Shown here: positions 1 to 64,000 of the stretch, piece after piece
How the letters are laid out: each line of letters begins with the position of its first letter
Numbering within the stretch: the stretch's first letter is position 1
Source: Melioribacteraceae bacterium
GTDB taxonomy: Bacteria > Bacteroidota > Ignavibacteria > Ignavibacteriales > Melioribacteraceae
DNA length: 64,000 bases
NCBI GenBank assembly: GCA_021739765.1
Contig: JAIPBD010000017.1
Location: forward strand, 42,489-106,488
Direction of reading: 5' to 3'
Made by a program: the position numbers and the translations under genes
Notes under the pieces: model-generated
The model's database searches: none
The model's input: the letters and a program-made list of their open reading frames with translations, nothing else
Told to the model about the DNA's origin: nothing

Positions 1-1
1 G

Positions 2-445
2 AGAAAAAAAGAATATATTGAAAAATTAAAGTCACACATCGGAAGTTGGCTTGAGAGAAATCCTCAAAATGACTATAAGTGGAAGGAATATATTGTTGCC
101 GCTCCCGATTTATTTGAACTCCTTTGTAAATTAGAGGAAGAAGATATACCTGCCGAAACAAAAGTTGGCATTGAAACAGCGATCAACTATTTTATTTCAC
201 CATTTGATATCATTCCCGAGGCAGTGATCGGTCCTTTGGGTTACATTGATGATGTTTCCGTCGCAGCCAATGCCTTAAAAAATACTTTCCCTCAAGTTTC
301 TAAGGAGACTGTATTGAGCCATTGGAAAGGTGAGGCTGATATCTTTGATCTTATCGAACGTATTACCGGTGATATTAGCGAAATGATTGACGCAAGCATC
401 TGGGAACATATAACTAAGAGGCTTGTTAACTACCAAACACCTTAA
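2..445 (+). CDS. YkvA/DUF1232 domain protein, 5' end outside the window
   Basis: The reading frame is open from base 2 with no start codon before the window edge, so only the C-terminal part (about 147 residues) is visible. The hydrophobic segment INYFISPFDIIPEAV followed by GPLGYIDD is the hallmark of the YkvA/DUF1232 family, small proteins with one membrane-associated segment and no known reaction. The remaining C-terminus is helical and charged. The gene ends 24 bp before a strong terminator, so it is probably the last gene of its transcript. The family call is fairly certain; the function is unknown, and the missing N-terminus could carry another domain. Confidence 0.8.
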   Translation, partial: RKKEYIEKLKSHIGSWLERNPQNDYKWKEYIVAAPDLFELLCKLEEEDIPAETKVGIETAINYFISPFDIIPEAVIGPLGYIDDVSVAANALKNTFPQVSKETVLSHWKGEADIFDLIERITGDISEMIDASIWEHITKRLVNYQTP

Positions 446-468
446 GTTAGAAAGAAATTAATATTATT

Positions 469-496
469 AAAAAGCTGCGTTTACGCGGCTTTTTTG
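469..496 (+). terminator. Intrinsic terminator after the YkvA gene
   Basis: The arms AAAAGCTGCG and CGCGGCTTTT pair through 10 positions (one G-T) around a TTTA loop and run into a T tract at 490-495. It closes the upstream transcript and separates it from the thioredoxin gene. Confidence 0.85.
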
Positions 497-524
497 TTAT
501 TTGATCAGATTTGGATTTACATAT

Positions 525-1292
525 ATGAAAAACTTTATTTTTATGCTGGTTTTACTCACGATTTCAGTACAAGCGGCTGACCTTAAATGGTACTCTTATA
601 ATGAGGCGTTAAAAATAGCCGAATCTGAAAATAAATATATAATGATTGATTTTTACACCGACTGGTGCACCTGGTGTAAAAAAATGGATTCTGATGTTTT
701 TCAAGATGACGATATAAGTAAAAAATTGAAAGAAAATTTTGTGCTCGTAAAACTGAATCCTGAGAAAAGCGGAGAATTACAATATAAAAACCAGACTTAT
801 ACAAATCAGCAATTTGCCGCTGCATGTGGTGTGCGTGGATTTCCGGCAATTGCATTTTTCGATATTAATGAAAATTTTATCGACATTATTCCCGGTTATC
901 GAGATTCCGACGCTTTTATGGATGTATTAAATTTTATCGAATCCGAAGAATTTTTGAAATACCCTTATCAAGTATTTGAAATAAAAACTCAACTAAGTCA
1001 AAAATTAAAAAAGGATAAAACAAATCCCGAAATTAATTTTGTTTTGGGATTTTTATTACTCGATTTTGCAACTGATTTGGATGAGATTGAAAGAAATTTG
1101 GAATATGCCTCAAAAAGTGAAAGTTTGTCAGATGAAGTTTCCGTTGCGGAATATTTTTTTATGAAACGAAAAGGAATTGAAGTTCCGAAAGATCATTTTT
1201 CTGAAAAAATGGCGGCTAAAAATGAAGAGGAACTGAAAATTTTTGTGCACGAAAAAATTCGTGACTTAATTCAAAAACATCTGCAGACTTAG
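525..1292 (+). CDS. Periplasmic thioredoxin-like protein
   Basis: The start is set at the ATG at 525 rather than the in-frame TTG at 501, because the signal peptide (MKNFIFMLVLLTISVQAA, cleavage after about residue 18) begins there. A thioredoxin fold follows, with the redox motif WCTWC (Cys48 and Cys51) after the beta strand IMIDFYTDW, and the cis-proline region RGFPAIAFFD near residue 110. This is the thioredoxin_7/DUF255-like family of exported disulfide proteins. The last 90 residues are helical and charged and match nothing I recognise. It lies 18 bp upstream of the esterase-like gene and may share its transcript. The substrate cannot be deduced. Confidence 0.85.
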   Translation: MKNFIFMLVLLTISVQAADLKWYSYNEALKIAESENKYIMIDFYTDWCTWCKKMDSDVFQDDDISKKLKENFVLVKLNPEKSGELQYKNQTYTNQQFAAACGVRGFPAIAFFDINENFIDIIPGYRDSDAFMDVLNFIESEEFLKYPYQVFEIKTQLSQKLKKDKTNPEINFVLGFLLLDFATDLDEIERNLEYASKSESLSDEVSVAEYFFMKRKGIEVPKDHFSEKMAAKNEEELKIFVHEKIRDLIQKHLQT

Positions 1293-1310
1293 TTTTTAGT
1301 TATCCATACA

Positions 1311-2033
1311 ATGCAAGAACAATTTCATACGTGGTACACTCAATATTTGCATCGTGATTTCCACATGCTTGTTTTCGGGCACTCCGGTTTCCCCGTTATA
1401 TGTTTCCCCCCCGGAGGTGGCAGATATTATGATTTGAAAGATAATGGAGTTATAAATGCGTGTTCGCATTTAATAAATTCGGGCAGAATAAAACTTTATT
1501 GCCCTGATACGATTGATTCTCGGAGTTGGTTTAATTATTCAATACCCGCTAAAGAAAGAGTAGATTTATATTTACAGTACGAACAAGTAATTTTAAACGA
1601 TGTGATTGAATTTGCGAAATATGACAGCGGATTTGGAAATGTTGGCATGTTTGGCTTGGCTTTCGGCTCATTCAATGCGCTCAATATTTCGTTCAAATAT
1701 CCGGAAAAAATTGGATATTTATATGGAGTTTCAGGCTATTACGATATTAAACCTCATATTTACGGGTTTTATGACGAGAATTGCTATTACAACAATCCTT
1801 TTGATTACATTCCTAACCTTAATGATGCATATCAACTGGATTCATTAAAATGGATGGATATCGGATTCGGAGTGGGTGATTATGACATCGCAAAACCCGA
1901 TTCTGAGAAACTATCAGCACTGCTTTATAATAAAAAAATTATGCATCATATTGAATATTGGGAAAAGGGAAATCATTGCTGGGAAACGTGGCGCGAGTTT
2001 TCCCCAAAATTCCTTGCACGAATCAAATATTAG
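1311..2033 (+). CDS. Esterase-fold (PF00756-like) protein lacking the nucleophile Ser
   Basis: The 240-residue protein has the layout of small esterase D/enterochelin-esterase-like hydrolases: the strand and oxyanion turn VICFPPGGG (about 29-37), a strand LYCPDTIDS, a nucleophile elbow after the strand NVGMFG, and a C-terminal GNHCWETW carrying the presumed catalytic His. At the elbow the usual GxSxG reads GLAFG, so residue 117 is Ala (codon GCT, 1659-1661) instead of the nucleophilic Ser. The fold is probably kept but ordinary esterase activity is not expected. There is no signal peptide. It follows the thioredoxin gene by 18 bp. It could be a scaffold or binding protein, or use another residue. 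Confidence 0.7.
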   Translation: MQEQFHTWYTQYLHRDFHMLVFGHSGFPVICFPPGGGRYYDLKDNGVINACSHLINSGRIKLYCPDTIDSRSWFNYSIPAKERVDLYLQYEQVILNDVIEFAKYDSGFGNVGMFGLAFGSFNALNISFKYPEKIGYLYGVSGYYDIKPHIYGFYDENCYYNNPFDYIPNLNDAYQLDSLKWMDIGFGVGDYDIAKPDSEKLSALLYNKKIMHHIEYWEKGNHCWETWREFSPKFLARIKY

Positions 2034-2146
2034 AACGACATTTTAAATGTTAATATTTGCGTAGAAGGTAAATGAAATCTGGAAATCACCGCGTAATTTT
2101 TTTATGGATATAAACGATCGTAAATAATCTTAAAAAATTATATCAA

Positions 2147-4141
2147 ATGAATAAAATCAAATTTTTCAATATTGCCACGATCTATTTCTTCATTCTTCTA
2201 ACCATTTCTGCCCAACCAAAACTAGATAGTTTACTCAATTCGATGGATGGATTAAAACCATCCGAAAAAATTAATACGCTTACAGAACTTTGCTGGGAGT
2301 TTCGCAGCAGAAATCCAAGAAAAGCTATTAATTTCGGTTTAGAGGCGATTAAACTGATGGATCAGGGTGAACTGAGTGACTACAAATCCGAAACATTTAA
2401 TTTTCTCGGAGTGATTCACGGAAATTTGGGGAATTTGGATACTGCCTTCCATTATTATAATCGAGCTATGAATATCGCTCGCGATATTCAAGATTCTTTA
2501 CAAATCGCATATTCGTTAAACAACATTGGTGACCACTATTTCAAAAATGCATTATACTCTCTAGCGCTTCAAAATATTATGGAAGCTAATGAAATTTTTG
2601 AATTCATTGGTGATGAAAGAGGAATAGCTTATACATTGAATGATATTGGTGAGATTTATTTAAAACAGATGGATTATCCCAAGGCGATGGATTATTTCGT
2701 TCGATCCGGCGAATTAAGATTAAAAAATGACGATTCACGAGGTTACGCGAAATCTCTTATAAATCAAGCCGCGGCACAAATGCATTTAGGCGAAGATTCG
2801 TTGGCACTTTTTACGTACAACGATGCTCTCAAATATTGTCATATTTCTGATTATGTAAAAGGTGAGAGTTGGGTTTTAGCGGGAATGGGCGATGTATATT
2901 TTAGCCGTGGGAAGTTTGATCTGGCACTGGAAAAAAGACTGGAATCGCTGGAAATAGACCAATCGATCGAGAATAAGTATGGAGAGCTTATTAATTGCAA
3001 TCAGATTGGCGCTATTTATTTAGCGAAAAATAACATTGAAAATGCCGAAAAGTATTTATTAAGAGCTATGAATGAGAGTGAAAGCACCGGCCATTTGGAT
3101 CAATTAATGATAAGCCAGGATTTATTGCGTGAAGCTGCACTTCGTAAAAAAGAGTATAAAAGCGCCTATAATTATTTAGAATATTATGAATTGTTGAAAG
3201 ATAGTATTTATAGTCAAGATAATTCAAACAAGATCGCGGATCTGCAGACTACTTTTATAGCTGAAAAAAAAGAACGTGAAAATGATCTTCTCAAAAAGGA
3301 TATAGAATTCCAAAAAACTACAAGAAATTATTTATACATAATTGTTGGGATTATCGGTGTTGGTATTTTCCTCCTCGTAATTCGATTTAGACATGAAAAG
3401 AGAATAAATCAAAAGTTGTATGACGCGAATAACAGATTAAACGAACTCAATGCTCAAAAAGATAAATTGCTTTCCATAATTGGTCATGATCTAAAAAATC
3501 CAGCCGGTTCAATTCGTAGTTTCCTACAAACCCTAAATGAAGATTTTGATGAAATGGAAATTGAAGAAACGAAAGAGTGTCTTAAGTATTCTTACGAAGC
3601 CAGTACCAAACTTATTGAGTTGTTGAATGAACTTTTAGAATGGGGAAGTCTCAACCGTGGTTTGGTGGAAATCGAAGAATCGAACTTTGATTTAAATGAG
3701 GTTATAACTGGAATTAAAAATTTATTAAATCCAATTGCAAAAGAGAAACAAATTGAAATTATAACTGAATTTTGTGAACAAAATATTTATTCCGATAAAA
3801 ATATGATGAATACCGTTCTGAGAAATTTGATCAGTAACGCGCTCAAATTTACACACAGTGGCGGAAAAATAATTATTCGATGCGAATCAACAAAAAACGA
3901 AAATTTAATTTCTATTATTGACAATGGTGTAGGAATCAAAAAAGAATCATTTGAAGATATATTTAGGATTGATAAATCGACAAGTACTAAAGGCACAAAT
4001 GACGAAACCGGCACCGGACTGGGGTTACCTATATGTAAAGAGTTCGTTGAACGTTGTGGCGGTAAGCTTAAATTAAAATCGGAATTAGGTATAGGGAGTC
4101 AATTTACAATTCAGTTACCAAAACAATCGAAACTTACTTAA
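2147..4141 (+). CDS. TPR-repeat sensor histidine kinase
   Basis: Membrane-bound two-component sensor of 664 residues. Order: signal peptide (1-22, ending ISAQ), about seven tetratricopeptide repeats that should lie in the periplasm (45-350), a coiled coil, a transmembrane helix at about 395-413, a HisKA domain with H-box SIIGHDLKNP (His447), then HATPase with NLISNALKF, DNGVGI and GTGLGL. All catalytic motifs are intact. No response regulator is adjacent, so the partner must be elsewhere. Its 3' end overlaps the convergent kinase gene by 8 bp. It is paralogous to the two kinases that follow. The signal sensed is unknown; TPRs suggest a protein or peptide ligand. Confidence 0.88.
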   Translation: MNKIKFFNIATIYFFILLTISAQPKLDSLLNSMDGLKPSEKINTLTELCWEFRSRNPRKAINFGLEAIKLMDQGELSDYKSETFNFLGVIHGNLGNLDTAFHYYNRAMNIARDIQDSLQIAYSLNNIGDHYFKNALYSLALQNIMEANEIFEFIGDERGIAYTLNDIGEIYLKQMDYPKAMDYFVRSGELRLKNDDSRGYAKSLINQAAAQMHLGEDSLALFTYNDALKYCHISDYVKGESWVLAGMGDVYFSRGKFDLALEKRLESLEIDQSIENKYGELINCNQIGAIYLAKNNIENAEKYLLRAMNESESTGHLDQLMISQDLLREAALRKKEYKSAYNYLEYYELLKDSIYSQDNSNKIADLQTTFIAEKKERENDLLKKDIEFQKTTRNYLYIIVGIIGVGIFLLVIRFRHEKRINQKLYDANNRLNELNAQKDKLLSIIGHDLKNPAGSIRSFLQTLNEDFDEMEIEETKECLKYSYEASTKLIELLNELLEWGSLNRGLVEIEESNFDLNEVITGIKNLLNPIAKEKQIEIITEFCEQNIYSDKNMMNTVLRNLISNALKFTHSGGKIIIRCESTKNENLISIIDNGVGIKKESFEDIFRIDKSTSTKGTNDETGTGLGLPICKEFVERCGGKLKLKSELGIGSQFTIQLPKQSKLT

Positions 4142-6110
4142 TATTTATAGGAAGTTTAATCGTAACTTTGGTCCCGGTTCCTAAACCGGATTCCACAAAA
4201 ATCGAACCATCATGCCGTTCAATAAACTCTTTACATAAACTCAGACCTAAACCCGTCCCTTTTTCTCCCTCTGTACCTCGGTTCGATTTAATTTGTTCAT
4301 CTGTGAATAATTTGTTTTTAATCGAATCATCGATTCCAATCCCATTATCTTCTATTAAAATATAATTAAAAGCGAAATCTTTCCGAGACTCAATCCTAAT
4401 CACTCCACCTATCTTGCAAAACTTTATAGCGTTTGAAACAATATTCCGCATTATTATTTCCAACATTGCTTCATCAGCAACAAATGAGGAATTTTTAAGT
4501 ACTAACTCTATTTGAATCTTTTTCAATTCAATTTGCCTCGAAAAACTGACTAAAACATCCTCAATCATTAGGTTTAAGTTAATGTGAGTGGGTGAGTAAT
4601 CAATTTTTCCGGTTCGGAAAGCTGACAAGTAGAGTAAATTTTCGAGTAGGTGATAAGTGTTCTTAGTTAAATTGTACACATTTTGAATCGACTCATCTTT
4701 TTCAGCAGGAGAAATATCTTCACGCCGCAGCAAATCAATAGAACCAAGCAATACGTTAAACGGGCTTCGTAAATCATGCGCGATTATTGAGAACAATTTA
4801 TCCTTCGATTCATTTAATTTCGTTAATTCAATATTTAATTTACGATTTGTATGGAAACGCCAATAAATCACCAATGCGATCAAAAGAATTAGGATCAAAA
4901 CAATAAATAAAGTTTTACTCTTATTTTCCTCTAATAACAGGTTTTGATTTATAGAATCTAATTTTTGAGTAATTAAAAATCGATGCTGCACCTCGGCTAG
5001 AGTTTCAAATTGTTGCTTAGAATAGAGCGAATCATACGTATTTATAAATGTTGTGAAACTTTGCGATGCTGCTTGGAAATCATTCATATTCATATAAAAC
5101 CTTGCGTAGGTTTTGTATACATCAAGAATTTTTGTCGGCAATTCAAACTCAGTCGCTATTTTTAAGGCGGAATCCATTTCAATTTCGCCCATTTCTCTGT
5201 TATTCGTACTTGAGTATACGATCGCTTTCCCAAGTTTGTTATCAATCGTACCGAAGGGATGCGATCTTTCAATATTTAACTTTTCCGCATTTGTAAATAA
5301 TTTTAGGGCTTCTTCGTAATTTCCTTCGATCAAAAAAATACGTCCGATTCCAGTTAAACTATATGCGATGTACATTTTATTATCAATTTCCGAATGCAGT
5401 TCATACGATCGCTGGAAATATACTTTTGAAGAATCATAATTACCCATATCAAAATAAGTGAGTCCAATTTCCAACGTAGCGGAGGCGATACCTCGTTTAT
5501 CGTCTAATTTTTCCCTAATTTTAACGGCTTCGGTGAAATACTGAATTGATAGGTTATAATTTTTATTTAGTCTTTGAACTAATCCTAAATTTATAAAACT
5601 ATATGCAATACCGCGAGGTTCATTTAATTCTTGGAAGATATTCATCGATAATTCAGCGTATTCCAGCGCTAACGGTACGTTACCGGTTAAATAATATGCA
5701 TCACCAAGATTATTGTATGAATATCCGATTGTAGTTGTAATATTTGCTCTCAGACCATACTCCAACCCTTTTTGGAAGTATGGAATCGATTCCTTTATAT
5801 TATGTTTGTAGTGAATTAGCGCAACTCCAACGAAGTTATAAAACTCACCCAAATCCTCAACCATCCTAAATTGTTCACCTATTTTGATTGCTTCTTCACC
5901 TAATAAAATCGCCAGATCAGTATCCTTCTCACGGTTTAACCAACTCAATTTACTTAGTTGAATCGCTTGTTCCGTTGGCGATAATCCGTCAAGTTTTTTA
6001 TTAATACTGTCGGGTAATACTTGACCAAATGAGTCTATTGCTATAAAAACCATCAGCGTGAAAACGAGCAACAACTTGCAGATTATGGATTGAAGTAAAT
6101 TGGAACTCAA
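4134..6110 (-). CDS. TPR-repeat sensor histidine kinase
   Basis: A 658-residue paralogue of the flanking kinases on the opposite strand. It has an N-terminal signal sequence (to about residue 30, FGQ), about seven periplasmic TPRs (55-370), a transmembrane helix at 400-417, an H-box SIIAHDLRSP (His445), an N-box NIVSNAIKF and ATP-lid motifs DNGIGI and GTGLGLSL. The start codon is TTG at 6110, preceded by AAAGG at suitable spacing; the next in-frame Met would cut into the signal sequence. The gene is convergent with the upstream kinase (8-bp overlap) and divergent from the next kinase across about 200 bp. No response regulator lies nearby. Confidence 0.88.
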   Translation of the reverse strand: MSSNLLQSIICKLLLVFTLMVFIAIDSFGQVLPDSINKKLDGLSPTEQAIQLSKLSWLNREKDTDLAILLGEEAIKIGEQFRMVEDLGEFYNFVGVALIHYKHNIKESIPYFQKGLEYGLRANITTTIGYSYNNLGDAYYLTGNVPLALEYAELSMNIFQELNEPRGIAYSFINLGLVQRLNKNYNLSIQYFTEAVKIREKLDDKRGIASATLEIGLTYFDMGNYDSSKVYFQRSYELHSEIDNKMYIAYSLTGIGRIFLIEGNYEEALKLFTNAEKLNIERSHPFGTIDNKLGKAIVYSSTNNREMGEIEMDSALKIATEFELPTKILDVYKTYARFYMNMNDFQAASQSFTTFINTYDSLYSKQQFETLAEVQHRFLITQKLDSINQNLLLEENKSKTLFIVLILILLIALVIYWRFHTNRKLNIELTKLNESKDKLFSIIAHDLRSPFNVLLGSIDLLRREDISPAEKDESIQNVYNLTKNTYHLLENLLYLSAFRTGKIDYSPTHINLNLMIEDVLVSFSRQIELKKIQIELVLKNSSFVADEAMLEIIMRNIVSNAIKFCKIGGVIRIESRKDFAFNYILIEDNGIGIDDSIKNKLFTDEQIKSNRGTEGEKGTGLGLSLCKEFIERHDGSIFVESGLGTGTKVTIKLPINIK

Positions 6111-6312
6111 GAGTAGACCTTTTACATATCAAATAAACAAATTATCCCTAATTTAGCTAAAATTATTGTGAGAATTATGCCATTAGATAATAAGTTCTTC
6201 ATATCTTTATTATTTTCTGTACCAGAAATTCAAATTTATTATCACTGAATTAAATCCAATGTTGAGTTAAAATTAAGCAATCAGAAACAGCCATAAGCTT
6301 AAGGAAATATTG

Positions 6313-8586
6313 ATGAAAAAATTAGGAATTATTTACTTAGTATTAATTTCCTTTATGATCTCTGCATGTTCACAAGAACCTGATCCCACAATAAATTCCA
6401 CACTTGATGAGAAATTTGCGAATCTTCAGAATAGTTATTCCGATTCGGCAAATTTTCACAATTCTAAAGCAAAATTAATCGGGAATGAGCCAAACCCAAA
6501 CGCAAACAGATTTAAAGCACAATTGAAATATGTTGAAGGAGAATATTTCCTTCATAATTCGGAATTTTCAGCGGCAAAACAAAAGCTGGACTCGGCACTA
6601 ATTTTTGCAAACCAAGATAATGAGTTCGATATTATCGGTGAGATTTATTACAGTAAAGCCGGTTGTGAAAGGGGTCTTAATAATAACAGTCAAGCGATTA
6701 TTTTTTACAAGAATTCTGTAACTAACTTCAGCAAAACCGAAAATAAAATTAAACTCGGCCTTGCTTTAAATGGAGTAGGTTATCTTTATTGGGAATTCGC
6801 CAGATTTGATAGCGCTCTGGTTTATTTCGAAAAATCGGCTGAAGTAAAATCGAAATTACCTGATTTAGATAGCTATGCTACTACATTGAACAATATTGGT
6901 ACGGTCCACTATCATTGGGCCGGTTACGATAAAGCTTTAGACTATTTTACACGGTCTCTTGAAATTAAAAAGTTATTTGCCGAACACGACGGAACTGCTC
7001 TTATAATGGCAAATGTTGGTTTGATTTATAAGGAGACCGGACAGTACAACAAGGCACTTGAAACATTTAATGAATGCCTGCTTTATGCAGCCAAGGAGCC
7101 TTATAATACTACTTACGGCTATATCTATCATAATTTTGCATCGGTCTACCTTGCGCAAGTAAAGATTGACTCCGCTAAATATTATTTTAATAAATCTTTT
7201 CATGAATACGATTTAGCCGAAAATGACCCGGGAAAGATTATAGCGACAATGGGTTTGGGTGAATGTTTTCTTCAGCAAGGTGATATCGAAACCGCTGAGA
7301 GCCATTTTAGAACTATGCTCGATTTAGCTGGAAAAACAAACAATTCACTTCGAATCGCTGAGGCATATAAATTATTAGGAACAATAGAGGCTGAGAAAAA
7401 TAATACAAGCGGGGCTCAACTCTATTTTACGAAAAGTATTGAGATTGGGAAGAGTATTAATAAAGTAGAATTGCTGATGGATAATTATTTTTTACTCTCA
7501 ACACTGCTGGAAAAAGAAGAAAAGATCGGCTCCGCGTTTAACGCATTTAAAGAATATGAAAAATATAAAGAGATTATACGTAATAAAAATGTTGATCGAG
7601 AAATGGCCAAACTCCAGTATAGCATTGAATCCGAGAAACTTCTAAATACTATAGAAACCCAAAAATACGAAAATGAAAAACAATCCATATTTTTATATGG
7701 TTTGACGAGTTTTTCAATAATATTGATGGGTTTGATTTACGCATTATTTCGAGCTACCAGCCGAATGCGTTTACAAAATAAATCACTTGCAAATAATTAT
7801 ATATTGATAGAAAATCAAAAAGAAAAGTTAGAAAAGTTAAATTATGAGTTGAAAGAAGCTAATATTACAAAAGATAAATTTTTCTCAATTATTGCACATG
7901 ATCTAAAAAGTCCGTTTCAAATACTATTGTCAAATAGTGAATTTATTCTGGAAGATTTAAAAGAAATTCAAAATGAAGAAATATTACTACTCGCAGAAGG
8001 GATTCATGAAACCGCACGAAATACCTACAAACTTTTAGACAACTTACTTCAGTGGGCATTCGTTCAAAAGGGCAAAGTGGTTATGAAGATAGAACAAATT
8101 TCTTCCGGCGAGTTAGTCGCTGATTCTATATCAAGTGTGAAGGGTTCAGCAGATAAAAAGAATATTAGTTTGAATACAATTGCGGAAACAGATTGCAATT
8201 TCAAAACGGATAAAAATATGCTTGAATTTGTTCTCCGTAATTTAATATCAAACTCAATTAAATTTACTCCGGTAAATGGCCATGTGGATATTATAATCAA
8301 ATCTGATTCAGATTTTGTAGTCTTTAAAATACGTGACAATGGAATTGGAATGAATGAACAAAAAATCTCGGAACTATTTGATTTGAGTAAAACATCATCT
8401 CAACCGGGTACACAGAACGAAGCCGGAACAGGACTCGGACTTATTATTGTGAAAGAATTTATGGATAAACTTAACGGCAATATTGAAATTCAAAGCAAGG
8501 AAGGGCATGGAACCACTTTTACTTTGCAAATACCAAATCAATCGACGATTATTCTTGATAACACCTTGAATTCAATTCCAGCTTGA
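6313..8586 (+). CDS. TPR-repeat sensor histidine kinase with lipoprotein-type N-terminus
   Basis: 757 residues from the ATG at 6313, chosen over the TTG directly before it because AAGGA lies 11 bases upstream. The N-terminus ends in a lipobox (MISAC, Cys19), unlike its two paralogues. Then come about eight TPRs, a long coiled coil, a transmembrane helix near 458-478, H-box SIIAHDLKSP (His529), N-box NLISNSIKF, DNGIGM and GTGLGLII. A lipidated N-terminus together with an internal membrane helix would tether both ends of the TPR domain to the inner membrane; this is an inference. It is the last of three related kinases and has no partner regulator next to it. Confidence 0.85.
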   Translation: MKKLGIIYLVLISFMISACSQEPDPTINSTLDEKFANLQNSYSDSANFHNSKAKLIGNEPNPNANRFKAQLKYVEGEYFLHNSEFSAAKQKLDSALIFANQDNEFDIIGEIYYSKAGCERGLNNNSQAIIFYKNSVTNFSKTENKIKLGLALNGVGYLYWEFARFDSALVYFEKSAEVKSKLPDLDSYATTLNNIGTVHYHWAGYDKALDYFTRSLEIKKLFAEHDGTALIMANVGLIYKETGQYNKALETFNECLLYAAKEPYNTTYGYIYHNFASVYLAQVKIDSAKYYFNKSFHEYDLAENDPGKIIATMGLGECFLQQGDIETAESHFRTMLDLAGKTNNSLRIAEAYKLLGTIEAEKNNTSGAQLYFTKSIEIGKSINKVELLMDNYFLLSTLLEKEEKIGSAFNAFKEYEKYKEIIRNKNVDREMAKLQYSIESEKLLNTIETQKYENEKQSIFLYGLTSFSIILMGLIYALFRATSRMRLQNKSLANNYILIENQKEKLEKLNYELKEANITKDKFFSIIAHDLKSPFQILLSNSEFILEDLKEIQNEEILLLAEGIHETARNTYKLLDNLLQWAFVQKGKVVMKIEQISSGELVADSISSVKGSADKKNISLNTIAETDCNFKTDKNMLEFVLRNLISNSIKFTPVNGHVDIIIKSDSDFVVFKIRDNGIGMNEQKISELFDLSKTSSQPGTQNEAGTGLGLIIVKEFMDKLNGNIEIQSKEGHGTTFTLQIPNQSTIILDNTLNSIPA

Positions 8587-8640
8587 TTTTGGTACACATG
8601 TCAATTCTGTGTAAAATAGATCCTCATTTACATAATTGTG

Positions 8641-8671
8641 TTGGATATTATTAATAACTTCTATAAATTTG
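8641..8671 (+). promoter_or_regulatory. Candidate Bacteroidota-type promoter for the cold-shock gene
   Basis: TAAATTTG at 8664-8671 fits the TAnnTTTG -7 element described for Bacteroidota, with TTG at 8641-8643 about 20 bases upstream as a partial -33 element. It would give a leader of about 130 nt ahead of the cold-shock gene. This is motif evidence only. Confidence 0.4.
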
Positions 8672-8698
8672 TGAAAGGTTGTATCTTAAAAATATTAA

Positions 8699-8714
8699 AA
8701 CCACTTCGGTGGTT
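8699..8714 (+). promoter_or_regulatory. UUCG-tetraloop hairpin in the cold-shock leader
   Basis: AACCAC-TTCG-GTGGTT forms a perfect 6-bp stem capped by the very stable C(UUCG)G tetraloop. No T run follows, so it is not an ordinary terminator. It lies in the untranslated leader about 95 nt before the start codon, where cold-shock mRNAs often carry stability or temperature-responsive structure. Confidence 0.5.
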
Positions 8715-8808
8715 GTTGCAGTTGTAGAAGTAGAAGTAATTCAAAAATCTCCCGCAGTTTTTTAGATCCCTGTCACAATTATTAACAATTTACAAAGGAG
8801 CATCTGTT

Positions 8809-9024
8809 ATGGCAGAGCGCAAACAAGGATCTGTTAAATGGTTTAACAGTACAAAAGGTTTTGGTTTTATTCAACAAGAAAGCGGCGAGGATGATGTATT
8901 CGTACATTTCAAGTCTATTATTGGTGATGGCTACAAATCATTAGAAGAAAATGATAAAGTTGAGTATTCTGTTACTGAAGGCGCAAAAGGTTTACAAGCG
9001 TCTGATGTGAAATTAATCAACTAA
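8809..9024 (+). CDS. Cold-shock domain protein (CspA family)
   Basis: 71 residues, the usual length for a single cold-shock domain. The RNA-binding motifs are present: [12 protein letters not shown] (RNP1) and DDVFVHF (RNP2). Such proteins bind single-stranded RNA and DNA and melt RNA structure, acting as chaperones in the cytoplasm. The start has a good ribosome site (AAAGGAG, 11 bases upstream). It is a single-gene unit with a leader of over 100 nt containing a tetraloop hairpin and a terminator directly after the stop. Which csp paralogue it is cannot be told. Confidence 0.95.
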
Positions 9025-9046
9025 GATTAGATTAATTTTATTATTG

Positions 9047-9075
9047 AATCCCGGCAATTTGTCGGGATTTTTTAT
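9047..9075 (+). terminator. Intrinsic terminator of the cold-shock gene
   Basis: The arms AATCCCG and CGGGATT pair perfectly around a 9-nt loop and are followed by a T-rich run, 23 bases after the stop codon. Confidence 0.85.
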
Positions 9076-9163
9076 TTTAAATAGTCTGTCTCCAATATCT
9101 TAATTCCTCTGTTTCACATTCCACAAACAAAATTTCATCTAATCTTCCTTTCTGAGATAAAAT

Positions 9164-9194
9164 TTGACATTATTTGAGTTTTATTATGTATAAT
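9164..9194 (+). promoter_or_regulatory. Consensus sigma70-type promoter
   Basis: TTGACA (9164-9169) and TATAAT (9189-9194) are both perfect hexamers, 19 bases apart. The start of transcription would be near 9201, giving a leader of about 77 nt before the small Lys-rich ORF at 9278. The spacing is two bases longer than the optimum, so strength is uncertain. Confidence 0.5.
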
Positions 9195-9277
9195 GCATCA
9201 ATCGGGATTGTAAATAAATTCTGATTAGTCAAATAATTAATTTCCTATGACCGATTTAATTACACAAAGGTGTTAAA

Positions 9278-9406
9278 ATGAGTAAAGGACAAGACGCAAA
9301 AAAGAGTACTAAAAAAGAACCCGCAAAATCAATGAAAGAGAAAAAAGCAGCAAAAAGAGACAAAAAAAGTGAAAAAGCAAATCACAGTAGCATTCTTAAA
9401 AAATAG
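9278..9406 (+). CDS. Small Lys-rich protein, 42 residues
   Basis: ATG at 9278 with AAAGG at good spacing; the protein starts MSKGQDAKKSTKKEP and ends HSSILKK, with about 40% Lys plus Arg and no aromatic residue. It is predicted to be disordered and strongly basic. It sits alone behind a consensus promoter, which argues that the ORF is expressed. Short MSKG-type Lys-rich proteins occur widely in Bacteroidota as I recall, with no known role; nucleic-acid or ribosome binding is only suggested by charge. It could still be a chance ORF in A-rich DNA. Confidence 0.55.
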   Translation: MSKGQDAKKSTKKEPAKSMKEKKAAKRDKKSEKANHSSILKK

Positions 9407-9589
9407 GAAAACATACTTGTTGCAGTTTTCAATGAACTAAAATTCACTCTATTGGTTGTGAATTATTTAACTAATTTATTCGGAAGATTTTGCTGTAGTT
9501 TCCCGATAAATTAGCAGTTGTCTCAATAATTGAATAATCCTCATTTTATTGACTAGTTTCCTCAACCGTAAATCCAACGGGAGTCAAAA

Positions 9590-11068
9590 ATGAATATTCT
9601 TCTCGTATATCCACTGTATCCGGATACTTTTTGGAGCTTTAAACACGCTCTGAAATTTGTGTCGAAAAAAGCAACTTTTCCTCCTCTCGGTTTATTAACC
9701 GTATCTTCAATGCTACCGACTGAATGGAATCAAAAACTGATCGATATGAATACATGTAATCTTTCAGATAATGATATTTTGTGGGCGGATTATGTTTTTA
9801 TAAGTGCGATGTCGACTCAGAGCGCTTCGACAAATCTTGTAATTAATCGATGTAAAGAGATAAATACCAAAATAGTTGGCGGAGGTCCGCTATTTACGAG
9901 CAGCCCGGCCTATTTTGATCATGTCGAACATTTGGTTTTAGATGAAGCGGAAATCACAATCCCTCAGTTCCTCGCAGATTTGAAAAAGGGGGAGACAAAG
10001 CATAGATATAGTACGGATGAATGGGCCGACATTGAATCTACCGTCCTTCCAAATTGGAAACTGGTCTCACTGAAAAATTATTCATCGATGAATATTCAGT
10101 ATTCTCGTGGCTGCCCTTATGACTGTGAATTTTGCGATATAACGGTTCTGTATGGGAGAAATCCTAGAACTAAAACAAAACAGCAAGTATTGGATGAACT
10201 CGATGCACTTTATTATTCAGGCTGGAAAGGACCCGTATTTTTTGTTGACGATAATTTTATTGGAAACAAAAATAAACTCAAGAAGGAGATACTTCCGGCA
10301 ATAATTGATTGGAATACAAGGAATAATTACCCGTTTTATTTTAATACGGAAGCTTCAATCAATCTTGCAGATGATTCTGAGCTGATGAAATTAATGGTAA
10401 AAGCCGGATTTGAAGCAGTTTTTATTGGTATTGAATCACCAAACGAAAAAAGTTTAGTCGAATGTAACAAATCTCAGAACCGGAATCGTGATCTTATCAA
10501 AAGCATAAATAAAATACAAAGTTTCGGTTTGGAGGTTCAGGGTGGATTTATTGTGGGATTCGACAATGACAGTTCAAATATTTTTGAAAAGTTGAAAAAT
10601 TTTATTCAATCGAGTGGAATAGTTACTGCGATGGTTGGATTGTTAAACGCTCCAAAGGGCACTAAACTTGAGAAAAGATTTAAAGAAGAGGGGAGATTGT
10701 TAAATGATTTTAGCGGGAATAATACAGATTTCTCTATTAATTTTATCCCGCGCATGAAAACAGATGATCTAATCAACGGTTATCATAAATTGATAAATTC
10801 TTTGTACGATCCCAAATATTATTATGAACGTGTTATGAAGTTTCTCCGGGATTTCGAACCTAAAACGGAGAAAGTATTTCATCTCAATTCGAATTATATC
10901 TTCGCTCTTTTTAAATCGATGTTTAGATTAGGAATTTTAGGGAAGGAAAGATTTCATTATTGGCATTTATTTATTTGGTCTTTGTTCCGTAAACCGAAAC
11001 TTTTCTCACTTGCCATTTTGTATAGTATTTACGGGTATCACTTTAGAAAGATTTCGCAAAATGTTTAG
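9590..11068 (+). CDS. B12-binding domain radical SAM protein
   Basis: 492 residues, cytoplasmic. Residues 1-150 form a cobalamin-binding-like Rossmann domain (start MNILLVYPLYPDTFW), though without the classical DxHxxG. The radical SAM domain carries the iron-sulfur motif CPYDCEFC (CxxxCxxC) in YSRGCPYDCEFCDITVLYGR, a signature shared with class B methylases and the DUF4070 group that includes hopanoid methylase HpnP. A DUF4070-like region follows. Such enzymes methylate or rearrange unactivated carbon; the substrate here is unknown. The gene stands alone, with GGGAG before the ATG. Hopanoid methylation is possible but no hopanoid genes are nearby. Confidence 0.8.
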   Translation: MNILLVYPLYPDTFWSFKHALKFVSKKATFPPLGLLTVSSMLPTEWNQKLIDMNTCNLSDNDILWADYVFISAMSTQSASTNLVINRCKEINTKIVGGGPLFTSSPAYFDHVEHLVLDEAEITIPQFLADLKKGETKHRYSTDEWADIESTVLPNWKLVSLKNYSSMNIQYSRGCPYDCEFCDITVLYGRNPRTKTKQQVLDELDALYYSGWKGPVFFVDDNFIGNKNKLKKEILPAIIDWNTRNNYPFYFNTEASINLADDSELMKLMVKAGFEAVFIGIESPNEKSLVECNKSQNRNRDLIKSINKIQSFGLEVQGGFIVGFDNDSSNIFEKLKNFIQSSGIVTAMVGLLNAPKGTKLEKRFKEEGRLLNDFSGNNTDFSINFIPRMKTDDLINGYHKLINSLYDPKYYYERVMKFLRDFEPKTEKVFHLNSNYIFALFKSMFRLGILGKERFHYWHLFIWSLFRKPKLFSLAILYSIYGYHFRKISQNV

Positions 11069-11132
11069 GTATATCTCAGAATGCAAAGATGCAAAATCAC
11101 CCTCTACTGAGGAAAGAGGCTATTTAAAACGA

Positions 11133-11160
11133 AAAATGCCGCGATTAAGCAGCATTTTTA
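11133..11160 (-). terminator. Bidirectional terminator between the radical SAM gene and tRNA-Leu
   Basis: AAAAATGC and GCATTTTT pair over 8 bp, extended by two more pairs past one mismatch, around a GATTAA loop. A/T runs on both sides let it work in both directions. On the minus strand it lies 4 bases past the tRNA 3' end; on the plus strand it follows the radical SAM gene by about 65 bases. Confidence 0.65.
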
Positions 11161-11163
11161 TTG

Positions 11164-11247
11164 TACCGAAGGCCGGACTCGAACCGGCACGCCATCACTG
11201 ACACAGCATTTTGAGTGCTGCGTGTCTACCAATTCCACCACTTCGGC
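11164..11247 (-). tRNA. tRNA-Leu(CAA)
   Basis: Read on the minus strand, the sequence folds as a class II tRNA: acceptor GCCGAAG with CTTCGGT (one G-T), D arm GGTGGAATTGGTAGAC, anticodon stem CAGCA/TGCTG around CTCAAAA (anticodon CAA, reads UUG), a long variable arm, and a T arm with GGTTCGAGTCC. The discriminator is A and the following bases are CAA, so the 3' CCA is not encoded and must be added; a CCA-adding enzyme is at 28071. Confidence 0.95.
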
Positions 11248-11323
11248 ATCAAGAAAATAAATTAGCAATTCAAAAACTAAGCTAATTTGGTATATTAAGC
11301 AATTATTACTTACGAATAGATCT

Positions 11324-13024
11324 TTATTTCTTATTAATTCTTGCCCACGTATCCCTCAGAGTTACGGTTCGATTAAAAACCGGCTTTCCTTGGCTGGAAT
11401 ATTTAGAATCAACACAAAAATATCCCAAACGTTCAAATTGAAATTTGTCCTCTGATTTGGCTTCCTGTAAAGATGGTTCTAATTTACAAGCGGATAAAAT
11501 TTCAAGTGAGTTTGGATTTAAAACGTCACGAAAATCTTTTCCATCTTTTGTCGATGCGGGGTCTTCAACACTGAATAGTCTGTCATACAATCTAACCTCA
11601 GCGTCAAACGCATGTCTTGCGGAAACCCAATGTATTGTACTTTTCACTTTGCGTGTGCTCGTTCCTGTTCCGCTTTTCGTCTCTGGATCGTAGGTGCATT
11701 TTAACTCAATTACTTCCCCTGAATCATTTTTAAGAACCTCTTCACATTTAATAAAGTAAGCATATTTTAATCTTACTTCATTACCGGGTGAAAGGCGGAA
11801 ATATTTTTTCGGAGGATCTTCCATAAAATCATCGCGATCGATAAATAACTCAGAGCAGAATGGCAACTTCCGAATTCCGGCAGTTTCATCTTCAGGATTA
11901 TTAATTGCCTCTAATTCTTCGGTTTGATCACCAGGGTAATTAGTGATGGTAACTTTTAAAGGATTTAGAACAGCCATTCTTCGATCAGTAATTTTGTTTA
12001 GATGATCTCTCAAACTATGTTCTAATTTTGCAACATCTACAAGCGCGTTCCTTTTAGCAACACCGACTCCTTCCGCAAAGCTATTTATCGCTTCGGGGGT
12101 ATATCCGGCTCTCCTCATACCTGATAAGGTTGGCATACGGGGATCGTCCCATCCATCCACAATTCCTTCTTGAACAAGAAGCAATAATTTCCTTTTACTC
12201 ATCATCGTGTAGGAAATATTCAATCTCGCAAACTCAATTTGTTGAGGAGGGAATATCTCAATTTCCTTAATTAACCAATCATATAATGGGCGGTGATTTT
12301 CAAACTCAAGCGTACAAATCGAATGAGTGATTCGTTCGATCGAATCACTTTGTCCATGAGCCATATCGTACATTGGATAGATACACCATTTATCACCGGT
12401 GCGGTGATGAGATTCGTTTTTAATTCTATATAAAACCGGATCACGCATGTTCATATTCGGTGAGCTCATATCAATTTTTGCGCGTAGTACGTGTTCACCA
12501 TCTTTGAATTCGCCATTTTTCATTCTTTCGAAAAGATCCAAATTTTCTTGAACAGATCTATTTCTAAACGGACTTTCAACACCGGGTGATGTCGGCATTC
12601 CGCGACTTGTTTTTATTTCTTCCATTGACGATGAATCCACATAAGCTTTTCCTTTTTTGATAAGGATAACCGCGTATTCAAAAATCTCATCAAAATAATC
12701 GGAAGCATAATATTCACGATCAGCCCAATCAAAACCGAGCCATTTGATATCACGTTTTATGGAATCGACATATTCGACTTCCTCTTTTGATGGATTCGTA
12801 TCATCAAATCGTAAATTACATTTACCTCCAAATTCTTTTGCTAATGAAAAATTTAGATTGATTGATTTAGAATGTCCAATGTGAAGATAGCCATTTGGTT
12901 CCGGTGGGAAACGAGTATGAACTCGTCCCTCATTTTTATTATTCGCGATATCTTCTTTTATTTTTGCACGAATAAAATCAATCGGTTTTTCATCTAAAAT
13001 TTCTGTCTCTTTATTACTCATCAT
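11324..13024 (-). CDS. glnS: Glutaminyl-tRNA synthetase
   Basis: 566 residues, full length for a bacterial GlnRS. It charges tRNA-Gln directly, so the organism need not rely on transamidation. Class I motifs are visible: [12 protein letters not shown] (HIGH at 48-51) and the KMSKS-type motif MMSKRK near residue 270. The GlnRS-specific catalytic core and the two C-terminal anticodon-binding beta barrels (from about 345) are present. The start ATG directly abuts the gltX stop codon (TAAATGATG), so translation is probably coupled; the second ATG, 3 bases later, is equally possible. Bacterial GlnRS derives from eukaryotic-type GluRS lineages; the symbol rests on strong family resemblance. Confidence 0.95.
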
Positions 13025-14488
13025 TTACTCAAATTTAATGGTTTCAACTGCGGATTTGATTCTTCTGATAGTTTCATCTTTACCAATTGTCAGTACAATA
13101 TCATACACACCCGGTCCTACTCCGATTCCACTAATAGCAAGCCGTAAAGGGTGAATTAATTGTCCATTCCCAACTTCGTTTTTTTCGGCAACGGTATGCA
13201 GCGCGAATTCAAAATTTTCCTTGGTCGGTTCATCGATCATTTCGAATGCTTCCGCAAGTTTTAATAGCAATTCAGCAGAACGTTCTTTCCAGCGTTTGGC
13301 AACAATTGCTTCATCGTAGGATGTTGGGGGCTCGAAATAGTAGAAACTTTTTTCAAAAATATCAGTTACAAAATTGAGTCGTTCCTTCATTGATTCGATC
13401 GCGGATTTTAAATACGCATCCGGATAATTGCCATTCTTATACTTTGTATTCGGTAATTCTTGTTTTACATAGTTTAGTAATTCATCAATAGATTTGGCTC
13501 GTATGTGTTCCGCATTTAACCATGATAGTTTTTCAACGTTAAATACGGCTCCGGCTTTATGTACACGTTCTAATGTAAATTTTTGGATCAATTCATTTAG
13601 AGTGTAAAAATCTTTTTGTTCACCCGCGCTCCAGCCAAGTAACGCAACAAAATTAATTAACGCCTCTTTCAAGTAACCTTTTGCGAGATAATCTTCAACC
13701 GCTACATCGCCTTGTCTTTTACTTAATTTGGATTTATCCGGATTAAGCAAAAGAGGGAGGTGGGCAAACTTCGGCAATTCCCAACCGAAAGCTTCATATA
13801 AAATTACATGTTTCGGCGTAGACGTTAACCACTCTTCGCCTCTAATGACATGTGTGATTTTCATTAAATGATCATCAACAACATTTGCGAGATGGTAAGT
13901 TGGGAATCCGTCACTTTTTATCAACACCTGATCATCGATAGTATCCCGATCAAATTCAACTCGATCTCTTACTATATCGTTAAAAATTACCTTTATTCCC
14001 GGTCTGATATTTAGTCTTACTACAAAACTTTCGCCTGATTCAAACTTCTGCTTTTTCACTTCATCGGATAAATACAAACAATGTTTATCGTATTTCACTT
14101 GAGGTAATTTCTGTTTTTGCTGCTCTTCTCTTAAATTTAATAATCGTTCCTGTGAGCAGAAACATCTATACGCGTGTCCATTTTCGATCAATTGATTCGC
14201 GTGATCATGATAGATTTCAAGTCGTTCGGATTGAATGTATGGACCAAAATCACCTTCATTGCCCGGACCTTCAAAATCTTCCAATCCTATAAATTTAAGA
14301 ACATCGATAAGCTGCTCGGTGGCTCCTTCTACAAACCTATTTCTGTCTGTGTCTTCAATCCGAAGCACAAATTGACCACCGGTATTCTTTGCGAAAAGGT
14401 AATTATATAATGCTGTTCTCAAACCACCAATGTGCAAATATCCTGTTGGACTTGGTGCGAAACGAACTCGAGGTTTTTGGTTTATCAT
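13025..14488 (-). CDS. gltX: Glutamyl-tRNA synthetase
   Basis: 487 residues, normal length. Catalyses ATP-dependent charging of tRNA-Glu in the cytoplasm. It has the HIGH motif in APSPTGYLHIGGLRTALYN (near 12-30), the GluRS-specific RIEDTDRNR, the KMSKS equivalent KLSKRQGD (about residue 248), and the helical anticodon-binding domain at the C-terminus. It is the first gene of a two-gene unit with glnS, whose start overlaps the end region. Because a GlnRS is encoded next door, this GluRS is more likely discriminating than misacylating, which is an inference. Confidence 0.95.
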   Translation of the reverse strand: MINQKPRVRFAPSPTGYLHIGGLRTALYNYLFAKNTGGQFVLRIEDTDRNRFVEGATEQLIDVLKFIGLEDFEGPGNEGDFGPYIQSERLEIYHDHANQLIENGHAYRCFCSQERLLNLREEQQKQKLPQVKYDKHCLYLSDEVKKQKFESGESFVVRLNIRPGIKVIFNDIVRDRVEFDRDTIDDQVLIKSDGFPTYHLANVVDDHLMKITHVIRGEEWLTSTPKHVILYEAFGWELPKFAHLPLLLNPDKSKLSKRQGDVAVEDYLAKGYLKEALINFVALLGWSAGEQKDFYTLNELIQKFTLERVHKAGAVFNVEKLSWLNAEHIRAKSIDELLNYVKQELPNTKYKNGNYPDAYLKSAIESMKERLNFVTDIFEKSFYYFEPPTSYDEAIVAKRWKERSAELLLKLAEAFEMIDEPTKENFEFALHTVAEKNEVGNGQLIHPLRLAISGIGVGPGVYDIVLTIGKDETIRRIKSAVETIKFE

Positions 14489-14578
14489 AATTGATATTCT
14501 AATCTTGTTTTAAATGAAGGATCAAAGATAGCAACAATCTGTTTCTGAATAAATACGTCCTGCTGCAAGATTTAAGTG

Positions 14579-15094
14579 TTATTTAGGAGTTTTTGTATAA
14601 TATTTTACTTTTTCAATAAACTCTTTACTATCAATCGGCTTTGGAATATAATCCGTCGCGCCGGCCTGTAAACATTTTTCGCGATCGCCTTTCATTGCAA
14701 AAGCCGTAAGTGCAATAATTGGAGTCTCTTTATAAGCGTTAATTTGTCGAATTTTCTCGGTCGCTTCAAAACCGTTCATAACGGGCATTTGCATATCCAT
14801 AAGAATAAGGTCGAACTGATCTTTTTCCGCCATTTTTAAAGCATCCTCTCCATTCTCAACAATCACAATATCTTGGAAATCATTTTTCTTCAAGAGTCTT
14901 GTAACAATTATTTGAGAATGTTTGTAATCTTCAGCTAATAAAATTTTAATGCCTTCGGTTCGCTGAATAACTTCCTCAACCGGAGGGGGAGTTTCATAAC
15001 GATTGATCATTGCATTAATGGTATCGGAAAGATCTTCGATATAAGTGCTGCGTTTATCTAATAATTCTTCAAATAAGCCATCAATTTTTTGCAA
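14579..15094 (-). CDS. Detached C-terminal receiver domain of a broken hybrid kinase
   Basis: 171 residues from a TTG codon that is not a convincing start. The first 50 residues continue the linker of the upstream receiver; from about 48 a complete REC domain follows, with acidic pocket LLAED, phosphoacceptor in LILMDMQMPVMNG, the Thr-Ala in ALTAFAM and Lys in IPKPID. This receiver looks functional. It is out of frame with the kinase at 15058-16977 because of an 8-bp tandem duplication at 15133-15148; removing 8 bases fuses both into one 796-residue protein. Read it as the tail of that gene rather than an independent regulator, unless re-initiation occurs. Confidence 0.75.
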   Translation of the reverse strand: MQKIDGLFEELLDKRSTYIEDLSDTINAMINRYETPPPVEEVIQRTEGIKILLAEDYKHSQIIVTRLLKKNDFQDIVIVENGEDALKMAEKDQFDLILMDMQMPVMNGFEATEKIRQINAYKETPIIALTAFAMKGDREKCLQAGATDYIPKPIDSKEFIEKVKYYTKTPK

Positions 15095-16977
15095 ATCATC
15101 TTGGTAATTCTCTTTTCCCGTGTAAATAATAATTGGCAGATTGGCAGATTGGCAAATTTGGGTGAAGATTTAATCAATTTAATTAATTCAAATCCATTTG
15201 GATGTGGCATATCCAGATCGATAATTGCAAGATCAATATCTTTGTCCTGAATCAAATCCATAACATTGGCAGAAATATTTTCAGCAACGGCGTTAAATCC
15301 GGCTGTTTCAATTGCCTGTTTAATAAGATTCATGGTAGGGATATCATCATCAACACATAAAACATTTGAATTTTGGCGAAGTTTAAATGAAGTTAATGTT
15401 TCAACCAAGAAATTGTAATTGATCGGTTTTACAAAGTATTCAACCGGTCCCATCATAAATGCTTTCTGTTGCTCAGTATCAACAGACATAACAATTATAG
15501 GCGTACCTTTACACTTGGGATGTTTCCTAATTTGTTGAACCAGTTCGAGTCCGTTGGCATTCGGAATTTCGATATTAAGAATGATTGCCAAATATGTTTT
15601 TTTGTCAAGAAATGTGAAAATATCTTCCGGAGAGCTAACCAATTCCGGAGTGTAACCCCACTTTTCCAAATTGGTTTTAAGAATTTTTTGACTCGCGTAA
15701 TCATCTTCAATCACCAGTACGGAATTATCAGCATTTGGTACCGGCTGTGGTATTTTTGTAATATTTTCTTCAAGCACTGTAACTTTATCCTTAAATAATG
15801 AAAAAGTGATTGACGAACCTTGGCCCTGTGTGCTTTCAAACTTAATAACACCACCGAAAAATTTGACATACTCTTTCACAAGGGTAAAACCCAATGCGCT
15901 GAGTGTAGTGTGTCTCAATTTATCAATAGATGAAAGTTTAAAAGGTTTGAAAACATCTACTTTTACGTCAGGTGAAACACCAATACCGGAATCCGTAACC
16001 GAGAACTGCAATCCTCCTTCAGGTTTACCGGTAACAATAATATTTATAGAGCCGTTCGTAGTTAGTTTGGATGAGAACATTAGAATATTATTTAAAACAT
16101 ATCTCAGCTTCTGATCATCTATTTCAATTCTATCCGGAATGTCACCTTCAAAATTGAGAGCAATCGTATTTGAAGCATTCTCTTTTTTGTTTTTGAATAA
16201 ATCGACAATGTCTTCTAACATTGATTTAATACTTATTGATTTATTCTTAACCGAGATATTCCCACTTTCTAATTTCGCCAAATCTATTAGGTCGTTAACG
16301 GAGAGCAATAAATCGTGAGCATTCTGTTTGATGGTGCTTACATTTTCCGACTGAGAAGAGGTCAGATTATCCTCAGAGAGAATAGAAGTGAACCCGACAA
16401 TTGTGTTAATTGGTCCTCTTAATTCATTTCCGGTCGAAACGACTATTTTTGAGAATTCGCTTGGTGTATCTGATTGTGGTTTTGCCGACGATAGGGAAGA
16501 TTGTGAATCGTTTCCTTTCCAAACTTTCCAAAGATGATCAATAAGATCCGAAACTTGATTCAAATCAGTTAAATCATCCTGATTGAATGGCGTTTTTTTA
16601 GCCAATTTAAGAAATGCCTTCGTGCCGTCGAAAAGATCAAATTTATAGCAACTTTCATAAACTAAAAATTCCGATACCTGCAATTCGCACTTCGCATCGG
16701 TGTTTAAACCATTTTCTCCACTATTGATCAATTTACAAATGGAACAATTTACTTTAGTGCCATTTAAGTATGCTTTTTTTGCGTTTTTGGATTTCCCCAA
16801 TACCATCAAATCATTATTCGAGCCTTCAATACTGAACAACACAACGCCCTGCAGTTGATATTGCTCGGAAAGGAAATCGCAAAGTTCATCGGGAAAGTCT
16901 TCATTTTGGGCTGAAGCAATTTTTATTACGGTATTAAACCGATTTATTAAGCTTGAAAGAGGAGAATCTGGTGACAT
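15058..16977 (-). CDS. Hybrid sensor kinase-like protein, frameshifted, with degenerate catalytic residues
   Basis: As read it has 639 residues, the last 26 being out-of-frame sequence after the frameshift. Order: GAF-like N-terminus (1-150) with cysteines at 78, 81 and 97; HisKA-like region STGNELRGPI where the phosphoacceptor His is Asn184; HATPase-like domain (270-395) with a recognisable DSGIGV but a ruined GxGLG box (LSALGFTL); REC1 (418-530) whose phosphoacceptor Asp is Asn468 (ILNIEIPN); REC2 (537 on) with Asp587 intact. A third receiver is cut off by the frameshift. No transmembrane segment is seen. The protein looks like a pseudokinase scaffold or phosphorelay receiver rather than a working kinase. 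Confidence 0.75.
   Translation of the reverse strand: MSPDSPLSSLINRFNTVIKIASAQNEDFPDELCDFLSEQYQLQGVVLFSIEGSNNDLMVLGKSKNAKKAYLNGTKVNCSICKLINSGENGLNTDAKCELQVSEFLVYESCYKFDLFDGTKAFLKLAKKTPFNQDDLTDLNQVSDLIDHLWKVWKGNDSQSSLSSAKPQSDTPSEFSKIVVSTGNELRGPINTIVGFTSILSEDNLTSSQSENVSTIKQNAHDLLLSVNDLIDLAKLESGNISVKNKSISIKSMLEDIVDLFKNKKENASNTIALNFEGDIPDRIEIDDQKLRYVLNNILMFSSKLTTNGSINIIVTGKPEGGLQFSVTDSGIGVSPDVKVDVFKPFKLSSIDKLRHTTLSALGFTLVKEYVKFFGGVIKFESTQGQGSSITFSLFKDKVTVLEENITKIPQPVPNADNSVLVIEDDYASQKILKTNLEKWGYTPELVSSPEDIFTFLDKKTYLAIILNIEIPNANGLELVQQIRKHPKCKGTPIIVMSVDTEQQKAFMMGPVEYFVKPINYNFLVETLTSFKLRQNSNVLCVDDDIPTMNLIKQAIETAGFNAVAENISANVMDLIQDKDIDLAIIDLDMPHPNGFELIKLIKSSPKFANLPICQLLFTREKRITKMICKKLMAYLKNY
15133..15156 (-). 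repeat. 8-bp tandem duplication causing a frameshift
   Basis: The plus strand reads TTGGCAGA TTGGCAGA TTGGCAAA, two exact 8-bp copies plus a partial third. In protein terms (minus strand), the in-frame sequence should run NLP-IIIYTGKENYQDD, a normal receiver strand; the extra 8 bases shift it to NLPICQLLFTR and a stop 40 codons on. Confidence 0.85.
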
Positions 16978-17081
16978 ACGGTTTCTTTATTTATTACTGA
17001 GTCTGTTTTCAAATATATAAAAAATGAGACAAATTAATTTGATTTGATATTTCTATTGTGAGAAATCTTCAATTCATTATT

Positions 17082-19229
17082 TCACAGATTTTCAATAAAA
17101 TAATTGCTGATCTTTGAATAAAGATGCACGGCATCTTTGCCTCCAACACCATGCGGATGTCCAATATAAGGATAATAATCCAACGGGATGTTTTTATTAG
17201 CTGCCATTTCTGCAAACTTTAATGAATTCTGCCAAACCACAACAGGGTCTTTTGTGCCGTGAACAAGCAGGAGTTTACCTTTTAAATTTTCCACATAACT
17301 CAAAAGACTTGCTTCTTTATAGCCGTCCGGATTTGTCTGTGGTGTATCCATATATCGTTCGGTATACATTACTTCATAAAATTTCCAGTCAATGACAGCA
17401 CCGCCGCCGACACCAACTTTAAAAGCGTTATTTGTTCGTGTCATTAAAGAAGTAGTCATGAATCCGCCATAACTCCATCCGAAAACTCCAATTCGATCCG
17501 AATCTACATAAGGAAGCGATTTTAGATATTTAACACCAGTTAATTGATCCTCTACTTCGAATGTACCTAATCTCCTGAAAGTCGCCTGCTCAAAATCTCT
17601 ACCACGATTTGCCGATCCTCTCGAATCCAGGGTAAAAACTATAAATCCCTTTTGTGCCATATATTGAAACCAAAGATGATATCTGCCGCCGGGCCATGAA
17701 TTAGTAACTAACTGTACATGAGGACCGCCGTATACATAAACAATAACCGGATATTTTTTAGATTCATCGAAATCTGGCGGGAAAATTATTCTACTGTACA
17801 GTTCGAATTTCTCATCACCCTCAATTGAGAATATTTTCATTTCGCCTAAGTTGTATTCGGAATACGGATTATCAGATTCGAGGAGAGTTACGATCAAATC
17901 GCCATCGGTGTTAATTAACGAAATTTTTCGCGGAGTCTCTATACTGGAATAAGTATCAAGCGCAAATGACTTATCGGAATTCAATTTTATGTTATGGGTT
18001 CCCGCTTCATTTGTGATTTTTGTGAGGGAGGAGCCATCTAAATCAACTTTATATAAATGTCTTTCAAGCGGTGATTCTTTAGTTCCTTCAAAATACAGGT
18101 TGTTATTTTCGTCGGAACCAAGATATTCCGTAATTACCCAATCACCTTTGGTAACTTGATTAATTAAAGTTCCATCAGTATTGTAATGGTAAAGATGATC
18201 GTATCCGTCTCTTTCTGAAATCCAAATAAAATCATTCTCAGAACCTTCTAATAAGTGGAGAGGATGTTCGGGTTCAACGTATTTTTCATGTTTTTCTTCA
18301 AAAAGAGTTTTAACCAAATCTCCGGTTTCCACCGAATATTTGTTAAGTATTAAATGATTTTGATCACGATTAAGAATACCTACAAAAATATTTTCCTCGT
18401 CCGGTGACCACGTAACCGAAGTGAGATATTTATCCTTCGGGTCGCTGGTATTTAGCCAAATAGTAGATTTTGTCGAATGATTAAAGATTCCGAGAGTAAC
18501 TAATTCACTTGTTTGACCAGCCATTGGATAACGAATATTTTCCAGAACTGCCGGAGTAGATTTTAAGTCAACCAACGGATAATTGGTAACCATTGACTCA
18601 TCTTTTCTATAAAATGCGGTGAAATTACTTTTTGGTGATATAAAAATACCGTCGGAAATGCCAAACTCACTTCTGTGAACAGTTTGTCCGTTAAGTATTC
18701 CGTCCAAAGTATCCGCAGTAATTTGAAAATGTTCATCTGAATTATAACCGATAAATAAATTCTGGCCGATAGTGTAAAGGATTGTTTTATTATCCCCGGC
18801 AAATTCTAAATTTTCGGCATTGTTCGGTTTGGAATTAAGCAATTCCAAAACTTTGGATTTAACATCGAAGTTGAAAAGTGAATCCCCATTCCAGAATCTA
18901 AAACTATCCCGGGAAATCCATGTGATCGAAGGGAACCTTTTTAATTGACCAAAATTCGAACTGGAGAGATGACTATTTAATAATTCAAGTTTGACGATAT
19001 TGCTTTCTTCAAGATTTGTTGCGGATCTGATTACAAGCCCATCTTGATCTTCAGAATAATAGTAGAATAAATCAGTATTATCAATCCAGTTTAACTGCCG
19101 TAAATTATCCGGAGCCAATTTTGAATAGGAATTTAAAACAACATCTTCAATTGTGAAATTTTGCGACTGAGCATTGATAAATAAGGGAAGGACAAGAAGG
19201 ATTAATACTTTTTTAAATATAGATGACAT
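17082..19229 (-). CDS. Dipeptidyl peptidase IV-like S9 family peptidase
   Basis: 715 residues, typical for bacterial DPP IV. A signal peptide (1-20, ending INAQ) exports it to the periplasm. The N-terminal half (40-480) is the eight-bladed DPP IV propeller, with VHRSEFGI and AFYRKDESMV characteristic of the Bacteroidota group. The C-terminal alpha/beta hydrolase has Ser in GWSYGGFM, Asp in HGTKDPVV and His in HPHGVGG, a complete catalytic triad. It removes Xaa-Pro or similar dipeptides from peptide N-termini. It forms its own unit with AGAGG before ATG; the gaps to both neighbours exceed 100 bp. Confidence 0.92.
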   Translation of the reverse strand: MSSIFKKVLILLVLPLFINAQSQNFTIEDVVLNSYSKLAPDNLRQLNWIDNTDLFYYYSEDQDGLVIRSATNLEESNIVKLELLNSHLSSSNFGQLKRFPSITWISRDSFRFWNGDSLFNFDVKSKVLELLNSKPNNAENLEFAGDNKTILYTIGQNLFIGYNSDEHFQITADTLDGILNGQTVHRSEFGISDGIFISPKSNFTAFYRKDESMVTNYPLVDLKSTPAVLENIRYPMAGQTSELVTLGIFNHSTKSTIWLNTSDPKDKYLTSVTWSPDEENIFVGILNRDQNHLILNKYSVETGDLVKTLFEEKHEKYVEPEHPLHLLEGSENDFIWISERDGYDHLYHYNTDGTLINQVTKGDWVITEYLGSDENNNLYFEGTKESPLERHLYKVDLDGSSLTKITNEAGTHNIKLNSDKSFALDTYSSIETPRKISLINTDGDLIVTLLESDNPYSEYNLGEMKIFSIEGDEKFELYSRIIFPPDFDESKKYPVIVYVYGGPHVQLVTNSWPGGRYHLWFQYMAQKGFIVFTLDSRGSANRGRDFEQATFRRLGTFEVEDQLTGVKYLKSLPYVDSDRIGVFGWSYGGFMTTSLMTRTNNAFKVGVGGGAVIDWKFYEVMYTERYMDTPQTNPDGYKEASLLSYVENLKGKLLLVHGTKDPVVVWQNSLKFAEMAANKNIPLDYYPYIGHPHGVGGKDAVHLYSKISNYFIENL

Positions 19230-19389
19230 AGTTGCCTCTTATTATATTAGGAAGGAAAAAATAAAAAAAGGATCTTTCTTAAACCTCGATTTGCCTTTCG
19301 AAAACTATTAAAACATTCGAATAACACTATAGTTCAAAGTATTTGTTTCAAAAGCAAAGCCGAAAAGTCAATTCTGAAAGAGACCCGAT

Positions 19390-20028
19390 TTATTTACTAT
19401 CAGATTTTTTTTCGTCCTTAGGAACTGATCTTGTTTCAAATACTTTATCGATCAAATTATAGCTCTGAGCTTCTTTCGAATTCATATAATAATCTCTATC
19501 GCAATCTTTTGTAATCTGATCAATTTCTTTACCGGTATGTTCGGCTAAAATTTGATAAAGTGTATCTCTTGTTTTAAGCATTTCCCGTGCATGAATCTGA
19601 ATATCAGAGGTTTGCCCTTGAAGACCGCCAATCCAAGGTTGGTGAATCATAATTTTTGAGTTGGGGAGGGAGAAGCGTTTACCTTTTGCTCCGCCGGCTA
19701 ATAGAATAGCACCCATGCTCGCGGCTAATCCGACACAAATTGTAGAAACATCAGCTTTGATATATTTCATGGTGTCATAAATAGCTAATCCGGCCGAAAC
19801 ACTTCCACCCGGAGAATTAATGTATAGCTTTATATCTTTGTCAGGATCTTCGGCTTCTAAGAATAATAATTGAGCGATTGTAAGACTCGCGACATGATCA
19901 TCTACTCCGGTGCCGAGGAAAATTATCCTTTCTCTCAACAACCGAGAATATATGTCCATTCCTCGTTCACCGCGACCGGTTTGTTCAATTACATAAGGTA
20001 CAAGTTGATTATAAATTTCCGGCTTCAT
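19390..20028 (-). CDS. clpP: ATP-dependent Clp protease proteolytic subunit
   Basis: 212 residues. Forms the tetradecameric serine peptidase chamber that degrades proteins delivered by ClpX or ClpA/C. The catalytic triad is Ser104 (GLAASMGAI), His129 (MIHQPWIGG) and Asp179 (DCDRDYYM); the oxyanion segment [10 protein letters not shown] is intact. It follows tig by 3 bases, the common tig-clpP order, but clpX does not follow; the next gene is the S9 peptidase 160 bp away. Ribosome site AAAGGAAA lies inside the end of tig. Confidence 0.97.
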
Positions 20029-20031
20029 TAA

Positions 20032-21336
20032 TTATTTTCCTTTTTTAGTCTTTTTCTCGCTTTTCGCTTTTTCATCGGGGTCAACATCAACAGCAACGTT
20101 GTTTGATTTCAAAAAGTCCATAACCTTTTCCTCGAGAAGAGCTTCACTTCGGTTCGAACTTTTATAGTAGGTCAACATTTTTTCAACTGAAAGCCCTGTT
20201 TGTGCGGCATCTTTTTCAGCAAGTACTCTTAAATCATCATCATTTACTTCAATTTTTTCAATTCTGGCAATATTTTCAGAAATAATTTGCCATTTAGCTG
20301 ACCATTCCGCTCTAGGCTTCAATTGTTCCTTAACGGTTTTCTCATCAAAAGGTCTTTTTTGTCTCTGTGCTTCCTGTTTCTCTTGCTCTAATAAATTTTT
20401 ATGAAGAAAATCTATATAACCTTTCGGGGGATCAAAATCATTTTTGGTTACAATTTCATTTAATAATGAATTGATGAAGATGTTTTCAGATTGGGAATCA
20501 TAGTAACTTTTGAAGTTCTCTGAAATCATTTCTCTCAATTCATTCATGGATGTTGCTTTGTTGTTAGATAATGATTTGAAAAATTCTTCTGTCTGTTCCG
20601 GTGGAACAAGTTTTTCAATTTTTTTAACAACAGCATCGTAATGAAATTCTTCTTTTGGAGAATCATCTTCGGAGGGTCGTTCATCGGTAAAAGAAAAATT
20701 AAAATTTTCACCAACTTTTTTTCCGATCGCGCTATCAATAATTTCTTTATTAATATTATGCGCATCTAAGTCTATCGTAAAATCTTCATTTTTACTACCT
20801 TCTAAAGCATTCCCTTCACTATCAACTCTTTGAAGGTCAACGACTATTTTATGCTTTTTATCGGTAATTTCCTCAGTCTCTTCGAATGATGCTTTAGATT
20901 TCAACAAATGTTCGATTTCGTGTTCAACATCTTCATCGCGAAGTTTGAATACCGGTTTATCAATTTTAAGATTTTTATAATCTAGAATTTCCATTTCCGG
21001 TTTCACTTCATACTTTACTTTAAATGCGAGTTTTTCACCGGGAACAAAATCAATATCGGTTAATGCAGGGGTACTGATTGGATTTAAGTTTTCTGATTCA
21101 ACCACGGTCCAGAACTTGGAGTTTGCAATCTTTTCGCTGGCTTGATACTCAATCGCATCACCATACATTTTTTTTAGCATTTGCATGGGAACTTTTCCTT
21201 TGCGGAAACCAGGCATGGTTATTTTTTTTCTTTCTTCTTTGTAAGCGGCTTCAATCTCCGGTTTTATTTCATCATACGAAAGTGTGACCTCAATTTCGTG
21301 TTCTGAACTTGATATAACATTAACCTTAGATTCCAA
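20032..21336 (-). CDS. tig: Trigger factor
   Basis: 434 residues, standard length. Ribosome-associated chaperone that shields nascent chains at the tunnel exit. The N-terminal ribosome-binding domain carries the signature MPGFRKGKVPMQ (about 41-52, with the FRK loop). The central PPIase-like domain is weakly conserved and is followed by a long helical C-terminal arm domain. The tail is very Lys-rich. It lies just downstream of tRNA-Leu(UAG) on the same strand, 36 bp apart, so the two may be co-transcribed. clpP is translationally close behind. Confidence 0.95.
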   Translation of the reverse strand: MESKVNVISSSEHEIEVTLSYDEIKPEIEAAYKEERKKITMPGFRKGKVPMQMLKKMYGDAIEYQASEKIANSKFWTVVESENLNPISTPALTDIDFVPGEKLAFKVKYEVKPEMEILDYKNLKIDKPVFKLRDEDVEHEIEHLLKSKASFEETEEITDKKHKIVVDLQRVDSEGNALEGSKNEDFTIDLDAHNINKEIIDSAIGKKVGENFNFSFTDERPSEDDSPKEEFHYDAVVKKIEKLVPPEQTEEFFKSLSNNKATSMNELREMISENFKSYYDSQSENIFINSLLNEIVTKNDFDPPKGYIDFLHKNLLEQEKQEAQRQKRPFDEKTVKEQLKPRAEWSAKWQIISENIARIEKIEVNDDDLRVLAEKDAAQTGLSVEKMLTYYKSSNRSEALLEEKVMDFLKSNNVAVDVDPDEKAKSEKKTKKGK

Positions 21337-21372
21337 ATCGACCTCTAATCGTGTTTTTGATTTTTTTTAGAT

Positions 21373-21457
21373 TGGTACGAAAGGGGGGACTCGAACCCCC
21401 ACATCCTAAGATACTAGATCCTAAGTCTAGCGCGTCTACCAATTCCGCCACTCTCGC
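21373..21457 (-). tRNA. tRNA-Leu(UAG)
   Basis: On the minus strand: acceptor GCGAGAG with CTTTCGT, D arm GGCGGAATTGGTAGAC, anticodon stem CTAGA/TCTAG around CTTAGGA (anticodon TAG, reads CUN), long variable arm, T arm GGGGGTTCGAGTCCCCC, then A and an encoded CCA. It is class II, as expected for Leu, and unlike the tRNA-Leu at 11164 it encodes its own CCA. Confidence 0.96.
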
Positions 21458-21635
21458 ATAGTTTTAAGCCTACAAAACTAACTTATTTTCAAATGCAAAT
21501 CAATAAAAGAAACTTGTTTTATTCAAACAAAGACACAAGTTTTTTTTATTTGTGAAGATTGTATATAAAAGTATTTGTAACTACTTTTCCCATTTTAGTC
21601 TATAATTACAATAACAAATTTCGAAATGCAAATAA

Positions 21636-22622
21636 ATGGCTAATTTAATCGGACATGTAGTTGATAACTACGAATTTGTCGAACTCCTCGGAAGAGGAGG
21701 GATGGGAACAGTTTATAAAGCTTATGATATAAAATTACAGCGAAATGTCGCAATTAAAATTATTGATGAGAGCTTAATTGAAAACAATAGTTCTTTCCTC
21801 GAACGGTTTAGGCGAGAAGCCAGAAATCAAGCCCAATTGGTTCATCCGAATGTTGTAGTTGTATACGGATTTATCGAGTATGACGATGTAATCGGTATCG
21901 TAATGGAACACGTTAAAGGCCATAGCATTGATCGAATTTTGCGAAAACAAGGCCGCCTTCACATGCGTGATGCAATTCATATTATGAAAGAGGCATTGGC
22001 GGGTCTTGGTTATGCGCATAGTAAAGGATTTGTGCACAGAGATATCAAACCAAGTAATATTATGATAGAGCCCGGAGGGGCTGTAAAAATAATGGATTTC
22101 GGGATATCCAAGTCAATTTTTGAAAAAGGTGTTACAAAAACCGGCGCCAATATCGGCACCGCTTATTACATGAGTCCTGAGCAAATACGCGCTCAAGAAG
22201 TGACGCACCATACCGATATTTACTCGATGGGATGCACACTTTACGAAATACTTACCGGGGAACCACCGTTTAGTTTTGAAAGTGAATATGAACTTTTTGA
22301 AGCTCATTTAAGCAAAAATCCAACTAGACCTTCGAGGAAATATCCTGACATCCCGGCATCATTGGATGCGGTTGTGCTTCAAGCAATGAATAAGAAATAT
22401 TATGAAAGATTTAATAGTTGTAGAGATTTTTCGAATGCTTTAGACGTGCTTGAAGAAAAAATTCCCAAGGTTACATCTTCCTCATCTGTTCAAACAAAAC
22501 AAAAAACCAGTACGGCGGGAGTTTTGTTTATCGTTTTCTTCCTCATTTTTATTAGTGTTATTATCTATTTCCTTTTTACTAACATGGATATCTTTTTGAA
22601 GGATAACCCATTTACTAAATAG
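21636..22622 (+). CDS. PknB-like Ser/Thr protein kinase with C-terminal membrane anchor
   Basis: 328 residues. A complete Hanks-type kinase domain (about 11-270): glycine loop LGRGGMGTVY, VAIKI with the ATP-binding Lys, HRDIKPSNIM catalytic loop, DFGISKS, activation segment ending MSPEQ, and DIYSMGCTLYEI. After a short Ser/Thr-rich linker one transmembrane helix (about 293-316) precedes only about a dozen residues, so the protein is a cytoplasmic kinase anchored in the membrane with no external sensor. No clear ribosome site precedes the ATG. It is about 60% identical by eye to the next kinase, so the two arose by duplication. Confidence 0.93.
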   Translation: MANLIGHVVDNYEFVELLGRGGMGTVYKAYDIKLQRNVAIKIIDESLIENNSSFLERFRREARNQAQLVHPNVVVVYGFIEYDDVIGIVMEHVKGHSIDRILRKQGRLHMRDAIHIMKEALAGLGYAHSKGFVHRDIKPSNIMIEPGGAVKIMDFGISKSIFEKGVTKTGANIGTAYYMSPEQIRAQEVTHHTDIYSMGCTLYEILTGEPPFSFESEYELFEAHLSKNPTRPSRKYPDIPASLDAVVLQAMNKKYYERFNSCRDFSNALDVLEEKIPKVTSSSSVQTKQKTSTAGVLFIVFFLIFISVIIYFLFTNMDIFLKDNPFTK

Positions 22623-22755
22623 ATGCCCTCCAACCAACGACTTTCGATTAATTTATCTGATTAGAGTGTGGATAAATAATGTTCTTTTGACTAATATAAT
22701 GTCCTTATAAACAATCGTTCCCAATTTTATAATTTTCAAACTCGGGTATCATTAA

Positions 22756-24648
22756 ATGGAAAATTTGATCGGAAAAACCATTGATAATTACAAAATAATT
22801 TCAGTTTTGGGCAAAGGAGGAATGGGCGTTGTTTATGAAGCTTACGATACGAAATTAGAACGTAAAGTCGCTATAAAGGTTATGAGTTCCCAGCTTTTTA
22901 ACCGAAGCAGTTTTATAGAAAGATTCAAACGTGAGGCAAAAAATCAAGCCAAACTGATTCATCAAAATGTTGTAACCGTATACGGTTTTATGGAATATGG
23001 TGATATGCTCGGCATTGTAATGGAATTTGTTGAAGGGGAGAGTCTGGAAAAAGTTATTTACCGCCAAAAACGACTTCATTTATATGATGTAATTTATATT
23101 ATGAAACAAGTATTGGCCGGAATCGGCTATGCTCACTCCAAAGGATTTATACATCGAGATATTAAACCATCGAACATAGTTTTTAACAAAGAAGGATCTG
23201 CCAAAATAATGGATTTCGGCATTTCCAAATCTTTATTCGAAAAGGGCGTTACACAGACCGGAGCTAAAGTTGGCACGGTCTATTACATGAGTCCTGAACA
23301 AATTAAAGGAATTGATATTACACATCGAAGTGACGTTTATTCACTTGGATGCACAATGTATGAAATGTTGGTTGGCAAACCACCTTTTTATGGCGAAAAT
23401 GATTACGATATCATGGATGCTCACCTCAAGAAAGAACCTCCGAAAATATCTGAAATGATACCCGGAACACCCAAAATTATAGATGATATTATCACTAAAT
23501 CAATGAACAAAGATCCCGAGAAACGATACGTTCATTGTTCGGAATTTCAATCTGCGCTGCGTGAAGTGGACAATTATATCAGCAACATAAGCACGACCGC
23601 GGCTAAGAAGAAGGAAAACAACAAGAAAAGAGTTAAAACGAATTCAACAATCGGATTTATGGTATTTCTGGCAGTTGTTATTTCATTGTCATGGTTCGTG
23701 TACAATCAAGTTGATGAAATAATAAAGTCTGAAGAGACTATGGATGCTTTCAAACGATACAGTTTTCAAAGTTTATTTGAATCGGATGAAACTTCATTTT
23801 CTAGAATGGCAAAACAAATCAGTGGTACTAATCGTGCGCTAAATGGTATTACATTATCTGCGGTCGGGCAAGGAATAGCTGTTGGGGATAGCGGTACTGT
23901 ACTTTTAACCGAAAATGCAGGTGAGTTATGGTATGATGTTGAACTTGACGGGAAATATAAAATTAACGACGCTCTTTTACTCGATGATGGGAAATGTTTC
24001 CTCGTGGGTGGAGAATCCAGCTTTGTTTATAGTGACGACTTTATGAAAACTATTCAGAAGTTTCCTGTAGATGCCGATCATAACTTATTCAAAGTCAGAT
24101 TCATTGATAATAACCTTGGATTCGTTCTGGGAAGCAAAGGAATGGTAATGAGAACCACAAACGGTGGCAGTGATTGGTCAAGAATTAGCATGAACACTTC
24201 CAACATACTTTATGATGTTGCTTTTGTGGATCAGAATTTGGGATACATTGTTGGTTGGAATGGAATGTATTTAAAAACTACAAACGGAGGCTCAAGCTGG
24301 AGAGAAGAAGAACCATTCACGAACCGATATCTAAAATCCATTGATTTCTACGAAGATATTGGAATCGCGGTTGGTGGAAACTTAATCTTCAGAACTGATG
24401 ATGGCGGTGAGACGTGGATTCAAGTTATGAATTCTCCTGCAGATGGTTTTCAAACGGTTAAATTTATTAATGATGAGCTTGTTCTGATTGCCGGCGGAAA
24501 AGGAATTCTGATGGTTTCGCAGGATGAAGGAGAGACCTGGAACGCGTTTGATACAAAAACACTTATAAATTTCTCTGATCTGGAATTAAGTTCCGATGGA
24601 TCAGTCTATTTAACCGGTGTAAACGGAACAATTCTTAAAATAATGTAG
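22756..24648 (+). CDS. Ser/Thr protein kinase with external Ycf48/BNR-like repeat sensor
   Basis: 630 residues. Kinase domain 1-272 with LGKGGMGVVY, VAIKV, HRDIKPSNIV, DFGISKS and MSPEQ, all intact. One transmembrane helix (about 298-318) follows a Lys-rich linker. The rest (350-630) is exported and has repeated blades with TTNGGSDW, TTNGGSSW, TDDGGETW and SQDEGETW, the pattern of Ycf48/BNR beta-propellers, which bind proteins or glycans. This is a receptor kinase architecture. The murA gene starts 18 bases after the stop, so the pair is probably co-transcribed and the kinase may tie envelope state to wall synthesis, which is an inference. Confidence 0.9.
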   Translation: MENLIGKTIDNYKIISVLGKGGMGVVYEAYDTKLERKVAIKVMSSQLFNRSSFIERFKREAKNQAKLIHQNVVTVYGFMEYGDMLGIVMEFVEGESLEKVIYRQKRLHLYDVIYIMKQVLAGIGYAHSKGFIHRDIKPSNIVFNKEGSAKIMDFGISKSLFEKGVTQTGAKVGTVYYMSPEQIKGIDITHRSDVYSLGCTMYEMLVGKPPFYGENDYDIMDAHLKKEPPKISEMIPGTPKIIDDIITKSMNKDPEKRYVHCSEFQSALREVDNYISNISTTAAKKKENNKKRVKTNSTIGFMVFLAVVISLSWFVYNQVDEIIKSEETMDAFKRYSFQSLFESDETSFSRMAKQISGTNRALNGITLSAVGQGIAVGDSGTVLLTENAGELWYDVELDGKYKINDALLLDDGKCFLVGGESSFVYSDDFMKTIQKFPVDADHNLFKVRFIDNNLGFVLGSKGMVMRTTNGGSDWSRISMNTSNILYDVAFVDQNLGYIVGWNGMYLKTTNGGSSWREEEPFTNRYLKSIDFYEDIGIAVGGNLIFRTDDGGETWIQVMNSPADGFQTVKFINDELVLIAGGKGILMVSQDEGETWNAFDTKTLINFSDLELSSDGSVYLTGVNGTILKIM

Positions 24649-24666
24649 AGAATATCGGAGTTTTTA

Positions 24667-25932
24667 TTGGATAAGTTTGTAATCCGCGGCGGTAAAAAAC
24701 TGAGCGGGAGAGTAACAGTTTCCGGTGCTAAAAATTCAGTTTTAGCGCTAATGCCGGCAACCTTATTAAACAATGGCAGGAATATTATAAATAATGTACC
24801 CGAAGTTGCGGATACATATACTATGTTAAAACTCCTTAATTTTCTGGGAGTTGAATTTAATTTTGAAAATCACCGATTAACAGTTGACACATCCACAATT
24901 ACTCATCAAGAAGCGCCATACGAACACGTTAAAAAAATGCGTGCTTCAGTTTATGTTTTAGGTCCATTGCTGGCGAGATACAAAAGCGCTAAAGTTTCTT
25001 TACCGGGAGGCTGTGCGTGGGGTCCGCGACCAATAAATTTGCATTTGGAAGCGCTTAAAAAATTAAACGCGGAAATTGAACTTGAGGAAGGTTACATTTT
25101 AGCGAAATGTAAAGAGCTAATCGGAGCAAAAATTCATTTCGATATCTCCTCAGTGGGAGCAACCGGAAATACAATTATGGCCGCGACTCTCGCGAAAGGT
25201 ACAACTTTGATTACGAACGCAGCCACGGAACCTGAAATAGTTGAGCTGGAGAAATCACTGGTGAAGATGGGAGCACGAATCGATGGTATTGGTACCTCAA
25301 CTGTAGAAATCGAAGGAGTGGATGAATTACTCCCAATTGAAATGAATAATATTCCCGATCGAATTGAAGCGGGTACTTTAATGATTTCTGCCGCGATGAC
25401 GAAAGGGAGAATCACTCTCGAGAAAGTTGAACCGTCCCATCTGGAAACTATTATATACAAACTTGAAGATAGCGGCGTTAAGTGTAATGTACATAATGAC
25501 TTAATTGATATCGATGCAACTGAAATCGATGTGTTGCCCGTGGATATAAGCACTTCAACTTATCCCGGATTTCCCACAGATATGCAAGCACAATGGACAG
25601 CATATATGACTCTCGCAAGGGGGACTTCTCGGATTACCGATAACATCTATTTTGATCGATTTAAACATATCCCTGAATTAACACGACTGGGAGCACAAAT
25701 TGAAGTGATGCGAAACAGTGCGGTTGTTACCGGTGGCAAGTCGCTTAAAGGAGCCAAAGTGATGTCGACGGATCTTAGAGCAAGCGCATGTCTTGTTCTT
25801 GCCGGATTAGCTGCAGAAGGTGAAACCGAGGTTTTACGAATTTATCATTTAGATCGCGGTTACCAACGAATTGAGGAAAAACTTCAAAAACTTGGTGCTG
25901 ATATCGAAAGAGTAAAAACTCAAGAATATTAA
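24667..25932 (+). CDS. murA: UDP-N-acetylglucosamine 1-carboxyvinyltransferase
   Basis: 421 residues, full length. Catalyses the first committed step of peptidoglycan synthesis, transfer of enolpyruvate from PEP to UDP-GlcNAc, in the cytoplasm. The start is TTG at 24667 with CGGAG 7 bases upstream; no ATG is nearby and the N-terminal MDKFVIRGGKKLSG is typical. Lys22 (GAKNS) and the catalytic Cys116 in GGCAWGPRP are present, so it should be sensitive to fosfomycin. Lies directly behind the receptor kinase and 5 bp ahead of the membrane metallopeptidase gene. Confidence 0.96.
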   Translation: MDKFVIRGGKKLSGRVTVSGAKNSVLALMPATLLNNGRNIINNVPEVADTYTMLKLLNFLGVEFNFENHRLTVDTSTITHQEAPYEHVKKMRASVYVLGPLLARYKSAKVSLPGGCAWGPRPINLHLEALKKLNAEIELEEGYILAKCKELIGAKIHFDISSVGATGNTIMAATLAKGTTLITNAATEPEIVELEKSLVKMGARIDGIGTSTVEIEGVDELLPIEMNNIPDRIEAGTLMISAAMTKGRITLEKVEPSHLETIIYKLEDSGVKCNVHNDLIDIDATEIDVLPVDISTSTYPGFPTDMQAQWTAYMTLARGTSRITDNIYFDRFKHIPELTRLGAQIEVMRNSAVVTGGKSLKGAKVMSTDLRASACLVLAGLAAEGETEVLRIYHLDRGYQRIEEKLQKLGADIERVKTQEY

Positions 25933-25937
25933 TAAAA

Positions 25938-28067
25938 TTGAGAAAATACGTTAGCTTCAGATCAGTTTTCTACTTCCTACTAATAGTCCTCAACTTATAT
26001 TTGACCCAAATTCCATTAACCAATGTTCTAGGATTTGAGTTTTCCTTTGTAAATGCTTTAGTCCTTTCATTTTTTGGCGGCTTAGCCATAATTATTGAAC
26101 GATGGGATGGAATAAGATTTAGGTCAGTTCAAATATTAATCCCTCTATCCATTCCATTTATAATTTCGTTCTTGCACAATGCAATATTCTCAATATGTCC
26201 ATTATCGACTGAGTTGTTTTATTATTTTTTGATAACAATACCGGCATATTTATTTGGGAGCAGCCTCGGTTATGCACTAAATTCGGCGAAAACTAAGATA
26301 TCCTTCTTTCTTTTTCTCTCGGTTTATTTTTTGACTTTGTCGATTTCGCTGGCCGAATTTTATTTTCTTCCTCAAGTCTATACCTATAATCCATTATTTG
26401 GATATTTTCCAGGAACCATATATGATGAATCCGTTCCAATAACTTTATTTATGGTCGCATTTTCAATTTTTACTACGTTTCTCGGGATCATGATCCTTCT
26501 GATCAAAAAAATTAAATCATCAAAATACCGTACAATTCTCGTAATTTTTCTCATAGTATTAATTTACCCCATGAAGATAGTTTTTGGGTTTTCTACGACA
26601 ATTTTCGATCTCAAATCCGAATTAGGTGGTGAGTTTGTAAGTGATGATTTCACAATAATTTACCCGGAAGAGATAAAATCAGAAAATCTGATATTACTTA
26701 AAAATTATCATCGATTTTATATTGATCAACTTGCGGAGCAGATTGGCTCGAAGCCCGATTCTAATATAGTAGCGATTGTTTTCAGAGATTCCGAAGAGAA
26801 ACGAAAGCTATTTGGCGCCGGTGCTGCCGATGTTGCAAAACCCTGGTTGAATCAAATATACATAGATCAACATAGTTTTAGGAGCACGTTGAAACATGAA
26901 TTAGCACATGTTTTTATGAAAAATTATGGAGTTACACCTTTCAAAGTTGCGAATTGGATCAATCCATCTCTAATTGAAGGATTTGCGATGGCGTTTGAAA
27001 ATGATTTTGATGATCAAAATATTCATACGCAGGCAAAATTGGCGAAAACTAACAATGTTCAAGTGAGTATACCGGACTTATTTGATGGCCTAAGTTTTCT
27101 CGGAAATTTATCTTCGATCTCATATATTTATTCGGGATCATTTATTTCGTACTTGATGTCAGAGTACTCAACTCATTCTATTCTAACGATTTACGGTGAT
27201 TCGAATTTTAAAAAACATACCGGAAAAGATCTAAATACGCTAGAGAAGGAGTATAATAATTTCCTGGATAACTATGAAAATGTTCTTGTGAATGAGCAGC
27301 AACTTTCGACTTTTTATTTCGGACGTAAACCGATGTTCAAAAAAACTTGTCCTAGAATTGTAGCTGAAGGATTAGCAACTGCCTCAAATTTATATAGAGC
27401 CGGGAAATATGAGTTAGCAAATTCCAAATATTCAGAGCTTTTTAATTATTCGGGAGCATACGGAGCATTTCGTGGATGTCTTGTTACATTGATTATGCTC
27501 CAGGAATTCAATCAAGCTGATTCGCTGCTAAATGAGAATATTGAAAAATTCGCCCATACTTCATATCAATATAACCTCCAACTTCTTAAGGCAGATATCA
27601 AAATTCTAACAGATTCCCGTGAGGAAGCTCAGGATATTTATAATGATTTATATCGAAATTGGCCCAGACCGGATTACTTATATATTGCATACCAAAGATT
27701 ATTTTTGTTAACACAAGGTGATAGTTTTTTAAAGGATTATTTAAAGTCTGACAATTCCGAAAGAGCTGATTTGATTTTGGACTCCCTTTCTTTATCGGCG
27801 AAGTTGAAAATTATTCCGACGGTTCTATCCTTAGCAGATTCATCACAAATATTGGGAGAGAAACAAATTGAATATCCCGAGAATCTTTTTTTAGAACAGT
27901 ATGTAAAGATTTTAATTGCGGATTATTACCTGAATTCGCTTTCGTATGAAAAATCTTGGATTATATTAAACGAATTGAAGAATTCTGTTAATCCATACTT
28001 CCAAAAACGAGTTGAGGATAAAATTGGGTTTCTTGAATGGGTATTGGAATCAGAAACTTATTATTAA
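25938..28067 (+). CDS. Membrane protein with HExxH (gluzincin-like) metallopeptidase domain
   Basis: 709 residues from a TTG start 5 bases after murA; no Met occurs in the first 90 codons that would fit better. Residues 1-215 hold about six transmembrane helices. Next is a domain with HELAHVF (zinc-binding HExxH) and, about 25 residues on, LIEGFAMAFE supplying a likely third ligand Glu: the gluzincin/peptidase MA-like pattern, placed outside the membrane. The C-terminal 250 residues look like helical TPR-type repeats. I do not recognise a named protein. Position between murA and the CCA enzyme with 3-5 bp gaps suggests co-transcription; a role in envelope protein turnover is a guess. Confidence 0.75.
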   Translation: MRKYVSFRSVFYFLLIVLNLYLTQIPLTNVLGFEFSFVNALVLSFFGGLAIIIERWDGIRFRSVQILIPLSIPFIISFLHNAIFSICPLSTELFYYFLITIPAYLFGSSLGYALNSAKTKISFFLFLSVYFLTLSISLAEFYFLPQVYTYNPLFGYFPGTIYDESVPITLFMVAFSIFTTFLGIMILLIKKIKSSKYRTILVIFLIVLIYPMKIVFGFSTTIFDLKSELGGEFVSDDFTIIYPEEIKSENLILLKNYHRFYIDQLAEQIGSKPDSNIVAIVFRDSEEKRKLFGAGAADVAKPWLNQIYIDQHSFRSTLKHELAHVFMKNYGVTPFKVANWINPSLIEGFAMAFENDFDDQNIHTQAKLAKTNNVQVSIPDLFDGLSFLGNLSSISYIYSGSFISYLMSEYSTHSILTIYGDSNFKKHTGKDLNTLEKEYNNFLDNYENVLVNEQQLSTFYFGRKPMFKKTCPRIVAEGLATASNLYRAGKYELANSKYSELFNYSGAYGAFRGCLVTLIMLQEFNQADSLLNENIEKFAHTSYQYNLQLLKADIKILTDSREEAQDIYNDLYRNWPRPDYLYIAYQRLFLLTQGDSFLKDYLKSDNSERADLILDSLSLSAKLKIIPTVLSLADSSQILGEKQIEYPENLFLEQYVKILIADYYLNSLSYEKSWIILNELKNSVNPYFQKRVEDKIGFLEWVLESETYY

Positions 28068-28070
28068 AAT

Positions 28071-29480
28071 ATGCGCGCAAAAATAAAAGAGAATATTGAA
28101 CAACTGAATTTCCTCGAAAAATTTACCGAAACTTCTCAGCGATTGGAGATGAAAGTATATATCGTTGGAGGATTTGTTCGAGATGTATTGCTGGATCGAG
28201 CCAGATCGGAAATTGATTTTCTTGTTGTGGGTGACGGAATTAAATTTGCGAAGAATATTGCAGATCTTCTCGGAGCTGATAACTTCTCTGTTTTTAAAAA
28301 TTTCGGTACGGCTCATTTTAATTATAAAGGAATTGATTTTGAATTTGTTGGAGCTCGAAAAGAATCTTATAATCATGATAGCAGAAATCCGATTATTGAA
28401 AAAGGGACTTTTGAAGATGACATTAGGAGACGTGATTTTACTATTAACACATTAGCTATTTCATTAAATCAAGGATCATACGGTGAAATTATTGATAGCT
28501 TTCAAGGTGAAGTTGATATTAATAATAAAATTATAAGGACTCCGTTAGACCCTGAACAAACTTTCGACGATGATCCTTTGAGGATCATGCGTGCTTTTCG
28601 ATTTGCCGCCCAATTGAATTTCGAACTCGATTCCAGTCTAATAACGGCTGCTGAAAAATTTAGGGATAGACTGAAAATAATATCCCAAGAAAGGATCACA
28701 GATGAATTCCTTAAAATACTGGCTTCGGATAATCCATCTTATGGACTTAAACTTATGTTCGATACGAAAGTATTGGAGATTGTGTTTCCTGAAATCAGCA
28801 ATTTAAGCGGGGTTGATCAGCGGAAAGACTATCATCACAAAGATGTCTTTTTACATACACTTAAAGTGATCGATAATATTTTGCCCAACACCGAAAATGT
28901 CTGGTTGAGATTTGCGGCCTTAGTTCATGATATTGCCAAACCTCAGACCAAAAGATTTGTCGAAGGAATTGGTTGGACTTTCCATGGGCATGAAGAGTTG
29001 GGCGCAAGAATGATGAAACGCATTTTTAGAAGAATGAAGCTTCCATTCTCCAAACTGGATTATATAGAAAAGCTTGTTCGGCTTCATCTGCGACCAATCG
29101 CTTTAGTAAATGAAGAAGTTACAGATTCCGCAATCAGAAGGTTTATTGTATCTGCCGGTGAAGATTTAGATGATTTGATCACGTTGTGCAGAGCTGATAT
29201 TACAAGTAAAAGCGAAGTTAAAGTTCAGAAATACCTTTCCAATTACGAACGTGTAATGAAACGTGTAAAAGAAGTTGAAGAGAAAGATGAATTAAGAGCT
29301 TTTCAATCACCGGTTCGTGGTGAGGAAATTATGGAGGTTTGTAAAATCCCGCCTTCAAAAAAGGTTGGAGAAATTAAATCAGCAATTGAAGAAGCTATTT
29401 TGGATGGAAAGATCAATAACACCTACGAGGATGCATATCAATATCTCATCAAAATAAAGAATGAATTTTTAGACCAATAA
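28071..29480 (+). CDS. CCA tRNA nucleotidyltransferase/poly(A) polymerase family with HD domain
   Basis: 469 residues. The class II nucleotidyltransferase head has VGGFVRDVLLDR and EIDFLVVG (EID where DID is more usual), then RRRDFTINTLA and DPLRIMRAFRFAAQLNF, the motifs used for template-independent addition of C and A. The HD domain follows with HHKDVFLHTLKV and LVHDIAKP, as in many bacterial CCA enzymes. The likely job is building or repairing tRNA 3' ends, which at least tRNA-Leu(CAA) in this window needs. Poly(A) polymerase cannot be excluded from sequence alone. It ends the murA-containing run. Confidence 0.9.
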   Translation: MRAKIKENIEQLNFLEKFTETSQRLEMKVYIVGGFVRDVLLDRARSEIDFLVVGDGIKFAKNIADLLGADNFSVFKNFGTAHFNYKGIDFEFVGARKESYNHDSRNPIIEKGTFEDDIRRRDFTINTLAISLNQGSYGEIIDSFQGEVDINNKIIRTPLDPEQTFDDDPLRIMRAFRFAAQLNFELDSSLITAAEKFRDRLKIISQERITDEFLKILASDNPSYGLKLMFDTKVLEIVFPEISNLSGVDQRKDYHHKDVFLHTLKVIDNILPNTENVWLRFAALVHDIAKPQTKRFVEGIGWTFHGHEELGARMMKRIFRRMKLPFSKLDYIEKLVRLHLRPIALVNEEVTDSAIRRFIVSAGEDLDDLITLCRADITSKSEVKVQKYLSNYERVMKRVKEVEEKDELRAFQSPVRGEEIMEVCKIPPSKKVGEIKSAIEEAILDGKINNTYEDAYQYLIKIKNEFLDQ

Positions 29481-29592
29481 ATCTGTTAACAAATAAAAAA
29501 TAATTTTATCAAAGAAAGTGTAACTTTTTTTGCACTACCTGCGTCTTACGATTAGTTAAACCAAAAAAATATCCGTGAATTAAGGAGTAAAA

Positions 29593-30936
29593 ATGAAGAA
29601 AATTCTTGTTGTATTTGTGGCACTACTGGTTCTGACCTCATCAGATCTGTTCGCACAGCAAAAATTATCTCTTGAAAAAGCAATCTCAATTGCACTACAG
29701 AGAAATTCCAGTCTTATCAAAACGAAAAATTCGATCAACACTTATGAAGCTAATGTAAAAAGCTCCTATGGCGATCTTTTGCCGGATTTAGGTCTTAGAG
29801 GATCGTGGAATTGGAGCAAAACTCAGGATGATGGAGGAACTCAATTGGATTTCTTTGGCAATCCTCAATTAATCCCATCCTCCACAAATGATAGCAGAAG
29901 TTACTCTTTATCAGCCGGTGGCTCCGTTTTATTATTTAACGGTTTGGCTAATTATGCGAATATCGATCAAAAAGAAAGCAATCTTCAAGGCGCGAAGTTA
30001 AGTTTGGCTAAGTTAAAACAAGACATCGTATATAATGCCTCCGAACTCTATTATAACGTTATCGCCGCGCAAAAGTTATTAGCGGTTCGTAAAGAAAATG
30101 TAGAGTATAACCAGAAATTACTTGAAACTATCGAAGAGAGAAATAATCTTGGTTCGGTTCCTATTGCGGATGTTTATGCGCAACAGGTTCAATTAGGTAA
30201 TTCAGAATTATCTTTGATTCAAGCAGAGAATCAATTAGAAAATGCAAAAAGTCAATTGCTTAATTATTTGGCTTTGGATGTACTCGAAAATTATGAATTT
30301 GCAGAACCTGCGGAATTATTGATGGAAATGGGTGATGAATATTCAATGAACGAATTACAGCCGCTTGTAAACGAAGCTCTTAAAAACAGATTTGATTATC
30401 AAAGTCAAAAATTAAATGTTGATGCGGCGTCTAATAGCGTCACAATTTCCAGAAGTGGTTATTGGCCTTCAATTAGCGGTAATTATGGATTCTCAACCAG
30501 CGCTACTGCACCCGGCGATTTATTTAACCGGAGAGTTTACAGCGCGGGATTAAGTCTTAACGTTCCCATATTTTCGGGATTTAGCACCGAAGCCTCGGTT
30601 GAAGCGGCAATGGTTTCGGAAAAGAATCAATTGGAAGATTTACTCGCACTCGAAAGATCAATAAAAATTGATGTTAAACAAGGATTGTTAAATTATTCAG
30701 CCGCAAGAAAAGAAGTTGAAGTAGCAAAGAAAAATGTACGATCTGCTGAAGAGAGCAGAAAAATTAATAATGAAAAATATAATCTTGGTGCGGGAACAAT
30801 CCTTGAGGTTTTACAATCTGTAAGAGATTTTACAGAAGCTAGAAGACAATTAATATCTGCCGAATTCTCATACAATGTAGCAATGAATCAATTGCTGAAT
30901 TCGTTAGGAGAACTTGATTTTGCAAAATTTGAATAA
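29593..30936 (+). CDS. TolC-family outer membrane efflux protein
   Basis: 447 residues with a signal peptide (ending LFAQQ at about 23). Two repeats of the outer-membrane-factor fold are visible through alternating long coiled coils and short strands: LSLEKAISIALQRN at the start, YNASELYYNVIAAQKLL, NLGSVPIADVYAQQVQLG and the equivalent NLGAGTILEVLQSVRDF in the second half. It forms the outer membrane exit duct of a tripartite exporter. Preceded by AAGGAG and first in an operon with adaptor, ATPase and permeases. Confidence 0.93.
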   Translation: MKKILVVFVALLVLTSSDLFAQQKLSLEKAISIALQRNSSLIKTKNSINTYEANVKSSYGDLLPDLGLRGSWNWSKTQDDGGTQLDFFGNPQLIPSSTNDSRSYSLSAGGSVLLFNGLANYANIDQKESNLQGAKLSLAKLKQDIVYNASELYYNVIAAQKLLAVRKENVEYNQKLLETIEERNNLGSVPIADVYAQQVQLGNSELSLIQAENQLENAKSQLLNYLALDVLENYEFAEPAELLMEMGDEYSMNELQPLVNEALKNRFDYQSQKLNVDAASNSVTISRSGYWPSISGNYGFSTSATAPGDLFNRRVYSAGLSLNVPIFSGFSTEASVEAAMVSEKNQLEDLLALERSIKIDVKQGLLNYSAARKEVEVAKKNVRSAEESRKINNEKYNLGAGTILEVLQSVRDFTEARRQLISAEFSYNVAMNQLLNSLGELDFAKFE

Positions 30937-30961
30937 ATATAAAATTTAGGAGAAATGATAA

Positions 30962-32263
30962 ATGGCTAAGGGAAAAAAAGGATCAAAAAAGAAAATCTTC
31001 ATTTTTGGATTTCTTGGATTGTTGTTGGTAGTGGTTGTATTAATGGTTGTGCTTGGTGGAAATAAAGAAGTGATTGTTTCTGTTCAGACAGAAGATGTAG
31101 GTAAAAGAAATATTACTCAAGTCGTCTCTGCAACGGGTACAATTTTCCCGATTGAACAAGTTATTCTAAGACCTGAAGTGAGTGGCGAAATTGTTGAGCT
31201 GCCGGTTGAAGAAGGTGATGTTGTAAGTAAAGGAACTCTTTTAATTAGAATAAAACCGGACGTTTATGTAGCGCAAAGGAACCGCGCAAAAGCGAGCTTA
31301 AACTCAGTTAAAGCATCTCTAAAAGTTAGAGAGGCTGCCCTGGAAGAAGTTTTAGCTGAATACGAAAGAATTAAAGGACTTTATGAAAAAGGACTTGCAA
31401 GTGAATCTCAATTAGAGCGCGCAAAATCAGCCTATCTTCAATCGGAAGGCAGTTTGGAAATGCAAAAAGCGTCTGTGGTTCAAGCAACAGAATCCTTAAG
31501 TGAAGCTGAAGAAAATTTAGCACGAACAGCTATTTATTCTCCGATGAACGGTATTGTAACTCAATTAAATGTTGAGATGAGTGAACGTGTGCTCGGTAGT
31601 GGATTCAGTCAAGGAACTCATTTAATGACCGTCGCGGATTTAACACAAATTGAAGCACGCGTGGAAGTTGATGAAAATGATATTGTATTAATCTCTCTCG
31701 ATGATACAACTGATGTGGAAATCGATGCATTTAGAGACGTGAAATTTAAAGGATTGGTTTCACAAATCGGAAATAGTGCAGAAACAAGTGGATTGGGGAC
31801 ACAAGATCAAGTTGTTAATTTTGAGGTCAGAATAAAATTAATTAATAATAATTCAAATATTCGTCCCGGTATGTCTTGCGATGCCGATATCCAAACTGAA
31901 ACTGTTAAAGATGTTTATTCAGTGCCAATTCAAAGTGTAACCGCAAGAATGACGCAACCAAACTTCGGTGGTGGAGAAGGTAACGGCGATGGTGAGATGA
32001 AAGCAAAAGATAGTGGACCCAAAAAACCGGACGAAGTTGTTTTTGTTGTCGACGGAAGTTACGCTAAAAAAGTAACTGTGGAAACCGGAATTAGTGATGA
32101 TAGCTTTATAGAAATTAAATCAGGACTCGACGGAACCGAAAAAGTTGTAACCGGTCCTTACAGAGCAATTTCGAAAGAATTGAGTGATAGTGTAAAAGTT
32201 ATGGTACAAGGTGGTGGGGGCAAAGGTCCTCGTGGCGCAGATGACGAAAATTCTGAAAACTAA
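30962..32263 (+). CDS. MacA/HlyD-type periplasmic adaptor
   Basis: 433 residues. An N-terminal signal anchor (residues 11-30, FGFLGLLLVVVVLMVVL) leaves the rest in the periplasm. The biotinyl-lipoyl halves flank a coiled-coil hairpin (about 95-185): GEIVELPVEEGDVVSKGTLL on one side and TAIYSPMNGIVTQLNVE on the other. The beta-barrel and membrane-proximal domains follow, with a Gly-rich insertion near 340. It joins the MacB-like ATPase/permease to the TolC-like duct. GGAG precedes the ATG and the ATPase gene follows after 15 bp. Confidence 0.93.
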   Translation: MAKGKKGSKKKIFIFGFLGLLLVVVVLMVVLGGNKEVIVSVQTEDVGKRNITQVVSATGTIFPIEQVILRPEVSGEIVELPVEEGDVVSKGTLLIRIKPDVYVAQRNRAKASLNSVKASLKVREAALEEVLAEYERIKGLYEKGLASESQLERAKSAYLQSEGSLEMQKASVVQATESLSEAEENLARTAIYSPMNGIVTQLNVEMSERVLGSGFSQGTHLMTVADLTQIEARVEVDENDIVLISLDDTTDVEIDAFRDVKFKGLVSQIGNSAETSGLGTQDQVVNFEVRIKLINNNSNIRPGMSCDADIQTETVKDVYSVPIQSVTARMTQPNFGGGEGNGDGEMKAKDSGPKKPDEVVFVVDGSYAKKVTVETGISDDSFIEIKSGLDGTEKVVTGPYRAISKELSDSVKVMVQGGGGKGPRGADDENSEN

Positions 32264-32278
32264 AAAGATGGAATCGAA

Positions 32279-33007
32279 ATGAATATTATCACCATAGAAC
32301 ATATAGCGAAGATTTACCAGGTTGGAACAGAGGAGGTCCGTGCGCTCTCAGATGTTTCGCTCAAAATTGATGCGAATGAGTATGTCGCAATTATGGGTCC
32401 GTCAGGATCAGGTAAATCAACTTTAATGAATATACTCGGATGTTTGGATACTCCGACAAAAGGGAAGTACGACTTCACAGGTGTGAATGTGAGTGAGATG
32501 AATGATAACGAACTCGCTCAAATAAGAAATGAAAAAATTGGATTCGTTTTCCAGACTTTTAATCTTCTGCCAAGATCAACGGCATTGCATAATGTTGAAC
32601 TGCCGTTAATATATGCCGGAATTCCTACTGTGGAAAGACGAGAAAGGGCTGAAGCGGCTTTGGAAAATGTCGGGCTATCGGACAGAATGACTCACAAACC
32701 AAACGAACTCTCCGGTGGACAGCGCCAAAGAGTTGCGGTTGCGAGGGCTCTGGTTACAAAACCATCCATTATTTTGGCGGATGAACCAACCGGAAACCTC
32801 GACACAAAGACCGGTGAAGATATAATGTACTTGTTTAATGAAATATATGAGCAAGGAAATACAATAATATTAGTTACTCACGAAGAATACATTGCAGAAC
32901 ATGCGAATAGAATTATTCGTGTCCGTGATGGACTGGTGGAAAGCGATTTGCAAGTTGATAACAGAAAAATACCTGAAAAAAGGGTTGAACAAACTGAGGA
33001 AGGATAA
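32279..33007 (+). CDS. MacB/LolD-type ABC transporter ATPase
   Basis: 242 residues. All ABC motifs are canonical: Walker [11 protein letters not shown]-loop [11 protein letters not shown], signature LSGGQRQRV, Walker [13 protein letters not shown] and switch His in LVTHE. The NLLPR segment and EPTGNLD are typical of the MacB/LolD/FtsE branch, which moves substrates by mechanotransmission rather than through a channel. It sits 3 bp before the first permease and is the only ATPase in the locus, so it probably serves all four permeases downstream. Confidence 0.95.
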
Positions 33008-33010
33008 ATC

Positions 33011-34249
33011 ATGAAGAATTATCTCTTTGAATTAAAAGAAGGATTAATTATTTCATTCCGTGCAATCCGCGCCAATAAAATCCGATCGGTTTTAACCACA
33101 TTGGGAATAATAATTGGGGTTTGGGCCGTAGTTGTGATGTCAACAGCGGTTAAAGGTATAGATCAAGCTTTTCAAACGGGTGTTGCTTCTCTCGGAAGCG
33201 ATAATCTGTATATTGATAAGTGGGCATGGTTTAACAACGATATTCCCTGGTGGGAATTGAGAAATCGTGAAAATATTCAAATGGAGGATTTCGAGAAATT
33301 TAAAGATCTCGCTAAACTTCCCCTTGCCGTTGCTCCGACACTGATGACGCGACAAACGATTTCACAAGAAGGTAATAAAGTTGAATTTACACTTATTACG
33401 GGCACGAATGCAGACTATGTCAAAACCACAAACCTAAATTTCGAAGATGGTAGGTTTTTTAGTCAACTTGAAAGTGATGGAGCGAGAGCGGTGTGTGTAC
33501 TTGGATATACCGTTGCCAACCAACTTTTCCCGATGGGATACCCGATCGGTCAATACGTTAAAATTAAAGGAAAAAAGGTGAAAGTTGTCGGTGTTCTTGA
33601 AGAACAAGGCAGCTGGGTAATGGGTGATTTTAATCCGGATAACCAAGTTTATTTGCCGATAGGAATTATTCATAAATATTTCCAAAACGAAACTTGGGGA
33701 AGTGTTACAATTAATGTAAGAGCCCCAAACAGCTTAATGGTTGAGGATGTTAAAGAAGAAGCAATCGGAGTTATGCGGCGAGTTAGAGGGTTAACTTACG
33801 ATCAGAAAAATGATTTTTCTGTAAATCAGCAGGAAGGATTGTTAACTAATATCAACGAAACTATTGGCGTTATTCAAATAGCGGGATATTTTATTACGGG
33901 ATTGTCGTTATTTGTAGGCGCGATCGGAATCATGAATATCATGTTTGTTTCGGTTAAAGAACGAACAAAAGAAATCGGAATCCGAAAAGCAATTGGCGCG
34001 AAAAAACGAGCGATATTAGGACAGTTTATCTCCGAATCTGCGGTCATCTGTTTAATTGGGGGAATGTTGGGATTACTTCTCGCGATTGTAACTAGCCTGA
34101 TAATTAACCAATATTTACCTACAACTATTCAAGAAGATGCTGTTATTCTCGCGGTTGTAATATCATTAATCACAGGCATTTTAAGCGGTTTCGCTCCTGC
34201 GTACACAGCCGCTAAAATGGATCCGGTTGAAGCGTTGAGGTACGAATGA
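33011..34249 (+). CDS. MacB-type ABC permease, A-type copy 1
   Basis: 412 residues. One transmembrane helix near the N-terminus (about 28-48) in RAIRANKIRSVLTTLGIIIG, a large periplasmic MacB core domain (50-280), then three transmembrane helices of the FtsX domain with the conserved IGIMNIMFVSVKERTKEIG. The C-terminus ends DPVEALRYE, standard for the family. It is most like the permease at 35629 (A-type). Overlaps the next permease by 4 bases (ATGA), so the two are translationally coupled and probably form a heterodimer. Confidence 0.92.
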   Translation: MKNYLFELKEGLIISFRAIRANKIRSVLTTLGIIIGVWAVVVMSTAVKGIDQAFQTGVASLGSDNLYIDKWAWFNNDIPWWELRNRENIQMEDFEKFKDLAKLPLAVAPTLMTRQTISQEGNKVEFTLITGTNADYVKTTNLNFEDGRFFSQLESDGARAVCVLGYTVANQLFPMGYPIGQYVKIKGKKVKVVGVLEEQGSWVMGDFNPDNQVYLPIGIIHKYFQNETWGSVTINVRAPNSLMVEDVKEEAIGVMRRVRGLTYDQKNDFSVNQQEGLLTNINETIGVIQIAGYFITGLSLFVGAIGIMNIMFVSVKERTKEIGIRKAIGAKKRAILGQFISESAVICLIGGMLGLLLAIVTSLIINQYLPTTIQEDAVILAVVISLITGILSGFAPAYTAAKMDPVEALRYE

Positions 34250-35484
34250 CAAAAATATTTGAATTACTTAAAATTGCGTTTAGCGCACTTCATACTAATA
34301 AATTAAGATCATTTTTAACAATTTTAGGAATTGTTGTTGGGATCTTTTCGATAATATCGATTAGTACTGTTATTTCGATGTTACAAACAAGTATCGAAGA
34401 AGGCGTTTCCGCACTTGCTAAAAATACATTTCAGATTCAAAAATGGCCTTCTCTCCAAATGTCAAATGCCGAACGGGCAAAATTAGTAAGAAACCGTCCT
34501 GATATTGACTTGGAAGAATATTATCGATTGCAAGAAGCAATTGGAAATCAAGCGATTGGAGTTGGCGGCGAACAATGGACCGGCGGTAAAATAATTAAAT
34601 TTGAAAGTGAAGAAACAAATCCAAATGTTGCGGTTTGTGGAGCAACTCCCGAAGCTTTACCTAATAACAATTGGGTCATCGGCGAAGGCCGGGCATTCAA
34701 CGCCAATGATATTGATTCCTACAATAGGGTAATTGTTCTTGGGGCAGATATAGTTAAAGTTTTATTCCCGTTTGGGAACGCCCTCGGGCAGGAAGTTAAA
34801 GTTGATGGTCATCGCTTGAGAGTGATTGGCATTCTCGAAAGTCAAGGTGCCGTTTTCGGGCAGAGTCAGGATAATTTTGCGATTATGCCGATTACAACAT
34901 TTATGGGATTTTATGGGAAACGGTCGAGAAGTATAAATATCACGCTTATGTCGCATACAAAAGAGGGTTACGACGACTTGATTGAATTGGCGGAAGGTTA
35001 TTTCCGAACAATTCGAAAAGTTGCTCCTGGCGAACCAAATAATTTTGACATCAGAACAAATGAAGCCATTTTGAACCAAATTAGTGATATGACAGCCGGA
35101 GTTAGAATAGGCGCGTTTGTAGTTGGGGCAATTGCTTTACTTGCAGCCGGAATAGGTATTATGAATATTATGCTTGTTTCTGTAACTGAACGTACAAAAG
35201 AAATTGGAATACGAAAAGCTATCGGAGCCAATAAATTTAACATTATGTTCCAGTTTCTTGTTGAGGCCGTTACGTTAAGTTTGTTCGGAGGTGCAATAGG
35301 AATTTTCCTCGGGGTTCTTGTCGGCAACATAGCCGGTGCGGCCTTGCAAGCTGTTGCAGTCGTTCCAATAGATTGGGTAATAATCGGTTTTACGCTTTGT
35401 GTGTTAATCGGAATTACTTTTGGAACGTATCCGGCTTACAAAGCCTCAAATCTGGACCCTATCGAAGCACTTAGATATGAATAG
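34246..35484 (+). CDS. MacB-type ABC permease, B-type copy 1
   Basis: 412 residues with the same FtsX/MacB topology: N-terminal helix in LRSFLTILGIVVGIFSIISI, periplasmic domain, three C-terminal helices with GIGIMNIMLVSVTERTKEIG and the closing LDPIEALRYE. It is most similar to the permease at 36882 (B-type), not to its neighbour, which indicates that the A-B pair was duplicated as a unit. A terminator follows 30 bp after the stop. Confidence 0.92.
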   Translation: MTKIFELLKIAFSALHTNKLRSFLTILGIVVGIFSIISISTVISMLQTSIEEGVSALAKNTFQIQKWPSLQMSNAERAKLVRNRPDIDLEEYYRLQEAIGNQAIGVGGEQWTGGKIIKFESEETNPNVAVCGATPEALPNNNWVIGEGRAFNANDIDSYNRVIVLGADIVKVLFPFGNALGQEVKVDGHRLRVIGILESQGAVFGQSQDNFAIMPITTFMGFYGKRSRSINITLMSHTKEGYDDLIELAEGYFRTIRKVAPGEPNNFDIRTNEAILNQISDMTAGVRIGAFVVGAIALLAAGIGIMNIMLVSVTERTKEIGIRKAIGANKFNIMFQFLVEAVTLSLFGGAIGIFLGVLVGNIAGAALQAVAVVPIDWVIIGFTLCVLIGITFGTYPAYKASNLDPIEALRYE

Positions 35485-35514
35485 AATAATAGTATAACTA
35501 AATTGACTAATTTT

Positions 35515-35544
35515 ATGACCCCAGCCCTGGGGTCATTTTATTTT
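35515..35544 (+). terminator. Intrinsic terminator between the two permease pairs
   Basis: ATGACCCCA and TGGGGTCAT pair perfectly around a four-base GCCC loop, followed by TTTATTTT. The strong GC stem suggests that the second permease pair is expressed from its own promoter or only by read-through. Confidence 0.85.
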
Positions 35545-35628
35545 AAACTACTTCGATCAATTGTTAGTCAAATAAAAAAATTAGTAACTTACTTATTATT
35601 TTTTTTCATTTATTGATTTATACTTCGG

Positions 35629-36870
35629 ATGAATATGTTTCAGACATTAATCGCATTAAAAGAAGGGATGCTCATCGCCCTCAGAGCCATTCGCGCCAAC
35701 AAACTCAGATCAGTACTTACTACATTAGGAATTATTATCGGAATCGTAGCGGTTACTACAATGTCAACCGCAATTGTGGGTCTTGAATCTGCATTTTTAA
35801 ACTCAATCTCATCACTCGGTAGTGACGTTCTGTATGTAGATAAAATGCCATGGTTTGCCGGTGGAGATTGGAGGCGTTATCGGAATAGAAAAGATATTAC
35901 ATTCGAAGATTATGAAAAATTAAAAAGTATGCTCTCATCCTACGATGCGATTGCGCCGAATATTAGAACATTTGGCAGAACAATTAAATACCAAGGTAAG
36001 AATGCTGAATCAACTCTTATTTATGGTACGACGCCGGATTTCCTAAGAACCGGGGGAGCAATTCCGCAGGAGGGAAGATTCATGACGGAGTTTGAGGTTC
36101 ATGCATCGCGAAGAGTCTGTATTATTGGTACAGATATCGCTGATATTCTTTTCCCAAATGAAGATCCGATCGGCAAAAATGTAAAAATGGAAAATGTAAA
36201 GTTAAAAGTTATTGGCGTTTTAGAAAAACAAGGTTCCGGATTTCTTGGATCTTTTAGTCTTGACGGACAGGTAATAATGCCTATAAAAGTTTTTCAAAGG
36301 GCATTTGGTGAGACCAGAGGTCGTTTAAGAATCGATGTAAAAGTGGCCGATATAGACAAAATTGATGAAACCAAAGACGAAATCCGAGCGCACATGCGTA
36401 CAATTCGGAAAGTTCCGCCCACCGAAGAGGACGATTTTGCAATAAATCAGCAGGAGATGTTTACAGAGATATACGATCAAACTGTCGGCGTTATTGCTAT
36501 CGCGGGTATAGTAATTACCGCGCTCTCATTGTTTGTTGGTGCAATCGGAATCATGAATATCATGTTCGTTTCGGTAACTGAAAGAACAAAAGAAATAGGA
36601 ATACGAAAAGCGATTGGCGCGAAACAATGGGCAATTTTGGCACAATTTCTTTTCGAAGCTTCATTTATTTGCATCATTGGCGGTATTATTGGAATTGTGA
36701 TTTCGTTTCCGATCAGTCTCATTATTGATCAATTTTTACCTACAGCCATGCCGATAAATATAGTAGTAATTGCGATTTTAATATCGGCTTTTGTAGGGTT
36801 GATTTCAGGAATTCTTCCGGCATATAAAGCATCAAAGCTTGATCCGGTTGATGCTCTAAGATATGAATAA
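35629..36870 (+). CDS. MacB-type ABC permease, A-type copy 2
   Basis: 413 residues. Near-identical architecture to the permease at 33011: RAIRANKLRSVLTTLGIIIG, a periplasmic MacB core, GIMNIMFVSVTERTKEIG and DPVDALRYE. There is no ATPase between this pair and the terminator, so it must borrow the one at 32279 or another. Its ATG has no strong ribosome site (TTCGGATGA context). It is followed after 11 bp by its B-type partner. Confidence 0.9.
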   Translation: MNMFQTLIALKEGMLIALRAIRANKLRSVLTTLGIIIGIVAVTTMSTAIVGLESAFLNSISSLGSDVLYVDKMPWFAGGDWRRYRNRKDITFEDYEKLKSMLSSYDAIAPNIRTFGRTIKYQGKNAESTLIYGTTPDFLRTGGAIPQEGRFMTEFEVHASRRVCIIGTDIADILFPNEDPIGKNVKMENVKLKVIGVLEKQGSGFLGSFSLDGQVIMPIKVFQRAFGETRGRLRIDVKVADIDKIDETKDEIRAHMRTIRKVPPTEEDDFAINQQEMFTEIYDQTVGVIAIAGIVITALSLFVGAIGIMNIMFVSVTERTKEIGIRKAIGAKQWAILAQFLFEASFICIIGGIIGIVISFPISLIIDQFLPTAMPINIVVIAILISAFVGLISGILPAYKASKLDPVDALRYE

Positions 36871-36881
36871 GAGGTAATTTA

Positions 36882-38111
36882 ATGTTCCAAATTATAGAAA
36901 GTGCAAAACTCGCAATTGCTTCAATCAGGACAAGCAAACTCAGATCATCTTTGACCCTTCTTGGTATTGCGATCGGTTTATTCTCAATCATTGTCGTTAT
37001 GACCGCACTCAGCGCCATCCAACAAAGTGTGGTTGATACATTTAACTCGATCGGCACAAATAATTATATAATTCAGAAATACCCTGCCGTTAGTATCGGG
37101 CACGGTTCAAGACGCGAATATCGCAATCGAGAGGATCTTACGATTGAACTGGGATTGCAGTTAAAATCCCGAGCGACACTTCCTAATGCTGTCGGCATCT
37201 CTATGGATCGTGGCGGCAAGGTGGCAAAATACCAAAATGAAAGTACAAACCCCGATGTAACTTTAATTGGAGCGAATGAAGATGAATTTATAGCGTCTTC
37301 CTATGATATTGGTGAGGGGCGAGGTTTTACAAATAATGATATGGAATATGCGAGAAGAGTTTGTATTCTTGGCGCTGCTGTTGCGGAAAAACTATTTAAA
37401 TCTATCTATCCCATCGGTCAGGAAATCCGGATTGAAAACTTAACGCTGGAAGTCGTTGGCGTATTCGAAGAAATTGGTTCGGTGCTGGGGCAGGGACAAG
37501 ATAATTTTGTAATTATTCCTGTCACACTTTATAAAAAAGTCTATGGTGATAGAAGGAGTGGTTCATATACAATAATGGCCCGAAATTCTGAACTTGCCGA
37601 AAAAACATTGGATGAAGTGATCGGTATTTTACGCACGCTTCGCAAAGTTGGGCCCGGTGAGGAAAATGATTTTGAAATAATTACTAATGAGCAACTGATT
37701 GGTCAGTTTAACGATATTACTCAATACTTCAAGCTCGGTGCATTTGTGGTGGCTTTTATTGCTTTAATCGCTGCCGGAATCGGGATTATGAACATAATGA
37801 TGGTTAGTGTTACGGAAAGAACGAGAGAAATTGGGATTCGTAAAGCAATTGGAGCGCAAAAAAAGGTTATCAGAATTCAATTCTTGGTCGAGGCAATTGT
37901 TTTAAGTCTGATCGGAGGGTTGATAGGAATTACGCTTGGAGTACTCGGCGGTAATCTGGTTGCCGGGGCAATTGGTGTCTCGTTTATTATTCCTTACGAT
38001 TGGATACTAATTGGCTTGACCGTCACAACCGGTGTCGGACTTATTTTCGGAGTATATCCGGCTATTAAAGCTTCAAATTTAGATCCGATTGAAGCGCTTA
38101 GATATGAGTAA
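36882..38111 (+). CDS. MacB-type ABC permease, B-type copy 2
   Basis: 409 residues, ribosome site GAGGTAA before ATG. N-terminal helix in LRSSLTLLGIAIGLFSIIVV, periplasmic domain, three C-terminal helices with GIGIMNIMMVSVTERTREIG, and LDPIEALRYE at the end. Closest to the permease at 34246. Divergence between copies is greatest in the periplasmic domains, as expected if the pairs handle different substrates; this is an inference from reading the translations. Confidence 0.9.
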   Translation: MFQIIESAKLAIASIRTSKLRSSLTLLGIAIGLFSIIVVMTALSAIQQSVVDTFNSIGTNNYIIQKYPAVSIGHGSRREYRNREDLTIELGLQLKSRATLPNAVGISMDRGGKVAKYQNESTNPDVTLIGANEDEFIASSYDIGEGRGFTNNDMEYARRVCILGAAVAEKLFKSIYPIGQEIRIENLTLEVVGVFEEIGSVLGQGQDNFVIIPVTLYKKVYGDRRSGSYTIMARNSELAEKTLDEVIGILRTLRKVGPGEENDFEIITNEQLIGQFNDITQYFKLGAFVVAFIALIAAGIGIMNIMMVSVTERTREIGIRKAIGAQKKVIRIQFLVEAIVLSLIGGLIGITLGVLGGNLVAGAIGVSFIIPYDWILIGLTVTTGVGLIFGVYPAIKASNLDPIEALRYE

Positions 38112-38183
38112 AATTGCTGAAAAATAAAACACTTGAACACTATCGCTCAAGATTATAGATTGAGTTAAAAATAGATATTATTT

Positions 38184-41100
38184 TTGATCAAATTTTTCAG
38201 ATACCTCCTATTTACGTTGTTAGTTATTTTTTCTAGCAACAATTTTGCCCAAAATCTATATAACTACGAGACCGGAAGAGATACCTTCAAAGTTGGTTTC
38301 GAGACAGAGTTTCAACTATCCGAAATCATTATTCTTTCAAAGTCTGTCAAAGTGTTCGAAAATTCCGAATTAATTCCCCAATCACAATACAGTTTCGATT
38401 CTACAACCAATAGAATTCAATTCGATTTAGATTTCGCCCCTTCAATCGGCGATACTCTTGTTGCAGAGTATCTCTTTCAGAACCTTGATTTGCGGAAAGT
38501 CTATTCAAAAAGAGAATTAATTAAAATAAATTCATTAGAAGTTGAGGATACAGTTTATGCGATAAAATCGAATTCGGAAGAGCTTGATTCTAAATCTATT
38601 TTTGGAAACGATATCCAAAAATCGGGAACTATATTGAGAGGTTTTACCGTAGGAACAAATAAAGATTTCACCCTTAATTCCGGACTCAGGCTCCAGCTTT
38701 CGGGAAAGCTTTCCGATGATCTGGAAATTACCGCAGCGTTGACCGACGAAAACACTCCAATTCAACCTGAAGGAAATACCGAAAGACTTGAAGAACTCGA
38801 TAAAGTTTTTATCGAGGTTAAACATCCAATCGCACAGGGTATATTTGGAGATTATGAGTACAACTTGAGCAATGGTGAATTCGGCAGAATTAAGAGGAAG
38901 CTTCAAGGTTTAACGGGCAAATTAACATTGGAGAAAACCGAAGCATCGTTTGCGATAGCCGGATCGAGAGGAAAGTTCAACACAAACGAATTTACCGGCG
39001 TGGATGGAGTGCAAGGTCCTTATCGATTGTCAGGCATCAATAATGAAAGGAATATTATAATAATTGCCGGAAGCGAAAAGGTTTTTCTTGATGGCAAAGA
39101 AATGAAACGCGGTGAGAATAACGATTATATTATCGAATATGCGAATGGTGAGCTTACCTTTACAACTAATAGGCTAATTACTTCCGTAAGTCGAATAATA
39201 ATTGATTTTGAATATACTGATCAGAGATATAACCGAAATTTTATCGGGGCGGATTTCAGCTCTCAATTTTTGAATGATAAAATCAAATTAGATATTTCGT
39301 TGATGCGTGAAGGGGATGACCAGGACAGTCCGATTGATTTTATTTTAACCGATAATGAGATTAATATACTATCTGAAGCCGGAGATGATCGGAACGGCGC
39401 ATCTTTGGATGGCGCAGTGATCGCACCTCTAGATTCACTCGGAAATCGAAAAGGAGCTTACATCAAGATTGACAGTCTGGTTGATGGTATTTCTAAAACA
39501 ATTTACACATACTCGCCCGGTGATTTGCAAGCGATCTATAACGTCACCTTTTCTTACGTCGGAGAACAAAATGGTGATTACAGAAAAGAGAATCTTGGAC
39601 ATTATAAGTTTGTAGGAGTTGGGGAAGGAGCTTATCTCCCAATCCGGTTTTTACCGATGCCGGAGTTGACACAAACCGCGAATGTAGTGCTTCAATATAG
39701 ACCAACGGAAAACCTTGCGTTTGAACTCGAACTCGCGGGCAGTGACAACGATAAAAACAGATTTTCCGATTTAGACGAAAGCGATAATAACGGTTTGGCT
39801 TACAATCTATCACTTTCTCTGAGAGATTATGAATTAAAATCCAAAGATAACGAATATGGAAAATTGAGTCTCATATATAGAGACAGATTTATCAGAAAAG
39901 ATTATACTTCACTATATCGTATTAATGAAATTGAGTTTGACAGGCTTTACAACACCAACAGCGCTGTTAAATTGGATGAGAATCTCAGAGAAGCCGAAGT
40001 AAAATACGGATTGAATAATAATATAGATGTTGTTGCGCGGTATGGGAAATTATCTAAAGGGGATAGCTTCAGTTCGGATCGTTTTTATTCCGATACAAAA
40101 ATCTATTATGATGAAAGACTGAATCTAAATTATCAATTCGATTATGTAAATACTCAAAACAATTTTTTAGTGACCGATTGGCTGAGGCAATCCGGAAATG
40201 TTAATTACAAAATTGGAATAATTACTCCGGGAATTGAATTCTCTTTTGAGAATAAGGAACAAGGGAGCAGCGGGTTGGATTCCCTCAACAATCAAAGTTT
40301 ACGGTATGAGGAATATTCGCCTTACATAGGATTATTTGATCTTTATGGGATGAGATTAAATTACAAATATACATTTAGAAATGAGTTTTTCCCCTTTAAC
40401 GGATTTTTGGTGAAAGAATCCAATTCGAGGGGAAACAGTTTTGAATTGGATTATTCGAGTAATCGTGAATTCAGTACGAATTTTACTTTTACGCAACGAA
40501 AAAAGGAAATATCCGAACAATTTAAATTGCTGGGAAAATCTAACAACGAATCAATATTGATTAGAAATCAATCGTCCGCATTGTTGTTTGACAGATTTTT
40601 GAGAGGCTCGATTTTCTATGAAGCCTCCACCAGAAAAACTTCAAAATTAGAAAGGGTATTTGTACAAGTACCCATTGGAACCGGAAACTACATTTATTTG
40701 GGGGATTTAAATAATAATGGAATCGCTGAAGAGAATGAATATGAACCAACAATTTTCGATGGCGAGTTTATCCAAATCACCATTCCTTCCGATGAATTGA
40801 TTCCGATTGTTGAATTAAAAACTAACACACGCTGGAATTTAGACTTTGCCCAAATTGTAAATGGCAATTCTTTCTTAGAAAAAATAGTTAATCCGCTATC
40901 AATTGAAACATTTTATCGCATCGAAGAAAATAGTAAGGAACTCGAAACGAAAAAAATCTATTTACTTAATATGGATAGTTTCCTAAACGATTCAACAACA
41001 ATTAGGGGGTTTAATCAATTTCAATCGGATTTTCATATATTCAAGAATAAACGCGATCTTTCATTCAGATTGCGGTACAATCAGAGGAAAGGTCTTAATC

Positions 41101-41651
41101 AATTTAGCTCGGGAATTGAAAGAAGTTATTTCAGGGAACAAAGCTTACGGATTCGATTCAAAATGATTGAAGAGTTCTCCAACGAAACAGAAATTGTTTC
41201 CGAATCGGATTTCGTCGATGCTGCCGGTAATTCCAGACGAGCACGGAGAGTTGAATCCCAATCGTTAAAAAGTGATTTTTCGTATAAACCGTATAGAAAT
41301 ATTGAGGTTGGATTTACAATTGAGAATTCTCAAAGTGAGGATTCGTTTCCACAAATTCCAACTCAAATTGACGCGAATTCTCAAAAAATCAGATTTGTTT
41401 ACGCAATCGCTAATACCGGAAGGCTGCAGCTCGAAGTTGAGCGTAACGAATTAATCACAAACAACTCGGAAAATTATATTCCGTTCCAGTTAACAAAAGG
41501 AAATCAAATAGGAAAGAATTACTTTTGGAGATTAAATTTTGATTATCGATTATCTCAAAATTTACAAATGTCATTTAATTATGATGGCCGATTGCTCGGC
41601 GGATCAAATCCCATACACACAATGAGGGCTGAAGCACAAGCGTTTTTCTAA
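38184..41651 (+). CDS. Very large SprA-like surface/outer membrane beta-protein
   Basis: 1155 residues from a TTG start chosen because the signal peptide (MIKFFRYLLFTLLVIFSSNNFAQ) begins there and no ATG fits. The mature protein is almost wholly beta-rich with frequent aromatic-alternating strands and ends in a terminal Phe (EAQAFF), typical of an outer membrane barrel. The segment RGFTVGTNKDFTLNSG...ALTDENTPIQPEGNTERL resembles sequence I associate with SprA-type gliding/secretion proteins, but it is only half as long as SprA. I cannot name it. The next gene starts 3 bases after its stop, so it heads a long run of genes. Confidence 0.6.
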   Translation: MIKFFRYLLFTLLVIFSSNNFAQNLYNYETGRDTFKVGFETEFQLSEIIILSKSVKVFENSELIPQSQYSFDSTTNRIQFDLDFAPSIGDTLVAEYLFQNLDLRKVYSKRELIKINSLEVEDTVYAIKSNSEELDSKSIFGNDIQKSGTILRGFTVGTNKDFTLNSGLRLQLSGKLSDDLEITAALTDENTPIQPEGNTERLEELDKVFIEVKHPIAQGIFGDYEYNLSNGEFGRIKRKLQGLTGKLTLEKTEASFAIAGSRGKFNTNEFTGVDGVQGPYRLSGINNERNIIIIAGSEKVFLDGKEMKRGENNDYIIEYANGELTFTTNRLITSVSRIIIDFEYTDQRYNRNFIGADFSSQFLNDKIKLDISLMREGDDQDSPIDFILTDNEINILSEAGDDRNGASLDGAVIAPLDSLGNRKGAYIKIDSLVDGISKTIYTYSPGDLQAIYNVTFSYVGEQNGDYRKENLGHYKFVGVGEGAYLPIRFLPMPELTQTANVVLQYRPTENLAFELELAGSDNDKNRFSDLDESDNNGLAYNLSLSLRDYELKSKDNEYGKLSLIYRDRFIRKDYTSLYRINEIEFDRLYNTNSAVKLDENLREAEVKYGLNNNIDVVARYGKLSKGDSFSSDRFYSDTKIYYDERLNLNYQFDYVNTQNNFLVTDWLRQSGNVNYKIGIITPGIEFSFENKEQGSSGLDSLNNQSLRYEEYSPYIGLFDLYGMRLNYKYTFRNEFFPFNGFLVKESNSRGNSFELDYSSNREFSTNFTFTQRKKEISEQFKLLGKSNNESILIRNQSSALLFDRFLRGSIFYEASTRKTSKLERVFVQVPIGTGNYIYLGDLNNNGIAEENEYEPTIFDGEFIQITIPSDELIPIVELKTNTRWNLDFAQIVNGNSFLEKIVNPLSIETFYRIEENSKELETKKIYLLNMDSFLNDSTTIRGFNQFQSDFHIFKNKRDLSFRLRYNQRKGLNQFSSGIERSYFREQSLRIRFKMIEEFSNETEIVSESDFVDAAGNSRRARRVESQSLKSDFSYKPYRNIEVGFTIENSQSEDSFPQIPTQIDANSQKIRFVYAIANTGRLQLEVERNELITNNSENYIPFQLTKGNQIGKNYFWRLNFDYRLSQNLQMSFNYDGRLLGGSNPIHTMRAEAQAFF

Positions 41652-41654
41652 AAT

Positions 41655-42131
41655 ATGCCGAAAATAAAATCCAATATTATTGAAAACCATATATTTCGTG
41701 AATCAGAAAGCGATATCGAATTTTTGCTTTTGAAACGATCCCATGACGAAATATATCCGAATCTTTGGCAAATGGTTTCCGGAAAAATTGAACCGAGTGA
41801 AACCGCGGTAAATGCGGCAATTAGAGAATTAAAGGAAGAAACCGGACTTTGCCCCGTAAAAATGTGGGTTGCGCCCTCCGTTAATTCTTTTTATTTATCT
41901 TTGGATGATTCAATAAATTTAGTTCCTGTATTTGCTTCCAAAGTGGACAATAACAACATTATAATTCTTTCTGATGAACACACAGAATATCGATGGGTTT
42001 CGAAGGATAACGCGAAAAGAATGCTCGCATGGAAAGGTCAAAGAGATTCGGTTGATATTATTTATGATTATTTTCAAAATGACAAAAGTGTATTCGCTTT
42101 TGTAGAAATAGAATTAACAAAAAATATATAA
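41655..42131 (+). CDS. Nudix hydrolase
   Basis: 158 residues. The Nudix box is complete: GKIEPSETAVNAAIRELKEE followed by TGL, matching GX5EX7REUXEEXGU, which binds Mg2+ for cleavage of nucleoside-diphosphate-linked substrates. The region after it (NSFYLSLDDSINLVPVFAS) resembles dihydroneopterin triphosphate pyrophosphatase-like members, but the substrate cannot be assigned. It starts 3 bases after the SprA-like gene and is followed by the PfkB kinase after 10. Confidence 0.88.
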   Translation: MPKIKSNIIENHIFRESESDIEFLLLKRSHDEIYPNLWQMVSGKIEPSETAVNAAIRELKEETGLCPVKMWVAPSVNSFYLSLDDSINLVPVFASKVDNNNIIILSDEHTEYRWVSKDNAKRMLAWKGQRDSVDIIYDYFQNDKSVFAFVEIELTKNI

Positions 42132-42141
42132 GGAGAAAAAT

Positions 42142-43050
42142 TTGGCATTATTAACAGTTGGCTCAATTGCTTTGGATTCTATCGAAACACCTTTTGATAA
42201 AACAGATAACGCGCTAGGAGGTTCGGCAACTTACATTGCTTTAGCCGCCAGTTATTTTACCGCTCCGGTTGAGGTTGTCGGCGTTGTCGGCGAAGATTTC
42301 GCAACCGAACATATTGAGATGCTCGAGAAACATAACATCGGTTTGGATGGAATGCAGGTAATCAAGAATGGTAAAACTTTCCGATGGGGTGGAAAATATC
42401 ATTTCGACCTCAACACCCGGGATACACTTTTTACCGAGTTAGGCGTTTTCGAAAATTTTAATCCGATCATTCCAGAAAAACATCAAAAAAGTGACTTTCT
42501 GATTCTCGGTAATATTGGTCCCGATCTGCAATTAAAAGTCCTCGAACAAATGGAAAAACCAAAATTTACTGTTTGTGATACCATGAATTTATGGATAGAC
42601 TTAATGAAGGACAAATTAATCGAAGTTCTTAAACAAGTCGACGTGTTAATAATAAATGATTCAGAAACCCGCCAATTAACGTCCGAACCTAATTTGATAA
42701 AATCAGCGCAAATGATCCAAAAAATGGGCCCCAAATATTTAATTATTAAGAAAGGGGAACACGGAGCTTTATTGTTCGGGGAAAATCAAATTTTCTCGGC
42801 TCCCGCTTATCCTATGACCGACATTTACGACCCGACCGGTGCGGGTGATTCATTCGCCGGTGGTTTTACGGGATATCTACATCGGGAACGAGATTTATCA
42901 TTCGAAAGCCTGAAACGTGCCGTAATTTATGGAAGTACGATGGCTTCATTTTGTGTTGAAAAGTTTAGTACCAAAGGACTTGAAGATTTATCCACATTGG
43001 AAGTAAAAGCCCGTTACAATGAATTTAAAGAATTATCGAGATTTGAATAA
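42142..43050 (+). CDS. PfkB/ribokinase-family kinase
   Basis: 302 residues from a TTG start with AAGGAG 6 bases upstream. Family motifs are the N-terminal glycine pair GGSATYIALA and the C-terminal DPTGAGDSFAGGF containing the catalytic Asp. It phosphorylates a sugar or nucleoside hydroxyl using ATP. The stop TAA touches the mtnA start directly, so production is coupled to methylthioribose-phosphate isomerase; a substrate related to methylthioribose or 5-deoxyribose is conceivable. A ribokinase, adenosine kinase or fructokinase role cannot be separated by eye. Confidence 0.88.
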   Translation: MALLTVGSIALDSIETPFDKTDNALGGSATYIALAASYFTAPVEVVGVVGEDFATEHIEMLEKHNIGLDGMQVIKNGKTFRWGGKYHFDLNTRDTLFTELGVFENFNPIIPEKHQKSDFLILGNIGPDLQLKVLEQMEKPKFTVCDTMNLWIDLMKDKLIEVLKQVDVLIINDSETRQLTSEPNLIKSAQMIQKMGPKYLIIKKGEHGALLFGENQIFSAPAYPMTDIYDPTGAGDSFAGGFTGYLHRERDLSFESLKRAVIYGSTMASFCVEKFSTKGLEDLSTLEVKARYNEFKELSRFE

Positions 43051-44055
43051 ATGCAACATTATTACGCGATTGAGTTTCACGAAGATAGGGTAATAATTCT
43101 TGATCAAACCAAGTTACCATTGGATGAATTATATATTGTAACTGATGATTACGAGAGAATTGCCGAAGCTATCGAAAAATTAGAAGTTAGAGGAGCACCC
43201 GCAATTGGGATTGCGGCGGCTTATGCTTTTGCCCTCGCTATGAGGAAAAGTAAATTAAATGGTGATCTTCGGCAAAGAATTGACGCTGTTTACGAGAGGT
43301 TAAAAGCTACCCGACCAACGGCGGTTAATCTTTTTTGGGCTTTGGATAGGATGAAATATGTCGCGGAGAATTCTAACTTGGAAGAAATGTCAGATAACCT
43401 TATAATCGAGGCTGTAAAAATTCATTCTGAAGATATTGAAATGTGTAAAAGAATCGGAGAGAACGGACTGGAAATATTTTCTGAAAAAAAACGAGTCCTT
43501 ACACATTGCAATACCGGTAAATTAGCTACGGGTGGAGATGGCACGGCTTTCAGCGTTATTAAAAAAGCCTTTGAGAATGGAATGGTTAAGCATGTATTCG
43601 CGGATGAAACGCGACCTCTTCTTCAGGGTTCCAGATTAACAGCGTATGAACTGGAAAAGTTGGGAATTCCTTTTTCAATAAATGTCGATTCCACTGCATC
43701 TGTTTTAATCAGAGACGGCATGGTTGATCTTGTAATCACCGGTGCAGATAGAATCGCGAAAAATGGGGATTCAGCAAACAAAATTGGAACTTACAACTTA
43801 GCGGTGAATTGCAAATTTCATAATATCCCATTCTACATCGCCGCGCCATCTTCCACTATTGATTTGAAATGTGACACCGGAAATCAAATAAATATTGAAT
43901 ATCGCGAAGCAAACGAACTAACATCAATTGGGAATAAATCCTTTACTAAAGATACTTACAATGTTTTTGCACCGGCGTTTGATGTAACCCCCGCAGAATT
44001 AATTACGGGAATTATAACGGATAAAGAGTTGTATCAATATCCTTACAAATTTTAG
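43051..44055 (+). CDS. mtnA: S-methyl-5-thioribose-1-phosphate isomerase
   Basis: 334 residues. Converts methylthioribose-1-phosphate to methylthioribulose-1-phosphate in methionine salvage. Diagnostic segments are RGAPAIGIAAAYA near the N-terminus, THCNTGKLATGGDGTA with the catalytic Cys, and ITGADRIAKNGDSANKIGTY with the catalytic Asp. eIF2B-like paralogues lack these, so the MtnA call is good. No other methionine-salvage gene is in the window. It abuts the PfkB kinase gene and precedes recO by 2 bp. Confidence 0.93.
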   Translation: MQHYYAIEFHEDRVIILDQTKLPLDELYIVTDDYERIAEAIEKLEVRGAPAIGIAAAYAFALAMRKSKLNGDLRQRIDAVYERLKATRPTAVNLFWALDRMKYVAENSNLEEMSDNLIIEAVKIHSEDIEMCKRIGENGLEIFSEKKRVLTHCNTGKLATGGDGTAFSVIKKAFENGMVKHVFADETRPLLQGSRLTAYELEKLGIPFSINVDSTASVLIRDGMVDLVITGADRIAKNGDSANKIGTYNLAVNCKFHNIPFYIAAPSSTIDLKCDTGNQINIEYREANELTSIGNKSFTKDTYNVFAPAFDVTPAELITGIITDKELYQYPYKF

Positions 44056-44057
44056 AA

Positions 44058-44795
44058 ATGGCTTCACTTCAAAAAACCGAAGCTATTGTTCTGCGCAAAA
44101 TCAATTACGGCGACACCAGCAAAATTGTAACTTTATACACATTACATTTCGGCAAAATTACCGCGATTGTTAAAGGCGGGCGAGCTTCAAAATCGAAAAT
44201 CGGTGCCGTTGTTGACACTCTCAATCATGTTGAAATTGTGTTTTATGATAAATCGACTCGCGATGTTCAATTAATTTCCCAGGCGGATTTGATTAATCAT
44301 TTCCCTCGAATCCGTGAAGACTTGGAAAAATTCAAATATGCAGCCGCTATTTTAGAACTTATCCAAAATCTAATTCACATGAATGAACCGCATGAAAGAA
44401 TTTTTTTGGGAACCGGAAAAATTTTTACACTTATGGATAGCGGTGAAGAATCCGCACAACTGCTTTTTGTAAGATATTTTCTTTTTTTTATTGATGAATT
44501 AGGATATGGCCTCCAATTAGATAAATTTACGGACACCGGTGTTAATCTTTCCGAATGTGATTCCGTGATATTTAATAACGATAAAGGATTTATCAATGGT
44601 GAATTAGCAAAAGAATACCTTGTAATGTTCCATTTTGACAAGGAACTTTTCAATTTGCTTGCTTGTCTAAGCACGAGAAACAAAGTTCTGAAATTCAATG
44701 AAGAACAAATCGATCGATTGATTTATTTTTTAGAAAAGTATTTAAAATATCACATAAATGAGTTTAACGGCCTTAAGTCGTTGCAAGTTTATTAA
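44058..44795 (+). CDS. recO: DNA repair protein RecO
   Basis: 245 residues. RecO works with RecR to load RecA on SSB-coated gaps. The N-terminal OB-fold begins TEAIVLRKINYGDTSKIVTL and continues KGGRASKS, as in most RecO proteins; a helical C-terminal domain follows. The four-cysteine zinc site of many RecO proteins is not present (only isolated Cys at about 177 and 206). It lies 2 bases after mtnA and 15 before the HtrA gene. Confidence 0.9.
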   Translation: MASLQKTEAIVLRKINYGDTSKIVTLYTLHFGKITAIVKGGRASKSKIGAVVDTLNHVEIVFYDKSTRDVQLISQADLINHFPRIREDLEKFKYAAAILELIQNLIHMNEPHERIFLGTGKIFTLMDSGEESAQLLFVRYFLFFIDELGYGLQLDKFTDTGVNLSECDSVIFNNDKGFINGELAKEYLVMFHFDKELFNLLACLSTRNKVLKFNEEQIDRLIYFLEKYLKYHINEFNGLKSLQVY

Positions 44796-44810
44796 AATTA
44801 TGGAGGAATT

Positions 44811-46310
44811 ATGAAATCCAAAGGTTTTATCGGGACACTCTCCTTAGTAGCTGTTGGTATAGTTTTCGGAGCTATTCTCGTATCCGGTTTCGGCTGGGTG
44901 AGACCAAGTTTAGCGGAAGTTAAAATTGGCGAAAATGATGATCCTTTAACAGTATTAAGCCCGGAAGCAATTTCATTTAATAATGCATTTATTGATGTAG
45001 CTGAAAAAGTTACACCTTCGATTGTACAGATCACCGTTGTTTCTTCACGCGAAAATCCGCACAAAGGATTTGATTTTAAACTACCATTTCCATTTGATGA
45101 CAATCAACCTTTTGAACAAAAAGGTGGGGGAAGTGGAGTAATTATTTCAGACGATGGTTACATTTTAACGAACAATCATGTTGTTGCCAATGCTTCAAAA
45201 GTGTCAGTCGGTTTATTCGATAAAAGACAACTTGATGCCACAGTAGTTGGTACCGATCCGCTCACTGATCTTGCAGTAATTAAAGTTGAGGCTGACGATC
45301 TGCCCTCATCCAACTTTGGCAATTCGGACGATGTAAAAGTAGGGCAGTGGGTTATGGCGATCGGAAATCCGTTGGCCTTATCATCAACGGTTACAGCGGG
45401 AATCGTATCCGCCAAAGGTAGAAATCTTAGATTAATCAGAGATAGCTATGGCGTCGAGAATTTTATCCAAACGGATGCCGCAATTAATCCGGGAAATAGC
45501 GGTGGCGCGCTTGTTGATCTCAGAGGATCATTAATTGGAATAAATACAGCAATCGCGACCGATGGAATGACTTCCCGCTATATCGGATATGGGTTTGCGA
45601 TTCCAATAAATTTAGCAAAATCTGTTGCCGAAGATCTGATTGCGTATGGAGAAGTTAATCGGGGTTATATCGGAGTTCAGATTGAAGAGGTTGATGCGGC
45701 AACCGCAAAAGCCGTTGGTTTAGATAGACCCACCGGAGTTCTTATTCAAGATGTAGTTGAAAATGGGGCCGCTTCAAAAACTGATATTAAATCGGGTGAT
45801 ATTATCCTCAAAGTTGATGATAAAGAAGTTAGACAACCAAATGAACTTCAAAGTTATATCGCTTCAAAAAGGGCCGGCACGGAGGTAAGGTTGAATCTGT
45901 TCCGTGAAGGTAAAGAAATTGAGCGTTACGTAACATTAAAAGCTCGTGATGAAGCAGCCAAAATAGAACCCGTTTTAAACAATGAACCTGAAGATGTTGA
46001 TTCCAAAATGAAGATGGATATAGTCAGTTTTGATGATTTGGGATTAACCGTAAAAAACATGACTTCAGGCGAATTAAAAGAATACGATCTCGAAAACGGA
46101 ATATTAATCTCCGAAGTAAAAAAATACGGTAAAGCTGATGATCAGAGATTAATTACTGGAACAGTAATTACTGAAGTAAATCGAATCAAAATAAATGACG
46201 TAAATCAGTTTGAAGATTTGGTTGAAAATAGCAAAGGTGAAGCCATTTTGATTAAATATGCCGGCAAAGACGGCTTTCAAAGGTTTGTTGGTTTGGAGAT
46301 TCCAAAATAA
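44811..46310 (+). CDS. DegP/HtrA-type serine protease
   Basis: 499 residues; GGAGG precedes the ATG. An N-terminal signal or anchor (7-28) places it in the periplasm. The trypsin-like domain has the complete triad His123 (TNNHVVA), Asp153 (PLTDLAVI) and Ser230 (NPGNSGGAL). Two PDZ domains follow (about 275-375 and 410-495), the usual Do/DegP layout for quality control of envelope proteins. DegP, DegQ or DegS cannot be distinguished reliably; two PDZ domains argue against DegS. A terminator 25 bp after the stop ends the transcript. Confidence 0.95.
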   Translation: MKSKGFIGTLSLVAVGIVFGAILVSGFGWVRPSLAEVKIGENDDPLTVLSPEAISFNNAFIDVAEKVTPSIVQITVVSSRENPHKGFDFKLPFPFDDNQPFEQKGGGSGVIISDDGYILTNNHVVANASKVSVGLFDKRQLDATVVGTDPLTDLAVIKVEADDLPSSNFGNSDDVKVGQWVMAIGNPLALSSTVTAGIVSAKGRNLRLIRDSYGVENFIQTDAAINPGNSGGALVDLRGSLIGINTAIATDGMTSRYIGYGFAIPINLAKSVAEDLIAYGEVNRGYIGVQIEEVDAATAKAVGLDRPTGVLIQDVVENGAASKTDIKSGDIILKVDDKEVRQPNELQSYIASKRAGTEVRLNLFREGKEIERYVTLKARDEAAKIEPVLNNEPEDVDSKMKMDIVSFDDLGLTVKNMTSGELKEYDLENGILISEVKKYGKADDQRLITGTVITEVNRIKINDVNQFEDLVENSKGEAILIKYAGKDGFQRFVGLEIPK

Positions 46311-46334
46311 CGCTCACAAATTTCGATTTTAGCT

Positions 46335-46366
46335 AAAAGCGTCCATCTTTTGTGGACGCTTTTTTT
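46335..46366 (+). terminator. Intrinsic terminator after the HtrA gene
   Basis: AGCGTCCA (46338-46345) pairs with TGGACGCT (46353-46360) around a 7-nt loop; three flanking A-T pairs extend it, and a run of T follows. Confidence 0.9.
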
Positions 46367-46408
46367 ATATTTGCACATCGGTTAATTGAATACATACTGG
46401 AATTATTG

Positions 46409-47620
46409 ATGATAAGATTTCTTACTGCGGGTGAATCACATGGAAAAGGCTTAACAACAATCGTTGAAGGCTTTCCATCCAACATAAAAGTTGAAAAAGA
46501 AATTATAGATTTTCACCTCGCTCGTCGCCAAATGGGTTACGGACGTGGTGGAAGAATGAAAATCGAAAAAGATAAAGCTGAAATTCTGAGTGGAATTCGA
46601 TTTCAAAAAACTCTCGGGAGTCCTATTTCCTTATGGATTGAAAACAAGGATTGGGCCAACTGGATTGAGAAAATGGATCCTGAAGGAAAAGTTCCGATAA
46701 ATGAAAAAATAACTTTACCCCGTCCGGGGCATGCGGATTTGGTGGGTGTTTCCAAGTATAATCTGCCGGATATCAGAAACTCTATCGAACGTTCGAGTGC
46801 GCGAGAAACTGCAGCACGGGTTGCCGCCGGATCAATTGCGCGAATTTATCTGGAATATTTTGGGATAACAATTGGAAGTTTTGTTGAATCGATTGGCGGT
46901 GTATATTCTAAAAATAGTGATGAAATTAATAGCCTGTTCGATAATAATCTACCAAAAGATTTTGACGCCTGGAAATTATCCGAACGGACTGATCTAAGTT
47001 CAGTGCGAGTTTTTGATCAAGATCATGAAGATCGAATCGTACGAAAAATTAAATCCGCTAAGAAAAAAGGTGATACTCTCGGAGGAACTTTTATAACCGT
47101 GGTAAGCGGTTTACCGGTTGGATTAGGAAGTTTCGTCCATTATGACACAAAACTTGATGCTGATCTGGCTCATACAATCATGTCGATAAATGCGGTAAAA
47201 GGGGTTGAAATAGGCACAGGCTTTAAAAGCGCGGATAGCTACGGCTCCGAGAGTCACGACATCATTACGCTCGAAGAATCAACATTTAGCCGTGGATCCA
47301 ACAGAGCCGGTGGAATAGAAGGAGGAATCAGCACAGGTCTTCCAATAATTATTCGCGGAGCGATGAAACCGATTGCGACCTTAATGTCACCGATTAACGC
47401 GGTTGATCTTTCAACTATGGAAGCTGCGGAATCACGAAGAGAACGTAGTGATTTTGTCGCCGTACCTGCTTGCGCGGTCATAGCGGAATCTATGGTTGCA
47501 TGGACTATTGCCGAACACATAATCAAAAAATTCGGAGGGGACTCAATAGAAGAGGCTCTCGATAATTACAAATTATACAATAAAAAACTGTTTGCAAGAA
47601 TAAAAAAGAACTTTAAATAA
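46409..47620 (+). CDS. aroC: Chorismate synthase
   Basis: 403 residues from the ATG at 46409. An upstream in-frame start at 46352 would lie inside the terminator hairpin and add 19 residues unlike any AroC. Catalyses the FMN-dependent elimination of phosphate from EPSP to chorismate. Conserved segments: FLTAGESHG, RRQMGYGRGGRM, RPGHADL, RSSARETAARVAAG, and near the end RSDFVAVPACAVIAE. Its stop overlaps the next ATG by one base (TAATG), so it is translationally coupled to the metallohydrolase. No other aro gene is near. Confidence 0.96.
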   Translation: MIRFLTAGESHGKGLTTIVEGFPSNIKVEKEIIDFHLARRQMGYGRGGRMKIEKDKAEILSGIRFQKTLGSPISLWIENKDWANWIEKMDPEGKVPINEKITLPRPGHADLVGVSKYNLPDIRNSIERSSARETAARVAAGSIARIYLEYFGITIGSFVESIGGVYSKNSDEINSLFDNNLPKDFDAWKLSERTDLSSVRVFDQDHEDRIVRKIKSAKKKGDTLGGTFITVVSGLPVGLGSFVHYDTKLDADLAHTIMSINAVKGVEIGTGFKSADSYGSESHDIITLEESTFSRGSNRAGGIEGGISTGLPIIIRGAMKPIATLMSPINAVDLSTMEAAESRRERSDFVAVPACAVIAESMVAWTIAEHIIKKFGGDSIEEALDNYKLYNKKLFARIKKNFK

Positions 47621-48261
47621 TGTTTCAAATGAAGAAGTTTATATTTAGTCCATTCCAAGAAAACACTTACGTGGTTTGGGATTCCGAATCTAAGCAAGCC
47701 GCGGTAATTGATCCCGGTTGTTATGATGAAACTGAAAAGAACAAATTAAAAGATTTTATTTATCATAATAAGCTTGATCTGAAAATACTTTTTAATACGC
47801 ATTGCCACATCGATCATATCTTCGGCAATAAATTCATTATGGATAATTTCAAACCTCTGTTTTACGCTCCCGAAAAGGACATTCCACTTTTGGAAAACAT
47901 GCCCGAGCAGGCAAAATTATTTCAACTGACCGTTGATGAATCTCCCAAGCCAGACTTTTACATAACTGAGGAGTTGGAAGTCACAATCGGTGACCTGATC
48001 GCAAGTTTTATTTTCACTCCGGGTCACACTCCCGGTGAATACTCAATCCTTTTCAAAAACGTAAATATTTGTTTTACCGGAGATGTGTTATTTTTTGAAG
48101 GAATCGGGCGAACCGATTTATGGGGTGGGGATTATGACACACTCATGAATTCGATAAAAACAAAACTACTTACACTTAAAGATATTACTGAAATACATCC
48201 CGGGCACGGTGCTTCAAGTTCTATAGAATACGAAAGATTGAATAACCCTTTTCTAAACTAA
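47620..48261 (+). CDS. Metallo-beta-lactamase-fold hydrolase
   Basis: 213 residues. Zinc-site motif THCHIDHIFG (HxHxDH) and the later PGHTPGEYS and PGHG supply the remaining ligands, with FTGDVLF carrying the bridging Asp. The overall pattern is that of the glyoxalase II-like branch (YcbL-type) rather than of true lactamases, and there is no signal peptide. Thioesterase activity on a glutathione-like or other thiol ester is likely, but the substrate is unknown. Overlaps the aroC stop; the ABC permease starts 4 bases after its stop. Confidence 0.87.
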   Translation: MFQMKKFIFSPFQENTYVVWDSESKQAAVIDPGCYDETEKNKLKDFIYHNKLDLKILFNTHCHIDHIFGNKFIMDNFKPLFYAPEKDIPLLENMPEQAKLFQLTVDESPKPDFYITEELEVTIGDLIASFIFTPGHTPGEYSILFKNVNICFTGDVLFFEGIGRTDLWGGDYDTLMNSIKTKLLTLKDITEIHPGHGASSSIEYERLNNPFLN

Positions 48262-48265
48262 CAAA

Positions 48266-49027
48266 ATGATATCAATGTTAAAATTAACAGATTCGTCAAA
48301 AAATAAGTTGAAATTGGTTTCAGCTGTTGTATTTATCTACATTTTACTCTTCGAATTTATTTTACCTGATTCCGAGTTCTTCCCACGACCAACTTTAATT
48401 TTGGAATCACTTAAAGCATTGTGGAGCGAGTATTTCTTGTTCACGGAATTCGCTTATACATCGTCAGCTTTATACATCGCGTTCCTAATCGCCCTTGTTA
48501 TCATGCACTTTTCATCCGGTTTTATAATTAAAACTATGCTAAAGTTTAAAGAATCGGTTGAAGCATTATCAGTTTTTGGATATTTCCCTTCATTCTTTTA
48601 TGCGGTGCTGATAGCATTTTGGTTTGAACTTAATTGGTTTATTGAACTCGCGTTTTTATTAATTGCGTTCGTAACATTGTTTTGGAAGGACTTATTTAAT
48701 TCATTAAGTACTATTAAAACTGAGTACAATGATGCCGCGCTTTCAATAAAAGGTGATCGAGATTCTGATTTTTACGATGTGGTTTATAAATCAATTTTAC
48801 CTGAATTTGTAAAAACTCTTTCAAAAAATCACCTTTATGTTTGGATAGTACTTTTAACTTTTGAGTTTATACATGATGTGTCCGGTTTGGGAAGTCTTTT
48901 TAATAAAATTCTTAACTTCCATGATTTGGGAGGTGTTTTTGGACTTACGATCGTAGTTTCACTACTGATATTTATCGGAAATATGTTGATTCAATTTGCG
49001 AACAAAAGAATGGTTGATTGGGAGTAA
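48266..49027 (+). CDS. ABC permease of the nitrate/sulfonate/taurine type
   Basis: 253 residues with about six transmembrane helices. The cytoplasmic coupling loop (EAA motif) is recognisable as YNDAALSIKGDRDSDF...ILPEF, and the N-terminal PRPTLILESL is typical of SsuC/TauC-like permeases. The next gene encodes an ATPase of the same branch, but no substrate-binding protein is present and the ATPase motifs are badly altered, so conventional import is doubtful. Begins 4 bases after the metallohydrolase and ends 1 base before the ATPase start. Confidence 0.8.
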   Translation: MISMLKLTDSSKNKLKLVSAVVFIYILLFEFILPDSEFFPRPTLILESLKALWSEYFLFTEFAYTSSALYIAFLIALVIMHFSSGFIIKTMLKFKESVEALSVFGYFPSFFYAVLIAFWFELNWFIELAFLLIAFVTLFWKDLFNSLSTIKTEYNDAALSIKGDRDSDFYDVVYKSILPEFVKTLSKNHLYVWIVLLTFEFIHDVSGLGSLFNKILNFHDLGGVFGLTIVVSLLIFIGNMLIQFANKRMVDWE

Positions 49028-49028
49028 T

Positions 49029-49787
49029 ATGGGAAAAAATATCTTAAAACTTAGCAATGTAAGTAAGGATTATATCGGACCTCTGGGAAATAAAGTCCAC
49101 CTGCTCGAAAATATCGAGTTCGATTTAGAACTCAATAAATCAACTTCTATTATCGCACCCAAAGGCGCCGGTAAAAGTTCGTTGTTAAAAATTGTTTCGG
49201 GTCTTGAGCAACCTACGTCAGGAGAAATAATCGCATCCGAAAATTTTAAGAAGGTCTTAATTCCTTCGGAACCATCATCTTTCCCTTGGCTGAGTGTATT
49301 CGAGAATGTTTTGTTTGGGAATAAAAAATTGGACACAGATAAAGCTATGGAAATAGTGGAATTGGTCGGACTTGAAGGTTATGAAGATCACAGACCACAT
49401 AACAACAGCTACGGATTTCGTTTTAGAATCGCACTTGCCAGAGCGCTTGCTGTTAATCCGGACTTAGTCGTTCTTGACGAACCCTTTACAAATATGAAAT
49501 CGACTACCAAAGAAGAAATATATTCACTTGTAAGGGAAGTAAATTCTTCGGTGGATTGCACATTTTTGATCGGAACGACAAATATATCCGAAGCGATTTT
49601 TCTCTCAGAGCAGATCATTTTGGTGCAGAAAAATCCCGGAAAAGTTTTCGATAAGATCAATATCGATTTACCGTTTGAACGATCGATCGATATAATGAAT
49701 GATGAAAAATTTATCCAAATCCGAAATCAAATTGAATCCAAGTTTCGGAAGTTGGAAACTAATCAACTATTCAGCTTTAGTATTTAG
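49029..49787 (+). CDS. SsuB/TauB-like ABC ATPase with degenerate motifs
   Basis: 252 residues from the ATG at 49029, just after the permease stop; a longer in-frame start at 48996 would overlap the permease and is not needed. By alignment in the head with TauB/SsuB: Walker A reads APKGAGKS (first Gly lost), the Q-loop reads PSEPSSFPW (Gln to Ser), the signature reads NSYGF instead of LSGGQ, the D-loop is TNMKS and the switch His is replaced in IGTTN. Walker B VVLDEP is kept. ATP binding may survive, normal hydrolysis probably not. The frame is intact, so this is divergence and not decay. Confidence 0.8.
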
Positions 49788-49788
49788 A

Positions 49789-51333
49789 ATGAAAAACAAA
49801 ATTGAAGAACTAAAAAAGAAGAAAAATGCGGCAAAATTGGGCGGGGGACAGAAAAGAATCGATTCCCAGCACAACAAGGGAAAATTAACCGCTCGCGAAA
49901 GAATCGAATTGCTCGTGGATGAAGGTTCATTTGAGGAGATCGATATTTTCGTTAAACATCGTTCTTATGATTTTGGTCTGGAGAAACAACATTACCCGGG
50001 TGACGGAGTTGTAACCGGTTTCGCAAAAATCGATAACCGGCCGATCGCTTTGTTCAGTCAGGATTTTACTGTGTTTGGTGGTTCCTTATCTGAATCCCAT
50101 GCTGAAAAAATCTGTAAAATTATGGATATGGCGATGAAAATCGGGATTCCCGTTTTCGGTTTAAATGATTCTGGCGGCGCTAGAATTCAAGAAGGAGTTG
50201 TCAGTCTCGGTGGTTATGCGGATATATTTCTAAGGAATACACTTGCCTCCGGAGTTATTCCGCAAATATCTGCTGTTTTGGGTCCATGTGCGGGTGGAGC
50301 CGTTTATTCACCTGCAATTACAGATTTTATTTTCATGGCGAAAAAAACAAGTCACATGTTCGTAACCGGTCCGAATGTGGTTAGAACTGTTACACACGAA
50401 GACGTGACTTTCGAAGATTTGGGCGGCGCGGAAACTCATTCAACTAAAAGCGGAGTTTCACATTTTGCGTTTGATAGTGAAATTGAAGTTTTTACTAACA
50501 TGCGGAAGCTCATGTCTTATATTCCTTTAAATTGGAAGGATAGACCGATTGAGTATGATTTTGACTTTACTAAAAATTACACCTCTCCTAATTTAAATGA
50601 AATAATTCCTGATAATCCGAACAAACCTTACGACATGCACGACATCATTAAACTTTTGGTTGATGATCAAGAATTTTTTGAAGTTCACAGTGCGTACGCT
50701 GAAAATATTATTGTTGGATTTTGCCGAATCGGCGGTTTGTCCGTTGGGATTGTCGCCAATCAACCGAAAGTATTGGCCGGTGTGCTCGATATTAATGCTT
50801 CAAATAAAGCCGCACGATTTATCCGTTTCTGCGATTCATTTAATATTCCTTTATTAGTACTTGAAGACGTTCCGGGATTTTTACCCGGCACTGAACAAGA
50901 ATGGAACGGAATAATTAAAAATGGCGCAAAACTGCTTTTTGCTTTTTGTGAGGCAACGGTTCCCAAAGTTACCGTAATTACCAGGAAAGCTTATGGCGGA
51001 GCTTATGATGTAATGAATTCGAAACATATTCGCGGCGATTTTAATTTTGCGTGGCCTTCGGCTGAAATTGCGGTTATGGGGCCAAAAGGCGCGGTTGAAA
51101 TAATCTTCAAAAAGGAAATTTCCGAATCTGATGACCCTGAGAAGAAATTGGATCAAAAATTATCGGAATACATCGAGAAATTTGCTAATCCGTACATCGC
51201 TGCGGAAAGAGGATATGTAGATGACGTAATTGAACCTTCAGAAACCAGAAATAGATTGATTAACACTTTTCAATTGCTAAAAACAAAAGTGGATAAAAAT
51301 CCCGGAAAGAAACATTGCAATATACCTCTTTAA
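49789..51333 (+). CDS. Acyl-CoA carboxylase carboxyltransferase subunit (PccB-like)
   Basis: 514 residues from the ATG at 49789, one base after the ATPase stop. Contains both crotonase-like halves of the carboxyltransferase: [32 protein letters not shown] and the oxyanion GGAVYSPA in the first, and [12 protein letters not shown] and [11 protein letters not shown] in the second. Transfers CO2 between biotin and propionyl-CoA or a similar acyl-CoA; methylmalonyl-CoA decarboxylase alpha subunits are homologous and cannot be excluded. The biotin carboxylase and carrier subunits are not in the window. It ends the long gene run that starts at aroC. Confidence 0.9.
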
Positions 51334-51453
51334 TCTATTGCTTTATTAAGTTATTGCCTCATAACAATTAATAAAGATATTGTAACATTTTACTTGACAA
51401 TATTTGGCTAACTCTTTAATTTTACAGTAGTTAAACCATCCAAAGGAATTTAA

Positions 51454-54168
51454 GTGAATTCATATAAAATCGTTTTACTCTTCTTATTTACCATCCTGCT
51501 TTCGTCCTGTTCTTTTATAAATGAACTTACCGGAGATCAATCGGCAACAACTCCTGACTCCTTGCAAGTTGTTGATCCGAATACAGTTTTAAATGAATTA
51601 CTTGAAGACGCGCGTATGGATTACGTAGTCGCGCTTAATTCTGAACCGCTAAATGACGCTAATCTAACCTTGAATAAATATGAATCCGCACTTACGAAAA
51701 TTAACAAACTAAGCTATTATCCGGGAATTAATGAAAATGTCGCCTATACTGAACTTGAAGCTTCGATAGTAGAAGACTACAGCAAATATTTAACCAATGT
51801 GGATGAACTCCCTGAGAATGTTTCCTCCTTTGCGCTCGAACAATGGTTAAGCGGACAAATGCCCGAACTGAATGTTACCGATGAAGAAATTGTTGATGAA
51901 TCGAAAAATGATGTGATAGTGATCGGTGATTTTCCGCTGGAAATTAACCGATATGTCGAACAGTACATAGAGTATTACACGGGTAAGGGAAGGCGTCATA
52001 TTGAAACATGGTTAAAACGGTCCGGAAGATATTTCCCTATGATGGGCAAAATTTTTGCCGAAGAACAAGTGCCTCAACAATTAATATTTTTAAGTCTTAT
52101 AGAAAGTGGATTAAACCCGACTGCTCGCTCATGGGCCAGAGCAATGGGAATGTGGCAATTTATGAGCAGTACCGGAAAACTTTATGATCTTAAAGTGAAT
52201 TTTTACGTTGATGAAAGAAAAGATCCGGAAAAAGCTACGAGAGCCGCAGCGCAACATCTTCGTGATCTTTATGTTTCTTTAGGTGATTGGTACCTTGCAA
52301 TCGCCTCTTACAATAGCGGCGAAGGACGAGTAAGACGGGGAATGAGAAAATCGGACTCAGACAATTTCTGGAAAGTTCGACGCTTCCTCCCGAGAGAGAC
52401 TAAAAATTATGTGCCGCAATATATTGCAGTAACTATTATTTGCAGTAATCTTGAAAAGTACGGTTTTACGGGATTACAATACCAAAAACCGATCGAATAT
52501 GTGAAACACCCGATCGCAGAACCTATCGACTTAAACGTACTTTCAAAATGTGCGGGAATATCGCTTGAAACTATGAGGGAATTAAATCCTGATCTGATCC
52601 AACATACAACACCACCTGCAGGAAACGAACCATATTTGCTTAAAGTTCCTTCGGACACTTACGAACAGTTCGTTCAAAATTTGAGTAATGTACCTGATGA
52701 AGCCAAACTTCACTTCCTGGTGCATCAGGTGAAATCGGGCGAAACATTCTCCGGGATTGCTTACAAATACGGCATTGCAACAGCCAGACTTGCGTCGTTT
52801 AATAATGTTTCCGTCAAGAAAACAATTCATCCCGGTATGCAGTTAAAAGTACCGATATCCGCTTTTTCGGAAGAAGATTTCCAAGTAAGCACAGATGTTC
52901 TTGCAGCTGTAGAAAATTACAAGGATTTTAGCGACGAATCTGCCTCCTACGAATTAATCTTGCATAATGTTGACGATGAAGACAAGTTTATGGAGCTTTA
53001 CAAAAACCGTGTGGCGGATTCCGTTGAAGTAATTATTCCTGATGACAAAAGTAAGGTTAGTTATACAGTTAAAAACGGTGATAATTTAGTTGATATCGCA
53101 ACCATCTTTGATGTTCGTGTATCCGATATTCGAAACTGGAATGATTTGCCATATACGAGAAGCATCAGTGTCGGTCAAGTTCTTGATGTTTACGTCCCGC
53201 ATGATAAACAAGAATATTTTGCTTCTTTGGACAAAATTGCGAGAACCGATAAACTAAGCATTCTTTACGCTACCACAGACGGAGGTTGGGTTAAACATAA
53301 AATTCGTTCCGGTGAAGCTATTTCAAAAATTGCATACAAATACGGTGTTCGAGTCAGTGATGTAAAAAAATGGAATAATCTTTCATCAAGCCGAATTTAT
53401 GCCGGGAAGGTATTGAACATTTACACAGGGAAAGAAAACCAATCAATCGTTGCTTCAAACTCTACTGAAATTAAAACTGCGACACAGCCCGAGGTTTCCG
53501 CGAGTGTAAATAATAATTCAAGTGAAGGCAATGAATCTGCTTCAAATGAAATTGTTTATTATAAAGTTCAGTCGGGCGATACGATTGGCGAAATAGCTGA
53601 AATATTTAATGTGTCGATCTGGAAACTTAGAGAGTGGAATAAATTAACTTCAAATAAGATCATTGTCGGCAAAGACCTCAAGATTTTTTCAAATATTAAA
53701 TTAGATGAAGCAATCGCGGATTACGCGGCCAGAAAAGCAAGTAGAAAGTCGGGTGTCGAGGAAATTGCTGCCGGTTCCTCCAATGAGATAACACAAGCAG
53801 TACCAAATCAAAACGAATCGACTGACGGGATAGTAATATATAAAGTCAAAAAGAATGATACTCTCGGTCATATTTCGATGAGATTCAAAGTATCGGTGGC
53901 GGATCTAAAAAAATGGAATGATCTATCAAACAATAAAATTAAAGTGGGACAAGACATTAAAATTTATTCCTCAACATCAAGCGACATCAATGAGACTTCA
54001 ACCGTCGCGGTTACAACCGGAGTTGGCAAAACTCACACGATCCGATACGGTGAATCGCTTTGGACAATCGCGCGTCAGTATAACACGAGAGTTGACAGTC
54101 TTAAAAAATGGAATGATATCAATACAAATAAAATTAACGTTGGTGATCAGATTAAAATTTTGAACTAG
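51454..54168 (+). CDS. LysM-rich membrane-bound lytic transglycosylase (MltD-like) lipoprotein
   Basis: 904 residues from a GTG start with AAAGGA upstream. Lipobox LLSSC gives acylated Cys19, so it is anchored in a membrane facing the periplasm. The SLT domain (about 165-330) has catalytic Glu217 in SLIESGLNP plus MGMWQFMSSTG and YNSGEGRVRRG. Six clear LysM repeats follow (starting about 425, with motifs such as SGDTIGEIA and KKNDTLGHIS), and a LysM-like segment precedes them. E. coli MltD has two, so this is an expanded form. It cleaves glycan strands of peptidoglycan while LysM domains hold the substrate. A single-gene unit. Confidence 0.93.
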   Translation: MNSYKIVLLFLFTILLSSCSFINELTGDQSATTPDSLQVVDPNTVLNELLEDARMDYVVALNSEPLNDANLTLNKYESALTKINKLSYYPGINENVAYTELEASIVEDYSKYLTNVDELPENVSSFALEQWLSGQMPELNVTDEEIVDESKNDVIVIGDFPLEINRYVEQYIEYYTGKGRRHIETWLKRSGRYFPMMGKIFAEEQVPQQLIFLSLIESGLNPTARSWARAMGMWQFMSSTGKLYDLKVNFYVDERKDPEKATRAAAQHLRDLYVSLGDWYLAIASYNSGEGRVRRGMRKSDSDNFWKVRRFLPRETKNYVPQYIAVTIICSNLEKYGFTGLQYQKPIEYVKHPIAEPIDLNVLSKCAGISLETMRELNPDLIQHTTPPAGNEPYLLKVPSDTYEQFVQNLSNVPDEAKLHFLVHQVKSGETFSGIAYKYGIATARLASFNNVSVKKTIHPGMQLKVPISAFSEEDFQVSTDVLAAVENYKDFSDESASYELILHNVDDEDKFMELYKNRVADSVEVIIPDDKSKVSYTVKNGDNLVDIATIFDVRVSDIRNWNDLPYTRSISVGQVLDVYVPHDKQEYFASLDKIARTDKLSILYATTDGGWVKHKIRSGEAISKIAYKYGVRVSDVKKWNNLSSSRIYAGKVLNIYTGKENQSIVASNSTEIKTATQPEVSASVNNNSSEGNESASNEIVYYKVQSGDTIGEIAEIFNVSIWKLREWNKLTSNKIIVGKDLKIFSNIKLDEAIADYAARKASRKSGVEEIAAGSSNEITQAVPNQNESTDGIVIYKVKKNDTLGHISMRFKVSVADLKKWNDLSNNKIKVGQDIKIYSSTSSDINETSTVAVTTGVGKTHTIRYGESLWTIARQYNTRVDSLKKWNDINTNKINVGDQIKILN

Positions 54169-54211
54169 GGAAACTATTTTTTAGGTTAGTGTGTAAATTT
54201 TGAAATAAAAG

Positions 54212-54288
54212 GTCGTTAGGGGTGCTGTTCATCAGCTGAGATTACACCCTTATACCTGATCCGGGTAATGCCGGCGTAGGGAAATAGA
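54212..54288 (+). promoter_or_regulatory. TPP (thiamine pyrophosphate) riboswitch
   Basis: The THI-box landmarks appear in order: GGGGTGC (54218-54225), CTGAGA (54236-54241), ACACCCTTATACCTGATCC and GGGTAATGCCGGCGTAGGGA. The sequence folds into the standard TPP aptamer with both the pyrimidine and pyrophosphate sensor arms. A terminator lies 19 bp downstream, so the switch probably works by transcription attenuation of the TonB receptor, thiamine pyrophosphokinase and SSS symporter genes. Confidence 0.96.
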
Positions 54289-54306
54289 GCTATTTTAATT
54301 GTGTTT

Positions 54307-54336
54307 AGCCGTTTCCTGTAAACGGCTTTTTTATTT
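54307..54336 (+). terminator. Riboswitch expression-platform terminator
   Basis: AGCCGTTT (54307-54314) pairs perfectly with AAACGGCT (54320-54327) around CCTGT, followed by TTTTT. Lying between the aptamer and the TonB receptor start, it should end transcription when TPP is bound. I did not find an unambiguous anti-terminator pairing by eye. Confidence 0.88.
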
Positions 54337-54364
54337 CTCATAAAACGTTCTTACGGGAGGAATA

Positions 54365-56860
54365 ATGAAACACATCACAATTTTATCTTTCTTTATCTTT
54401 TTTCAACAAATACTTCTCAGTCAAAACTCACTTACCGGAAGAGTAATCGGTGCCGATAATAAACCACTTGAATCCGCAAATGTTATTCTTAAAGGGGCCG
54501 GAATCGGAACTTCCACCAACGCCGAAGGACAATTTACACTGCGTGGCAATTTCACTGATGAAAGTGTGATTTTGTTCTCCTTTGTCGGTTTGGAATCGAG
54601 ATCGGTTCTTGTAGCTGATTTTATTCGAAATAATAATACTATCACATTGAAAAGAAAATTGCTCACCAGTCAAACAGTTCTTGTAAAATCGAGCATAGGC
54701 AAAAAAGGAGTAACGCCCGGTACATTTTCCCAACTATCAAGTGAAGAAATTTCGGAGAGATATTCTGTTCAAGACATTCCGGAAATGTTAAGTTATCTGC
54801 CTTCCACTACTTTTTACTCAGAAGGTGGTGCAGGTATCGGTTACAATTACTTGAGTATTAGAGGATTCGACCAGCGGAGAATTTCAATTTCAATAAATGG
54901 AATTCCTCAGAATGATCCGGAAGATCATAATGTTTATTGGGTGGATTTCCCCGATTTATTGGAAAGCACGGAATTTATCCAAGTTCAGCGAGGTGGCGGT
55001 TCCGGTGTTGTCGGTTATCCCGCGATCGGCGGTTCGATAAATATCATCACTTCACCATTCTCCGATGAACAGAAAACAGAGTTCGCTGTTTCTGCGGGAA
55101 GCTATAATACAAGAAAATATTCCGCCTCGGTTTCGAGCGGTTTGGTGGATCAAAAGTATTCAATTTATGCAAACATTTCTCAACTGTTAAGCAGCGGTTA
55201 CAGGGATAGAAACTGGGTGAATTTCAGATCATACCATCTTTCGGCTGTCCGGTATGATGAAAATCTGACAACGCAAATTAATCTTTTTGGCGGTCCGATT
55301 GCCGATGGATTAGTCTATACCGGATTACCAAAATTTGCCGTAAATGATAAAAACTTGCGCAGGACAAATTTCTCGTATTGGGAAGCTTCAAATAATCAAT
55401 TTACTTACACGGTTGAAAGAGCAGCGGAAGAGAAAGAGGAATTTTCACAACCACATTTTGAACTTATGAATGAGTACAAACTCAATGAAGACATTACGCT
55501 AAATTCAGCATTGTTTATGGTGCTTGGAAGAGGATTTTTCGATTATGACGGTTCATGGGCTCCATATTCGTACTTCAGAATTACACCGGAAAACGGATTC
55601 AACGTAACAGGAGATCCGAACAATTTATACTTCTCAAATATGTTAATACGAGCATGGGTGGATAACAAACAATACGGATGGATGCCCAAGGCAAGTATAA
55701 AACACGATGGCGGAGAATTAATAGTTGGGGGCGAATTCAGAATTCACCGTTCAGCTCACTGGGGCGAAATAAATCACGCTTCGGAGTTACCGGCCGGTGT
55801 GAACAAACTTTACCAATATTATTACTACGAAGGTGAAAAAAATATTTATGGATTTTACGTTAATGAAAACTACAGTTACAGTGAAAAATTGAACTTTCTC
55901 GTCGAGGCTAAGTTTTCCTATCATAATTATAAACTGACAAATGAGAAATATATCGGAACTGAATTCGAAGTTAGTGATCTGTTTTTTAATCCGAGATTGG
56001 GTGTAAACTATAAATTTGATACTGATGTGACAGGCTACGTTTCTTATGCCCGGGTAACCCGCGAACCTCGATTAAAAAACTATTACGATGCTGCCGAAGC
56101 AAGCGATGGATTCACAAAACCTCAATTTGCCGCGAGACCAAACGGTGAATTTATCTTTGATGAACCTCTTGTAAAACCGGAAAATATGAACAGTTTTGAT
56201 ATAGGCGTGAATTATACCAGGAACAATTACGGTTTATCACTTAATCTTTACTATATGATTTTTAATGATGAAATTATTAACTCGGGGCAACTCGATCGAT
56301 TCGGACAACCGGTTACGGGAAATATAGATGGTTCCGTCCATTCGGGAATTGAGCTAAGTGGCAACTATAATTTTATGAACGGTTTGAGTTTAATATTTAA
56401 TGCTTCCTACGGAAATAATGAAATTACTGACGGACATATTTTTGTAACCGATGATACGGCTCAAGTTCATCTTGTTGATATGGTGGGCAATAAAATCGGG
56501 GGTTTCCCTGAGTTAACGGCTAATCTGATATTATCTTACAGAAATAACGGCTTTTTAGCCCAGGCGTTTTTCAAATATGTAGGTGATTACTACTCTGATA
56601 ATTATTCTGATAATCTTAGCAACTACCTGAATAAATATCCCGGATTTGTTAGTTATGATGACAATCTGGTTGAATCATATTTTGTTACAAATTTGAATGT
56701 AAATTATGAATTTGATATGCCGCCGTATTTTAAAAATGTTCGAGTATTCGCGCAGGTGAATAATGTTTTAGATAATTTATACGCCGCGTACGCGATAGGA
56801 AAGGAATTTTTCCCCGCAGCCGAACGTAATTTTATGACCGGAATTAAATTGGGTCTTTAA
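54365..56860 (+). CDS. TonB-dependent outer membrane receptor, predicted thiamine uptake
   Basis: 831 residues, GGGAGG before ATG. Signal peptide (to about residue 20, LLSQ), a carboxypeptidase-regulatory-like N-terminal domain (LTGRVIGADNKPLESANVIL), a plug domain (about 110-220, with YLSIRGFDQRRISISINGIPQND) and a 22-strand barrel ending in FMTGIKLGL. It imports a ligand across the outer membrane using TonB energy. Control by a TPP riboswitch and co-transcription with thiamine pyrophosphokinase point to thiamine or a thiamine derivative as ligand, as in the omr1 genes of Bacteroidota. The next gene overlaps its stop (TAATG). Confidence 0.93.
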   Translation: MKHITILSFFIFFQQILLSQNSLTGRVIGADNKPLESANVILKGAGIGTSTNAEGQFTLRGNFTDESVILFSFVGLESRSVLVADFIRNNNTITLKRKLLTSQTVLVKSSIGKKGVTPGTFSQLSSEEISERYSVQDIPEMLSYLPSTTFYSEGGAGIGYNYLSIRGFDQRRISISINGIPQNDPEDHNVYWVDFPDLLESTEFIQVQRGGGSGVVGYPAIGGSINIITSPFSDEQKTEFAVSAGSYNTRKYSASVSSGLVDQKYSIYANISQLLSSGYRDRNWVNFRSYHLSAVRYDENLTTQINLFGGPIADGLVYTGLPKFAVNDKNLRRTNFSYWEASNNQFTYTVERAAEEKEEFSQPHFELMNEYKLNEDITLNSALFMVLGRGFFDYDGSWAPYSYFRITPENGFNVTGDPNNLYFSNMLIRAWVDNKQYGWMPKASIKHDGGELIVGGEFRIHRSAHWGEINHASELPAGVNKLYQYYYYEGEKNIYGFYVNENYSYSEKLNFLVEAKFSYHNYKLTNEKYIGTEFEVSDLFFNPRLGVNYKFDTDVTGYVSYARVTREPRLKNYYDAAEASDGFTKPQFAARPNGEFIFDEPLVKPENMNSFDIGVNYTRNNYGLSLNLYYMIFNDEIINSGQLDRFGQPVTGNIDGSVHSGIELSGNYNFMNGLSLIFNASYGNNEITDGHIFVTDDTAQVHLVDMVGNKIGGFPELTANLILSYRNNGFLAQAFFKYVGDYYSDNYSDNLSNYLNKYPGFVSYDDNLVESYFVTNLNVNYEFDMPPYFKNVRVFAQVNNVLDNLYAAYAIGKEFFPAAERNFMTGIKLGL

Positions 56861-57525
56861 TGAGCAAAAGAGCTTTAATTTTAGCGAATGGGAAATCTCC
56901 CAAAAAAGAAGAAATCATTTACTTGATGGATAATGGCTGGGATTTCCTTATCTGTGCGGATGGCGGAGCGAATTCTGCCAGGAAAATGGAATTAGTACCG
57001 AAGGTGATAATAGGCGATCTCGATTCAATCAGTCCTAAAACTAAATTGTATTTTTCGGGTAAAAGCGAATTTATTCATCTGCTCCGTCAAAATGATACCG
57101 ATGTTGAGAAGGCAATAAAGTATTTAATTCAGCACGACTTTCACGAGGCGATTTTACTTGGTGGAACCGGAAATCGTTTAGATCACGGATTTTGTAACAT
57201 CGGAATTTCGTTAAAATTTTACGATAGTTTGAAATTATACATTCTTCACCGTGATTCATTCTTAATTCCCATTGAAGGCGAAAATACATTCGAAACTCAA
57301 ATCGGAGAAACAATCTCAATTTATGGAATCGACAAACAAACATATTTTACATCCTCAGGATTGAAATATGCTCTGGATAAATCTTCTCTTCCTTTTGGCG
57401 TGCGTGAAAGTACCAGCAACGAAGCAATCAAAAACCGGGTAACTTTAACAGTTGAAAAAGGAAGGGGACTGATGGTTAGGGAGTATAAATCCTTAAAGGA
57501 AAATGATTACTTTAGAAACTCTTGA
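56860..57525 (+). CDS. Thiamine pyrophosphokinase
   Basis: 221 residues. Converts thiamine to TPP with ATP in the cytoplasm. Family motifs: CADGGANSARKM near residue 32, GDLDSI, QNDTDVEKAI and GGTGNRLDHGFCNI; the C-terminal beta domain carries LPFGVRESTSNEAI, close to the usual ...SNE. The start overlaps the receptor stop by one base, and the last 23 bases overlap the symporter gene, so all three are coupled. It completes a transport-and-trap salvage route. The protein is of the prokaryotic single-domain type. Confidence 0.93.
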   Translation: MSKRALILANGKSPKKEEIIYLMDNGWDFLICADGGANSARKMELVPKVIIGDLDSISPKTKLYFSGKSEFIHLLRQNDTDVEKAIKYLIQHDFHEAILLGGTGNRLDHGFCNIGISLKFYDSLKLYILHRDSFLIPIEGENTFETQIGETISIYGIDKQTYFTSSGLKYALDKSSLPFGVRESTSNEAIKNRVTLTVEKGRGLMVREYKSLKENDYFRNS

Positions 57526-58903
57526 TGTAGCGATAATATTCCTTTTCTTTGCTGTTGTTCTTGGAATTGGCCTCTATTCGTCGCGAAGTTCGGATAAATC
57601 GAAAGAAGGTTATTTACTCTCGGGACGAAATCTCACGCTTCCTTTATTTGTACTTACAAATGTCGCGACATGGTACGGCGGAATTCTCGGAGTTGGTGAA
57701 TTTACTTACCGCTACGGATTGGTAAGTTGGTTTACCCAAGGATTGCCTTACTATATTTTCGCGATAATCTTCGCGTTTCTTCTCGCCCCAAAAATCAGAG
57801 AAACATCGTTATTCACAATTCCAGAAAAAATAACCCAAACCAGCGGCAGAACCGCTGGAATTTTTGCCTCGCTTTTGGTCTTTTTACTTGTAAATCCCGC
57901 TCCTTACATTTTAATGCTTGGAACATTGCTCTCGCTTATTTTTGAAATATCGCTTTTTTATTCGGTTCTAATATCAGCTTTTTTGTCTTCGATATATCTT
58001 TTTTGGGGCGGATATAAATCCGATGTTCGCACAGACGCTTTCGAATTTTTCGTGATGTTTCTCGGTTTTATAATTCTACTCTTTTTTGTGCTTCAAACGT
58101 CAGATTTTCCGGAAACGCTAATCGAACAATTGCCCGAATCCCACAAGACTTTAACCGGCGGAACTTCGGTTACATTTATTTTGGTTTGGTTTTTAATAGC
58201 TTTGTGGACTTTTGCCGATCCGGGTTTTCATCAACGAAGTTATGCCGCAAAAACTCCTAAAATTGCAAAGTGGGGGATTATAATATCTGTGGGATTTTGG
58301 ATGATATTCGACTTCTTAACTACAACTACAGGGCTGTTCAGCAGGGTTTTGCTGCCAAATCTTGAACAGCCGATTTATGCCTTTCCGCTCCTTGCCGAAG
58401 CTGTTCTTTCGTCCGGATTTAAAGGATTATTCTATGCCGGATTGTTCGCGACGATTATCTCAACTCTTAACAGCTTTCTCTTTTTAAGCGCAACCACATT
58501 CAGCCGCGATTTTATGATTACAGCGTTACGCAAGGACGAATCAAAAACGAACAATTATACAAGACTCGGATTGTTGATCAGTCTGATACTTTCTATAATA
58601 ATTGCGCTAAAATTTCAATCGGTTATCGAAATCTGGTATATCGTCGGTTCGATCTGCATTCCCGGATTAGTAGCTGTTATTACCGGAGCATATTTCCCAA
58701 AATTCAGGATTTCTCCAAATTTATCCGTTATTCAACTAATCGGATCGGTAGTTTTTTCCATATCGTGGTTTTTTATTCGTGGGAATTTACCCTCCGAATC
58801 TTTCCTCTCAGAAATCGAACCGATGATTGTTGGGATATTTTTTGTCGCGGTGGTTTATTTTGTGGGGAGAAAAGTGGATCGACGCAGTGCGGGCAGAGTT
58901 TAG
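57503..58903 (+). CDS. SSS-family sodium:solute symporter, predicted thiamine or precursor transporter
   Basis: 466 residues with about 12-13 transmembrane helices. The family pattern is visible in FFAVVLGIGLYSSR, a YLLSGRNLTLPLF loop and NVATWYGGILGVGEF in the unwound first core helix. The gene overlaps thiamine pyrophosphokinase by 23 bases and lies under the TPP riboswitch, so thiamine or a pyrimidine precursor is the predicted cargo. Bacteroidota usually use PnuT here. An SSS-type candidate (ThiV) has been linked to THI-box regulons in other bacteria as I recall. Substrate is inferred from context alone. Confidence 0.85.
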   Translation: MITLETLDVAIIFLFFAVVLGIGLYSSRSSDKSKEGYLLSGRNLTLPLFVLTNVATWYGGILGVGEFTYRYGLVSWFTQGLPYYIFAIIFAFLLAPKIRETSLFTIPEKITQTSGRTAGIFASLLVFLLVNPAPYILMLGTLLSLIFEISLFYSVLISAFLSSIYLFWGGYKSDVRTDAFEFFVMFLGFIILLFFVLQTSDFPETLIEQLPESHKTLTGGTSVTFILVWFLIALWTFADPGFHQRSYAAKTPKIAKWGIIISVGFWMIFDFLTTTTGLFSRVLLPNLEQPIYAFPLLAEAVLSSGFKGLFYAGLFATIISTLNSFLFLSATTFSRDFMITALRKDESKTNNYTRLGLLISLILSIIIALKFQSVIEIWYIVGSICIPGLVAVITGAYFPKFRISPNLSVIQLIGSVVFSISWFFIRGNLPSESFLSEIEPMIVGIFFVAVVYFVGRKVDRRSAGRV

Positions 58904-59225
58904 CGTTCGGCGAACAGTTTACAGCTTACAGCGTTTTAGTGTAGAACGTAGAACGTAAAGCAGAATGAATTGAGCTGAGCCAGGTAATAAGTTCAGAGTA
59001 AATTACTAGGTTGTTGCTGCATTTTACCCGGAAGGCAAGGAGCACTCCTTGCCATTGAATTAGTGTAATCTTTTCCGAAGTTTTGTTAATCCCAAATTGG
59101 ATAGTAAGAAGGAGAAAGTGGCGTGGATTGGTCGTCAAGCTACGTTGTGTGCCGAGTTCATGTGTCAATCCATGGGCTTGGAAAACCGAGAAATTCTGTA
59201 ATTAATAATTGATTAAAATAAGGAA
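58904..59225. other. Non-coding stretch with a 20-bp palindrome
   Basis: No convincing gene. It opens with short repeats (GTAGAAC twice near 58941-58954). At 59034-59053 lies GGCAAGGAGCACTCCTTGCC, arms of 9 bp around CA, without a T run. The composition differs from the dense coding DNA on the left and marks the beginning of the accessory segment. An 80-codon minus-strand frame (58926-59168) has no ribosome site or recognisable sequence and is left out. Confidence 0.5.
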
Positions 59226-59227
59226 AG

Positions 59228-59358
59228 CACAACATCGTATATAAAAAATTGCTTATTTTAGATTAAATAAAGGTCGTTGCACGTTTAATACATCTGAATA
59301 TTCTTCGGAAAATCCTCACATACAAACTCGCAACTTTCCCTAAACAAACACGTTGCGG
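59228..59358 (+). repeat. attC-like cassette spacer, copy 1
   Basis: Outer ends CACAAC (59228) and CGTTGCGG (59351) are inverted relative to each other (CAAC/GTTG). Inside is a second inverted pair, GTTGCACGTTTA (59276) and AAACTCGCAAC (59324), about 36 bases apart. The right part, CCCTAAACAAACACGTTGCG then GTCAATTAAA, recurs in shortened form in copy 2, and the inner pair recurs in copy 3. The 131-bp length is within the attC range. The DUF3500 gene starts 21 bp after it. Confidence 0.5.
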
Positions 59359-59378
59359 TCAATTAAAAAAGGAAAACT

Positions 59379-60443
59379 ATGAATAAATCTATATTGCTTA
59401 TACTGTTTATAATCATGGGGAATTACTCGTTTGGTCAGACGGCAGAAAGCCTTAATGATGCAACCAATCAATTTCTATCTACTTTAAGTCAAGAAGAAAT
59501 AGAATTGGTGAGCTTGGATTTTGAAGATACTTTGAGAACGGAATGGACAAATCTTCCTATTGGGTTACAAAAAAGGAACGGAATAAGATTTGGCCATCTG
59601 TCGGAGAAAAGTAAGATTTCTTTTCATCATTTATTGACTACACTATTTAGTTCTCAAGGATATTTAAAAACAACAAGTATAATGGCACTTGATGATGTAC
59701 TAAACGAAGTATATAAAGAGGCTTACGATAGAAAAATGATTCCTGATGAAGTTTACCAGGAAGTACGAGCATTGAATTGGGATTATGGAAATTACTTTAT
59801 TGCAATTTGGGGTAAGCCAAATTTAAAAGAGCCTTGGGGATTAAAATTTGAAGGGCATCATATTTCAATTAATTTATCAATTGTAAAGGACAAAGTCTCA
59901 CTTACGCCTCTTTTCTTAGGAACAGACCCGGCGGAAGTCACTATAACTAAATATTCGGGACTGCGAGTGTTAAGCAAAGAGGAAGATTACGGTTTGTTAT
60001 TGATAAACTCATTAAATGAAGAACAAAAACAAATTGCCACCTTGAGTCAAGAAGTTCCTGGAGATATAATTACTAATCCATCCAACAAACAAAGGATTAT
60101 TGAGTACCAAGGAATCAAAGCAAGTGAATTAACCACAAAGCAGAAAGATATATTAATGATGCTAATTAAGGAATATATCAACAACCTTGAGCATGAGAAA
60201 TCGCATAAATATTTGAGCAAAATTGAAGAGTCTGGAATTGATGAAATATATTTTGCTTGGATAGGAAGTTATGAAATACGAAAACCAAACTACTATATCA
60301 TTAATGGTCCTAATTTCATAATTGAATATGATAACGCTGGATTCAATAACGACGGAAACCACATACATTCTATTTGGAGAGAAAAGGGGAATGATTTTGG
60401 TGAAGACATTTTGAAAACTCACTATTTAAAACATAAACACTAA
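59379..60443 (+). CDS. DUF3500 family exported protein
   Basis: 354 residues with a signal peptide (ending SFGQ at about 20) and GGAAA before ATG. Recognisable DUF3500 landmarks: RTEWTNLPIG, RFGHLSEKSK, a GYLK segment, IAIWGKPN...PWGLKFEGHH and LTPLFLGTDPAEV with the conserved HH. The function of DUF3500 is unknown. The gene is flanked on both sides by related attC-like spacers, has no operon partner and appears to be one cassette. The same-strand, single-gene arrangement supports acquisition by cassette insertion. Confidence 0.85.
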   Translation: MNKSILLILFIIMGNYSFGQTAESLNDATNQFLSTLSQEEIELVSLDFEDTLRTEWTNLPIGLQKRNGIRFGHLSEKSKISFHHLLTTLFSSQGYLKTTSIMALDDVLNEVYKEAYDRKMIPDEVYQEVRALNWDYGNYFIAIWGKPNLKEPWGLKFEGHHISINLSIVKDKVSLTPLFLGTDPAEVTITKYSGLRVLSKEEDYGLLLINSLNEEQKQIATLSQEVPGDIITNPSNKQRIIEYQGIKASELTTKQKDILMMLIKEYINNLEHEKSHKYLSKIEESGIDEIYFAWIGSYEIRKPNYYIINGPNFIIEYDNAGFNNDGNHIHSIWREKGNDFGEDILKTHYLKHKH

Positions 60444-60451
60444 AATTGTAC

Positions 60452-60515
60452 TTAACAATGTATATTCAATAATGCTCTCTATCGGTCGCACTCTGCATAA
60501 ACAAACCGTTACCGG
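60452..60515 (+). repeat. attC-like cassette spacer, copy 2
   Basis: Outer ends TTAAC (60452) and CGTTACCGG (60507) are inverted (TAAC/GTTA), where copy 1 has CAAC/GTTG. It shares AACAATGTATAT and CATAAACAAACCGTTACCGG, CAATTAAA with copy 1 but lacks the inner arms, giving 64 bp. Lies between the DUF3500 gene and the membrane protein gene. Confidence 0.5.
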
Positions 60516-60539
60516 CAATTAAAGACGAAAAATTAAAAA

Positions 60540-61172
60540 ATGGAAAAAGCATACAAAAACTTAGGATACATCTTTATACTTCTAATTCCTTTGACATTTC
60601 TGGGTTTCTTAAAAACCTATTTTAATCAAATTCCAACATTCAAGGAAAATATTACCCCTTATATTCATATTCATGCGATAATTGCTTCAATCTGGATATT
60701 AGTGCTTATAACCCAACCGCTTTTAATAAGAAATAGGAAAAATAAATTACACAAGAAGATTGGAAAAATTTCTTACGTACTCTTTCCGCTTCTTATTTTA
60801 TCATTTATTCCACAGATGATAAGGATAATAAATTCGGACACTCCGCATTTTCTGTTTTTTCCTTTAGCAGATAGCATTTCATTAACGATATTTTATTCAT
60901 TAGCAATCTATTATCGGAAAACTTTGTCCAAACATATGCGTTACATGATTGGAACTGCAATTGTTTTCTTAGGACCTACTATTGGACGAATTGGACCATT
61001 AATCTTGGGATTATCCGAAAATGTTACTCAAAATTTACAATACGGATTAATTTACCTTATCCTGATGGGACTAATAGTTCTCGACAGAAAAAACGGGAAG
61101 GATTATAAACCATATTTGTTGATAATAACCATCTGGATAATTCACCAAATCATTTTCAATATGATATTTTAA
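60540..61172 (+). CDS. Small polytopic membrane protein of unknown function
   Basis: 210 residues, about six transmembrane helices. Conserved-looking His residues occur in YIHIHAIIASIW and NKLHKKIGK, and a short LIRNRKNK loop separates helices 2 and 3. The pattern resembles DUF2306-like or heme-binding cytochrome b561-like membrane proteins of Bacteroidota, but I cannot assign it. It sits alone between two cassette-type spacers with no strong ribosome site (GACGAAAAATTAAAAA before ATG). Leu/Ile-rich composition and AT-rich codons resemble its cassette neighbour more than the core genes. Confidence 0.75.
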   Translation: MEKAYKNLGYIFILLIPLTFLGFLKTYFNQIPTFKENITPYIHIHAIIASIWILVLITQPLLIRNRKNKLHKKIGKISYVLFPLLILSFIPQMIRIINSDTPHFLFFPLADSISLTIFYSLAIYYRKTLSKHMRYMIGTAIVFLGPTIGRIGPLILGLSENVTQNLQYGLIYLILMGLIVLDRKNGKDYKPYLLIITIWIIHQIIFNMIF

Positions 61173-61190
61173 TAATGAATAAAACAGTTA

Positions 61191-61320
61191 CTAACCAAGT
61201 ATAAAAATAATTGATCAATTTTGGGCTTAACCAAGGGTAGTTGCAAGTTTATGAGGTCTGATTTTCCTTTGTAAAATCTTCGCGCTTAAACCCGCAACTA
61301 TTCTAATTCGAGATTGTTTT
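61191..61320 (+). repeat. attC-like cassette spacer, copy 3
   Basis: Begins CTAACCAAGTATAAAAATAA, matching the left part of copy 1 (AACATCGTATATAAAAAAT). The inner inverted pair GTTGCAAGTTTA (61240) and TAAACCCGCAAC (61287) corresponds to that of copy 1 and pairs at 10 of 12 positions. The expected right-hand GTT end is not clear, so this copy may be decayed. It separates the membrane protein gene from the esterase remnant. Confidence 0.45.
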
Positions 61321-61342
61321 GTGTCATATTTAGAATAAAAAC

Positions 61343-61730
61343 ATGAAGCCATTATTATTTATTTTTATCCGTTTTTTTTACAACATTTGGTTTTGCTCAA
61401 ATCCAAAGTAACATTATCGCAGACAAAAACGACACACTTGAATCTAAAATTCTTAATGAAATAAGACCCCTTTAGATTCATCTTCCCTATAGCTATTCCG
61501 CTGATAAACGATATCCCGTTGTGTATTTATAATACGTTGATAGGAATTTTGGAAATACGTATTCAATAATTGAGCACTTAAGTATGGGTCTCGATCCTAT
61601 CTGGCCTGAAATGATAATTGTGCGAATTCCTAATACGAATCGCAACAGGAATTTAACGCCTTATAAACCATCTTTTGATCTTAATATGCCAGAATATATG
61701 GTAGAAGAATCTGGTGGAGGCAAAGCATAG
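61343..61730 (+). pseudogene. Decayed esterase (PF00756-like) fragment
   Basis: The ATG at 61343 begins a signal peptide (MKPLLFIFIRFF) that changes frame at a T8 tract (61372-61379) and continues TTFGFAQIQS. The second frame then carries IHLPYSYSADKRYPVVYL, an interrupted DRNFGNTYSIIEHL, and PEMIIVRIPNTNRNRNLTPY, the conserved N-terminal half of the alpha/beta-hydrolase esterase family (normally VYLLDG...IPEMIVVGI.NT.R..DLTP). It has one frameshift and two in-frame stops (TAG near 61474, TAA near 61528) and breaks off at GGGKA, before the region with the nucleophile. Clearly a dead remnant. Confidence 0.8.
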
Positions 61731-61749
61731 CCGGAAAAAAATCACATCA

Positions 61750-61875
61750 GGGCATGAGAGAATGATTCCAGGGCAGGGGAAAATGACTCCAGGGCATGAG
61801 AAAATGACTCCAGGGCATGAGAAAATGATTCCAGGGCAGGGGAAAATGACATCCGGACATGAGGGAATGACTCCA
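61750..61875. repeat. 21-bp tandem repeat, six units
   Basis: Six contiguous 21-bp units start at 61750, 61771, 61792, 61813, 61834 and 61855, each beginning GGGCATGAG or GGGCAGGGG (the last GGACATGAG) and ending in ATGAYTCCA or a close variant. Both strands are open: plus reads a GHEKMTP heptad, minus a FSCPGVI heptad. Differences between units change amino acids in either reading, so no coding strand is favoured. There are no unique spacers, so it is not a CRISPR array. It immediately follows the esterase remnant. Confidence 0.9.
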
Positions 61876-61897
61876 GAGCAATGGAATCTCATTCTCG

Positions 61898-62277
61898 TTC
61901 GGCGGAATCTCCAGATCCTCGGATAAGATTACATTTTTGTTCGATTACATCTCCTTTTTATCAGATGGATGCATTACGGCGTTCTACAATAATTCGTTTT
62001 CGTTAAACGATGCGGCAAATTATTCGGTGAATCTTCGGAATTGTTCGAAGGTTCGTCGGGGCGCTTCAATAAGTGGACTTTTTTATTCAATATAAGCTCA
62101 CAGTTCTTCAATGGGTTCGCCGGTTTATTCATTGCATGCAGAGAATGCTTCAATGGCTTGACGATTTAAAACAATGGGAACTCAGCTTCATTCAGTGGAA
62201 CCTCCGGATTATTCAAGGAGGCCCCGGGATCGTTCAGCGGAAATTCGGATTTATGCGACGAGGCGGCAGGATTGTAA
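61898..62277 (+). repeat. Degenerate 21-bp-period tract encoding an F-x-G-x-S-G-L-like heptad
   Basis: TTC codons recur exactly every 21 bases at 62023, 62044, 62065, 62086, 62107, 62128 and 62149, and again at 62191, 62212 and 62233; earlier ones at 61898, 61940 and 61982 are in register after a 1-bp slip. In that frame the units read FGESSEL, FEGSSGR, FNGFAGL, FSGTSGL, FKEAPGS, FSGNSDL. One in-frame TAA occurs (62167-62169), and the frame closes with TAA exactly one unit boundary on, at 62275. It looks like a worn minisatellite or the ruin of a heptapeptide-repeat protein. No family recognised. Confidence 0.75.
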
Positions 62278-62613
62278 AATGAATAAACGCTTTGACTATG
62301 CGGAAACGGGGATTGTTTCCCGAAAAGTGTAATTCGCGGACGCAATATATCATTTTATAATTTTATTAGACAAACTTGTATTAAATATGGAATACCCGTA
62401 ATTTCTAATTGTTCATTCAGTTTAGTTCGAATAAATAAAGACTACGATTATTTTGATTACTGAAAATAACATAAAACCCCGGCCCCAAATACTTGAACAA
62501 GTATATACATCCCCGATTAAAAATTTTATGACAGAAAACTTTAGAAAAAAAATAGACCGACGGATAAATTTGATAATAATTTCCGCGCAAGATATCTATG
62601 GCGTTTGTTATGC

Positions 62614-62656
62614 TGTCACGGTCTTAGAATTCATCTTTGAATTTGATACCGTGACA
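62614..62656. repeat. Inverted repeat, copy 1 (9-bp arms, 25-nt centre)
   Basis: TGTCACGGT (62614-62622) and ACCGTGACA (62648-62656) are perfect inverted arms around 25 bases; the centre itself holds GAATTCA/TGAATT, so the whole can fold further. There is no T run. Matches the second copy 86 bp downstream in arm sequence except one position. Confidence 0.85.
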
Positions 62657-62698
62657 CTAATTCTCGATGGAACACAGAAGCGGTTTGGTGCTCTGTTT

Positions 62699-62743
62699 GT
62701 GTCATGGTTACGATTATGTCGATAGCTATTATGACCATGACAC
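62699..62743. repeat. Inverted repeat, copy 2 (10-bp arms, 25-nt centre)
   Basis: GTGTCATGGT (62699-62708) and ACCATGACAC (62734-62743) are perfect arms around exactly 25 bases. Compared with copy 1 the left arm has C to T and the right arm the compensating G to A, while the centre sequence is different. Confidence 0.85.
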
Positions 62744-62946
62744 CCACGGAAGAATAATGTTTGCAAGTTTGTAGAAACGATATTTATTCGGTTTTACCAT
62801 CCGATTTAAAGTCTGTATTGCGAGAATAAGTTGTTGTTAACTATCAATTTAGAAAGTTTTATAAGGGATAAAATAAATCACAGAAGAAGAAATAACGTCG
62901 GCAATTGCTTCTCCATTATCCCGGAAGTAAATCGGCTTATATAGTA

Positions 62947-62954
62947 GTTAGGCA
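62947..62954 (+). other. GTTAGGC-type attC/core site on the left of the last gene
   Basis: GTTAGGCA matches the integron core site GTTRRRY exactly and lies 30 bp before the GTG start of the 283-residue gene, the usual place for the recombination point at the 5' end of a cassette. A possible left partner (GTTAAC near 62837) would make a site of about 115 bp, but pairing is poor. Confidence 0.4.
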
Positions 62955-62983
62955 TTTTATTAAATAATATTCTAATTCAATAA

Positions 62984-63835
62984 GTGAAAAAAAATCATAA
63001 AAAGAGATTTGTAAGAAAATTAACAGATCGTGAGATATTATATCTGGAAGAATTAGAGAAATATATCCAAGTTCTGAAGGTTACTATGTTAATTTCTCTA
63101 AATCAACATGGGATAGAAACCACTGGCAGAGGAATTAGAGCAAGCAAAATATTTACAAGACAAACATTGTTAGGAATGAGTTTTAGAAAAATATTGCCGA
63201 TACCAAGTAAATATAAGCATCCAGAAGATGAATTGTGGGATATATGCTCTATCGCTTCTTTATCGCGCAACATAATGGAAGGTTATATTAGTTTATTATT
63301 TTTTGGGATTGAGAAAGTTTCTGAGGAAGAGGCAGAACTTAGATTTTTTTTGGGGCAATATCATCGTAATAGAGAATGGTATCAAATTCGAAAAAGGTTC
63401 GGAGAAAATGAAAATAAATTGCACGAATTTGTAGATGGATTAAAAGCGCAGAAGCAACGTTTGAAAAACCATCCATACCTTTCAAAATTGACAAGAGTAC
63501 AACAAAATAAAGTTTTACAAGGTCTTGAAATGTACAAAACGAAAGAAGATTTCGAGAATGAAAATAAAGTATGTACAAGACTAAGGGGCGATTATCAAGT
63601 ACTTTCTAATTTGATACACCCATTACCTTTATCTATTGAAAGAATGAATAATGAGAGTGGGAGAGGAATCGGAAGTAAACATGATATAACCTATTGTATT
63701 TTAAGCCTTGTTATCGCAAGAAGATATCTAGCTGCATCAACAATTGGATTCTCTGATTTTTTCTATAGTTATATTGGAAAAAAGTTTGAAAAGGATTTAA
63801 ACACTATAAGATCATTTACATTACCTGAAGATTAG
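62984..63835 (+). CDS. Protein of unknown function, cassette-borne
   Basis: 283 residues from a GTG start (AATAAGTGAAAAAA context, no obvious ribosome site). Soluble and helical, with no signal peptide or membrane segment. The pattern SIASLSRNIMEGYISLLFFG in the middle, followed by a charged stretch and DYQVLSNLIHPLPLS, faintly resembles DUF5677-type proteins, but I cannot confirm it. It is framed by GTTAGGCA 30 bp upstream and TGCCTAAC 24 bp downstream, which fits a single-gene integron cassette. Low GC and frequent AAA/AGA codons set it apart from core genes. The function is unknown. Confidence 0.75.
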   Translation: MKKNHKKRFVRKLTDREILYLEELEKYIQVLKVTMLISLNQHGIETTGRGIRASKIFTRQTLLGMSFRKILPIPSKYKHPEDELWDICSIASLSRNIMEGYISLLFFGIEKVSEEEAELRFFLGQYHRNREWYQIRKRFGENENKLHEFVDGLKAQKQRLKNHPYLSKLTRVQQNKVLQGLEMYKTKEDFENENKVCTRLRGDYQVLSNLIHPLPLSIERMNNESGRGIGSKHDITYCILSLVIARRYLAASTIGFSDFFYSYIGKKFEKDLNTIRSFTLPED

Positions 63836-63859
63836 TTTTAAATACATTCTAATCGAATG

Positions 63860-64000
63860 TGCCTAACATCTTAAATAAGTATAAAGTCAAGTAGATATAG
63901 ATTTTCAACACAACAAAAGTTGTAAAAAACGTTCTTTGATATACTGATATATCTAATAAGAATAACCTGCCAATAAATATATTTTAATTGTCAAAATAGA
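63860..64000 (+). other. Left half of a putative attC site at the window edge
   Basis: TGCCTAAC (63860-63867) matches the R'' consensus of attC (RYYYAAC) and is the inverse of the GTTAGGCA at 62947. A small hairpin ACAAC-AAAA-GTTGT lies at 63910-63923. The matching GTTRRRY end was not found before the window ends, so the site is unproven. No gene is visible in these bases. Confidence 0.4.

What the first reader, a model, noticed from the sequence alone, without database searches (positions are those of the whole stretch)
59228..61320. Integrase-less array of single-gene cassettes separated by related attC-like spacers
Three spacers (59228-59358, 60452-60515, 61191-61320) share end sequences and an inner inverted pair (GTTGC..GTTTA with AAAC..GCAAC in copies 1 and 3). 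Outer ends of copies 1 and 2 covary: CAAC/GTTG against TAAC/GTTA. Each intact spacer precedes one plus-strand gene of unknown function with no operon partner. Integron cassettes have exactly this form, but no integrase or attI is seen here and the core sites are not the classical GTTAGGC. It could be a Bacteroidota-type cassette family or another mobile-gene system.
Basis: partly seen in the sequence, partly recalled or inferred. Interest (0 to 1): 0.75.

Follow-up and report, generated by a model that had tools for sequence, protein, structure and literature searches.

The report
Relic gene cassettes of unrecognised integrons
The spacers are worn-down recombination sites of a gene-capturing system (an integron) found in many Bacteroidota, whose enzyme lacks the part by which integron enzymes have so far been recognised.

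Summary
Spacers 1 and 3 belong to a ~124-bp attC-like family; spacer 2 is probably a short relative. A covariance model built without the window copies finds 1 and 3 at 115 and 105 bits and 1-118 copies in each of 25 flavobacterial genomes. There the unit is gene plus downstream spacer: bases beyond AAC/GTT pair across the gene at >=6 of 7 positions in 118 of 186 cases, against 5 of 186 within a spacer. Arrays lie beside one kind of tyrosine recombinase: 81 sites in 20 such loci, 0 in 20 Xer loci, with an attI-like GTT junction in 9 of 14. The bottom strand folds better in 143 of 146 sites. Two canonical traits are missing: the IntI-specific insertion and extrahelical bases; conserved A·C (bottom-strand G·T) positions stand instead. 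The recombinases group apart from IntI and Xer. The window holds a small decayed integrase-less cluster behind a native gene; its copies fold no better than shuffles. Reader partly right. Ten library searches listed no description of this lineage. New variant of a known kind; recombination itself is not shown.

The parts
59231..59354 (+). Site 1: attC-like site (AAC to GTT), L stem decayed at stem positions 3 and 6 (counted by hand)
   Evidence: covariance model R1 match 59221-59364, 115 bits, E 5.8e-25; folds no better than shuffles
59379..60443 (+). Gene 1 of the cluster, DUF3500 protein
   Evidence: Pfam PF12006, 305 bits; not found in the 34 other genomes of 35 relatives searched
60454..60510 (+). 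Site 2: probable short attC-like site, right arm damaged
   Evidence: end motifs found on the + strand only at sites 1 and 2; not found by R1 or stem scan; short sites with such ends exist in other fetched loci
60540..61172 (+). Gene 2, membrane protein, weakly DUF2306-like
   Evidence: below the Pfam cut-off; a 50% identical homologue in a same-family genome is followed 62 bases on by an attC-like site of another subtype, E 1.7e-18
61193..61318 (+). Site 3: attC-like site, L stem decayed at positions 2, 5 and 16 (counted by hand)
   Evidence: R1 match 61183-61328, 105 bits, E 1.5e-22
61319..62946 (+). Decayed stretch: no ORF of 60 aa or more listed on the + strand between 61173 and 61713, and a 21-bp tandem repeat at 61748-61880
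62948..63867 (+). Fourth unit: gene 62984-63835 between GTTAGGCA and TGCCTAAC ends
   Evidence: 5 consecutive complementary bases beyond GTT/AAC; 4 of 3000 random placements in the window reach this

Best explanation
The window holds a small, partly decayed cluster of integron-type gene cassettes without an integrase, behind a native gene of its genome. Its sites belong to a system that is intact elsewhere in the phylum. There, single genes, each with its own ~124-bp (or ~45-65-bp) attC-like site behind it, are strung in one direction next to a dedicated tyrosine recombinase. A cassette circle carries one site, whose R'' end pairs with the TTRRRY start of the same cassette. The bottom strand of the site folds into a long hairpin with an unpaired spacer (3 against about 6 bases) between R and L boxes and a large terminal structure. 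The recombinase exchanges it at G^TT of an attI-like site beside its own gene or of another site. Unlike canonical integrons, the recombinase lacks the IntI-specific insertion and the sites lack extrahelical bases; strand polarity is carried instead by conserved A·C (bottom-strand T·G) positions 7 and 12 of the stem and by the unequal spacers. Shown by computation: homology, arrays, cassette ends, adjacency, orientation, junction, strand-biased folding, missing insertion, missing bulges, tree. Inferred: that this recombinase catalyses the exchange, that the substrate is the single bottom strand, and that the wobble positions are read as strand marks.
For: R1 model on the window. End complementarity across the gene: 118 of 186 pairs at >=6 of 7, 5 of 186 within spacers, mean 5.16 against a maximum of 3.01 in 2000 permutations. 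81 sites in 20 integrase loci, all on the integrase strand and 80 of 81 downstream of it, 0 in 20 Xer loci. A stem-only scan gives 74 sites in 16 of 20 integrase loci, 30 in 13 of 20 further ones (6 of these 20 chosen because a site was known nearby; 8 of the other 14 have one), 0 in 20 Xer loci. attI-like junction in 9 of 14, 2.8% in the null. Bottom strand more stable in 143 of 146; both-side changes in 25 cells against 4.8 shuffled. Homologous cassettes between different neighbours. Genome-level association: strong integrase match in 22 of 32 site-bearing and 86 of 363 other genomes. KGxKDR-to-LRHSFA distance 66-71 in 51 of 52 special recombinases, 108-109 in 2 of 4 IntI. No bulge preferred in 362 of 368 sites; A·C at stem position 7 in 311 and at 12 in 322 of 363, C·A in 0. 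Tree. Native flank: symporter gene at 49-59% identity in 28 of 33 other family genomes.
Against: The window copies fold no better than shuffles (z -0.75 to -1.65; -0.22 to -0.97) and fail the stem scan. Site 2 is seen by neither model. Of the window units only the fourth has matching ends; cassettes 1 and 2 do not (read by hand). Genes 1 and 2 have neighbouring homologues in two other genomes without a site between, so they may be a functional pair. Around gene-2 homologues 0 of 19 loci have an R1 or stem-scan site; a subtype profile, run on 3 of them, found one. 10 of 32 site-bearing genomes lack a strong integrase match, among them the own genome. None of the 4 same-family recombinase loci (L270-L273) shows a site by R1 or stem scan, though two lie at contig ends. 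Two of 20 integrase loci have no R1 site and one has its only site upstream. In one search, 5 of 14 loci show no matching junction. Two of the five covariation measures do not clearly exceed shuffles: pairs with both-side change 3 against 2.0 (46 of 500 shuffles reach it), further pair types 3 against 3.0. A sub-threshold TIGR02249 match is not specific: all 14 control genomes have one. The grouping of the recombinases is moderately supported (92/76). No recombination was observed.
Confidence: 0.84

Rival explanations
1. These are ordinary integron cassettes (a CALIN) of canonical IntI integrons whose integrase lies elsewhere or was lost; the neighbouring insertion-less recombinase is incidental.
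For: A paper reports that an attC site from Polaribacter phage P12002L recombines with attI1 through IntI1 (PMC9892861, passages), and my scan finds same-type sites in that phage. IntI-type integrons are recorded in Bacteroidota (PMC8618304, PMC9024848, passages).
Against: 0 of 25 site-bearing flavobacterial genomes, nor the own genome, passes the integron-integrase cut-off; sites lack extrahelical bases; arrays start at the insertion-less recombinase with an attI-like junction.
Confidence: 0.08
2. The spacers are a dispersed hairpin repeat (MITE, REP or terminator-like) that happens to sit between genes.
For: Copies are dispersed in some genomes, e.g. five places in G103; strong hairpins.
Against: Ends pair across the gene, not within the repeat; homologous genes bounded at GTT in different neighbourhoods; one orientation relative to the long recombinases.
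Confidence: 0.03
3. Host XerC/XerD mobilise the cassettes, as they do Xer-exploiting mobile elements, and the special recombinase does something else.
For: Sites without extrahelical bases resemble the CTX-phage stem that XerCD use (PMC4792948, passages).
Against: 0 sites near 20 Xer genes against 81 near 20 special recombinases; the attI-like junction lies beside the special recombinase.
Confidence: 0.05

Closest known systems
Integrons with IntI, chromosomal superintegrons such as those of Vibrio
   Same: One-gene cassettes in one direction, ends complementary across the cassette, attC-like bottom-strand hairpins with spacer and terminal structure, integrase and attI at one end, G^TT junction
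   Different: Recombinase lacks the IntI-specific insertion; sites lack extrahelical bases; separate group in the tree
Treponema-type integrons with the integrase in cassette orientation
   Same: Integrase in the orientation of the cassettes, as with the long recombinases here (PMC3607928, passages)
   Different: Treponema enzymes are described there as intI; here the insertion is missing. The short recombinases here have the usual divergent layout
CALIN (cluster of attC sites lacking an integrase)
   Same: The window cluster: at least two sites under 4 kb apart, no integrase found in the genome
   Different: Sites are of the variant type and decayed; no published attC detector was run
attC sites of Polaribacter phage P12002L
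   Same: Same end motifs and stem in sites that I found in that phage; one site reported to recombine with attI1 through IntI1 (PMC9892861, passages)
   Different: The passages treat them as attC sites of a CALIN, and the text does not hold the words Bacteroid- or Flavobacter- (0 occurrences); I could not tell which of the sites that I found is the tested one
XerA/XerCD recombinases
   Same: NCBI's XerA-type model named 'site-specific tyrosine recombinase/integron integrase' is passed by 3 of 4 tested members; the best-scoring solved relatives by sequence are XerA-type structures
   Different: Apart from Xer in the tree (Xer clade 100/99), linked to arrays, IntI-like SPLD/NPLD tail in most of the aligned proteins

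Membership tests
Integron (canonical, IntI) | Integrase with the IntI-specific additional domain (patch III / I2 helix) | tested here: not met
   KGxKDR-to-LRHSFA distance 66-71 in the 51 of 52 special recombinases that could be measured, 108-109 in the 2 of 4 IntI that could be measured; TIGR02249 cut-off passed in 0 of 25 genomes and by 0 of 4 proteins, against 508.6 bits for IntI1; VchIntI 2a3v aligns in two pieces around the gap
Integron (canonical, IntI) | Cassette ends (R'' and TTRRRY start) complementary over about 9-11 bases | tested here: met
   118 of 186 consecutive pairs at >=6 of 7 bases beyond AAC/GTT; in the window only the fourth unit
Integron (canonical, IntI) | attC folds as a bottom-strand hairpin with unpaired central spacer and terminal structure | tested here: met
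   Bottom strand lower in 143 of 146 sites, left spacer 3 in 357 of 368; not met by the window copies
Integron (canonical, IntI) | Two to three extrahelical bases in the L'' arm | tested here: not met
   No bulge preferred in 362 of 368 sites that have GTATA/TATAC stem ends
Integron (canonical, IntI) | attI next to the integrase with a G^TT junction | tested here: met
   9 of 14 loci with a downstream site, in other genomes; the own genome has no such integrase
Integron (canonical, IntI) | Integrase recombines attC with attI | not testable with these tools
   No bench data for this recombinase
[quoted passage not shown]
   Two R1 sites about 1.8 kb apart; no integrase above the Xer level in the own genome; IntegronFinder itself not run
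Dispersed hairpin repeat (MITE/REP) | The repeat itself, not gene plus repeat, is the mobile unit | tested here: not met

The most novel reading that the evidence does not exclude
Bacteroidota carry a whole lineage of integrons, with up to about a hundred or more cassette sites per genome, that surveys miss because they require the IntI insertion. Its I2-less integrase and bulge-less attC sites, with G·T wobble as the strand mark, would be the long-imagined intermediate between Xer recombination and canonical integrons, or a parallel solution to recognising folded single-strand sites.
Probability: 0.6. Interest if true: 0.92.

Novelty: new variant of a known kind. Interest (0 to 1): 0.8.

Why it matters
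Integrons are defined and searched for by an integrase domain, and canonical attC sites are recognised through flipped-out bases. Here both the domain and the flipped-out bases are absent, while the other integron traits that I could test are present in intact relatives. That makes testable how folded single-strand recombination works without them and how integrons arose from Xer-like enzymes. It also points to a large pool of mobile genes in marine flavobacteria and their phages: 0 of 10 cassette proteins tested (of 17 listed) has a Pfam match at E 0.001.

Tried and rejected
Rfam gave one match at E <= 1 in 9 kb, a snoRNA below its gathering score. The 3'-end pattern of spacer 2 alone gave chance-level hits in the own genome and in 296 phylum genomes; the six foreign ones printed showed no matching left end by eye. 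DNA searches with spacer 2 in plasmids gave one mycoplasma match at E 0.8, and spacer 1 gave none in plasmids. Folding the three window copies alone gave no excess over shuffles. Window genes 1, 2 and 62984-63835 had no tblastn match in the roughly 2.0 Mb of loci fetched by then. For the Xer rows the insertion measure worked in only 1 of 22 (my motif was too strict), so I make no claim for Xer from it. One search drops pairs under 250 or over 2500 bases apart and duplicates by sequence. One search kept 152 sites (146 unique) with both end motifs and left the rest out. A1 holds 17 of 20 integrases: two with a short start call (L186, L197) and one near-copy in the same genome (L188) were left out; all 20 are in the tree. 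The 20 loci were my pick of the best-listed matches, taken before I looked for sites there, not all of them. Of the 20 loci, six (L274-L279) were picked because searches had shown a site nearby. One search used 18 loci, of which 14 had enough sequence and a detected site. The integrase counts are handles that I copied from the lists (integrase taken as 265 bits or more). The structure model (pLDDT 81, pTM 0.53) matches XerA and VchIntI best, then the Tn1549 integrase and XerH, and does not decide between them. The pattern used to collect the sites fixed many of the invariant pairs counted.
Full report
WHAT IS IN THE WINDOW. The window is the last 64 kb of contig C18 of a 4.5-Mb genome (99.8% complete) and ends with the contig. 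Spacers 1 and 3 share a 59-base core, GTTGC-NN-GTTT-37-AAAC-NN-GCAAC. Searched as a pattern, the core is in 10 of 395 genomes of the phylum; read backwards as a control it is in 2 (G166, G168). Three of the ten (G186, G304, G371) hold unrelated sequence; flanks of the others show a conserved ~124-bp element from AACANNGTATA to TATAC-NNNNN-CGTT between different genes. Of these, 121 copies at least 150 bases from a locus end, 120 of them unique, align in register and conservation falls off at the two ends.

INDEPENDENT CONFIRMATION. A covariance model (R1) built from 59 copies, none from the window, finds spacer 1 (115 bits, E 5.8e-25) and spacer 3 (105 bits, E 1.5e-22) on the + strand, and otherwise only the reverse strand of spacer 3 (E 0.0016) and a match at E 1.9. 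Spacer 2 is not found by it. Its end motifs occur on the + strand of the window only at spacers 1 and 2, and short sites with the same ends exist in other fetched loci, so I call it a probable damaged short site. The own genome has one more site on contig C27 (50.5 bits) that also passes the stem scan. R1 finds 1-118 copies in each of 25 flavobacterial genomes picked from the scan, with only 122 candidates scored per genome, and matches at E <= 1e-5 in 32 of 395 phylum genomes.

THE MOBILE UNIT IS GENE PLUS DOWNSTREAM SITE. In an integron the R'' end of a site pairs with the start of its own cassette, which in the array lies behind the previous site. I tested this in 186 consecutive pairs of sites, distinct by sequence, from the loci fetched by then. 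Complementarity beyond AAC/GTT across the gene is 0.84, 0.75, 0.75, 0.76, 0.72, 0.73, 0.60 at positions 1-7. Within a spacer it is 0.60, 0.34, 0.42, 0.35, 0.33, 0.33, 0.42, and for random pairs 0.55, 0.37, 0.37, 0.30, 0.30, 0.32, 0.39. Six or seven of seven match in 118 of 186 pairs across genes and in 5 of 186 within spacers; the mean of 5.16 exceeds all 2000 permutations (maximum 3.01). Of 193 unique cassettes the longest ORF lies on the array strand in 170, on the other in 11, and 12 have none of 50 aa. Fifteen homologous cassette pairs from different loci were found. In 9 of 15 the alignment begins at base 1 of at least one cassette, in 5 of 15 it spans one cassette from first to last base, and in 10 of 15 neither neighbour aligns; the largest neighbour alignments are 127 and 144 bases. 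Examples: Xanthomarina and Winogradskyella (92.7% over 399 columns), Lacinutrix and Polaribacter (92.3% over 391, from base 32 of one), Formosa and Lacinutrix (90.4% over 1346, from base 13), and two contigs of one Lacinutrix genome (98.3% over 464); names.

THE INTEGRASE. In each of the 25 genomes the integron-integrase model TIGR02249 has sub-threshold matches, typically two pieces of one ORF of about 290-440 aa in the part of the list that was shown, and none passes the 265-bit cut-off; all 14 control genomes also have sub-threshold matches. Around 20 such ORFs R1 finds 81 sites at E <= 1e-4 in 18 loci, all 81 on the integrase strand and 80 downstream of it; L184 (contig ends just behind the gene) and L188 have none. 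Around 20 XerC/XerD-like ORFs of these genomes it finds 0 in 358 kb. A scan that uses only AAC, GTT and a stem gives 74 sites in 16 of 20 of the first set and 0 in the 20 Xer loci, with 0 and 3 in their shuffles. In a second set of 20 recombinase loci from across the phylum it gives 30 sites in 13, 0 in shuffles. Six of this set were picked because a site was known nearby; of the other 14, 8 have a site: all 4 from the own order, 2 of 3 from the own class, 2 of 3 from elsewhere in the phylum, and 0 of 4 from the own family, two of which lie at contig ends. Several shorter recombinases (about 270-335 aa, no N-terminal extension) face away from the array, the classical layout (L274-L278, L280, L286). 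Site-bearing genomes carry a strong integrase match more often than others: 22 of 32 against 86 of 363 (Fisher p 4e-7).

AN attI-LIKE JUNCTION. In 9 of 14 loci a GTT 30-160 bases behind the integrase stop codon is followed by bases that match the end of the first cassette at 6 or 7 of 7, against 2.8% of 178 swapped pairings. In most of the 9 it is preceded by TATAAC-like or TATATAC-like sequence (not in L190); similar sequence can be seen by eye in L180, L185, L188, L189, L194 and L195.

SITE STRUCTURE AND STRAND. Folded as DNA, the bottom strand is more stable in 143 of 146 unique sites, the two window copies included (mean -22.3 against -19.4 kcal/mol), and lies further below shuffles (z -4.3 against -3.6 in 40 sites). 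In alignment A2, 25 cells change on both sides of a pair against 4.8 in shuffles and the covariation score exceeds all 500 shuffles; but the number of such pairs (3) is reached by 46 of 500 and the number of further pair types by 439 of 500. A 16-pair stem is paired in 58-59 of 59 sequences at every position if bottom-strand G·T is allowed, whereas the top strand has fixed A·C mismatches at two positions. Over 363 long sites A·C stands at stem position 7 in 311 and at position 12 in 322, and the reverse C·A in none. A single-base bulge improves pairing by two or more in only 6 of 368 sites, so the extrahelical bases that canonical attC sites carry (PMC2727003, passages) are absent in these sites, which were collected by their GTATA/TATAC stem ends. 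The window copies 1 and 3 have lost 2 and 3 of 16 stem pairs (counted by hand) and fold no better than shuffles (z -0.75 to -1.65; -0.22 to -0.97): they look decayed.

WHAT THE RECOMBINASE IS. The distance from KGxKDR to LRHSFA is 66-71 (median 66) in 51 of 52 special recombinases and 108-109 in 2 of the 4 IntI; the rest did not fit my motif. The solved VchIntI aligns in two pieces around the missing stretch, while IntI1 aligns to it in one piece. In a tree of 79 recombinases Xer (22 rows, 100/99) and IntI (4 rows, 100/99) are clades and the 52 special ones form a group (92/76) next to IntI plus one IS91-neighbour integrase (98/77); these last groupings are moderately supported and some branches are long. 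NCBI's model NF040815, 'site-specific tyrosine recombinase/integron integrase', is passed by 3 of 4 members tested, and TIGR02249 by none of the four. All 17 aligned proteins keep the catalytic arginines, histidines and tyrosine (the roles are recalled knowledge).

THE WINDOW CLUSTER IN ITS GENOME. The gene before the cluster (57503-58903) is native: 28 of 33 other family genomes have it at 49-59% identity (33 of 34 with the own one have some match). Gene 1 is in none of the 34 other genomes among 35 relatives. Gene 2 has homologues in 27 of 394 other phylum genomes. One, 50% identical, in a same-family genome that also has a strong recombinase match with stop codons in it (G066), is followed 62 bases on by an attC-like site of another subtype (E 1.7e-18). 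But R1 and the stem scan find no site in any of 19 homologue loci, and the subtype profile was run on only 3 of them. Against the single-gene reading, homologues of genes 1 and 2 lie side by side in G118 and, in the other order, in G076, with no site between: they may work together. The last gene (62984-63835) has matching ends (GTTAGGCA and TGCCTAAC; 4 of 3000 random placements do as well). The own genome has no recombinase above the Xer level (best match E 2.5e-54), but the contig ends beside the cluster.

WHAT IS KNOWN. Ten searches of an open-access library brought no description of this lineage in their listings; most subscription papers and all preprints are not held there. Integrons as such are recorded in Bacteroidota (PMC8618304 and PMC9668308, passages). 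IntegronFinder 2.0 reports only In0 elements in Bacteroidetes earlier and then one complete integron in Salinibacter, besides those in Chlorobi and Ignavibacteriae (PMC9024848, passages). An older survey found intI in the Bacteroidetes/Chlorobi group but kept only matches with the IntI additional domain (PMC2426708, passages), which would exclude these enzymes. A Tenacibaculum genome paper reports no integrons by IntegronFinder (PMC10013915, passages); that is a different genome from the three Tenacibaculum ones here, which have 44-46 sites each (G396, G412, G416). An attC site of Polaribacter phage P12002L was reported active with IntI1 (PMC9892861, abstract and passages), and my scan finds same-type sites in that phage; so single sites of this kind have been called attC before. 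[quoted passage not shown] this lineage lacks that domain and already has cassettes. That link is my inference.

Noticed in passing
window 61748-61880: Tandem repeat of 21 bp (6.3 copies, 63-bp higher order) in the decayed stretch behind site 3
   Followed up: no
L169 (IMG/VR contig) 8934-9077 and 9757-9903; L294 4991-5135 (Winogradskyella phage Peternella_1): Sites of the same family lie in phage or viral contigs, so phages may carry these cassettes
   Followed up: partly
L297 and L305: Homologues of the DUF3500 gene and of the DUF2306-like membrane protein are neighbours in two other genomes in either order, a possible functional pair
   Followed up: partly
L213 (G401:C45) and L214 (G405:C20): In two Lacinutrix genomes a XerD-like gene lies on the same contig within about 10 kb of the special recombinase
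   Followed up: no
L180-L199, residues 1 to about 100 of the long recombinases: N-terminal stretch with an invariant W and no Pfam match in the two long members tested, absent from the short subgroup
   Followed up: no
L268 (Dinoroseobacter plasmid) 168-1040: An integrase beside an IS91 transposase groups with IntI in the tree on a long branch
   Followed up: no
L252 (G000:C27) 4786-4927 and 6648-6789: A second place in the window's own genome with attC-like sites of another subtype, one of them with an intact stem
   Followed up: partly
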